Of a stretch of 38,770 nt of DNA, positions 1 to 38,770 are shown one piece after another. Made by a program: the position numbers and the translations under genes. Source of the DNA: Chitinophaga pinensis (lineage in GTDB: Bacteria > Bacteroidota > Bacteroidia > NS11-12g > UBA955); contig CAMDUE010000009.1 in assembly GCA_945877575.1 (NCBI GenBank), positions 71,173 through 109,942 of the forward strand, read 5' to 3'. Numbering within the stretch: position 1 is the stretch's first letter; each line of letters opens with the position of its first letter. The notes beneath the pieces are model-generated. The model was not told the DNA's origin, searched no databases, and worked only from the letters and a program-made list of their open reading frames with translations.

Positions 1-1471
1 TTTGGGCGGGAATTTTAAATTGACTGACCAAGGGTTATTTACAATGCGACCTATGAAGTTTTTCGACGAATCAAAAGTGAATTTTGGCTGGTTGACACTT
101 GCCCTTACTCATGAGAATTATAAAAACTTTGCTTTAGACCTAAAAGTAGACAGTATTCGTAACATGCGGGTATTGAAAACGACAGAGAAGATGAATGATC
201 TATTCTATGGTAATGCTTGGGCTGATGGTAACTGTCGGATATATGGTTTGTTCTCGGAGATTGATATGGATATTAATCTCAAAACTAGAACCCAAACGTC
301 AGTGTCCATTCAATATCCCGAAGTTTCAGAGAATATAGTTTCGAATTCTATAAAATTTGTCACCAAAACAAAAGCCAGTAAAACTGCAATTCCCACACCT
401 GTTTTAGTAGAAAGCGATGCCATTGGTAAGATTACCTTGAATATACAAGCAACTGATGATGCCGAAGCAAGATTTGTCATTGATAAACGTTTAGGCGATG
501 TAATTAAAGGGAATGGAAGTGGAAATTTGCGGTTGATTTATGATAGAGACGAAGAATTATACCTTTATGGTAGTTACATGATTAGTAAAGGCGAATACGC
601 ATTTTCCTTGCCAGGGGTGAATCTTTTGAAAAAAATAAACTTACAAAAAGGAGGTACTATTGCCTGGGATGGTGATCCTTTTAACGCAAGAGTTGACCTA
701 GCAGGGAATTTCGAAAAACGACTTTCACCTTCAACATTGATGATTAGTAATGCAGGTTCAGGTAATTCCTATCCGGCTTCTCGATTTGTTAGTACCCTAT
801 ACATGAAGGGGAACTTGTTTAGTCCGCAGATTTCGTTTGATTTAGATGCACCAGATTTGATTTCTTCGGGTGGTACTTCTGCGAACGAGGTAAACTCTGT
901 TATTCAAAGAATAAAAGCTGATAAAGATGAAACCATGAGACAATCTATTGCTCTGTTGTTATTTGGGAATTTTTTGCCCCCATCATTTTCGTCTGCTTCG
1001 GCGCCTAACACCAATGCATTCAGCGGAACGGGTTTTGCAGGAAATAGCATTTCAACAATTGCGAGTAGCGTAGTGAATGACTTGTTTTCCAAATACGGTA
1101 TTCCCACCCGAATTCAAGTGAATATTGACGATGTTCGAAATGCAACAGGAACTAGTAATACTCAGTTGTTTGTCAATAGCGAATGGTTTTTATCAGATCG
1201 ACTTCGTTTAGATCTTAATTATGACCCAACCGTAGCCGTATTGGTTAATAGCGTGGCGGTACCCATTAATTTTAACTTGGAATATAAAACCAGTGATGAA
1301 AATTGGCGATTGAAGGCATTTTCTAGATCCAATAATTTGCTTTTACAGCAAAATAACTCACCCACTACCAACGGTGTATCAGGTAACACTTTAGGTACAG
1401 GAGTTCTTTACCGAAGAGAGTTTGACACCTTTCAACGAAAAAAGAAGAAGAAATCGAATGAATCAAACTAA
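1..1471 (+). CDS. TamB-like translocation/assembly module, C-terminal part (5' end outside window)
   Basis: The reading frame is open from the window edge to TAA at 1469-1471, giving about 489 residues; the true start lies upstream. The residues resemble the C-terminal DUF490/TamB domain: a long beta-rich region with a segment near residues 195-235 (YMISKGEYAFSLPGVNLL, then an 'Isw..GdPf.a.vdl' pattern seen as IAWDGDPFNARVDLAG), followed by an alternating-strand tail. TamB-family proteins bridge the inner and outer membranes and are implicated in outer-membrane protein assembly and lipid transport. The protein ends in a Lys-rich tail (QRKKKKKSNESN). A permease gene starts 9 bases downstream, so the two may share a transcript. 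The family call is fairly secure; the specific role here is inference from the family. Confidence 0.8.
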   Translation, partial: LGGNFKLTDQGLFTMRPMKFFDESKVNFGWLTLALTHENYKNFALDLKVDSIRNMRVLKTTEKMNDLFYGNAWADGNCRIYGLFSEIDMDINLKTRTQTSVSIQYPEVSENIVSNSIKFVTKTKASKTAIPTPVLVESDAIGKITLNIQATDDAEARFVIDKRLGDVIKGNGSGNLRLIYDRDEELYLYGSYMISKGEYAFSLPGVNLLKKINLQKGGTIAWDGDPFNARVDLAGNFEKRLSPSTLMISNAGSGNSYPASRFVSTLYMKGNLFSPQISFDLDAPDLISSGGTSANEVNSVIQRIKADKDETMRQSIALLLFGNFLPPSFSSASAPNTNAFSGTGFAGNSISTIASSVVNDLFSKYGIPTRIQVNIDDVRNATGTSNTQLFVNSEWFLSDRLRLDLNYDPTVAVLVNSVAVPINFNLEYKTSDENWRLKAFSRSNNLLLQQNNSPTTNGVSGNTLGTGVLYRREFDTFQRKKKKKSNESN

Positions 1472-1480
1472 ACTCGCACC

Positions 1481-2752
1481 ATGAAATCCGGATGGAGATT
1501 GTTCTTAGAATCAGTGCGAATGTCAACTGACGCTGTTAAGCGAAATAAACTCCGGAGTTTATTATCAGTCTTGGGTATAACCATAGGTATTTTCTGCATT
1601 GTTTCGGTATATGCACTGGTGCATTCCTTAGAACTAAGTCTAAATAATCGTTTTTCAAAAATGGGTACTCAAGTCTTGTTTGTTCAGAAATGGCCCTGGG
1701 ATGATATGGGAAATGATTATCCGTGGTGGAAGTTCTTGAAAAGGCCCGTTTCAAGCATACAAGAAGCCGAATTTTTAGAGCGTAAACTATCAAAGCAGCG
1801 GGTTTCAAACTTGGCTTATGTGTTTCAGTCAAATTTGAACGTTGCAGCCAACAAGCAGGTCTTGAACAATATATCCATAAAGTTTGTTTCTCATGCATTC
1901 GATAAAGTTCAAGATGTGAGTGTTGCAGAAGGTCGTTATTTCACTGAGCAAGAATCAAATGCCGGCAGAAATGTGTGTTTGTTGGGATACACCATTGCAC
2001 ATAATTTGTTTCCCGATGGCAGTGCCACCGGTAATGTCATTCGCTTGGGGAATCAAATGGTTACCGTGATTGGCGTGTGTGAGCAACAAGGCAGTAGCAT
2101 AGTAGGCCAAAGCAACGATGACATTGTAATTGCCCCTGTAAAACTTGGACTCAATCTGGCATCCTATAGAAACAGTGAAGACGCCCAAATTTTAGTTAGA
2201 GCCCAAGATAATGTTGATTTAGATGAACTGCGTTTCGAGATAAATCGGCTGATGAGACAAGTTCGTAAATTGCCTCCTCATGCCGAAGATGATTTTGCCG
2301 TAAATAAAATGTCCATGATCACAGATGCGATTTCTGGTTTGTTTGGACAAATACAAAAAATTGGGCTCATCATTGGAGCGTTCGCCATGATTGTAGGTAG
2401 TTTTGGGGTAGCGAATATCATGTTTGTTTCGGTTAAGGAAAGAACCCGTGAGATTGGTATCCAAAAAGCTCTTGGAGCAACCAATGGTTTTATTAGAGCT
2501 CAGTTTTTACTGGAAAGTGTTTGGCTAAGCATTGCTGGCGGAGCCATAGGATTGTTGTTAGTTGCTGGTCTCCTCAAGATTTTAGATGCGTTTGCCAAAT
2601 CAGGTATGGGGGCAGACGTGGTTCTAGCCTTAAATTTGGAGGATGCTTTGCTCGGAGTAATTACTTCAATAGTTGTTGGGTTAGTGGCGGGATTTCTTCC
2701 AGCCCAAACAGCCGCAAAATTGAGTCCCGTAGAAGCCATTAGATCGAATTAA
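1481..2752 (+). CDS. ABC transporter permease, MacB/FtsX type
   Basis: This 423-residue protein has the MacB-like permease layout: one N-terminal membrane segment at about residues 25-48 (LLSVLGITIGIFCIVSVYAL), a long periplasmic MacB_PCD-type region to about residue 285, then three membrane segments in the FtsX domain at the C-terminus. The FtsX signature is clear around residues 305-335 (FGVANIMFVSVKERTREIGIQ, then KALGAT), and the end LSPVEAIRSN is typical. No ATPase domain is fused and no ATPase gene lies nearby, so the partner must be encoded elsewhere. Family members act in mechanotransmission or lipoprotein/peptide export rather than classic transport. The gene starts 9 bases after the TamB-like stop and ends 2 bases before the next start, suggesting an operon. 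The substrate is unknown. Confidence 0.88.
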   Translation: MKSGWRLFLESVRMSTDAVKRNKLRSLLSVLGITIGIFCIVSVYALVHSLELSLNNRFSKMGTQVLFVQKWPWDDMGNDYPWWKFLKRPVSSIQEAEFLERKLSKQRVSNLAYVFQSNLNVAANKQVLNNISIKFVSHAFDKVQDVSVAEGRYFTEQESNAGRNVCLLGYTIAHNLFPDGSATGNVIRLGNQMVTVIGVCEQQGSSIVGQSNDDIVIAPVKLGLNLASYRNSEDAQILVRAQDNVDLDELRFEINRLMRQVRKLPPHAEDDFAVNKMSMITDAISGLFGQIQKIGLIIGAFAMIVGSFGVANIMFVSVKERTREIGIQKALGATNGFIRAQFLLESVWLSIAGGAIGLLLVAGLLKILDAFAKSGMGADVVLALNLEDALLGVITSIVVGLVAGFLPAQTAAKLSPVEAIRSN

Positions 2753-2754
2753 GA

Positions 2755-4938
2755 ATGAATAAAAGTATATTGTTATTAGGGGCGTTGGTGTTTTTTGGAG
2801 GACAAATTCAGGCTCAAAAAGATTCAGCAAAGATTGAAGGTGTTGAAATAAAAGTTCAAAAAAGTATCATTGAAAATCAAGCAGATAAGCTGGTTTATAA
2901 TGCTTCTGAAGATATTACCAGTCAGGGACAATCTGCCAGTGACTTATTGGCGAAAGTGCCCATGGTTGATGTTGATATGGACGGCAATGTGTCGTTGAGA
3001 GGAAATAGGAACGTAAGATTTTTGGTCAATGGTAGGCCTTCAGGATTGATATCGGGTAGTCCAGCAGATGCTTTAAGGGCACTTTCAGCTGATGACATTG
3101 AGAGGATAGAAGTTATTACCAATCCTTCTTCTAAATACGATGCCGATGGTTCTGGTGGTATCATTAATATCATCATGAAAAAGAAAATTGTGGGTAACAC
3201 AGGGAATTTGCGATTGGGTATTGGTACTAGAAGTGCACATTTTGGAGGGCAATATTCATCGGTTAGGGGTAAAAATAATTTTTCGGCATCCGCTGGAGGG
3301 CATTTTTGGAGGAGTTGGGGAGATGTAGTAACCACTCGAACCAATGTAAATGCTTTAGGCGAGAATTGGGTCTTAAAGCAAAATGGTTATGCCAACAATT
3401 GGGGAGGCGGCCCAAGAATTACCCTGAATTTAGACAGGCAAATTGACGATAAACAATCGCTCGTTTTAACCGTGGGTACCAATTCTCAAATGAGAAGCAA
3501 CAAACAAGACTGGACCAACCTTCAAGGGTTGAGTGCTTTGCAAAAAACGTCTGATCAATCTGCCGATCGATTTAATTTTGGGATGGGATATGATTTAGGG
3601 TTTGATTATCGTAAGAAATTCGATAAAAAAGACCGTGAGTTTTCAATTTCAGGGTTGATGGCCATTGGCACCGGAAATGATTATTATTTAGCGAAAAGAG
3701 ATTTTTATGGAATTATTGTTACTAACGAACAAGAGCAAAGTTTGAATTCTACGTTGAACAATGAGACCTCTTTGCAAGTAGATTATACCGAACCTTTTAC
3801 ACAAGCAATTAAAGGGGAGTTTGGTGCAAAGGCCATTTTTAGAACCGTCAATTCTGATTATTTGTTTAGTTTTTATAACGATACCTTGGGTGATTTTATT
3901 GAAGCTAAAGATAGAACCAACGGCTTGGAATATTATCAGAATGTATATGCAGCCTATGGTCAATTGAATTATTCTTTCGCGAAGAAATATTCTGTGAGAG
4001 TAGGTCTAAGATACGAAATGACCGAATTTGGTGGCGCCTTAACCCAATCTCAAAAGAGTGAGTTTAAGGGCGATCCTTATGCTAATTTGGTGCCTTCTTT
4101 TAATATTTCACGGTCTATTGGGAAGGGTGGTTTTGCTCGATTCAATTACAATCGACGCATTCAGAGGCCGTCGTTATTTTATCTGAATCCATACGTAAAT
4201 ACTTCTGATCCTTTGAATGTTTCTCAAGGAAATCCATATTTGTCTCCTGAGTTTGGCGATAATTTTGAATTTTCTTTTGGGAATTATACAAAAGTGGGGG
4301 GCTATGGTTTTAATATTTTTCACAAAAGAGTTGACCAAGCCATTGAAACATACCGAACTGTAAACGCGAATGATATATATGTTACCACCTATGGTAATTT
4401 TGGATTAAACAGGCAGAATGGGTTTGATTTTAATGTGAATTTCAGAGGTAAAGGATGGTCTTTGTTTTTTAACGGTGGTGCGGGGTTGGTGCAGATTTCC
4501 ACATTGGTTGATTCTGGTGCAATTGCTGGATTATCTGTTCGTGGGGTCACCTATAGTGCAAGTCTAAGAGGAAATGTGAAATTGAGTAAAAACTGGATGT
4601 TAGAAGCATTTTCAAGGGTGAATGCTCCTAGTTTTTCTTTACAAGGATATTCACAGAATTGGTTGTTTCATACGATTGGATTTAAACGACAATTCAAGAA
4701 TGATCAAGGGGGAATTGGCTTTGGATTTGATAATCCGTTTTCGCCGGTGGTTCACTTAAAAACAGAAAATCAAGGGATTGGCTTTACCTATCTTCAAGAT
4801 AGAGAGATGAACATGTGGGGTGTGCGAATCAATTTTGATTATAAATTGGGTAAAATCAGCAGTCAGCCTGAGAATATTAGAGAGATCAAAATCAAAAACG
4901 AAGATTTGAAAAACGGCGACGGTCAAGGTGGAATGTAA
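2755..4938 (+). CDS. Outer-membrane beta-barrel protein, TonB-dependent-receptor-like
   Basis: The 727-residue product begins with a signal peptide (cleavage near residue 20, after GGQIQAQ). It then has a plug-like domain to about residue 140: 'SASDLLAKVPMV', 'LRGNRNVRFLVNGRPS' and 'IERIEVITNPSSKYDADGSG', followed by IINIIMKK, the usual plug end. The remainder is an outer-membrane beta-barrel of the 'outer membrane beta-barrel family protein' type found widely in Bacteroidetes. The N-terminal carboxypeptidase-regulatory-like domain that often precedes the plug in this family is absent or reduced to a short stretch. It starts 2 bases after the permease stop. The ligand is unknown; there is no SusD partner next to it. 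Confidence 0.87.
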   Translation: MNKSILLLGALVFFGGQIQAQKDSAKIEGVEIKVQKSIIENQADKLVYNASEDITSQGQSASDLLAKVPMVDVDMDGNVSLRGNRNVRFLVNGRPSGLISGSPADALRALSADDIERIEVITNPSSKYDADGSGGIINIIMKKKIVGNTGNLRLGIGTRSAHFGGQYSSVRGKNNFSASAGGHFWRSWGDVVTTRTNVNALGENWVLKQNGYANNWGGGPRITLNLDRQIDDKQSLVLTVGTNSQMRSNKQDWTNLQGLSALQKTSDQSADRFNFGMGYDLGFDYRKKFDKKDREFSISGLMAIGTGNDYYLAKRDFYGIIVTNEQEQSLNSTLNNETSLQVDYTEPFTQAIKGEFGAKAIFRTVNSDYLFSFYNDTLGDFIEAKDRTNGLEYYQNVYAAYGQLNYSFAKKYSVRVGLRYEMTEFGGALTQSQKSEFKGDPYANLVPSFNISRSIGKGGFARFNYNRRIQRPSLFYLNPYVNTSDPLNVSQGNPYLSPEFGDNFEFSFGNYTKVGGYGFNIFHKRVDQAIETYRTVNANDIYVTTYGNFGLNRQNGFDFNVNFRGKGWSLFFNGGAGLVQISTLVDSGAIAGLSVRGVTYSASLRGNVKLSKNWMLEAFSRVNAPSFSLQGYSQNWLFHTIGFKRQFKNDQGGIGFGFDNPFSPVVHLKTENQGIGFTYLQDREMNMWGVRINFDYKLGKISSQPENIREIKIKNEDLKNGDGQGGM

Positions 4939-4964
4939 ATGGAGTAAATTCGATTGGATTTTCG

Positions 4965-4972
4965 TAGTTTTG
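4965..4972 (+). promoter_or_regulatory. TAnnTTTG promoter -7 element for the DUF3127 gene
   Basis: TAGTTTTG matches the Bacteroidetes -7 consensus exactly and ends 4 bases before the ATG at 4977. No clear -33 TTTG is seen upstream. The spacing would place transcription start at or within a few bases of the start codon. Confidence 0.55.
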
Positions 4973-4976
4973 TGAT

Positions 4977-5378
4977 ATGGACATTCAAGGTAAAATTGTA
5001 CAAATACTTCCCAAGCAGACAGGAGAAGGCAAAAACGGAACGTGGGAAAAGCAAGATTATATTTTAGAAACCCAGGCCCAATATCCCAAAAAGGTATGTT
5101 TTTCAGTTTGGGGCGTAAAAATTTCTCAATACAACATTCAAATGGGTGAATTTGTAAGTTTAGGAGTGGATGTGGAAAGTCGCGAATACAATGGAAGATG
5201 GTATACAGATCTTAAAGCTTGGAAAGTGGATAGACCGGGTGCGGCTCCAATGAGCAGCAACACAGGAACATCGACTAGCAATCAACAAGCCAATGATCCT
5301 TTTGCAGATACGGCCCAAGTAAGCGACCCATTTGCATCTTCTTCGAACTCCGAAGAGGCAGATGATTTGCCATTCTAA
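4977..5378 (+). CDS. DUF3127 family protein with SSB-like acidic C-terminal tail
   Basis: The protein has 133 residues. Residues 1-90 match the DUF3127 pattern (start MDIQGKIVQILPKQTGEGKN, then 'WEKQDYILET', 'YNGRWYTDLKAWKV'), which reads as a small OB-like beta-barrel. After this comes a Ser/Thr/Asn/Gln-rich low-complexity linker (about residues 91-122) and an acidic end, EEADDLPF. This linker-plus-tip layout is that of bacterial single-stranded-DNA-binding proteins, whose DDIPF-type tip recruits replication and repair enzymes. The likeness to SSB is my reading of the sequence; a nucleic-acid role for this family is inference. The gene stands alone, 38 bases after the barrel gene, with its own TAnnTTTG element. 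Confidence 0.8.
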   Translation: MDIQGKIVQILPKQTGEGKNGTWEKQDYILETQAQYPKKVCFSVWGVKISQYNIQMGEFVSLGVDVESREYNGRWYTDLKAWKVDRPGAAPMSSNTGTSTSNQQANDPFADTAQVSDPFASSSNSEEADDLPF

Positions 5379-5460
5379 TGTCATATTAATGTCGCTAAGT
5401 TGTCAGCAGTAAACGATGTTGACTGATTTGGTGTCTATAACTAGTTGAGATGTAACAGCC

Positions 5461-8400
5461 ATGAAATTAAACCAATACAAAAAAATATTCCTTCTCGTCT
5501 TATTGTCAATTTCTTCAGTGGTGCTTCAAGCTACAGATTATTATTTGAGTACAACGGGAGACGACACTAAAGACGGGTTGAGCCCAGCAAACGCATGGAA
5601 AACTTTGTCAAAAGCGGTAAGTACGCTAACTAACAATGATAAATTGTTTATAGCTGCCGGAAACTATACAGGTAGTTTAAATGTGGGTGTTACCCTGTCG
5701 GTTTCTGTTGACGGAACGGTAAGAGTTGACCATCTAAGAATGAACGCGGGTTCTTTGGCCTTAGAGGGAAGTAGTAGTGGTTTATTGAATGTAAAAGATT
5801 CACTTGTTTTGAGCAATGGCATTATCACCGTGAGCACTACCACCGCAAGATTACATGCGTTGGCAACTTGTGGTTTAAAGGGTGGTAATAAAAATAGTTA
5901 TGTGATAGGTGGTTATGCGGTGCATAATAGTGTTTCTAGCGGTAAGGCATTTATGTGGCATGTGGGTGTACTAAATCAATACCGCCCCGTCAAGATGGAA
6001 GGCTTCTTTCAGCCATCTTTGAGTGATCATTGGTTTCATGCGGAGTATTTTTACACAACGCCTCCAGCATCACCTACTTTACCATCTACCACCAGAAATA
6101 TTTCGAAAACTGGATATTGGTTTGTTAAGTCTTCAGCGGGTCCAACAGAAGCGAGAGCTTTTGAAATGTCTTTTTATTACGATTCAGTAATTGCCGATGA
6201 CGGGGTATATGATGCTCCCCAATTGCAACTTTTAAACTCCAATGGTACAAAGCCATGGACCATCAATAAAACTGGAGGTACTTTTGATCGTAAAGGCTAC
6301 ATTACTTCTAACGCAACTGATAGTTTGAAGTTTTATGTTTTAGGGAATGCTAAAGGCGGTTCATCTTTTCAGGGAGGTGTTAATACATTAGGCGATAAAA
6401 CCAATCCCTTTGCAAAATTCACCTTTGAAACTAAAGCCTTGTGCGTGGGAGATACCATTTACTTTAAAGATCAATCCCAAAATGCTGCGGGCGTTAGTTA
6501 TACTTGGAAATTTGGTGATGAGAGCTTGACAGGTTCATTGGCAGGTAAAAACGTACTTTCTACCGGACCCACCAGTAAAAATCCAGTTCATATTTACAAC
6601 GGAGCGGGTAATTTCAGGGTTCGCTTGGAAATAAGAAACGTAAGCAATGTGATTGATACCTCAATTCTTATTCTTTCTGTTGGTGTTCGACCAAAATTGA
6701 CGGGCTTAAATGCTATTCAGTTTTATCGTTATCCCATGAACGCAATAGATACCTTTGATGATGCAACTATTTGTCAAGGACAACGCTTTTGGGCAATTGA
6801 TAACTATGATATCACCTTTGGTTATAATCCCAACAATGATTATGTGACAAATCTTGAGATTAAAGTGGTGGGTGTAACTCCTGAGCCCAAGCTTCAAACC
6901 GTGATGCCGATTCCGGGGATGGATACTCTAAAAACTACTATATCTCAGCCTGGCGCTTACCAAATATTCGCTACTAGAACTACGAATAAAGGCTGTAAGG
7001 CGTTTGACGTAGCAGATTTGATTATTTATGCAACTCCAGGAGTTGCATTTGTTTGGAGTAAACAATGTGAAACTCCTCCCAATACAAAATTTTTAGTAAC
7101 TAATATGACGGGTAATCCTTCATTTACTAACAAAATTCAAAAATGGCGTTGGGAATACGAGGGTCAGAACATTACTGGAGATGTGGTTAAAAATCCGTCA
7201 ACTAGGAGTTATTTGTTTTCAGGTGGTCATCCTGGGGTTAATATGGTCAAGTTGATTATGGAAACCAACTTTGGCTGTATAGATTCATTCAGCGATCCGG
7301 TATATATTTATCCCAAACCAATAATTGGATTTAACTTAGATAAATTGTGTGATGGTGAAGTGATGGAAGCTGATGCCACCAGTTCTCAGATCAAATTTGG
7401 CGGAAGTATAGATGATTATGTTTGGAAATTTCATTTAACAGGTGGCGGATTGCAAGACACAGGAAATCAGGTTACTTATCAGTATCCAGGGCCTGGTTTA
7501 TATTCGAATAAATTGACCTTGTTTTCTTATAATAACGGATTGCCTATTTGTAGGGCTGACTCAACTTTTACGGTGAGAATTCACCCAAAGCCAACTCCAA
7601 GTTATCAAATAAAAGAGGTTTGCTTTGGAGATTCAACTTCGTTGCGGAGGGTGATTGATCGTTATCCTCACCGTGACAGTATGTTATATTATTGGTTCTT
7701 AGATTACAATTATATTGGCAACGATACTAATTTCAAGTATAAATTGCCAAAGCCAGGTAATTATGCATTAACGATGCGCGCATCATCCTTGGCGGGTTGT
7801 AGAGATTCTGCGGTTGGAGTTTTGCGGTCATTCTACGTTCCCGATGTGTCATTCAATCTCGATATGACGGTTCCTGGAAATGATACATTTCAGTGTTTAA
7901 ATTGGAACAGATATACTTTTGATTACAATTTTGGTCTAGACCCTTACGATACCATACGAAACTCGTATTGGGATTTTGGAGATAGCATTGTAGAGTCTCC
8001 AGTCACCAATAATTACCACGGCTATACAAAAGCCGACACATTTACAGTTAAATTATTTGTTGACAACGTGAATGGTTGTGCAGACAGTGCTTACCAAACC
8101 GTTTATGTTTGGCCTTCTCCGGTGGCTGGTTTCACCCACGAAGGAATTTGTATGCCAGATACGGTTGTCTTCACCGATACCATTTCAACCTCGGTTGATC
8201 CCATAGTCAAGCGATTTTGGGATTTTGGTAATGGAAAGTCTGATACCAACAATGTGAATATTGCTCGAAATCTATACATGGACGCAACTCCGGTTACTGT
8301 TACCTATGTGATTACATCTGATCACGGTTGTGTAGATACTGCAGTTAAAGTTTTGGATTCTCTGATAGATATTCCGAAGGCGAATTGGCAAATCATTGCC

Positions 8401-9099
8401 GGTAGCATGCCCCTGTGTAAAGGTGATTCAGCCATTTTCCAAGTTTTGGGAGGAGACTCTGTTAGTTGGAAAGTAGATCTTGATACCGCTCGTTCTAAAA
8501 CATTCAATAAGTCAGGAACTTATGTATTCAGAGTGTATAACGGGCCTGGAACTTGTTTTGCATCTGATTCGGTTCAGGTTTATGCATATTCACCAGCAGA
8601 TATTCAAGCTTATGCCGATACAACTATTTTTAGAGGAAGACAGGCGCAATTGAGATTGAAAAATGCCTACAGCAACATCAAATGGTTTCCATCTAATTTA
8701 TTGTTAGATAGTATCAGTGATTTTGTTGTCACCAAACGTTTGACAGATAGTACGGTATTTTATGTAACCGCTTTGGATTCAAACGGATGCCCGGATTTAG
8801 ATTCTGTTATTGTCAGAATTATTGATCCACCATTGGTTAAAATACCTAACATTATTACTCCAAGTGGAGATGATAAAAATCAAACTTGGAATTTGATTGA
8901 TATACCCGATTTATTCTTGTTTGACATTGTAATTTCTGATAGACAAGGAAAAAGAGTATATTCGACAAGTAATTATGACAACAATTGGGCGGCAACAGAT
9001 CAAAACGGAGATCCTTTGCCCGATGGAGTCTACTTTTATTATATGAAAAATCGTCAAACCAATCAGGTGTATAGAGGATACATTCAGGTTATTAAATAA
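5461..9099 (+). CDS. Large PKD-rich surface protein with T9SS type B sorting domain (CHU_C)
   Basis: This 1212-residue secreted protein has a signal peptide ending near residue 25. Next comes an N-terminal segment like a right-handed parallel beta-helix start (YYLSTTGDDTKDGLSPANAW, residues about 27-46). Several PKD-like Ig modules follow, recognisable by 'YTWKFGD' (about residue 345), 'SYWDFGD' (about 835) and 'RFWDFGNG' (about 920), each with a paired Cys or 'GC.D' end. The last ~85 residues form a gliding-motility-associated C-terminal domain (IPNIITPSGDDKNQTWNL, 'DNNWAATDQNGDPLPDGVYF'), which directs export through the type IX secretion system and surface retention. The PorP/SprF-like gene follows after 2 bases, the usual partner arrangement for this sorting class. 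It is probably an adhesin or surface fibre; the binding target is unknown. Confidence 0.9.
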   Translation: MKLNQYKKIFLLVLLSISSVVLQATDYYLSTTGDDTKDGLSPANAWKTLSKAVSTLTNNDKLFIAAGNYTGSLNVGVTLSVSVDGTVRVDHLRMNAGSLALEGSSSGLLNVKDSLVLSNGIITVSTTTARLHALATCGLKGGNKNSYVIGGYAVHNSVSSGKAFMWHVGVLNQYRPVKMEGFFQPSLSDHWFHAEYFYTTPPASPTLPSTTRNISKTGYWFVKSSAGPTEARAFEMSFYYDSVIADDGVYDAPQLQLLNSNGTKPWTINKTGGTFDRKGYITSNATDSLKFYVLGNAKGGSSFQGGVNTLGDKTNPFAKFTFETKALCVGDTIYFKDQSQNAAGVSYTWKFGDESLTGSLAGKNVLSTGPTSKNPVHIYNGAGNFRVRLEIRNVSNVIDTSILILSVGVRPKLTGLNAIQFYRYPMNAIDTFDDATICQGQRFWAIDNYDITFGYNPNNDYVTNLEIKVVGVTPEPKLQTVMPIPGMDTLKTTISQPGAYQIFATRTTNKGCKAFDVADLIIYATPGVAFVWSKQCETPPNTKFLVTNMTGNPSFTNKIQKWRWEYEGQNITGDVVKNPSTRSYLFSGGHPGVNMVKLIMETNFGCIDSFSDPVYIYPKPIIGFNLDKLCDGEVMEADATSSQIKFGGSIDDYVWKFHLTGGGLQDTGNQVTYQYPGPGLYSNKLTLFSYNNGLPICRADSTFTVRIHPKPTPSYQIKEVCFGDSTSLRRVIDRYPHRDSMLYYWFLDYNYIGNDTNFKYKLPKPGNYALTMRASSLAGCRDSAVGVLRSFYVPDVSFNLDMTVPGNDTFQCLNWNRYTFDYNFGLDPYDTIRNSYWDFGDSIVESPVTNNYHGYTKADTFTVKLFVDNVNGCADSAYQTVYVWPSPVAGFTHEGICMPDTVVFTDTISTSVDPIVKRFWDFGNGKSDTNNVNIARNLYMDATPVTVTYVITSDHGCVDTAVKVLDSLIDIPKANWQIIAGSMPLCKGDSAIFQVLGGDSVSWKVDLDTARSKTFNKSGTYVFRVYNGPGTCFASDSVQVYAYSPADIQAYADTTIFRGRQAQLRLKNAYSNIKWFPSNLLLDSISDFVVTKRLTDSTVFYVTALDSNGCPDLDSVIVRIIDPPLVKIPNIITPSGDDKNQTWNLIDIPDLFLFDIVISDRQGKRVYSTSNYDNNWAATDQNGDPLPDGVYFYYMKNRQTNQVYRGYIQVIK

Positions 9100-9101
9100 A
9101 C

Positions 9102-10484
9102 ATGAAGAAACTATCAATTTTGTCGGTATTAGCTCTTTCTACCGTGCAAGTATTTGCACAAATGGGAGCTAGAATTGATCAATTTTATCTAGACCGTTCA
9201 TCGGTGATTCCTGCGGCAATTACAGCTACTGATAAGGGCTATGTGTCTCTCTACTACAATAAATTGTTTATTGATGTACCTGGATCTCCACAGCATACAT
9301 TGTTTAATGCAGCGATGCCACTTCCAAAGCAGAACACTGCCTTTGGGTTGTTTTATATGAAAGAGAATATTGCATTTTCAGAAATGCACAATGCTTATGC
9401 AACTTATGCCTATAAAATTCCTGTAGGAAACGATGTTAATGTTAGCTTAGGTGTAAGCGCAGGTGTATTGGCCCAAAATTTTGATGCGTCAAAAGCAGTA
9501 TTCTATGATGATAATGATCCTAAAATCATTGCATTGCTTTACAGCCCTCCAGTTGTAAGAGCAGATTTGAGGGCTTCATTTTATGTAAGTTCTGAGAAGT
9601 TTTATGCGGGTATGGTAGTATCTCGTTTGCCAAAGCCTCGATTCGATTATTCTTATTACAATTATTCAGCAAGTTATGATTTACAAACGCAGGCTTCTTG
9701 GATGGTAGGTTATAATGCAGTAATTGACGATAATTTCACCTTAAAGCCTTCGTTTAATTTTAATATGTACAATTGGGACTATCTGTACTATCAGGGTAAT
9801 TTGACTGCAGATTTCCAAGGGAAATTTTGGTTAGGTTTTGGAGTTAATAATCTTTGGCAGGCAGGTTTCAACGTAGGTTTAAAGCCTCAAGAAGATATCA
9901 CTTGCGCATATTCATATACAGTACCAGATGGTGTTCAAAGAGGACTTTTAGGTCCTATGCATGAATTCACCACAACCATAGGTTTTGGCGCGTTGGGTGC
10001 AGGAATCGCTGGCAATGGCAATGGCAATGGTTCAACTGATGGCAGCGAAGGCGATGGTTCAAATGGCGGATCTAGCGGCGATGATGAAAATGGTGGCAAA
10101 AGAAGAAGAGGGGGTGACCTTAATGGTCAAGGGGTTTCTCCTAGTGAGCGCATTCGAAAGGATGTTACAGTTAAGTCGTTTTCAGATATGGAGAGTTTTG
10201 GTAAAGGCAATGATACCAGCGGAATCACATTGCCTCCTATTCCAAAGGTTAAACCAGAACCTGGACATTACTTAGTTGCCGGACTACATGCATCTGAAGA
10301 AAAGGCAAACAAAATGATTAAAGACCTTTATATGAAAGATGTATTGGCGTTTAAATTTTACGATCCTAGAAATAAGAGTTTTTACGTATACATAAAACGT
10401 TACGATACAGAAAAAGACGCCAATAAAGGGACTTTCTACTTTGAAGTTTCTGTTCCCAATATTTGGGTGAGAGAAATGCAATAA
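9102..10484 (+). CDS. PorP/SprF-like T9SS membrane protein with C-terminal SPOR-like domain
   Basis: The 460-residue protein has a signal peptide (about 1-20) and a beta-rich region to about residue 305 that resembles the PorP/SprF outer-membrane barrel family, including the closing 'HEFTTTIGFGALG'. The usual N-terminal NP-rich PorP signature is diverged (QFYLDRSSVIPAAI). A Gly/Asn/Ser/Asp linker (about 305-332) and a basic patch (GGKRRRGG) follow, then a C-terminal domain at about 387-445 (GHYLVAGLHASEEKANKMI, 'FYVYIKRYDTEKDA') that looks like a SPOR-type fold. PorP/SprF proteins assist export of type B (CHU_C) T9SS cargo, so the adjacent 1212-residue protein is the likely client. SPOR domains bind denuded peptidoglycan, so the tail may anchor the barrel to the wall; this is inference. 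Confidence 0.8.
   Translation: MKKLSILSVLALSTVQVFAQMGARIDQFYLDRSSVIPAAITATDKGYVSLYYNKLFIDVPGSPQHTLFNAAMPLPKQNTAFGLFYMKENIAFSEMHNAYATYAYKIPVGNDVNVSLGVSAGVLAQNFDASKAVFYDDNDPKIIALLYSPPVVRADLRASFYVSSEKFYAGMVVSRLPKPRFDYSYYNYSASYDLQTQASWMVGYNAVIDDNFTLKPSFNFNMYNWDYLYYQGNLTADFQGKFWLGFGVNNLWQAGFNVGLKPQEDITCAYSYTVPDGVQRGLLGPMHEFTTTIGFGALGAGIAGNGNGNGSTDGSEGDGSNGGSSGDDENGGKRRRGGDLNGQGVSPSERIRKDVTVKSFSDMESFGKGNDTSGITLPPIPKVKPEPGHYLVAGLHASEEKANKMIKDLYMKDVLAFKFYDPRNKSFYVYIKRYDTEKDANKGTFYFEVSVPNIWVREMQ
10011..10028 (+). repeat. Three tandem GGCAAT hexamers in the PorP/SprF-like linker
   Basis: Three exact 6-bp units encode Gly-Asn repeats at the start of the low-complexity linker. In-frame slippage here would change linker length by two residues per unit. 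Confidence 0.7.
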
Positions 10485-11153
10485 TCAAGGTTTTGATGAA
10501 CCCATAAAAGCAAATCGTATAAGATTGCAACCCATTTGAAGAGCTTGCAATCTTATACTTTCTGGGTCTTTATATACTTCTGGATCTTCCCATCCATTTC
10601 CCAGATCAGATTCATAATCATAGAAGCAAACCAATCTTCCTTTGTAGAATAAACCGAGTCCCTCAGCCGGTTTCCCATCGTGTTCATGAATTTTGGGTAC
10701 ACCTGAAGGGAATTTAAAATTATTATTGTAAACGGGGTGGGAAAGTGGTACTGCTGTCAATTCCAATTCTGGGAATACCTTTTTTAATTCTCTTCTGATG
10801 AAAGGGTCCATTCCGTAGTTATCACAAATGTGAAGGAATCCACCGGAGATTAAATAACTTCTCAAGTTTTGAGCTTCCTTTTCAGAGAAAACAACGTTTC
10901 CATGCCCTGTCATGAAGACGAAGGGGTAAGAAAACAGATCATCGCTGCCTACTTCAACAATGACTTCTTGAGTATTTAGGGTTGTTTTGATTTGTTTATT
11001 GCAAAAAATTGCGAGGTTTTTAAGGGCAGTTTTACTGCTGTACCAATCACCTCCACCGTTGTATTTTAGTCTAGCCAATGAAATATTTTGGCCGAATAAA
11101 CGTCCCCCGAAAAGAAAAAGGAGGATTAAAAAAGCGGCCCGTTTATTTACCAC
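10485..11153 (-). CDS. DUF4159 domain protein
   Basis: The 222-residue product starts at GTG (11153), overlapping the uppP stop by 7 bases, and has a signal peptide (AFLILLFLFGGRLFGQ). The body matches the DUF4159 type: 'LARLKYNGGGDWYS', 'VFMTGHGNVVFSEKEAQNLR', 'GGFLHICDNYGMD', 'RRELKKVFPE'. The family resembles a glutamine-amidotransferase/ThuA-like fold without a firmly known activity. Its TGA stop directly abuts the TAA stop of the convergent PorP/SprF-like gene. A perfect 14-bp inverted repeat lies inside its 3' end. It is co-transcribed with uppP by position. Function is unknown. Confidence 0.82.
   Translation of the reverse strand: MVNKRAAFLILLFLFGGRLFGQNISLARLKYNGGGDWYSSKTALKNLAIFCNKQIKTTLNTQEVIVEVGSDDLFSYPFVFMTGHGNVVFSEKEAQNLRSYLISGGFLHICDNYGMDPFIRRELKKVFPELELTAVPLSHPVYNNNFKFPSGVPKIHEHDGKPAEGLGLFYKGRLVCFYDYESDLGNGWEDPEVYKDPESIRLQALQMGCNLIRFAFMGSSKP
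10517..10558. repeat. Perfect 14-bp inverted repeat, 14-base loop, inside the DUF4159 gene
   Basis: GTATAAGATTGCAA at 10517-10530 is the exact reverse complement of TTGCAATCTTATAC at 10545-10558, with 14 bases between. It begins 33 bases after the PorP/SprF-like stop. On the + strand the right arm is followed by TTT only, so it is at best a weak intrinsic terminator, but it may act as an mRNA 3'-end stabiliser or terminator for the convergent + strand transcript. Confidence 0.75.
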
Positions 11154-11908
11154 AACGTTATGAGGAAAATACTACCAATAATGATTCTATAAATCCCGAA
11201 AGCGGCGAATCCGTATTTTTGTACAACACCAATAAATAGTTTAACGGCAATGGCGGCAGTAACAAAACTGAGGACATTTCCAATGGCTATGTCTGAAAGC
11301 GCTGAGGATGATAGTTGATCCCAATTTTTAAGCATTTTATATCCTGCGGCGGCGGAAAGCGTTGGAACCGCTAAAAAGAAGGAGAATTCTGTTGCGGAGT
11401 GTTTAGATAATTTACACCCTAGTGCACCTGCAATACTGGCTGCGCTTCTGCTGGTCCCTGGTATCATTGCAAATGATTGAATCACACCAATGGTTAAGGC
11501 ATCTTTAAACGACATGCTGTCAACGGTTTTCTCGCCTGGTTTTAGCCATTTATCCATAAAAACAAGAAACAAACCTACTAAAATGAGCATAACTCCAACC
11601 ACGGCGGGTGTTTGAAGTAAGGTTTCGAGAAAATCATCGAATAATAGTCCAAGAATAGCAGCGGGAATAAATCCAACAATTAGTTTCGAATAAAATGAAA
11701 TGGAAAAGTTCTTGATGAATCGCTCCCAATACAGAAAAACGACCGCCATTATGGCACCAAACTGGATTGAAATGAGGTAGGTGTCAATAGCGGGGTCATT
11801 GACGTTCATCCATTCTTGGAACATCATCAAATGACCCGTACTTGAAACGGGAAGGTATTCGGTTAATCCTTCTACGGCTGAAAAAATAGCGTTTTCGGTA
11901 AAGGTCAT
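11147..11908 (-). CDS. uppP: Undecaprenyl-diphosphatase UppP (BacA family)
   Basis: This 253-residue integral membrane enzyme dephosphorylates undecaprenyl diphosphate to recycle the lipid carrier for peptidoglycan and other surface glycans. The first signature, EGLTEYLPVSSTGHL at residues 13-27, holds the ExxxE pair (E13, E17) and conserved His26. The second, PGTSRSAAS at 150-158, holds the conserved Arg154. The usual SRSGAT becomes SRSAAS, a mild change. Several membrane helices follow the expected pattern and the length is normal. It lies between DUF3098 (4-base overlap at its start) and DUF4159. The ftsX-DUF3098-uppP order is common in Bacteroidetes. Confidence 0.95.
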   Translation of the reverse strand: MTFTENAIFSAVEGLTEYLPVSSTGHLMMFQEWMNVNDPAIDTYLISIQFGAIMAVVFLYWERFIKNFSISFYSKLIVGFIPAAILGLLFDDFLETLLQTPAVVGVMLILVGLFLVFMDKWLKPGEKTVDSMSFKDALTIGVIQSFAMIPGTSRSAASIAGALGCKLSKHSATEFSFFLAVPTLSAAAGYKMLKNWDQLSSSALSDIAIGNVLSFVTAAIAVKLFIGVVQKYGFAAFGIYRIIIGSIFLITLW

Positions 11909-12150
11909 TTTTTACGGTAGAAAATTGCCGCAATACCAATGCCAAATCCTAAAATAACCACAATGGGGGCTAATGTAGCTCTTCGGAAATCATAAATATC
12001 ACCTGATTTACCGCTCATTAATACAAATCCGAGAATGACCATTGTCATGCTAATGGCAATGAGAATGTAGTTTTCTTTATTGAAGATAAGGTCTGCGGGA
12101 GTGTTTTTTTTCTCTTCGGTTTCTACGTTTTTGATATTCTTATTTTTCAT
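11905..12150 (-). CDS. DUF3098 small membrane protein
   Basis: The 81-residue protein has a charged cytoplasmic N-terminus, two membrane helices (about residues 28-46, YILIAISMTMVILGFVLMSG, and about 60-77, APIVVILGFGIGIAAIF) and ends in YRKK. The 'FNKENY' lead-in and 'LMSG..GDIYDFRR' loop fit DUF3098. Its ATG overlaps the ftsX TGA by one base (TGATG) and its stop overlaps the uppP start by four, so the three genes are translationally coupled. The function is not established; the constant placement between ftsX and uppP suggests a role in cell-wall growth. Confidence 0.88.
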   Translation of the reverse strand: MKNKNIKNVETEEKKNTPADLIFNKENYILIAISMTMVILGFVLMSGKSGDIYDFRRATLAPIVVILGFGIGIAAIFYRKK

Positions 12151-13034
12151 CAGTACAGATTTTCAATTTTAAGTTTTAAGTATTTACGTGTGCTTGCTAA
12201 ACTGGTTAATGTGGAAAGCAATATTCCAAAAATAGCAATTGCAATTGAAACCATCAGCAAATCTTTGAAAAGAATGTGGCTGGTGAATTCTTTCAATATT
12301 TCAAATTCGGGCTCGCCAGAGTATGGAAGTCCCCAGAATAATAACCAAATGCATATTGCTGCTATGGGTAGAGCGGCAATGGAATTACGAACTGATTTTA
12401 AAACAAAGGGTTTTAAAATAAAGGCATTGGTTGCGCCCACCAACTGCATACTTTTTATAGTATATCGGTTGGCGAAGATGCTCATTCTCACGTTGTTGTT
12501 GATAAGGACGGTTGATAGGACAATGAAAATCAGGGCCACACCAGACAAGATCCATTGTAATTTTTCAATGTTTTGAGTCATTGATTGAAGCCAATTTTTT
12601 TGAAAAAGGACGTCTTCTACGCCAGGTTGACTTTTAAACATTTTGGTCATTTGATCCATGAACTCTGTATTTGCATACTGAGCTTTTGGATACACTTCTA
12701 AGCTCAATGGAAGGGTTACGGTTTCTACGTAATTCATGAAATCAGGGTCGTATTTGTCGCCCATTTCTTTCATTCCCTGTTCTCGAGAAACGAAACGAGT
12801 TTTAGAAACCCACGATTTTTTTTCGATGTCTTTTTGAAGTTTAGTGACTTCGGTTTCTTGGATTTCATCGTGAAAATAGATGTCAATACTTGAATTTTCG
12901 AGCCAATGATCACCCATAGATTTGAAGCCCAACAAGGTGGTTCCAAGCAAACCAAGGATGAACATAACTGCGGCAAGGCTTAAAATCCCTGGCAATGCCG
13001 ATGGTTTTTTGCGTTTGACGGGTTTTTCTTCCAT
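12150..13034 (-). CDS. ftsX: Cell division protein FtsX
   Basis: The 294-residue protein has the FtsX layout: a basic cytoplasmic N-terminus, a membrane helix at about 20-40 (ILSLAAVMFILGLLGTTLLG), a periplasmic domain to about 165 containing 'IDIYFHDEIQETEVTKLQKDI', then three membrane helices. The C-terminal FtsX domain has 'NNVRMSIFANRYTIKSMQLVGA' split over about residues 178-202. FtsX with FtsE links the divisome to control of peptidoglycan hydrolases. ftsE is not in the window, which is usual for this phylum. The gene heads the ftsX-DUF3098-uppP-DUF4159 set and is divergent from the exonuclease gene, with 83 bases between the chosen starts. Confidence 0.9.
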   Translation of the reverse strand: MEEKPVKRKKPSALPGILSLAAVMFILGLLGTTLLGFKSMGDHWLENSSIDIYFHDEIQETEVTKLQKDIEKKSWVSKTRFVSREQGMKEMGDKYDPDFMNYVETVTLPLSLEVYPKAQYANTEFMDQMTKMFKSQPGVEDVLFQKNWLQSMTQNIEKLQWILSGVALIFIVLSTVLINNNVRMSIFANRYTIKSMQLVGATNAFILKPFVLKSVRNSIAALPIAAICIWLLFWGLPYSGEPEFEILKEFTSHILFKDLLMVSIAIAIFGILLSTLTSLASTRKYLKLKIENLY

Positions 13035-13104
13035 GGAAAATTAAACTTAAATGCGAAAATGCATAAAATTAATGGTGAGATGAAAAGAAGTTTTCCGCAT
13101 TGTG

Positions 13105-13112
13105 TAGATTTG
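13105..13112 (+). promoter_or_regulatory. TAnnTTTG promoter -7 element for the exonuclease gene
   Basis: TAGATTTG matches the consensus exactly and ends 5 bases before the ATG at 13118. It overlaps the possible upstream in-frame TTG at 13100, which argues against that earlier start. Confidence 0.5.
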
Positions 13113-13117
13113 TTGGT

Positions 13118-13846
13118 ATGCAGTTGTTTTCCCAGCTAGATTTGAACAAAGTATTGTTTTTAGATATTGAGACGGTTCCCGCCCAACCTTCCTTCAAGAG
13201 TTTAAGTCCTCAGTGGCAAGCGCTTTGGGAGAAAAAATCAAAATCTTTGGTAAAAGAAAACATTACCGCTGGCGATATGTATGATCGATCAGCAATTTAT
13301 GCGGAGTTTGGTAAAGTGGTTTGTGTTTGCGTGGGAATCATTACCGGTTATCCGCATCAACCTCAGTTAAGGATGAAATATTTTGCAAGTGATGATGAAA
13401 AGCAATTGCTCACTGAGTTTGCGGATTTACTTAGGGTTTATTTTAGTACAGATAAGTCGTTTTTGTGCGCGCACAATGGAAAGGAATTTGATTTTCCTTA
13501 TTTGTCTCGGAGGATGTTAATTCACGGTATAAAACTACCCGTTTTATTAGATAATGCAGGCAAGAAACCTTGGGAGATAAAACACTTAGATACGATGGAT
13601 ATGTGGAAATTTGGAGATTATAAAAGTTATACTTCATTGGAACTTTTGGCATCTTTATTTGGCATACCTACCCCAAAAGACGATATTGACGGAAGCATGG
13701 TGGCAGATGTCTATTATCGAGAAAAAGATTTAGGGCGTATAGTACAATATTGTTTGAAAGATGTTGTTACTTTAGCCCAGTTGTTCTTGAAAATGATGAA
13801 TGTACCTGCAATAAGTGACGAAAATATTATATTTCCGACAGAGTAA
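13118..13846 (+). CDS. DnaQ-like 3'-5' exonuclease (PolB-type exonuclease fold)
   Basis: I chose ATG 13118 (242 residues) over the TTG six codons upstream because a -7 promoter element overlaps the intervening codons. The fold is the RNase H-like DEDD exonuclease: motif I is LFLDIET (D16, E18), motif II lies in 'AHNGKEFDFPYLSRR', 'HLDTMDMWKFGDYKS' is a later core block, and motif III is in 'IVQYCLKDVVTLAQLF'. It resembles the predicted 3'-5' exonuclease family related to the DNA polymerase B exonuclease domain (Pfam DNA_pol_B_exo2). The active-site acids look intact, so it should hydrolyse DNA or RNA 3' ends using two metal ions. It is a single-gene unit by position; the biological substrate is not known. 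Confidence 0.85.
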   Translation: MQLFSQLDLNKVLFLDIETVPAQPSFKSLSPQWQALWEKKSKSLVKENITAGDMYDRSAIYAEFGKVVCVCVGIITGYPHQPQLRMKYFASDDEKQLLTEFADLLRVYFSTDKSFLCAHNGKEFDFPYLSRRMLIHGIKLPVLLDNAGKKPWEIKHLDTMDMWKFGDYKSYTSLELLASLFGIPTPKDDIDGSMVADVYYREKDLGRIVQYCLKDVVTLAQLFLKMMNVPAISDENIIFPTE

Positions 13847-13882
13847 GCCACGTTTAGGGCTTTAAACTTGTCAAATTAGAAC

Positions 13883-13890
13883 TATATTTG
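13883..13890 (+). promoter_or_regulatory. TAnnTTTG promoter -7 element for the 709-residue surface protein
   Basis: TATATTTG matches the consensus exactly and ends 7 bases before the ATG at 13898. A weak -33-like TTTA lies at 13861-13864. A 5-bp inverted repeat (GTTTA/TAAAC, 13852-13867) without a T-run sits just upstream. Confidence 0.55.
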
Positions 13891-13897
13891 TAATTCT

Positions 13898-16027
13898 ATG
13901 TATCGTTTGATAAGAGTACTTGCATTGTTTATTTTTACTTTTGGTTTTTCGAGTGTCATTATGGCGGCTGAACCCACTGTAGGACCTAGCAATGCCAAGG
14001 TTTCTAACATACAATGCAAACAAGCCACAATTAGTTGGACAAACGGTAATGGTGGGTGGAGATTGGTGTTAGTTAAAGAAGCTTCGGCTGTTGATGCATC
14101 TCCTGCCGACGGCTCAAGTTATACCGTGTTTAATACTTTTGGCTCGGGACAGCAGCTCGGAACTGGTAATTACGCTGTTTATAACAATATTACTTCTAGT
14201 TTTACGTTGCTTGGTCTTAAGGCAAATACGAAATATTACGTTTCTATTTTCGAACACGACGGAGGGTCTCCCAATGACTACTTAACCAGCTCACCAGCAA
14301 CAATATCTTTTACAACTTATGATATTAAATTGGATTTTGATTTCACTATTAACGATAGTTGTGATCAGACCAACGTAGTCAGTTTTAACAACAAGTCAAC
14401 TTCAAACTTTACGGGTATAAAATATACTTGGTTATTTCAAGATGGTAACCAAGATACTGGTAAGAATGCCACTCATACCTATGTTCAAGGTGGTAACTAC
14501 CAAGTAATGCTCGTTGCTTCGCCTTCTTACGGATGTACGGATAATTTTACCAATAGCAATGCGGTTAAAATAATTCCTCGTCCTGTGAGCGCGCCCATAG
14601 AAATAAACAATGATTTGTCTCAGTGTCTTGAAGGTAATGTATTCAGGTTTGCAGATAATACTACCTTGAAAAATTTGCCCAAAATGGCTTATACAAGAAC
14701 ATGGTATTTCACAGCCACTGATTCCTCTACAATTCCTAAACCTGTAAAGTCATTTACCAAAGGCGGTAAATATAAAATTGGTTACAAGAGCGAAACTTAT
14801 TTTGACAATAATAGAACGGGTTGCACCGATACCGCTTCACTTTGGATTAACGTAGTGCCTGCTCCGTCTAGTGGTATAACAATCAACGATAGTCTTCAAT
14901 GTTTAACTGGAAATAACTTTGTTTTTGATAATATCTTTCCAGGGTTGGTAACATTCTCTTGGGATTTGGGTGATGGAACATCGTCATTAAATAAATCGAT
15001 CACACACAGCTACGCTTCGGCTGGCGTATATCCCATCATTCACAGCGCAGAAAGCCCTGAAGGCTGTAAAAGTAAAGATACCATTCTCATAGCCGTGAAA
15101 CCCAATGTGGTTGCTACGTATGCTGGGCTGCCATCTACTGCATGTGAAAATGATGCACCTATAACTTTGTTTCCTAGTAATGCCAACGGTATTTTTTATC
15201 CTTCTTCTGGTAGTATTTCTGGAACGTTGTATACTCCTGGAAATGCGGGTAATCACTCAGTGAAATATGTGGTAAAAGATAGTTTTTGCCCTGACAGCGT
15301 TACACAAAATATTAAAATCAATCTCAGACCTAAGTTTACCTTGGGCAAGGATACCGTGATTTGTGATAATCAAGATTTCTTATTGATAGTTAATGCCGCT
15401 GGCATTGTAACTTGGGAAAATACAACTTCTGCAAATCCAAGATCTATATTTAATCCTGGAAAGTACTCAGCAACAGTTACCAATAATGGTTGTAGTTGGT
15501 CTGATACCATAAATGTTGGATATGCTTTAACTCCTCAAGCAAATTTGCCGGGTGATACCCTGATTTGTAAGGGTGCTTTAATTGTTTTAAAACAATCTTG
15601 GCCAAGTTCATCTATCAATTGGAGTACAGGAAGCAGAGATACTGTGATATACGTCTCCTCACCAGGTGTTTATTCTGTAGCTGTTACTAATTCATGCGGA
15701 ACGGCATCTGATTGGATGGAAGTAAAGGTTTCTGACGGAGAATGTGATATTTTCGTTCCGACGGCATTCACGCCAAACGGTGATGATAGAAACGAATATT
15801 TCGAAATCGTTGGTAGAGATATTACTCCAACACTACTCATAATTTACAATAGATGGGGTGAAGTGTTGTTTGATAGCAATAAATCTGGAGAATATCGCTG
15901 GTTTGGTGATGCTAATGGAGAGCCTTGTATGTCGGGTTTGTATCCCTTTTTATATAGATACGAGCAACGCGTAGGCGATAGGGTCATTAGAAAAACCGTT
16001 TCAAGTTCTGTAATGATCCTTAAATAG
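13898..16027 (+). CDS. Secreted fibronectin/PKD-type protein with T9SS type B sorting domain
   Basis: The 709-residue product has a signal peptide (about 1-24, ending IMAAE). A fibronectin type III-like module follows at about 28-142 ('QCKQATISWTNGNGGWRLVL', 'LKANTKYYVSIFEHDG'). Next are PKD-like modules at about 148-220 ('YTWLFQDGNQDTGKNATHTY') and 330-400 ('FSWDLGDGTSSLNKSITHSY'). The C-terminal ~90 residues form the gliding-motility-associated sorting domain (IFVPTAFTPNGDDRNEYFEI, 'IYNRWGEVLFDSN', 'CMSGLYPFLYRYEQ'). It should be exported by Sec, then T9SS, and kept at the surface. Unlike the 1212-residue protein it has no PorP/SprF-like gene beside it. It is probably an adhesin or structural surface protein. 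Confidence 0.9.
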   Translation: MYRLIRVLALFIFTFGFSSVIMAAEPTVGPSNAKVSNIQCKQATISWTNGNGGWRLVLVKEASAVDASPADGSSYTVFNTFGSGQQLGTGNYAVYNNITSSFTLLGLKANTKYYVSIFEHDGGSPNDYLTSSPATISFTTYDIKLDFDFTINDSCDQTNVVSFNNKSTSNFTGIKYTWLFQDGNQDTGKNATHTYVQGGNYQVMLVASPSYGCTDNFTNSNAVKIIPRPVSAPIEINNDLSQCLEGNVFRFADNTTLKNLPKMAYTRTWYFTATDSSTIPKPVKSFTKGGKYKIGYKSETYFDNNRTGCTDTASLWINVVPAPSSGITINDSLQCLTGNNFVFDNIFPGLVTFSWDLGDGTSSLNKSITHSYASAGVYPIIHSAESPEGCKSKDTILIAVKPNVVATYAGLPSTACENDAPITLFPSNANGIFYPSSGSISGTLYTPGNAGNHSVKYVVKDSFCPDSVTQNIKINLRPKFTLGKDTVICDNQDFLLIVNAAGIVTWENTTSANPRSIFNPGKYSATVTNNGCSWSDTINVGYALTPQANLPGDTLICKGALIVLKQSWPSSSINWSTGSRDTVIYVSSPGVYSVAVTNSCGTASDWMEVKVSDGECDIFVPTAFTPNGDDRNEYFEIVGRDITPTLLIIYNRWGEVLFDSNKSGEYRWFGDANGEPCMSGLYPFLYRYEQRVGDRVIRKTVSSSVMILK

Positions 16028-16053
16028 GATTTAGAATTCTACCTTTACTTACC

Positions 16054-16061
16054 TAACTTTG
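16054..16061 (+). promoter_or_regulatory. TAnnTTTG promoter -7 element for purL
   Basis: TAACTTTG matches the consensus exactly and ends 5 bases before the ATG at 16067. A TTTA near 16030, about 20 bases upstream, could serve as a weak -33 element. Confidence 0.55.
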
Positions 16062-16066
16062 CAACG

Positions 16067-18283
16067 ATGAATTCATCGTTGTTAGAACAAGCACTTCAAC
16101 TTGGATTGTTGAAGGAGGAATACGAGAAAATTTGCGATATTTTACAACGCGAACCTAACTTTACAGAGCTTTCTGTTTTCTCTGTTATGTGGAGTGAACA
16201 CTGTAGTTATAAAAACTCCATAGTTTGGCTGAAAACTCTTCCCAAGGAAGGAAGCAAAATGTTGGCCATGGCAGGTGAAGAAAATGCAGGTTTGGTTGAT
16301 ATTGGAGATGGACTCGCCTGTTGTTTTAAAATTGAGAGTCACAATCATCCCAGCGCTATAGAGCCTTATCAAGGTGCTGCAACGGGTGTAGGTGGAATTA
16401 ATAGAGATATTTTTTCAATGGGCGCTAGACCCATTGCGCAGTTGAATTCTTTGCGCTTTGGAAATATCAACACTGATAGAACCAAATGGTTGGTAAAAGG
16501 AGTGGTAAAGGGAATTGGTGATTACGGTAATGCCTTTGGAATTCCTACCGTTGGAGGAGAAGTTTATTTTGATGATTGCTACGAGCAAAATATTTTGGTG
16601 AATGCCATGAGCGTAGGTATCGTTGAAAAAGGAAAGACCATCTCAGCCGGTGCCGGTGAACCCGGTAATCCAGTCTATATCTTTGGCTCTGCAACTGGAA
16701 AAGACGGTATTCACGGTGCCGCATTTGCAAGTAAAGACATGAGTGAAGATTCAATCAATGATCTTCCGTCAGTTCAAGTAGGTGATCCATTCTGGGAGAA
16801 ATTAATCCTTGAAGCTACCATGGAAATCATTGAAACCAATGCCGTGGTAGGTATGCAAGATATGGGTGCAGCAGGTATCACTTGCAGCACCAGCGAAATG
16901 AGCGCTAAAACAGATGTGGGAATGGATATTCACTTAGATAAGGTGCCCATGAGACAAGCCGACATGAAAGGCTGGGAACTACTTTTGAGTGAAAGCCAAG
17001 AACGTATGTTGGTAGTGGTGAAGAAGGGCATGGAAAAGGAAGTTGAACGCATTTTCGAAAAATGGGAATTGACCTACGCTCAAATTGGGATGGTGACTGA
17101 CACCAAGAGAGTGAGGTATTATATGAACGGCGAATTGGAAGCAGACATTCCCGCAGAGTGCCTCGTTTTAGGAGGTGGTGCTCCCATCTATAAAAGAACT
17201 TGGAAAGAGCCTCAATATTTCCAAAAAATCAACGAGTTTTCAATAGATAAAGTTGAAGATACATCCCTCGAAGAAGCAAAAAAATCTGCCATGAAGTTAA
17301 TGGCAGAACCGAATATTGCTAGCAAGAGATGGGTTTACCAACAGTATGATAGCATGGTGGGAACGGTAAATCAATCTACCAATCGCGCGTCTGATGCATC
17401 TGTTGTGAAGGTAAAAGGAACCAATAAGAGTTTGGCTCTGACAGTTGATTGTAACAGCAGATATATTTATGCTGATCCCTTTTTGGGGACGCAAATCGCG
17501 GTAAGTGAAGCGGCTCGTAATATTCGTTGTTCTGGCGGTGTGCCTACAGCAATTACCAACTGTTTGAATTTTGGAAATCCATACAATGAAGAAGTGTATT
17601 TCCAATTTAAATCTGCCATTGAAGGTATGGGTGTTGCTTGTAGGAAGTTTGATACGCCAGTAACCGGAGGTAACGTGAGTTTTTACAATCAAAGTACTAA
17701 CGGTCAAGCCGTATACCCAACACCAACCATTGGTATGGTGGGAATCATTGATGAGCCATCAAAGGTGATGGGATTGGCTTTCCAAAACGAAGGCGATGCC
17801 ATTGTTTTGATTGGTCCTCGTACCAATGATTTGGGTAGTTCACAGTATTTGGCTAAAGTAAAGGGAGTAGAATTCTCACCTTGTCCGGAGTTTAATTTAG
17901 ATACAGAACACCAATTACACCTATTCTTGGAAGAACTTTCATGCGGAGGTTATGCTCAGTCAGTTCACGATATTAGTGAAGGCGGATTGTTTGTGTGCTG
18001 CGCGGAAAGTGCCATTTCAGGTCAATTAGGATTTGATATCTGTACAGACAAAGATTTAAGAATGGATGCTTCATTGTTTGGTGAAGGTCAAAGTAGAGTA
18101 GTGGTTTCAATTGCTCAAGATAAAGTGGGAGAGTTGATTAAGATAGCTGACAAAATGGGATTGCCTGTTTTACACATGGGAACTGTAACTTCGGGTGCGG
18201 TAATTGTAAACGGTGAAACTTGGGGCGATATTCAAGAGTTTGCGAATCCTTACCATACAGCAATAGAAGGATACTTGAGCTAA
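16067..18283 (+). CDS. purL: Phosphoribosylformylglycinamidine synthase subunit PurL
   Basis: At 738 residues this is the small PurL, which makes FGAM from FGAR and ATP in purine synthesis and needs separate PurQ (glutaminase) and PurS subunits; neither gene is in the window. Signatures are intact: '[10 protein letters not shown]' at about 42-51, the phosphate-binding block with [11 protein letters not shown] at 90-100, '[16 protein letters not shown]' at about 107-122, '[13 protein letters not shown]', and in the second half 'CLNFGNP' and '[14 protein letters not shown]'. The two AIRS and AIRS_C pairs are in the expected order. The gene has its own TAnnTTTG element, and the FAD oxidoreductase starts 4 bases after the stop, so the two are likely co-transcribed. 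Confidence 0.96.
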
Positions 18284-18286
18284 AGC

Positions 18287-19420
18287 ATGGGTTCAGGTAA
18301 TTTTAGCTTTTGGGAACAACGCTGGATGGAGCGCGCCGATCAAGTGGTGATTGGTGGCGGCCTTGTTGGACTGCAAACCGCTATTGAGCTAAAGTTAAAA
18401 TATCCGCACAAGAGCGTTTGGGTTCTTGAACGGAACGCTTTTGGAGATGCTGCAAGCTTGAGAAATGCCGGTTTTGCTTGTTTTGGAAGTGCTGGTGAAA
18501 TTCTAGACGATATCAGCAGAATGGGAGAAGATCAAGCCTTTCAACTATACGAAGAGCGTTACAAAGGACTTCAAGATCTCATAAAAACATATTCTCCAGA
18601 GAAGATTGGCTACGAACAGTCAGGTGGTTATGAGATTTTTCCCAGCGGAAGTGAATCTGAATTAGACCATATTCGAGAGAGCCTACCTAAGCTCAATGAG
18701 TCTTTGAAAAATGTGCATCAACAAGTTGCCTTCGTTGAGAGAAATATCAAGAAATTTGAAATGAATGTAGGTGAAACTGCCATTGTTTCTCCATCGGAAG
18801 GAGCCCTACAGAGTCATTTGTTGTTGAGAACGGTAAGACATCATGCATTGGCGGTGGGCGTTGAAATTTATACATCCATGGATGTTCAATCCATTGAAAA
18901 GCATGGATCAGGTGGGTGGGTTCTGAGATTTGAGAAATCAGACGCTCAAATTTTAGCGAAAGATTTATTTGTTTGCACCAATGCTTGGGCTTTGAAATGG
19001 TTTCCTGATTTGGAGGTGGAACCTGCTCGCGGACAAATTTTGGTGACTAAACCCATTCCGAGCATCGCATTTAGAGGAATTTTTCATGCAGACAAAGGTT
19101 ACATTTATTTTAGATCTCTGGGTTCGAGAATCTTGATAGGTGGGGCTAGAAATAAACAATTTGCTGCAGAAAATACCTTTGATTCAGCGGTCACCCCCGA
19201 GATTAAAAGTGAATTGGTGCGTTGGTTGAATGAGATTATTGTTCCCAACGTCAATGTTGAAATTGATAATGAATGGTCTGGCGTTATGGGCATGCATCAA
19301 AAACGTTCACCCATCATTGAACGCAAAGAAGAGCATTTGTACCTGGGAGTTAGAATGGGTGGCATGGGCGTAGCCTTGAGCAGTCAAGTTGCCAAAAAAT
19401 TGGTGAAATTGACGGATTAA
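18287..19420 (+). CDS. FAD-dependent oxidoreductase (DAO family)
   Basis: The 377-residue protein has a Rossmann dinucleotide-binding start, VVIGGGLVGLQTAIELK at about residues 20-36, followed by 'VWVLERNAFGDAASLRNAGF', typical of glycine/D-amino-acid oxidase-like enzymes. The C-terminal FAD contact region is 'YLGVRMGGMGVALSSQVAKKL'. No signal peptide or membrane segment is seen, so it is likely cytoplasmic. Enzymes of this family oxidise amines or amino acids, but the sequence does not identify the substrate. It begins 4 bases after purL, which implies co-expression but not necessarily a purine role. Confidence 0.85.
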   Translation: MGSGNFSFWEQRWMERADQVVIGGGLVGLQTAIELKLKYPHKSVWVLERNAFGDAASLRNAGFACFGSAGEILDDISRMGEDQAFQLYEERYKGLQDLIKTYSPEKIGYEQSGGYEIFPSGSESELDHIRESLPKLNESLKNVHQQVAFVERNIKKFEMNVGETAIVSPSEGALQSHLLLRTVRHHALAVGVEIYTSMDVQSIEKHGSGGWVLRFEKSDAQILAKDLFVCTNAWALKWFPDLEVEPARGQILVTKPIPSIAFRGIFHADKGYIYFRSLGSRILIGGARNKQFAAENTFDSAVTPEIKSELVRWLNEIIVPNVNVEIDNEWSGVMGMHQKRSPIIERKEEHLYLGVRMGGMGVALSSQVAKKLVKLTD

Positions 19421-19439
19421 TTGTATATTCACTCTTGTT

Positions 19440-19937
19440 ATGAGTATTAAAGCAACTGTTTATACTGTTGTATCCATGTTTTTGTGTACATCATTGTGCG
19501 CTCAAAACAGACCTTTTCAAGAAGACGTAAAAGAGTACGAAGTCGGCGCTGGAGATACCGCTGTTTTGGGGAAGTCAAAAGGAGCTGAAGTATATGCTTA
19601 TTTAGATTTATACCGAAAAACCCGCTGGGATCCTGCAGACTTGGTACAAGATTCATTCACGCTAAAATACGGTGCTTATGATTCTGCTACGGGAAATGGA
19701 TTCTATAGATATTTCTTTCGGGGGGATTTTGATGTGGCTGAATTACCCAATGAATTCAAAGGAAGGAAATGTGAAATTTTGGGTGTTGAAGTCCTCAAGA
19801 AAAAAGAAACGGGAGAAGATATCAATGTTATGTATCTCAAAGGATTTCAAGAGAATACCGTTATTTGGGTAGATTTTGATGACGCTGTGAAATACATGGA
19901 AATTGAACGTTTTATTGCTAAAAAACGACGTAAATAA
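19440..19937 (+). CDS. Secreted protein of unknown function
   Basis: I do not recognise this 165-residue protein. It has a clear signal peptide (MSIKATVYTVVSMFLCTSLCAQ). The Cys at residue 16 and Cys20 lie inside the hydrophobic stretch and do not form a convincing lipobox, because the likely cut is after CAQ. The mature part is acidic to neutral with aromatic-rich strands ('GNGFYRYFFRGDFDV') and ends in a basic cluster (FIAKKRRK). It lies 19 bases after the FAD oxidoreductase, and its last base (A of TAA) overlaps the next ATG (TAATG), so it is coupled to the PolX-like gene. It is probably periplasmic or surface located. Confidence 0.7.
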   Translation: MSIKATVYTVVSMFLCTSLCAQNRPFQEDVKEYEVGAGDTAVLGKSKGAEVYAYLDLYRKTRWDPADLVQDSFTLKYGAYDSATGNGFYRYFFRGDFDVAELPNEFKGRKCEILGVEVLKKKETGEDINVMYLKGFQENTVIWVDFDDAVKYMEIERFIAKKRRK

Positions 19938-21595
19938 TGGATAATTCAACCATTCTGTCTCAAATCAGCATGTTTGCAAAGCTCGCTGAGCTGCACGAGA
20001 AAAATCCTTTTAGGTATAAAGCTTTTGCCAACGCATCGTTCAATTTAAAGAAGATCAAAGATTCTTTTTCTGAAATGAGTGATGCTGATTTATTGAGCAT
20101 TCCCGGTGTGGGTAAAGGGGTTGTGGAGGCCATCAGAGAAATTCAGAATTCCGGTACATTTACAGAACTTCAAGAATTGGAAGAATGTACTCCAGATGGA
20201 ATTATTGATATCCTCAAAATCAAGGGCTTGGGCCCCAAAAAGGTAGCTGTCATTTGGCGAGAATTGGAAATTGAGTCAACGGCTGATTTACTCAATGCTT
20301 GCAGGGAGAATAGGTTGGTTTCGGTGAAAGGATTTGGATTGAAAACCCAGGCAGATGTCATTCATTCCATAGAATTTGCCCTTTCTTCGAAGGGACGTTG
20401 GCATTACGCTCGTTTATTAGAGCCAGCCACAGAATTTAAAGATCATCTAAAGAAATTCTTTGACGGTTCGAGAATTGAATTTACGGGAGCTTTCCGCCGA
20501 GCGGTACCCGAAATTGATAGAATAGATTTATTGGTTGATCTTGATTCCGACGAAGTCATTGAATATTGCGATGAGATGCAATACAATGCAGAATGGGTTG
20601 ATGATCAACTAACTACATGGTTGTTGGGTCAATATCCAGTCGTTTTTCATTTTGCCGATAGCCGCGATTTTGAGCGCATTTGGTTTGAAACTACTGGCTC
20701 GCTAGAACATTTAAAATTGTTGGGTTATGAATCTAAGGAGTTTGTCTCTGAAGATCAGGTTTACACTACTAGGGGATATTCAGGTGTTATCATCCCCGAG
20801 CAGCGCGAGGGATTGAATGAGCTGAGAGAAGACTTCCCCCGAGAAGGACTTATTGAATTTTGGCAACTAAAGGGAGTGCTTCACAACCACACTACTTACA
20901 GTGATGGTTTGAATTCTTTGAGGGAAATGGCCGAATTCGCCAAAGATCAGAAATACGATTATTTGGGTATTTGTGACCACTCTAAATCAGCGGGTTATGC
21001 GGGTGGTCTCAGCGAGGAAAGGCTTTTTCAGCAGATAAAAGAAATTGATCAATTGAATAATGAGCTCGCGCCCTTCAAAATATTTAAAGGGATTGAAAGC
21101 GATATTTTATCAGACGGTAGTTTAGACTACCCCGATGAGGTTTTAAAACTTCTAGATTTTGTTGTGGCATCAGTGCATAGCGGCTTGAAAATGGACGAAG
21201 ATAAAGCCAATCAACGATTGATTCGGGCTATTGAGAATCCGTATACGACTATTTTGGGACATCCAACGGGAAGGCTTTTGTTGTTGAGGGAAGGATACCC
21301 CATTGATCATAAAAAAATCATTGATGCTTGTGCTGCAAATCAGGTGGTTATTGAGTTGAACGCACATCCGTGGAGGTTAGACATTGATTGGAGATGGATT
21401 GATTATGCTCAGAATAAAGGGGTGTTGATTTCAATCAATCCCGATGCGCATGAAAAATCGGGGTATCATGATATGTATTTTGGCACTTTGGCTGCGAGAA
21501 AAGGCGGTTTGTTGACCAGGAATACATTGAATGCTATGGATTTGTCAGAATTTGAGTTTTTTATTCAAGAGAATCGTAAAAATAAAATTGGCTGA
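19937..21595 (+). CDS. PolX-like protein: HhH repeats, degenerate polymerase domain, intact PHP domain
   Basis: The 552-residue protein has the domain order of bacterial family X DNA polymerase. The N-terminal part carries helix-hairpin-helix motifs ('IPGVGKGVVEAIREI' at 55-69, 'IKGLGPKKVAVIW' at 95-107, 'VKGFGLKTQADVI' at 130-142). A nucleotidyltransferase-like part spans about 150-260 with GAFRR (184-188) and TTGSLEH (252-258). The PHP domain starts at 313 with LHNHTTYSDG. PHP metal ligands look complete (H316, H318, 'CDHSKS', 'GIESDIL', 'SVHSG', 'GHPTGRLL', 'NAHPW', 'NPDAH'). The polymerase catalytic acids do not: by alignment to the remembered consensus, the first Asp position is Arg195 and the third is Val236, leaving only Asp197. 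It is probably a nuclease or phosphoesterase in DNA repair rather than a polymerase. It overlaps the upstream gene by one base. Confidence 0.85.
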   Translation: MDNSTILSQISMFAKLAELHEKNPFRYKAFANASFNLKKIKDSFSEMSDADLLSIPGVGKGVVEAIREIQNSGTFTELQELEECTPDGIIDILKIKGLGPKKVAVIWRELEIESTADLLNACRENRLVSVKGFGLKTQADVIHSIEFALSSKGRWHYARLLEPATEFKDHLKKFFDGSRIEFTGAFRRAVPEIDRIDLLVDLDSDEVIEYCDEMQYNAEWVDDQLTTWLLGQYPVVFHFADSRDFERIWFETTGSLEHLKLLGYESKEFVSEDQVYTTRGYSGVIIPEQREGLNELREDFPREGLIEFWQLKGVLHNHTTYSDGLNSLREMAEFAKDQKYDYLGICDHSKSAGYAGGLSEERLFQQIKEIDQLNNELAPFKIFKGIESDILSDGSLDYPDEVLKLLDFVVASVHSGLKMDEDKANQRLIRAIENPYTTILGHPTGRLLLLREGYPIDHKKIIDACAANQVVIELNAHPWRLDIDWRWIDYAQNKGVLISINPDAHEKSGYHDMYFGTLAARKGGLLTRNTLNAMDLSEFEFFIQENRKNKIG

Positions 21596-21597
21596 GC

Positions 21598-22590
21598 ATG
21601 CGCATTTTGGTGGTTAGATTCAGTTCTATTGGCGACATCGTCTTGACCACGCCTGTTTTTAGATTATTGAAAACGCATTTTCCCGAAGCAGAGATTCACT
21701 GGGTTACTAAGGCTTCTTTTACTTCAGTTTTAGAGGGTAATCCCTACATTGACCGCACTTGGAAGTGGGATGATGACCAAGATCGTAAAGTACTTCGCGG
21801 GACATCATTTGATTTCGTTGTAGATCTGCAAAAAAATGCACGTTCTCGGCAAGTTAAATGGATGTTTTTTGGAACTCCCCATGTCACCATTTCTAAGCAG
21901 AACTTCAAGAAGATTTTGTGGGTTCTTTTTAAGCAACACCGCATTAGAAAGTGGCCCTGGTTATCTAAAACTTTGACAACAAGATCATTCACAGATCGTT
22001 GTATAGACGTTTTGGGTGTTTTTGGAATTTCAAACGACCATAAAGGGCTTGACTTTTCCGTAGACTCAACTTCCGAAGATGAGGTTGTTACCAAGCTAAA
22101 CGGGTTGAATAAATTTGCTTGTTTGAGCATGGGAGGGTCTTTTTTTACCAAAAGATTGCCTTTGCAAAAATGGCATCAATTGGTGGTTGGTTTGAACAGT
22201 CATGTGGTGTTGATTGGAGGGAAATCTGATGCAGAGCAAGCAACTAAATTGCAAAATATGATACATTCAGATTTGCAAGGCCATGGATTTCAGGTTTTGA
22301 ATTTAGTGGGCGAGTTGAACTTAAAGGAATCTGCCGCCGTCATTCAATTTAGCAACGCTGTTTACACCGGCGATACCGGAATGCTGCATATTTCAGCAGC
22401 ATTGGGGAAAGAGGTAAATCTATTTTGGGGAAATACCATTCCAGAATTTGGGATGGAGCCCCCTTTGAAGTTAGGCGGTAAATTGATGCAATTTGAAGTA
22501 GAAGGATTGAATTGCAGGCCTTGCTCTAAGCTTGGTTTTGATGCCTGTCCGAAGGGACATTTTAGCTGCATGAACAACTTGCAGATTTAA
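21598..22590 (+). CDS. Glycosyltransferase family 9 (heptosyltransferase-like)
   Basis: The 330-residue protein starts MRILVVRFSSIGDIVLTTPV, the standard GT9 N-terminus, and carries the nucleotide-sugar half with 'CLSMGGSFFTKRLPLQKW', 'VVLIGGKSDAEQA' and the acceptor-side 'VYTGDTGMLHISAALGKEVNLFWG'. GT9 enzymes add heptose or related sugars to the LPS inner core on the cytoplasmic face. The Cys-rich end (NCRPCSKLGFDACPKGHFSC) is common in Bacteroidetes members and could bind a metal or be structural. It starts 2 bases after the PolX-like stop. The exact sugar is not known. Confidence 0.88.
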   Translation: MRILVVRFSSIGDIVLTTPVFRLLKTHFPEAEIHWVTKASFTSVLEGNPYIDRTWKWDDDQDRKVLRGTSFDFVVDLQKNARSRQVKWMFFGTPHVTISKQNFKKILWVLFKQHRIRKWPWLSKTLTTRSFTDRCIDVLGVFGISNDHKGLDFSVDSTSEDEVVTKLNGLNKFACLSMGGSFFTKRLPLQKWHQLVVGLNSHVVLIGGKSDAEQATKLQNMIHSDLQGHGFQVLNLVGELNLKESAAVIQFSNAVYTGDTGMLHISAALGKEVNLFWGNTIPEFGMEPPLKLGGKLMQFEVEGLNCRPCSKLGFDACPKGHFSCMNNLQI

Positions 22591-22616
22591 ATATCGTTAA
22601 ACACACTTTTTTTCCT

Positions 22617-22624
22617 TATTTTCG
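22617..22624 (+). promoter_or_regulatory. Possible -7 element for secDF (TATTTTCG)
   Basis: It differs from TAnnTTTG at one position and lies 36 bases before the ATG. It is the best candidate in the 70-base gap, but no -33 element is evident. Confidence 0.35.
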
Positions 22625-22660
22625 CGACCTTAAATTATTTGTCGAGAATTCTAATTACCA

Positions 22661-25573
22661 ATGAAAAGCAATAAATCGATTGTCGTATTTTCTGTCATTT
22701 TGGCCTTAGCGTCCCTATTCCAATTGACTTTTACTTTCAAAGCAAGAGGGTTTGAACAGGAAGCCAGAGAGTTTGCTGAGAAAAAAGCAAAATTTGGGGT
22801 GAGTGAGAAAGAAGCTTACCGCCGTTACATTGACAGCCTTGGAAACAAAGACTATTACAGTTTTTTGGGTATCATGAGCTACACTTATTTTGAGTGTAAG
22901 GAAAAAGAAATTAACCTTGGTTTGGATCTCCGTGGAGGGATGAACGTCATCTTGGAAGTTGAAAAAGATGCAGTGATAAAGGTTTTAGCTAATGACCCTA
23001 CAGATGCAGACCTGCTAAAATCGTTAGAATTGGCAAACGTAGAAGTTAGAGATAAGGGAACAGATTACGTTGAGGCTTTTGTTTCAAACTTTAAAAGGAC
23101 GGCACCAAACAGGAAGCTTGCAGTATTATTTGTAAAAGGTAACAACTCTACCATTCAAGCTGGAAGTGAAGAAATTGAAGTTAAAAATTACTTACAAGCT
23201 TCAATAAAAACGGCTGTGTCTAACGTTAAGCAAGTGGTTGAAAAACGTATAAATCAGGCAAACGTAACTCAGCCAAACGTTCAAGAAATTGAAGGAGGTC
23301 GAATTAACGTAGAATTGCCTGGGGTTGATAATCCAAGAAGAATAGAAGAGTTATTGGAAAAGTCAGCTCAGTTAGAATTTTACGAAGTATACGGTGGGGT
23401 TGAAGGCTCCAAAATACTAAACAGTTTGTTAAAAGTTATACCAGGTACAGTAACTGAAACCAATTCTGATACGTTAAGTAAAGACACAACAAAAAGTATT
23501 GAACCTGTTTCTCTTGGAAAAGGACGTTTAGCTACAATTCTTAAACCTTTCGGAACAGGCCAAGAATCAAGTGTTGCAACAATTAAAGCGGCAGATAGAC
23601 AAGTTCTAGAGAAAATCTTGTTGGAGGAGAGTTTCCAAAATATCTTAAATGATAACATCAAAGTAGCTTACAGCGCAAAACCGGTTGATGTTGATGCAAA
23701 TGGAAAACAGATTGAAAATTCTGATGAGTACTTTGTGTACCTCCTAAAGAAAGATCGCGATGGAAATGCAGCATTATCGTCAGGAGCTGATAATATCATT
23801 GAAGATGCTCGTGAAAATACAAACCAAACAGGTCAAATAGAGGTTGTTATGCAAATGACACCTGCAGCTGCAACGCTTTGGGCGCAGGTTACTGGGGCAA
23901 ATGTTGGGAAATACATTGCAATTGTTCTAGATAATCGAGTTTACAGTGCTCCTGTAGTAAATCAAAAAATTACTGGAGGTAACTCACAGATCTCAGGTAA
24001 TTTTGATATCAGAGAAGCACAAGATTTAGCAAACGTTTTGAAGGCAGGTAAATTACCTGCACCTACTAGAATTGTAGCAAGTGAAGAAGTTGGTGCATCT
24101 CTAGGACAAGCCTCTATTAACCAAGGTTTAAATGCTTTGTTGATGGGCTTTTTATCTGTGGTTCTGTTTATGGTTCTTTACTATAACAGAGCAGGTTGGA
24201 TGGCAATTGTTGCCGTATTAGGTAACGTATATATCATTTTTGGCGTACTTTCAAGTCTTGGTGCAGCATTAACTCTTCCAGGTATCGCTGGTATCATCTT
24301 GACCGTTGGTATGGCAGTTGATGCAAACGTATTAATATACGAAAGAATAAAAGACGAGCTATTGGCTGGGAAATCACTTAAATCATCAATTGATTTAGGT
24401 TTTAAACATGCATTCAGTGCAATTATTGACTCTAATATTACTCACTTATTATCAGGGTTTATTCTTACTTTCACAGGTGCAGGTCCCGTTTACGGATTTG
24501 CTATTATTTTGATTATTGGTATTTTTAGTTCATTATTTACCGCTTTATTCATTACTAGAGTTTTATTGGATCGCAGAGCTGCAAAAGGTAAGGAAATTTC
24601 TTTTGGTTTTGCTTGGAATGAGAACTTCTTGAAAGGTAAGACTTTTGATTGGGTAAAAAATCGTTATAAATATTACACTGTTTCTGCTATACTCATAATA
24701 GCAGGTATAATTTCCTTTGCCATTAAAGGTGGAATTTCTACCGGTATAGATTTTAAAGGTGGTAATTCTTTCATAGTTCAATTTGAAAAAAATTATTCTA
24801 CCGATGATCTAAAAGAAGCATTGAATAAAAACCTAAGCGAATCAAGCAACGAAGTAAAAACCTTCGGTTCTAACAATCAGTACAAAATAGTAACAACCTA
24901 TCTTTTATCAGATGAGTCTAAAGAAGGTAAATTAAGAGTTCAAGAAGATTTGTTAGCTGCTTTATCAGGGTTTGAACTTGGGAAAGGAGTGAATGGTGAA
25001 GGGCCTATCTTACAAAGGTCTACTGTTACACCTTCGATTGCTACAGAAATAAGAAATTCTTCTGGATTTTTGGTGCTATTGACGGTTGTGGCTATATTCC
25101 TTTATTTGGTAATGCGCTTTAGAAGCGTAGCTTACGGTATAGGTGCAGCGATATCACTTATACATGACCTTGCGTTGGTATTGGCAATTTATTCATTAGT
25201 GGATGGTGTAGTTCCATTTGCTACCGAGTTTGATCAACATTTAATTGCAGCCTTACTTACCATCTTGGGTTACTCAATCAATGATACGGTTATTGTTTTT
25301 GACCGTATCCGTGAGTTTTTGACATCGAAAAGATCGAATCAAGATGATAAATTCATGATCAATATGGCATTGAACGATACATTGAGTAGAACAATTATTA
25401 CGTCAAGTACAGTATTTGTGGTGTGTGTAATTCTGTTTTTATTCGGTGGCGACGCATTGAAGAATTTCTCATTTGCCATGTTAATTGGGGTAATTGTTGG
25501 TACATATTCATCATTGTGTATTGCTACTCCTGTGGTTGTAGATTTATTGGGTAAAAAGAAACAAAAAAATTAA
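22661..25573 (+). CDS. secDF: Protein translocase fusion SecDF
   Basis: This 970-residue fusion joins SecD (about 1-640) and SecF (about 670-970), the usual form in Bacteroidetes. SecDF uses the proton gradient to pull exported proteins through SecYEG. SecD features include the 'LGLDLRGGMNVILEVEKD' entry (about 85-102), a large periplasmic P1 domain, 'GKYIAIVLDNRVYSAPVV', and the membrane block 'GIILTVGMAVDANVLIYERIKDE' split by helix ends. SecF is marked by 'GISTGIDFKGGNSF' (about 690) and 'GYSINDTVIVFDRIREFL' (about 865). Twelve membrane helices are expected and the hydrophobic pattern fits. A 70-base gap separates it from GT9; TATTTTCG at 22617-22624 is a 7/8 match to the -7 consensus and would leave a leader of about 30 bases. 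Confidence 0.95.
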   Translation: MKSNKSIVVFSVILALASLFQLTFTFKARGFEQEAREFAEKKAKFGVSEKEAYRRYIDSLGNKDYYSFLGIMSYTYFECKEKEINLGLDLRGGMNVILEVEKDAVIKVLANDPTDADLLKSLELANVEVRDKGTDYVEAFVSNFKRTAPNRKLAVLFVKGNNSTIQAGSEEIEVKNYLQASIKTAVSNVKQVVEKRINQANVTQPNVQEIEGGRINVELPGVDNPRRIEELLEKSAQLEFYEVYGGVEGSKILNSLLKVIPGTVTETNSDTLSKDTTKSIEPVSLGKGRLATILKPFGTGQESSVATIKAADRQVLEKILLEESFQNILNDNIKVAYSAKPVDVDANGKQIENSDEYFVYLLKKDRDGNAALSSGADNIIEDARENTNQTGQIEVVMQMTPAAATLWAQVTGANVGKYIAIVLDNRVYSAPVVNQKITGGNSQISGNFDIREAQDLANVLKAGKLPAPTRIVASEEVGASLGQASINQGLNALLMGFLSVVLFMVLYYNRAGWMAIVAVLGNVYIIFGVLSSLGAALTLPGIAGIILTVGMAVDANVLIYERIKDELLAGKSLKSSIDLGFKHAFSAIIDSNITHLLSGFILTFTGAGPVYGFAIILIIGIFSSLFTALFITRVLLDRRAAKGKEISFGFAWNENFLKGKTFDWVKNRYKYYTVSAILIIAGIISFAIKGGISTGIDFKGGNSFIVQFEKNYSTDDLKEALNKNLSESSNEVKTFGSNNQYKIVTTYLLSDESKEGKLRVQEDLLAALSGFELGKGVNGEGPILQRSTVTPSIATEIRNSSGFLVLLTVVAIFLYLVMRFRSVAYGIGAAISLIHDLALVLAIYSLVDGVVPFATEFDQHLIAALLTILGYSINDTVIVFDRIREFLTSKRSNQDDKFMINMALNDTLSRTIITSSTVFVVCVILFLFGGDALKNFSFAMLIGVIVGTYSSLCIATPVVVDLLGKKKQKN

Positions 25574-25575
25574 TC

Positions 25576-25627
25576 ATCACCCAGTGATATATAACGAAGC
25601 GGGGTGATTTCACCCCGCTTTTTTTTT
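25576..25627 (+). terminator. Strong intrinsic terminator after secDF, with a possible anti-terminator arm
   Basis: AAGCGGGGTGA at 25597-25607 pairs with TCACCCCGCTT at 25610-25620, followed by a run of T to 25627. Just upstream, ATCACCC at 25576-25582 is complementary to GGGTGAT at 25602-25608 and could instead capture the left arm. ATCAC can also pair with GTGAT (25576-25588). The T-run ends 14 bases before the lysA ATG, so the hairpin may control read-through into lysA. Confidence 0.85.
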
Positions 25628-25641
25628 AAATATTAAATTTT

Positions 25642-26856
25642 ATGAAAGAGATTACGAATAAAGAGCTTTTGAATATAGCTTCCAGCTATGGAACTCCAAC
25701 TTATGTTTACCATGCTGAGAAAATCATTGATCAGTACCAAAAATTAAAAAACTCTTTTCCTCAGGTAAAGGTGCATCTTCATTATGCCATGAAAGCACTC
25801 AATAATGTAAATGTATTAAAATTGCTAAAAGCCCAAGGTTGTGGACTAGATGCAGTTTCCATTCAAGAGGTTTATTTAGGTTTGAGAGCAGGATTTGAAG
25901 CACAAGAAATTATGTATACTCCCAATTGCGTTGATTTTGATGAAATCAAAGAAGCGGTTGAATTGGGTGTGATGATTAATATTGATAATATTTCCATTTT
26001 AGAACAATTTGGAAGTTATTACGGCGATACCGTGCCTTGTTGTTTGCGTTTGAACCCCCATATTATGGCTGGTGGACATTCGCATATTTCTGTGGGACAT
26101 ATTGACTCAAAATTTGGTATTTCCATTTACCAATTACGTCATGTTCAACGGGTAGTTCAATCTCATAAAATCAAGGTAAACGGACTTCACATGCATACGG
26201 GTAGCGATATTCTCGATGCCGATGTTTTTTTGCGTGGGGCAGAACTTCTCTTTGACTCAGCTGAATCCTTCCCGGATTTGGAATTTATGGATTTTGGTTC
26301 TGGTTTTAAAGTAGGCTATAAGGATGGAGATATTGTTACAGATATACAATCTATAGGACAACGCATTTCGGATGCATTTAAAGAGTTCTGTACGCGTTAT
26401 GGACGCGAATTAGAGCTGTGGTTTGAGCCAGGAAAGTTTATTGTTTCTGAAAGTGGTTCGTTTTTAGTGAAAGCCAATGTCATTAAGCAAACTACTTCCA
26501 CTGTTTTTGTGGGAGTGAATAGCGGTCAAAACCACCTGATCAGGCCCATGTTCTATGACGCCTATCACCATATTGAAAATATCTCAAACCCTGAAGGGAT
26601 AAAGAGACTTTACAGCGTAGTAGGATACATTTGTGAAACGGATACATTGGGCTATGACAGGCAGTTAAACGAAGTGAGGGAAGGCGATGTTTTGAGAATT
26701 AAAAACGCAGGCGCCTACGGCTTTACGATGAGCAACAATTATAACGCGAGGTTAAGACCCGCGGAAGTTTTGTATTATAAAGGTCAAGCTCATTTAATCA
26801 GAAAAGCGGAAACATTGGAAGATGTTTATCGCAATGAGATTGAGGTTGAACTTTAA
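25642..26856 (+). CDS. lysA: Diaminopimelate decarboxylase
   Basis: The 404-residue, fold type III PLP enzyme removes CO2 from meso-diaminopimelate to give lysine, the last step of lysine synthesis. The PLP lysine is K51 in HYAMKAL; 'HMHTGSDI' (183-190) supplies a conserved PLP-stacking His; 'FGSGFKVGYKDGD' is the glycine-rich phosphate-binding loop; 'WFEPGKFIV' and 'YICETDTLGYDR' (the active-site CE[ST]D region) are present, as is the C-terminal 'NAGAYGFTMSNNYNARLRP'. All key residues are intact. It lies downstream of secDF, with a strong terminator between them and no clear promoter in the 14 bases after it. A second strong terminator follows the gene. Confidence 0.95.
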   Translation: MKEITNKELLNIASSYGTPTYVYHAEKIIDQYQKLKNSFPQVKVHLHYAMKALNNVNVLKLLKAQGCGLDAVSIQEVYLGLRAGFEAQEIMYTPNCVDFDEIKEAVELGVMINIDNISILEQFGSYYGDTVPCCLRLNPHIMAGGHSHISVGHIDSKFGISIYQLRHVQRVVQSHKIKVNGLHMHTGSDILDADVFLRGAELLFDSAESFPDLEFMDFGSGFKVGYKDGDIVTDIQSIGQRISDAFKEFCTRYGRELELWFEPGKFIVSESGSFLVKANVIKQTTSTVFVGVNSGQNHLIRPMFYDAYHHIENISNPEGIKRLYSVVGYICETDTLGYDRQLNEVREGDVLRIKNAGAYGFTMSNNYNARLRPAEVLYYKGQAHLIRKAETLEDVYRNEIEVEL

Positions 26857-26875
26857 GTAGTTTATATCTAAATAG

Positions 26876-26906
26876 AAAAAGGCTCGGAGTGATTCCGAGC
26901 CTTTTT
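26876..26906. terminator. Bidirectional intrinsic terminator between convergent genes
   Basis: AAAAAGGCTCGGA at 26876-26888 pairs with TCCGAGCCTTTTT at 26894-26906 across a 5-base loop. With an A-tract on one side and a T-tract on the other it should stop both lysA (+) and the susCD operon (-). Confidence 0.93.
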
Positions 26907-26925
26907 AGTTATTGTTTTGTTTGAC

Positions 26926-27831
26926 TTAAAAACAGTTGGTGTTGAACCAGTATTCTGGAGATTCAGCGGTCCAGTCAAATTGTTTTCGAATATATCCACG
27001 CATCACTTTGTATTCCACAGATAAAATTCTTTGTCCGCCAGTATTGATGGATTCAAACATTTTATTGGGAATGAAACTGAGTCCAAACTTGCCGTTGCCG
27101 TAGTTTTTCATTTTCATTTGTGGAACGCGGCCAGCAATGTCTCTATCTGCAGCCTTGATGTTATCACCATCTACAAAAAAGATGAAGTCATTGGCTCCCA
27201 ATCCTACACGAGCCTTTACCACGCAGTAAAAGTCTTCTTTGTCTTTAAGGGAGTCATTGGTTTCTAAATTGCGGTCATAGAAAATGGTTAATACATCGCT
27301 AGGGTTGATACTCAAGGTGTCTTTGGTCTTTTTTCTTGGGAAAGGATAGTGTTTCTGAGGCCCTGTTGTTGGAGCCGTGATCTTGATTTCAAGGTCTTCA
27401 GTTTTGCACTCAGCACCACCACAGTCTAATGAACCATCTTTCTTTTTGATTAAAAGCTTAATGGGAGAAGTATATACTTGAGAAGCTGATACCTCATAGA
27501 ATGCAGTTGGAACCATTCTGTAAAAGACCACACCGTTACCGGCTTTCTGAACTTTTAAAGCATCATTTGAAGCGCCCCAAGTTCCGTTGTGTAGTGGGTG
27601 TCCAACAGGATGCTCTTTGGGTGACCAGGTCCACATGTACAAATCATCAGTAGTGGAAGCCAATGAAGGTGCAGCTCCAAAGGTGCATTTGTTTAGGTCT
27701 ACCCATACGGTGATTGAATCATTGGGGTTGATTGGGTCTGGTTCAACCCATGCTGCTTGTCCCAAAAGGGTAGTGGCAGATATTGCGGTGAAACCGCTCA
27801 ATAAAATTTGTTTTAGAGATTTCATAGTCAT
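26926..27831 (-). CDS. Secreted SusCD-associated protein, possibly DUF4961-like
   Basis: The 301-residue protein has a signal peptide ending near LLGQA (start MTMKSLKQ; an internal ATG two codons later is equally likely). The mature N-terminus, 'WVEPDPINPNDSITVWVD' then 'HNGTWGASNDALKV' and 'TAFYEVSASQVYTSPIKLLI', resembles an early-set Ig-like domain seen in SusCD-linked surface proteins and glycan-active enzymes. Four Cys are present in the mature part, including 'DCGGAEC'. It is the last gene of the susC-susD-lipoprotein operon, one base after the previous stop, and ends before a bidirectional terminator. A DUF4961 assignment is from memory and tentative. A role in binding the SusCD substrate is inference. 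Confidence 0.75.
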   Translation of the reverse strand: MTMKSLKQILLSGFTAISATTLLGQAAWVEPDPINPNDSITVWVDLNKCTFGAAPSLASTTDDLYMWTWSPKEHPVGHPLHNGTWGASNDALKVQKAGNGVVFYRMVPTAFYEVSASQVYTSPIKLLIKKKDGSLDCGGAECKTEDLEIKITAPTTGPQKHYPFPRKKTKDTLSINPSDVLTIFYDRNLETNDSLKDKEDFYCVVKARVGLGANDFIFFVDGDNIKAADRDIAGRVPQMKMKNYGNGKFGLSFIPNKMFESINTGGQRILSVEYKVMRGYIRKQFDWTAESPEYWFNTNCF

Positions 27832-27832
27832 T

Positions 27833-28327
27833 TTATTTTCTTACGAACCATAAATGATAAGACACCGTGCGGTCAGAACCGCACAATTTATTGTACTTGA
27901 TGGCCAAGTATGCGTCTTGAGGACGAACAGGGCGAATCAACGAATATTTCGCAGGGCCAAATGAATTGTTCAGCTGCAAGTAAGATGGGTAATTGTCGTT
28001 ATCAAATTCCCATGTTCCTAAGGCATTCACAAAGAATTCAGAGCCAGCGCCTTGAGTAATTTCAAAGTTTCTGCTGGATTTATCGAAGCTGATTTCCATG
28101 GGAGTTGAAGTTAACAAAGCTGACGTTACATCAAGTAGGGTATCACTTTCTTGGAAAGCCAATTCTACGTTCACATCAATCTGGTCGATTTTAGCCAAAA
28201 CCCAGGTACCATTTATTCCTTCAACTTGGCTAGCGCGAGGACCCAATTCTTTGGGTTCGGGTTTGCATGCAATCACTGAGATTGACAAAACCAGCGCAAA
28301 TATGATTTGTTTAAAATTATGTTTCAT
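27833..28327 (-). CDS. Small lipoprotein in susCD operon, lipocalin-like (DUF5004-like)
   Basis: I chose the ATG at 28325-28327 (164 residues), not the one three codons upstream. It overlaps the susD stop as TAATG, and AGGAGG stands 9 bases upstream, an ideal ribosome-site spacing. The signal ends in SVIAC, making Cys21 the lipidated residue, followed by KPEPKE. The mature part, 'GINGTWVLAKIDQIDVNVEL' to 'YHLWFVRK', has the strand-rich look of small lipocalin-like domains such as DUF5004; 'TWVLAKID' and 'GTWEFDNDNYPSYLQLN' are the key pieces. It is expected to be a surface or periplasmic lipoprotein accompanying SusCD. The family name is tentative. Confidence 0.78.
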   Translation of the reverse strand: MKHNFKQIIFALVLSISVIACKPEPKELGPRASQVEGINGTWVLAKIDQIDVNVELAFQESDTLLDVTSALLTSTPMEISFDKSSRNFEITQGAGSEFFVNALGTWEFDNDNYPSYLQLNNSFGPAKYSLIRPVRPQDAYLAIKYNKLCGSDRTVSYHLWFVRK

Positions 28328-29703
28328 TAGTTGCATCCTCCTGTAGGATTAATTTCGAAGATATCGGTTTTTTCAGTAATTGGGAACTGCATCATCATGC
28401 CTGGACAATTCCATTCGTGTCCGCGAACAAACATTCTTTCGCCTTCAATGGCTCCCAAACGTTTAATTTCATGAATTCTATCGCCTTGGAAGATCAGCTC
28501 AATACGACGTTCTTGGCGCACTCTTGTCAAAATTTCGTTAGCTGTTGCTGTGCTGGATAGAGTAGAAGGAATAACATACGCACGGTTAATTAAGGCGTTC
28601 ATCAAATTTACCGCAGTATTTAAATCTTGATTCTGTTTTGCTAAACTCTCAATGGCTATGTAGTACATCTGGGTAAGGTGTAATACAGGTATGTCAAAGA
28701 ATGGAGCGTCAAATTGGGTAGTCTTAATGTACTCATTTTGAGCTCCTTTATTTATTACTTCTAGTTGTCCCAAACGTTTATCATTGTCAACGTCATTGAA
28801 GCCGGAGTATACTTGCTTAGCTAAAACTATGGCTGGCACTCCAGCTGCAAAGTTTGAGGTGTAGGCACCGCTGCGTTGGTCATTTACCCCGTAACTTATA
28901 ATACTATAAATGTGTTCAGACAAGGCAGATGCATGAAAAGTATTTACGGTGTCAGCAAATGTAAAGGCACCTGAATTGATTACTTCTAATGCATTGGTTC
29001 CAGCAGTGGCATAGTCTCCTTTTTGAAATGCTACTTGTGCCATTAAAGCTTTTGCTGCCCATTTTGTGGCATAACCATTGTTTGTTTCAGGAAGATTTGC
29101 AATGGCATTTGTCAAGTCTTGTTCAATGCTCGCGTAAGCAGTTGCTACTGTCTCTCTGGCTTGTGGTTGAGTAGTCACTTTGGTTACAATTGCAATTCCT
29201 GGATGAGAATTATCTGCAGTGTAACCATAGGTCTGAGCGTACATTCTAACCGCAGTGAAATGTCCCAAAGCACGAATAAATGCAACTTCACCTAAAATTC
29301 TGTTGCGATCAGCTGGTGTTAAATCTTTGGCATCGTCAATATGATCTTGAACAAAATTCGCTCTGAATATACCACGATAAAGCTGCGAATAAAACGCTCC
29401 TGAGGTACTGTTGAAGAACAATACGTTGTGATTGTATACTTCTCTGTAGTCATTGTTGTTTGGCAGCGCTGGATTGTCGCTCAACAACTCCGCCATAGTT
29501 TGGTAAAAACCACCAAAAGTATTGGCTATTTCGTTGTAACTGCCGTTCAACAATAGTTGAAGATCTTGGGTATTGTTGATGGCATCTTCCACCAATATTT
29601 CATTGGGTGGAGGTGTTTCAATCATTTTCTCGCAAGACGTCCCCAAAATGGCAACTCCCGCAATGGCCCAAATGTATTTGCTTGTTTTAAATAATTTTTT
29701 CAT
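28327..29703 (-). CDS. RagB/SusD family nutrient-uptake lipoprotein
   Basis: The 458-residue lipoprotein has a lipobox LGTSC with Cys24. SusD features are present: the N-terminal 'IETPPPNEILVEDAINNTQDLQLLLNGSYNEI', split by short loops, a TPR-type helical core ('AFIRALGHFTAVRMYAQTYG', 'WAAKALMAQVAFQKGDYATA') and the C-terminal 'ILTRVRQERRIELIFQGDRIHEIKRLG'. SusD proteins sit as lids on SusC barrels and capture glycans or peptides at the cell surface. The gene lies 11 bases after susC and overlaps the next gene by one base. The substrate cannot be read from the sequence. Confidence 0.93.
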   Translation of the reverse strand: MKKLFKTSKYIWAIAGVAILGTSCEKMIETPPPNEILVEDAINNTQDLQLLLNGSYNEIANTFGGFYQTMAELLSDNPALPNNNDYREVYNHNVLFFNSTSGAFYSQLYRGIFRANFVQDHIDDAKDLTPADRNRILGEVAFIRALGHFTAVRMYAQTYGYTADNSHPGIAIVTKVTTQPQARETVATAYASIEQDLTNAIANLPETNNGYATKWAAKALMAQVAFQKGDYATAGTNALEVINSGAFTFADTVNTFHASALSEHIYSIISYGVNDQRSGAYTSNFAAGVPAIVLAKQVYSGFNDVDNDKRLGQLEVINKGAQNEYIKTTQFDAPFFDIPVLHLTQMYYIAIESLAKQNQDLNTAVNLMNALINRAYVIPSTLSSTATANEILTRVRQERRIELIFQGDRIHEIKRLGAIEGERMFVRGHEWNCPGMMMQFPITEKTDIFEINPTGGCN

Positions 29704-29714
29704 GATTTTAACAA

Positions 29715-32603
29715 TTAAAAGCTAAAGTTAATGGCTACACTGATGCTCTTTTCTTGAGGGGGAGTCAAGTAAGTAATGCTTCCGCTCATATTACGATCTG
29801 TCGCGTTTTCAAAGTCACGGGCAATTTCAGGGTCCAAGCCTGTGAATTTGGTCCAAGTCAATAAATTGGTACCAACAACCATGATTTTTCCGTTTTCAAA
29901 ACGCATTTTATTCAACCAATTTTTTGGTAAACGATAACCGATAGAAATGCTTCTCAAACGGGCATAAGTTCCATCTTGCAACCACAAATCAGTATTGATC
30001 CATGGAGTGGTAGATCCGTGATTGAAGGTGCTCAACGTCATTCTTGGAATATTCGTTACGTCACCAGGTTTTTGCCAACGATCCATAACACGTGGGTCCA
30101 TGTTCCAATCGGTAATCAAACTCATTTGACGTTTTAAAGAACTTTCATAGATGTTACCGCCAATGTTAAAGTAGATATTAGCATTCAATTCCCAATTCTT
30201 GTAATTGATGGTATTTGAAATATTTCCAAAGGCGTCAGGCAAGATATTTCCTACGGCAACACGGTTTGAAGGGTCCCATTTATCGGTTACATTGCCGTTG
30301 ATGTCATAGTAACGTGGAGTTCCAGTTTGAGCATCAACACCTGCATATCTCACCAAGAAGTTGGTTCCAACGGGCTGTCCAACAACAACACGGGTATCGT
30401 TAGTTCCTCCGCTGATGGCATCTGGAGAATATACACCAATACTGGTGATGGCATTCCAGTTACGTGCAACGTTGATGTTTGTTTCCCAACGCATTTTTTT
30501 GGTGCGCACGTTCACGGTTTTCAAAGTGAATTCAAGACCTTCATTTTTGATCATTCCAACGTTGTCATAGAAGCTTCCAAAGCCAATATGTGTTGGAATT
30601 GACACGTTCATGATTACGTCTTTGGTGCTTTTGCTATAGTAGGTGAATTCGGTAGAAACTCTGCCTCTGAACATCTGAACTTCTATGCCTGCATCAAAGT
30701 TTGTGGTGCTTTCCCAACGAAGATTGGGGTTTTCTAAACGTGCAGGAGCCAATTGTGGTTGGCCATTGTATAACGGAAGGTTACCGCTAGGAGTGATAGT
30801 ACCCCAACGAGCATAGTTGTCAAAGTTTGCATTTCCCGATTTACCAATACCTGCTCTAATTTTCATGAAGTTAATGGCTTTGATGCGCTTTATGAATTTC
30901 TCTTCTGAGATGATGTATCCAAAAGCAGCAGCTGGGAAGAATCCGTAACGGTTGTTTTGTCCAAAACGGCTACTTCCATCCCAACGAGAGGTCAATTGGA
31001 CGTTAAATTTCTTGTCGAAGCTGTAGTTGAAACGTCCAAAGAAACTCAAGAAAGCCCAAGTGTAGGGTGTATTGTAACGACTTAATAGCGCTGTATCTGG
31101 AATGGCTACTTTATCAACCGGGCCAGTAGCGTCAAAGTTCTCAACGAATTTACTTTCTGAAACTGAGCGCTGATATTCATTGCCCAACATCACAGAAATG
31201 TCGTGTTTTTCGTTGAATGTTTTATTGTAATTGGCGGTTACGAAGTAGTTGTAGTTGTTTGTCCAACGGGGCCACCACTTCGCATTTCCAGCCTGCTTAT
31301 AGTTTTTGTTGTAATACAAAATTAATTCGGCGGGCTCGTAAATATATTCGTTATAATCCATGTAGTCAATGCTTCCGCTAGCATTGATGGATAAGTTTTT
31401 ATTGATTTCGTAACTCAGAGACGCATTGTTGATAGAACGAATTTCTATGCTTCTCCAATTTTTTAGATCCCTCAATGTGTTCAAACCAATAGGAGTAGTA
31501 TATGTACCTGACGCAGAATCATATTCGGGTGTTTGAGGATAAATATTTAGCATAGTACTCATGGCAGAACCCAATCCACCAGCCCAAGCAGCATCTACGC
31601 GATTGTTGGTTCCGCGGCTCAATGAATGCGAAAGTTGGATATTCATTCCTTTGAAAGGACGGATGTCTGCATTCAGTCTGTGACTCAAGCGCTGGTAAGA
31701 GTTACCAATAATGTAGGCTCCATTATCATCCCAAGAAACGATGTCTTTGATGGCAAAGTTTTTTCCTGCATAGTTTGTTCCCAAACTGTAACTCTGTTTG
31801 GTTCCAACGCCAATCATTTTCGACACCCAATCGGTGTTAACTCCCTGAGCATCATCCCAATTCATGCGTACGCCAATGGCAGATAAGTTAGGTTTTCCGA
31901 CGTTTCCGTCGTTGTACCAAGCTTCTTCATAAAGTTGCAACCATTCATCGCCAGAAATCATGGTGGGCATTTTTGTAGGAGTTGCAGCCCCAAAACGGGT
32001 ACTTACGTCAAATTTCAATCCTTTTTTACGAGCTCTTTTGGTTGTGATTAAAATAACACCATTTGCACCACGTGATCCGTAAATGGATGTTGCAGCCGCA
32101 TCTTTCAGAATTTCAATATTTTCAATGTCTTCGGGATTGATACTTGCCAATGGGTTGTTTGCAAAACCACCCCCGTAATTGTAGCCATTGCTTCTATTTA
32201 AAAAGTAATCTTGTGTAATGGGAATTCCGTCAATGACATACAACGGATCGCCGGCCGCTGAAATAGATGCCGCGCCTCGAATTCTGATCAACGATGCAGA
32301 GCCGGCCATACCGCTACCCACGGTCACTTGCACACCGGCAGCTTTACCTTGAAGCGATGCCTCGAAACTCTGAGTCGGTACTTCGGTGATGTCTTTTCCG
32401 GTTACTGTGGATATTGACCCCACCACGTTCCTACGGTTTTGTCGGCCGTACCCGATGATGACAACATCACCCACACTTTCAACTTCCGGAGGATTGATTG
32501 CAGTATCGGCGGGCGCCGACTTCTGTGCCTGTGCACTACCTGCAGCTCCTAAGGTTGCCAAAATGAGTGACAGTCCTTTAAGTCTATGGTATACTTTGCG
32601 CAT
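29715..32603 (-). CDS. SusC/RagA family TonB-linked outer-membrane protein
   Basis: The 962-residue barrel has a signal peptide (about 1-26, ending GSAQAQ), a TonB-box-like segment DVVIIGYGRQ (about residues 45-54) and a complete plug domain: 'VVGSISTVTGKDI', 'LQGKAAGVQVTVGSGMAGSA', 'GDPLYVIDGIPI' and 'IENIEILKDAAATSIYGSRGA'. The carboxypeptidase-regulatory-like N-terminal domain usual in SusC proteins is missing, which shortens the region before the plug to about 20 residues. The barrel ends in a C-terminal Phe (SVAINFSF), as expected for Bam-dependent insertion. It imports the ligand captured by SusD, powered by TonB. No anti-sigma or sigma regulator gene lies beside it. Confidence 0.94.
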   Translation of the reverse strand: MRKVYHRLKGLSLILATLGAAGSAQAQKSAPADTAINPPEVESVGDVVIIGYGRQNRRNVVGSISTVTGKDITEVPTQSFEASLQGKAAGVQVTVGSGMAGSASLIRIRGAASISAAGDPLYVIDGIPITQDYFLNRSNGYNYGGGFANNPLASINPEDIENIEILKDAAATSIYGSRGANGVILITTKRARKKGLKFDVSTRFGAATPTKMPTMISGDEWLQLYEEAWYNDGNVGKPNLSAIGVRMNWDDAQGVNTDWVSKMIGVGTKQSYSLGTNYAGKNFAIKDIVSWDDNGAYIIGNSYQRLSHRLNADIRPFKGMNIQLSHSLSRGTNNRVDAAWAGGLGSAMSTMLNIYPQTPEYDSASGTYTTPIGLNTLRDLKNWRSIEIRSINNASLSYEINKNLSINASGSIDYMDYNEYIYEPAELILYYNKNYKQAGNAKWWPRWTNNYNYFVTANYNKTFNEKHDISVMLGNEYQRSVSESKFVENFDATGPVDKVAIPDTALLSRYNTPYTWAFLSFFGRFNYSFDKKFNVQLTSRWDGSSRFGQNNRYGFFPAAAFGYIISEEKFIKRIKAINFMKIRAGIGKSGNANFDNYARWGTITPSGNLPLYNGQPQLAPARLENPNLRWESTTNFDAGIEVQMFRGRVSTEFTYYSKSTKDVIMNVSIPTHIGFGSFYDNVGMIKNEGLEFTLKTVNVRTKKMRWETNINVARNWNAITSIGVYSPDAISGGTNDTRVVVGQPVGTNFLVRYAGVDAQTGTPRYYDINGNVTDKWDPSNRVAVGNILPDAFGNISNTINYKNWELNANIYFNIGGNIYESSLKRQMSLITDWNMDPRVMDRWQKPGDVTNIPRMTLSTFNHGSTTPWINTDLWLQDGTYARLRSISIGYRLPKNWLNKMRFENGKIMVVGTNLLTWTKFTGLDPEIARDFENATDRNMSGSITYLTPPQEKSISVAINFSF

Positions 32604-32649
32604 AATAATTTCTTAATAGGCGGCAATTTACCAAAAAACTAATAAGTGT

Positions 32650-32657
32650 CAAAATTA
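32650..32657 (-). promoter_or_regulatory. Possible TAnnTTTG -7 element for the susC operon
   Basis: On the - strand this reads TAATTTTG, an exact consensus match, 46 bases upstream of the susC start. It sits between the susC start and the heptamer array, which begins 24 bases further upstream, so the array would cover the -33 region and beyond. Confidence 0.4.
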
Positions 32658-32680
32658 CATTTACTAATATTAAAAATAAT

Positions 32681-32918
32681 TGGTAGTTGGTACCGGGTAC
32701 CGGGTACCGGGTACCGGGTGTCGGGTGTCGGGTTTCGGGTTTCGGGTTTCGGGTTTCGGGTTTCGGGTAGCGGGTAGCGGGTAGCGGGTAGCGGGTACAG
32801 GGTACAGGGGGTCAGGGCTTGGACCAACGACCAACGACCAACGACCATGGACCGCAGACTACAGACCACCGACTATTGACCGCAGACTACAGACCGCAGA
32901 CTACAGACCACCGACTAT
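32681..32918. repeat. Array of 34 strictly phased heptamers
   Basis: The 238 bases divide into 34 consecutive 7-mers with no phase break. Units 1-20 (32681-32820) are mainly GGGTNNN: two TGGT starts, then GGGTACC x3, GGGTGTC x2, GGGTTTC x5, GGGTAGC x4, GGGTACA x2 and two imperfect units. Units 21-34 (32821-32918) are NGAC(C/T)NN, such as CGACCAA, AGACTAC and CGACTAT. A four-unit block at 32849-32876 recurs at 32891-32918 with one base changed. The array fills the gap upstream of susC and supplies the last five codons and stop of the neighbouring gene. It resembles in style, but not in sequence, the heptanucleotide STRR repeats known from cyanobacteria. Confidence 0.95.
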
Positions 32919-34103
32919 CCTAATTACGGTTCTGAATCCAATTTTCGCACTTCGGTAATCGCCGCGGTGGATTTGAACTGCTTCTGGATTTAAATAGTGG
33001 AACTCATCGGCCCAGGAGCCACCTTTTACGGCGAAGTATTGCCATAAGTCAGATTCTTTGTATAAAATGCCGCTTAATTTTTCTTGGGGTACTGTGTAAT
33101 CTGGATTTGGAATCAATTTTCCTTCGCCATTGCCTTCCACCGAGGGTAGGGTTAATACCCATTCGAGATCGTTGTAAAGTTTGCTTGTAGCTCTGGAAGA
33201 TGTCCATTCAGCCACATTTCCCAAAAGTTCTGTGTTGGATAAATTTTTGGGAAAAACCGAATTTGTGGTTAAGTAATTCTTATCTAAAACAAACGACAAT
33301 CGTTCGTCGCGTAATTGTCCGAAATTAATTTGATTGTTGAATACGTGAATCGTGGCATAATATTTTGACGACCCAAACAATGGTTTGTATTGCACCCGAG
33401 CGAAATATTTCGAAAGTAATTCCTTCTCTTTTTTTGAAAGTGTTGAGTAAAAATGCTTTGCCATGGCTTCGGAAGATTGGACAAACTCTGCCGAAGTTGG
33501 AAGATCTACCTGGATTTTATATCCCTCAGGAAGTTGCCCCTTAAATTCAGCATTTAATTTCTCTTCCAACCAATTGCAATATTGGGTAGCTTGGAACTGT
33601 GAAACCCCTACAACGGGAAAATCAGAATAAGCCGGGTGTTGGAAATAATAATTTACAAAAGGTTCGTTGAATGTAAGCGCAGTGACCCAAACATTGGTGT
33701 CTGGATAAACCCACGAGCGACTTAATTTTTGACGTTTAAAGAAGCTCGATGTATCGTCATTGACAAATTTTTGATATTCACTGTTTGTTACCTCGCTTAA
33801 AGCACAATAAAACGGACTGATTTCAAAGCTTTTAACAATTTGTTGTATACTGTCGTGTCCCCAGGGCTGATGAATGTTTACTACTTTGCCTGCAATATTT
33901 GTGGGTTCAAAGTAATTGTCTAGTAACCATTTAGCAAATGTATTTTTTGCAGTAAGTCTAATTCCTCCTAAGGGATAATCAAAATGGTTGTAATAGTATT
34001 TTCGGCTGTGAATGGGGTTGGGGAGGTCTTGAGATTTCAAGGGTAAGAATATTCCCAGGAATAAAAGAAAACCAATAAATTGAAAGATTTTTCGATTCTT
34101 CAT
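32901..34103 (-). CDS. Formylglycine-generating-enzyme-fold protein, GldJ/GldK-like
   Basis: The 400-residue protein has a type I signal peptide (about 1-25, FLPLKSQ) with no lipobox Cys. The rest is a SUMF1/FGE-type domain: 'FEISPFYCALSEVTNSEYQKF' (about 93-113), 'FPVVGVSQFQATQYCNWLEEKL' (about 163-184), 'LPTSAEFVQS', 'ELLGNVAEWTSSR' and 'FAVKGGSWADEFHYLN'. The end, 'HRGDYRSAKIGFRTVIRI', lacks the Cys pair of true formylglycine-generating enzymes, as in the T9SS/gliding proteins GldJ and GldK. A structural envelope role is therefore more likely than catalysis, though the missing lipobox sets it apart from those lipoproteins. The last five residues (IVGGL) and stop are encoded by heptamer-array units. 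It lies 30 bases downstream of lptD. Confidence 0.8.
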   Translation of the reverse strand: MKNRKIFQFIGFLLFLGIFLPLKSQDLPNPIHSRKYYYNHFDYPLGGIRLTAKNTFAKWLLDNYFEPTNIAGKVVNIHQPWGHDSIQQIVKSFEISPFYCALSEVTNSEYQKFVNDDTSSFFKRQKLSRSWVYPDTNVWVTALTFNEPFVNYYFQHPAYSDFPVVGVSQFQATQYCNWLEEKLNAEFKGQLPEGYKIQVDLPTSAEFVQSSEAMAKHFYSTLSKKEKELLSKYFARVQYKPLFGSSKYYATIHVFNNQINFGQLRDERLSFVLDKNYLTTNSVFPKNLSNTELLGNVAEWTSSRATSKLYNDLEWVLTLPSVEGNGEGKLIPNPDYTVPQEKLSGILYKESDLWQYFAVKGGSWADEFHYLNPEAVQIHRGDYRSAKIGFRTVIRIVGGL

Positions 34104-34133
34104 TGCATCAATAACGCGTTTGAAGGCAATTTA

Positions 34134-36755
34134 TTACATCAAGAAAGGATTCGACATCACTTTCTTCTTTAATTTCAAGTCTTGTAGCAATCTGCTTACG
34201 GGTCTTAAAGTGAATAGCCATTGCTTACCGTATCCATTGGGTATCCAGCTGAATTCTAACTGCCAACAATGTAAATTTCGAACTACACTGAAGGAGGAGG
34301 CAGCTACTTCGCGGCGTCTGAAGTCATACCCGGTTTGGTAGCCAATTTTCCAGTTTTCGGTAATTGATAAATCTCCAGAAATAGTAAACTGACTTGTAGA
34401 CAATCTGTTAGAAGGGGTTAGTGATTCAGCGTTATAGTTCATCATGTAAGCAAAATTCACGCTCCAAGGGATATTGAAATCGTAATAATTCATGCGATTT
34501 ACGTTGATGTCTCGCAATTCGGGCTCTTCTTCTGAATTGAGTTTTTTAGGTTTCAATTGGCCTGATTGTGAGGCTTTTTCTTTGCTAAAATCAGATGCTG
34601 TAAATGTGGTATTCACGTTAATTCCAGCCGTTCTAAATCTGAGCAAGCCTTGGCCTTCTTTGTATGCAAATTGATTGATGGTTCTGCCGGTAGCTGTTCT
34701 AACATATGGAGAATACCCTGCATTGGAATTGATTCTTAGTTTTTTGAAAACAACCGTGTTGAATGATAATCTGATATCAGACCAATTCATAGAGTCTGCA
34801 AATATGTTGTAATTTCCGCTAATATTTAATTGGTCTATAATATTGAATTTTTCAACATTAGATTTTGAATTAGAATCTTTCTTAGTGACTTTTTTCCCTT
34901 GGAAATTATTATTTATTCCAAAATTTATGTTTCCACTTTCACTTTGTACTAAATTTCCAATGGGGCTTTTTTCGAAGAATTGGTAATTGATTATTCGTCC
35001 ACCTGAATCAGTGTACGAGCGAGTCCAATTGCGTTTAAAAGGATCAATTTCTGGGGTGTAAGTCATACCCACGGTAGGAGTGATGGTATGCCTAATTGCA
35101 CGTAAATTGCCAATTTTTAAATTGTTTACAGTACCGTAAATATTCGTTTTTAGGTTCCCTGAGAAGTTGTAGCCGTATTGTCTGAAAAATCCAAAAGTAT
35201 CGCGATTTACAACTTTGTCAGCGGCAGTGTCCCAAGATTTTATTTGGCCATTTAAGTGCCAATTTTCACGGTAATTAAAGCTGGGTGAAAAGTTTAATAT
35301 TCCGTTGAAAAACTTAAAATTAGTACTGATTGGAATACTGTGTCTCATTCCTGACCTTAAGGAATTAAAAGCTTCCATGTATTTATCAGAAAATATTATG
35401 GTATCTTTTGTTTGAATATTATTGGCAATATCTCCAGAATAACTTAAACGTATTTGTTGATACCATTTAGAGTTATTTCCAATTTTGGAAGCAAAAGGTG
35501 TTAAACTAGATACGCCTAAATTCACGGAAGGGAGTTCCAATCTAAAATCCCCATTTTGCGTATTTTGAGAATGCCTGGCGGACATACTGACATTCAGTTT
35601 TCGTTTGAAAAAGGCTCTGCTGTAGTTGACACTAGAGGTGAATTGGTTGTTTGCTAAGGAATTTAAATCTCTGCTATTTCTTTGATTAAATCCCTTAGTA
35701 ACAATATTAATATTTCCATTAAATGTGATGCCTGGAATTAATTTTGGATCTAGATTAAAATTACTTCGAATATTGAAGTCAGAATTTCTCGCAAATTGAG
35801 GCGATGCCTCATCGTAACCATTTGAAAAACGACTGTACTGAACCGCTAAATTTCCTCTAAATCTATATCTTCTAAAATACTGAGTTTGGAGTCCCAAACG
35901 GAAGTCTCCATTTAAATATGCATCCGAATTGATTTGCAAGTCAGAGTAGGGTCCAAGTCCGAGGTAATAGCCAATATTCTGAATGTAAAAGCTGCTATTG
36001 GCACCGTTGAAACCCACACTTGGGAAGATTAAACCGCTTTGTTGTCCCTTTTTCAAAGGAGCCAATCCAAACGGAAGAGCAAAGGGAGTGGGGATGTCGG
36101 CAAAAACCAAATTTGCTGGCCCAAAAAGTGCTTTATTGTTGGGCATCACCTTAACTTTCGATGAATTCAGGAAGAAGTGCGGGTGATCAGCGTCACAAGT
36201 GGTAATTTTACCTTGTACACCGGTAAAAGAGCCATCATTTTGTTTCAAAACCGTACCCAAATGAATATAAGCCTGATCTTGAACCAATTTCAAGCCGTAA
36301 ACCCTTCCTTTGCCTGACGAAGAGTTGTATCTCATGCTGTCAGCAGTGAACTTATCGGCCTTATCTTGAAGCTCCGGTTTTTCTATATAGTGACCCAATG
36401 AATCAATGGTACCTCTTGCAAATAGCTCTTTAGTCACTAAATCTACGTCAATTTCGTAGGCTTTCAAGTGGGTTTGGGCACTTTTAATGTCAGATTCTCG
36501 GTAAAGAAATACTTTTTTTTCGGCCAAATTAAAACTCATCGAGTCCTTTGCATGGAATTCAATGATCTCTGAAAGGCCTTTTTTTGGGTTTTTCTGGGGA
36601 TTTTGATTCGGATTAACTAAGGTGTCTGAAATGTTAGACAATGAATCTTTGGTCTCAATGTTTTGGGCAAATAATCCTTGGGGCGCTAGAAACCATATAT
36701 ATATCCACAGAACGACCGTGATATGTTTTTTGTCGAATTTTAGCATATTTCCCAA
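34134..36755 (-). CDS. lptD: Putative LPS assembly protein LptD (Bacteroidetes type)
   Basis: The 873-residue outer-membrane protein has a signal peptide (about 6-31, ending LFAQ). An OstA/LptD-type periplasmic domain spans about 60-200 ('LAEKKVFLYRESDIKSAQTHLKAYEID' in pieces, 'DKFTADSMRYNSSSGKGRVYG', 'GKITTCDADHPHFFLNSSKV'). The large barrel follows, beginning near 'FALPFGLAPLKKGQQSGLIFPS' in pieces, and the length suits the family. LptD receives LPS from the Lpt bridge and inserts it into the outer leaflet. The chosen start (MGNMLKF) has an alternative ATG three codons later. It is divergent from the amidase gene with only 21 bases between the annotated starts. Confidence 0.88.
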   Translation of the reverse strand: MGNMLKFDKKHITVVLWIYIWFLAPQGLFAQNIETKDSLSNISDTLVNPNQNPQKNPKKGLSEIIEFHAKDSMSFNLAEKKVFLYRESDIKSAQTHLKAYEIDVDLVTKELFARGTIDSLGHYIEKPELQDKADKFTADSMRYNSSSGKGRVYGLKLVQDQAYIHLGTVLKQNDGSFTGVQGKITTCDADHPHFFLNSSKVKVMPNNKALFGPANLVFADIPTPFALPFGLAPLKKGQQSGLIFPSVGFNGANSSFYIQNIGYYLGLGPYSDLQINSDAYLNGDFRLGLQTQYFRRYRFRGNLAVQYSRFSNGYDEASPQFARNSDFNIRSNFNLDPKLIPGITFNGNINIVTKGFNQRNSRDLNSLANNQFTSSVNYSRAFFKRKLNVSMSARHSQNTQNGDFRLELPSVNLGVSSLTPFASKIGNNSKWYQQIRLSYSGDIANNIQTKDTIIFSDKYMEAFNSLRSGMRHSIPISTNFKFFNGILNFSPSFNYRENWHLNGQIKSWDTAADKVVNRDTFGFFRQYGYNFSGNLKTNIYGTVNNLKIGNLRAIRHTITPTVGMTYTPEIDPFKRNWTRSYTDSGGRIINYQFFEKSPIGNLVQSESGNINFGINNNFQGKKVTKKDSNSKSNVEKFNIIDQLNISGNYNIFADSMNWSDIRLSFNTVVFKKLRINSNAGYSPYVRTATGRTINQFAYKEGQGLLRFRTAGINVNTTFTASDFSKEKASQSGQLKPKKLNSEEEPELRDINVNRMNYYDFNIPWSVNFAYMMNYNAESLTPSNRLSTSQFTISGDLSITENWKIGYQTGYDFRRREVAASSFSVVRNLHCWQLEFSWIPNGYGKQWLFTLRPVSRLLQDLKLKKKVMSNPFLM

Positions 36756-36763
36756 AAGCGCAC

Positions 36764-36771
36764 CAACTTTG
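36764..36771 (+). promoter_or_regulatory. Possible -7 element for the amidase gene (CAACTTTG)
   Basis: It differs from TAnnTTTG only at the first base and ends 5 bases before the GTG at 36777, the same spacing as the exact matches elsewhere in the window. That spacing supports the GTG start. Confidence 0.35.
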
Positions 36772-36776
36772 AATCT

Positions 36777-37580
36777 GTGAAATCCGTTTATAAAGGCATG
36801 ACTCGTTTGATTGCAGTTGCAATATTACTGTCTTTTATGCCGTCTGCGAAATCTCCGCTGCGGAAAATCGACCAAGTGCAAACAATTGTACTAGATGCAG
36901 GACATGGTGGAGCAGATCCAGGGAGTATTTCTGGTGGATTAAACGAAAAAGACATCACATTGGCAATAACGTTGAAAGTAGGAAAATATCTCAAAGACAG
37001 TATCTCTGATTTACGAGTTTTGTATACTCGCACTGCTGATAGATCAGTGAACTTATCTGATCGCCCCGTGATTGCCAACCGAAATGAAGCCGATTTATTT
37101 ATATCCATTCATTGCAACGCCAACAAGAGTGCTAGTCCGGAGGGAAGTGAAACTTATTTCATGGGGGTTCACAAGAATGACGGAAACCTTCAAGTAGCAA
37201 AAAGAGAGAACTCGGCTATTGTCTATGAACAAGATTATAAGAATAATGTAACGTATGGCGGATTTGATCCAAATTCCCCAGAAAGTCACATCATCTTTGC
37301 TATGGTTCAAAATGCGTTCTTAAATCAGGCCCTACGAATTTCATCCTATGTTGAAGAAGAAACATCTAGAGTATCTGAAATCAGAAGCCGCGGTGTTAAA
37401 CAAGCCGGATTTTTAGTATTATGGAAAACGTCTATGCCATCTATTTTGATTGAGACAGGTTTTATAACAAATCCCGAAAACAGGAAGTACCTTCAATCAG
37501 AAGAAGGTCAAGATGCAATTGCTAAAGGAATTTTTAGGGCAATTAGGCATTACAAAGCACATATAGAGAAGAAACGCTGA
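36777..37580 (+). CDS. N-acetylmuramoyl-L-alanine amidase (Amidase_3)
   Basis: The 267-residue zinc enzyme cleaves the bond between MurNAc and the stem peptide in peptidoglycan. Zinc ligands are H43 (DAGHGG), E57 (LNEKD) and H112 (SIHCNA), with catalytic E226 (SILIETGFI); all are present. A hydrophobic N-terminal segment (about 10-24) serves as signal peptide, so the enzyme acts in the periplasm. The start is taken at GTG 36777; ATG 36798 (MTRLIAV) is an alternative that still leaves the hydrophobic segment. The insertion around residues 125-190 (GVHKNDGNLQVAKRENSAIV and onward) is usual for AmiC-like enzymes in this phylum. It is divergent from lptD. Confidence 0.93.
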   Translation: MKSVYKGMTRLIAVAILLSFMPSAKSPLRKIDQVQTIVLDAGHGGADPGSISGGLNEKDITLAITLKVGKYLKDSISDLRVLYTRTADRSVNLSDRPVIANRNEADLFISIHCNANKSASPEGSETYFMGVHKNDGNLQVAKRENSAIVYEQDYKNNVTYGGFDPNSPESHIIFAMVQNAFLNQALRISSYVEEETSRVSEIRSRGVKQAGFLVLWKTSMPSILIETGFITNPENRKYLQSEEGQDAIAKGIFRAIRHYKAHIEKKR

Positions 37581-37606
37581 TCCTTCTTCGTGCTTTAAGG
37601 ATTTTT
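37580..37606 (+). terminator. Weak terminator-like hairpin after the amidase gene
   Basis: ATCCTT at 37580-37585 can pair with AAGGAT at 37597-37602 over an 11-base loop, followed by TTTT. The short stem makes this tentative. The remaining 157 bases to the next gene are AT-rich, with no gene seen. Confidence 0.35.
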
Positions 37607-37763
37607 AACTAGTACATTGTCAATATTTTGTAAAAATCAGATCAATAAGTTGCCTATTTAGGGTGTTTTGAGCACTAAATCTCATTGAACTTATAAAAAC
37701 TTTACTATTAATGATAGATTTTCATTTTCTTGCGTATCAAATCACAACAAGAAAGGAAATTCT

Positions 37764-38770
37764 ATGAGATTAAAAATTACATTTTTAAAAAAATCACTTG
37801 TTTATGGAATCATGTTACTCAGTTTTATTACGGGTAAAAAGATTCTCGCCCAAGGCACACCGTGTGCTGGGCAAGCTGCTTATGGTTGCGGTTATCGCTA
37901 CGGTTACTGTGGTGACGTAGATGGCATCAAAATCACAAACAGTGCAGGAACCCTTATTGCTAGCTACAGCGGGCAATCTTGTAACACCGTAACCTCCTAT
38001 CGTGGTATCATGAATCAAGGTTCATCCATTGATTTGACCGCTGGTGAAGAAGTAACCATTGAATTAACTGGTACTGAATGGAATGGTTATTATACCCGCC
38101 CAGGTGTTTGGATGGACGTTAGTTTGGATAATCAATTTCAGGCTGCAGAATGTGTCATCGATCCTTCTTCGTACACTATCGGCGCTACAGCTACTACATT
38201 TAAAGTAAAAGTTCCTTGTTTTACCAAAGCAGGTACTTCCTATTTAAGGGTACGTGGATCTATGACTGCATTCACTATGACAAGAAACAATGGTTGTGGA
38301 AGCGTCAATACCTATGGAAATGTTTTTGATATAGTAGTAAACTACAAATTAGGATCAACTCCTGTTGCGAACTTTGCAATTCCAAAAGACACCATGTGGG
38401 AAGGTTCTCCGGTGTTGCTTTCAGCTACCAATCCCAATGCTGGAGCTAATTACACTTGGAAGTTCGACAAGGCAGACGTTATCATCAACAACAACTCTAC
38501 CAAAGGTTCTGCGCAATGGAACACAGCAGGTAGATACGATGTATTCATGAAGGTTGACTATTGCGGTATTGCAGATTCTATCACCAAGCAAGTGCGCATC
38601 GATGCACCAACTCAAGCTCCAGTTGCTGACTTTATTGCAGACAACAACGAAGTAGAGGTAGGTTATGATGTGAACTTGTTTGATTTGAGTAAGAACGGTG
38701 CTACTGGTTGGGCTTGGGAAATATACTCACCAACAGGAATGGGAGATGATGTAAGCACTGCAAAAAATGC
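37764..38770 (+). CDS. Secreted PKD-domain surface protein, 5' part (runs off window)
   Basis: An open frame from ATG 37764 stays open to the window edge, giving about 335 residues. A leader with AAAGGA stands 8 bases before the ATG. The signal peptide ends near ILAQ (about residue 30). A Cys-rich, beta-rich N-terminal domain follows, with 'CAGQAAYGCGYRYGYCGD' and a region like GEVED modules ('PGVWMDVSLDNQFQAAECVI' in about residues 115-134, 'GTSYLRVRGS'). Two PKD-like modules come next: 'YTWKFDKAD' at about residue 230 and a second starting near 'PVADFIADNNEVEVGYDVNL' at about 287, with 'GWAWEIYSP'. The layout fits a T9SS-exported surface protein, but the C-terminal sorting domain would lie beyond the window and is not seen. 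Confidence 0.82.
   Translation, partial: MRLKITFLKKSLVYGIMLLSFITGKKILAQGTPCAGQAAYGCGYRYGYCGDVDGIKITNSAGTLIASYSGQSCNTVTSYRGIMNQGSSIDLTAGEEVTIELTGTEWNGYYTRPGVWMDVSLDNQFQAAECVIDPSSYTIGATATTFKVKVPCFTKAGTSYLRVRGSMTAFTMTRNNGCGSVNTYGNVFDIVVNYKLGSTPVANFAIPKDTMWEGSPVLLSATNPNAGANYTWKFDKADVIINNNSTKGSAQWNTAGRYDVFMKVDYCGIADSITKQVRIDAPTQAPVADFIADNNEVEVGYDVNLFDLSKNGATGWAWEIYSPTGMGDDVSTAKN

Follow-up and report, generated by a model that had tools for sequence, protein, structure and literature searches.

DUF3127, an SSB-like protein of Bacteroidota by predicted fold and conserved C-terminal tip

Introduction

The bacterial OB-fold proteins closest to the one described here are PriB and the single-stranded-DNA-binding protein, SSB. 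PriB is not known to carry an SSB-Ct tail; its gene in E. coli sits amid ribosomal protein genes. SSB carries a C-terminal acidic tip, described in PMC10164576 as a key docking site in bacterial genome maintenance and as the place where most of the SSB partners studied dock. The tip of F. psychrophilum SSB reads DLPF according to PMC3991886. An SSB with hits to both an SSB-type and a DUF3127 domain, gp25 of phage AAS23, is presented in PMC8004638.

Here we analysed a stretch of 38,770 nucleotides (the window) in which one open reading frame codes for a DUF3127 protein. The original prediction, drawn from the sequence of the window, had seen in this protein the layout of SSB and had proposed that it is either an SSB paralogue or a competitor for SSB partners. 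We compared its predicted fold, its C-terminus, its distribution and its phage relatives with those of SSB.

Results

The DUF3127 gene and its product

A Pfam search assigned residues 2-84 of the window protein to DUF3127 (PF11325) with 109.5 bits against a cut-off of 27 (Table 1). No other Pfam family was matched even at E 10, the SSB profile PF00436 included, and no NCBIfam model matched. The whole chain, residues 1-133, was covered by PHROG 4932, named 'single strand DNA binding protein', and residues 57-133 were matched by another SSB family, PHROG 378 (E 3e-4). The frame closes with SEEADDLPF followed by TAA. The host genome (2.5 Mb in 30 contigs, 99.9% complete) holds one DUF3127 gene and two true SSBs.

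Table 1. Features of the DUF3127 gene, with positions in the window and the evidence for each
Feature	Position	Strand	Evidence
DUF3127 gene, SSB-like protein, 133 aa	4977..5378	+	ATG ORF; PF11325 E 9.7e-32; PHROG 4932 E 1.2e-18
Predicted OB-fold domain, residues 1-86	4977..5234	+	AlphaFold2 model; nearest PDB chains are SSB/PriB
Predicted disordered linker, residues 87-126	5235..5354	+	pLDDT block means 46-58 over residues 91-130
SSB-Ct-like acidic tip EADDLPF, residues 127-133	5355..5375	+	top-residue frequency; PF end in 92/94

The same-strand neighbouring open reading frames encode 727 and 1212 aa. No conserved operon partner was found around bacterial DUF3127 in the best 80 of 584 relatives, where the commonest neighbour family occurred at just 12 of 80 loci and at varying offsets, and the bacterial gene context therefore tells little. 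In several genomes (G076 contig C8, G269 contig C1 and several of family f5) DUF3127 happens to have an SSB gene within about 5-55 kb. The linker of the window protein contains two DPF repeats, NDPFAD and SDPFAS (window 5292-5375), which resemble the NPFA motif in the tail of a Staphylococcus phage SSB ending NPFAGGEINVEDDDLPF. A motif upstream of the gene at 4965-4972, TANNTTTG, which resembles a promoter consensus, was discarded as evidence because the window has 43 matches to it against 47 expected.

Predicted fold

An AlphaFold2 model of the window protein, built on an alignment of 109 proteins, reached a mean pLDDT of 80.1. Eighty residues scored at least 90, nearly all of them within residues 1-86, where most positions stand at about 95, and the remainder of the chain is disordered. 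Strands were placed at residues 2-10, 14-18, 21-32, 39-45, 59-71 and 74-85 and a short helix at 48-52, giving a DUF3127 core of six strands with the helix ahead of the last two long ones. On this model the N-terminal domain is an OB fold, as had been anticipated.

The top Foldseek match was B. subtilis SsbA (probability 1.00, E 8.9e-5). Further SSBs and PriBs ran through its list, together with Teb1, MCM OB domains and an RNA-editing protein. A second structure aligner placed Rim1 at the top (6cqk_B, Z 11.9, rmsd 1.8 over 83 aligned residues), followed by the Salinibacter ruber SSB 5odn_D (Z 11.4) and the PriBs 1woc_C (Z 11.3) and 2pnh_A (Z 11.2). Among the matches listed, 48 of 50 are SSB or PriB, the other two being MCM OB domains (Z 10.8 and 10.7), and the identity of the window protein to the aligned structures is 7-19%. 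By its predicted fold the protein belongs to the SSB/PriB class, although the MCM domains show that this match is not exclusive. Matches that differ by less than 1 in Z were counted as tied, so that SSB and PriB cannot be told apart by fold alone. Two named matches in a viral structure library, at ranks 2 and 9, were DUF3127 proteins, and phage SSBs came after them. Sequence searches of solved structures with the window protein returned no relative, the best matches by phmmer (E 0.37) and by profile search (E 0.61) both being unrelated.

Sequence relation to SSB

Aligned one-to-one by hhalign, the full-length profiles of SSB and DUF3127 gave a probability of 89.9% (E 1.7e-6), the OB domains alone gave 5.7%, and controls with one reversed and ten column-shuffled profiles gave 0.06-0.31%. 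The case for common ancestry of DUF3127 and SSB that these sequence comparisons make is weak. The proposal of an SSB paralogue is thus borne out in part: the protein is SSB-like and carries an SSB-type tip, but the sequence backs shared descent weakly.

Pfam SSB matched one of the 109 relatives of the window protein (E 0.02), and a DUF3127 protein of genome G290 scored 20.9 bits on PF00436, under the cut-off of 26. The commonest weak Pfam match was REPA_OB_2, an RPA-type OB domain, in 12 of the 109 relatives (best E 0.0019); ssDBP, Phage_DNA_bind and PC4 also appeared among the weak matches, as did the unrelated Flavi_glycoprot (2 of 109). F, W, Y or H occupies positions 23, 36, 71, 75, 76 and 82 of the window protein in 91-100% of the 94 DUF3127 sequences from bacteria, and W45, which the profile aligns to an SSB aromatic, corresponds to an aromatic residue in 35% of them.

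Distribution in Bacteroidota

A search of 395 genomes sampled across the phylum found DUF3127 in 222. Among the same-class genomes listed, the window's own set aside, it was present in 95 of 97 and not found in G292 and G391; 153 genomes with no match stand outside this list, and the list order points to all of them belonging to other classes. A single copy is the rule (92 of the 95), with more copies in G045, G351 and G394. One of 14 control genomes, Bacteroides ihuae, gave a match. Every genome searched with PF00436 had at least one true SSB beside DUF3127 (52/52, 23/23 and 59/59).

Conservation of the C-terminal tip

All 80 DUF3127 proteins at the bacterial genome loci read, the best 80 of 584 confirmed relatives and so biased toward close ones, end in PF; five of these records (L061, L067, L077, L093 and L094) bear alphaproteobacterial titles. 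In a broader set sampled across the phylum the PF end was kept by 92 of 94 proteins and in 89 of 91 genomes read, the two exceptions, in G001 and G006, both belonging to family f14 outside the window's class. Over the 94 proteins the mean top-residue frequency reached 0.885 in the tip (residues 129-133), compared with 0.50 in the OB domain and 0.29 across residues 90-125 of the linker. The tip is the most conserved part of DUF3127, above the OB domain. Among closed neighbouring open reading frames of at least 70 aa, a PF end was carried by 0 of 641 at bacterial loci and 6 of 594 at viral loci; set against 0 of 641 neighbours, ends of 80/80 and 92/94 argue that the DUF3127 tip has not arisen by chance. 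In the host genome the DNA pattern for [DE][DE]xPF plus stop gave two forward matches, one of which runs on into TGG without a stop, leaving DUF3127 as the sole gene with that pattern among the forward matches.

Other reading frames with such an end were seen as well. At L346 (G007) an 85-aa frame on the minus strand (1504-1758), presumably the exonuclease VII small subunit from the look of its sequence, ends NEDLPF, and at L369 (G331) a frame of 147 aa (1075-1515) ends EDDDLPF.

The SSB layout of OB-like domain, low-complexity linker and EEADDLPF tip that the original prediction had read from the window is supported by the predicted OB fold, the disordered linker and the end of the open reading frame, and conservation of the tail is general in the bacterial proteins read, where the prediction would have failed on a tail absent from most family members. 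A conserved tip behind a variable linker is also what would be expected of an SSB, since in E. coli SSB the linker could largely be deleted with the tip kept, according to PMC10164576.

Loss of the tip from SSBs in the same genomes

The ends of every PF00436 SSB and of DUF3127 were read in 44 genomes. Both kinds of protein carry a tip in 34 of these, DUF3127 alone in eight, SSB alone in two and neither in none; some of the genomes were picked after the pattern in family f4 (below) had been seen, and these proportions are no population estimates. Forty-nine genomes had entered the count and five were dropped: G178 was not fully read, G292 and G391 are without DUF3127, and the DUF3127 of G011 and G016 was unread. 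The empty 'neither' cell is not significant alone, as eight and two losses in 44 genomes lead to an expectation of about 0.4. In 27 further genomes whose SSBs were partly read, a tipped SSB was present in each.

Tail-less SSBs are a feature of family f4, possibly the Weeksellaceae. In all eight genomes its housekeeping SSB is 109-111 aa long and stops where the OB domain does, with no tail, and its DUF3127 ends DDLPF. The f4 SSBs cluster (support 0.90) with short second SSBs from family f5 that likewise lack a tail, and because of this grouping the long tailed SSB seems to have been lost in f4. No other PF00436 match is present in six of the eight genomes, four of which are single-contig assemblies; the remaining two, G095 and G277, have an extra divergent SSB ending DDLPF. 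In six of the eight f4 genomes no SSB-type protein other than DUF3127 was found to carry a tip. The same holds for G007, whose only SSB ends NPEDNE, and for G099, where neither of the two SSBs has a tip. The five SSBs checked for a frameshift (G099, G007, G292, G269 and G033) show no xxPF end in any of the three frames around the stop, which speaks against frameshifting as the reason for their missing tips.

A second pattern is found in the window's own genus, g1, in which 12 genomes were searched for SSBs. The SSB type that in the window's genome is encoded just downstream of a mutY-like gene was read in ten genomes and has no PF tip in any of them; the other type, read in nine, ends xxPF in each. 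These ten SSBs without a tail fall into a single clade (support 0.975); elsewhere in the class, an SSB with a mutY-like gene upstream is usually tipped. The g1 SSB loci with no PF tip are L002, L286-L288, L290, L292, L295, L296, L298 and L301.

Candidate partners of the tip

All 20 genomes searched, among them the eight of f4, gave matches to PriA and RecO; five of the 20 RecO matches, that of the window's genome among them, fall under the curated cut-off. In Klebsiella, five PriA residues contact the SSB tip (PMC5531588), and we read this pocket at E. coli positions, taken as the published Klebsiella numbers plus one, an offset set from the residues found there. Both aromatics of the pocket are conserved in every genome (20 of 20); at the lysine position K or R stands in 18 of 20, and at the glutamine position K in 19 of 20. 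The column of Arg697 is basic in 2 of 20 and the column before it in 16 of 20, the alignment being uncertain at that place. This partial conservation of the pocket lends modest support to recognition of the tip by PriA, and f4 is not set apart from the other genomes.

The replicative helicase DnaB was also seen to end in PF, after a variable tail, in 25 of 30 Bacteroidota genomes (L404-L433; for instance DDDDDFPF and DDEDDVPF), and E. coli K-12 DnaB ends QYDDE. The exceptions are G281 and the four genomes read of genus g1 (L428, L429, L431 and L432). In f4, DnaB has a DDxPF-like tip in seven of eight genomes, so that DUF3127 is not the only tip of the proteome there. The tip-reading machinery of genus g1 may have shifted, with the tip lost from one SSB type and from DnaB.

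Phage and viral members

By tblastn, 44 phage records match DUF3127, mostly from Flavobacterium, Cellulophaga and Bacteroides phages, and four Staphylococcus phage records match weakly via residues 52-133. A PF end closes 53 of 79 closed viral DUF3127 proteins. Another 17 have no tail and stop at AWKI, immediately behind the OB domain; many of these are near-identical (loci such as L163, L165, L166, L168 and L171-L178). The PF end is present in 32 of the 42 viral members retained in the alignment.

In phage phi13:2, DUF3127 is encoded near RecT-like, DnaA-like and DNA replication genes, and in phage 11b near Erf. In morran9-1 the gene adjoins a ParB-like gene, lies near a primase/helicase and is annotated 'single strand DNA binding protein' from PF11325. 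The LoVEphage gene, annotated DUF3127, has direct neighbours with no clear replication role, and an MmcB-like repair protein is encoded about 2 kb off. A neighbour census took in 142 proteins at 37 viral loci, and 25 of its 151 PHROG families were listed. Among these, the commonest named families are exonucleases (8, 7 and 6 members, possibly overlapping), followed by the NinB/Orf mediator (3), Erf (2 and 2) and primase/helicase (2 and 2), next to nameless families and a small number of virion, terminase and integrase type.

A small profile built from seven SSBs detected no SSB in 11b, in morran9-1 or in the 63.4 of 72.4 kb of phi13:2 that were read. Across 80 viral loci the same profile found one SSB, in L195; this contig encodes a tipless true SSB (6421-6756) and a DUF3127 protein (3377-3754) ending DDDLPF, the same division as in f4.

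Discussion

DUF3127 is SSB-like by fold and tail and stands outside Pfam's SSB family. We favour, with about two chances in three, the reading that it is a second SSB, which would bind ssDNA, recruit the partners of the SSB tip and share the job with SSB, and which would serve Bacteroidota phages as their own SSB. Its SSB/PriB-type OB fold would bind ssDNA, and the SSB-Ct-type tip, evident in the sequence at the end of a flexible tail, would dock SSB-recognising proteins such as PriA, RecO and RecG; with such docking DUF3127 would take on part of the recruiting of SSB, alongside the housekeeping protein. In lineages with tipless SSBs, DUF3127 is the main or only tip carrier among the SSB-type proteins found, and the recruiting function may have been handed over to it. 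For the phages, gene context and existing annotation point to use of DUF3127 as their SSB.

The tip missing from the sole SSB found in six of eight f4 genomes needs explaining, and DUF3127 is a candidate answer. A tentative extension, which we regard as possible rather than probable, is that in f4 and the scattered genomes the two jobs of SSB are split, the tail-less SSB coating ssDNA and the tip of DUF3127 recruiting PriA, RecO and others; the tip would then be, in Bacteroidota, a movable tag of SSB, DUF3127 and DnaB, gained or lost per protein. If DUF3127 is indeed a second SSB, a function would be given to a protein present in 95 of the 97 other same-class genomes listed, together with a reason for phages to carry it.

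Since PriB structures tie with SSBs (Z 11.3 and 11.2) and PriA was present in each of the 20 genomes searched, DUF3127 could act in the manner of PriB in replication restart: as a dimer it would link PriA to ssDNA through its OB folds, gain a further hold on PriA by the tip, and not coat ssDNA in general. We consider this unlikely: PriB is not known to have the SSB-Ct tail, whereas the tip is the most conserved part of DUF3127, and priB lies among ribosomal protein genes in E. coli, whereas the neighbours here are the frames of 727 and 1212 aa. Ligands other than ssDNA (RNA, a nucleotide or a protein) are a further thought, with the protein merely tethered to the DNA machinery by its tip. The OB fold accommodates a wide range of ligands, and sharing it does not establish function; an RNA-editing protein and MCM domains occur among the structural matches, and the weak Pfam matches reach unrelated families such as Flavi_glycoprot. 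The commonest of those weak matches is nevertheless REPA_OB_2, with ssDBP, Phage_DNA_bind, PC4 and SSB also represented, and the phage genes around DUF3127 include recombination and replication genes, which makes another ligand quite improbable.

The least likely account is that of a decoy or regulator, in which a copied tip competes with SSB for its partners and has no positive role of its own. It was contained in the original prediction as a competitor for SSB partners, and it would suit an SSB-like tip in genomes most of which have a tipped SSB as well (34 of 44). It fits poorly, however, with a near-universal protein that is mostly single-copy (92 of the 95 same-class genomes with it, among those listed), with eight of the 44 genomes, where every PF00436 SSB read is tipless, and with three phages that carry DUF3127 and no detected SSB.

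Our literature search, which left subscription papers and preprints aside, found among the papers listed no description of cellular DUF3127, of its tip or of the tail-less SSBs of f4, and nothing on SSB tips or paralogues in Bacteroidetes or on an SSB-Ct-like tip of DnaB. The SSB annotation of phage members is already known; the tail-less SSBs of f4 together with a tipped DUF3127 are, as far as this search shows, new.

Compared with known systems, DUF3127 shares with bacterial SSB (PF00436, TIGR00621) the SSB-class OB fold, the disordered linker, the C-terminal acidic xxPF tip and the short length, but it escapes the SSB profile, has 7-19% identity to the listed structures and coexists with a true SSB. 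To the phage DUF3127 proteins of PHROG 4932 it is alike over its full length, and several of these, in Flavobacterium, Cellulophaga and Bacteroides phages, already bear the label SSB; the label rests on similarity (PF11325 in morran9-1), and elsewhere the proteins are called hypothetical or DUF3127. PriB has an OB fold of the same class (Z 11.3), but differs in having no known SSB tip and in its place among ribosomal protein genes. Like the tail-less SSB paralogues of the SsbB type, DUF3127 is a second SSB-type protein beside the main one, but in f4 the roles are reversed, SSB being tail-less while DUF3127 carries the tip.
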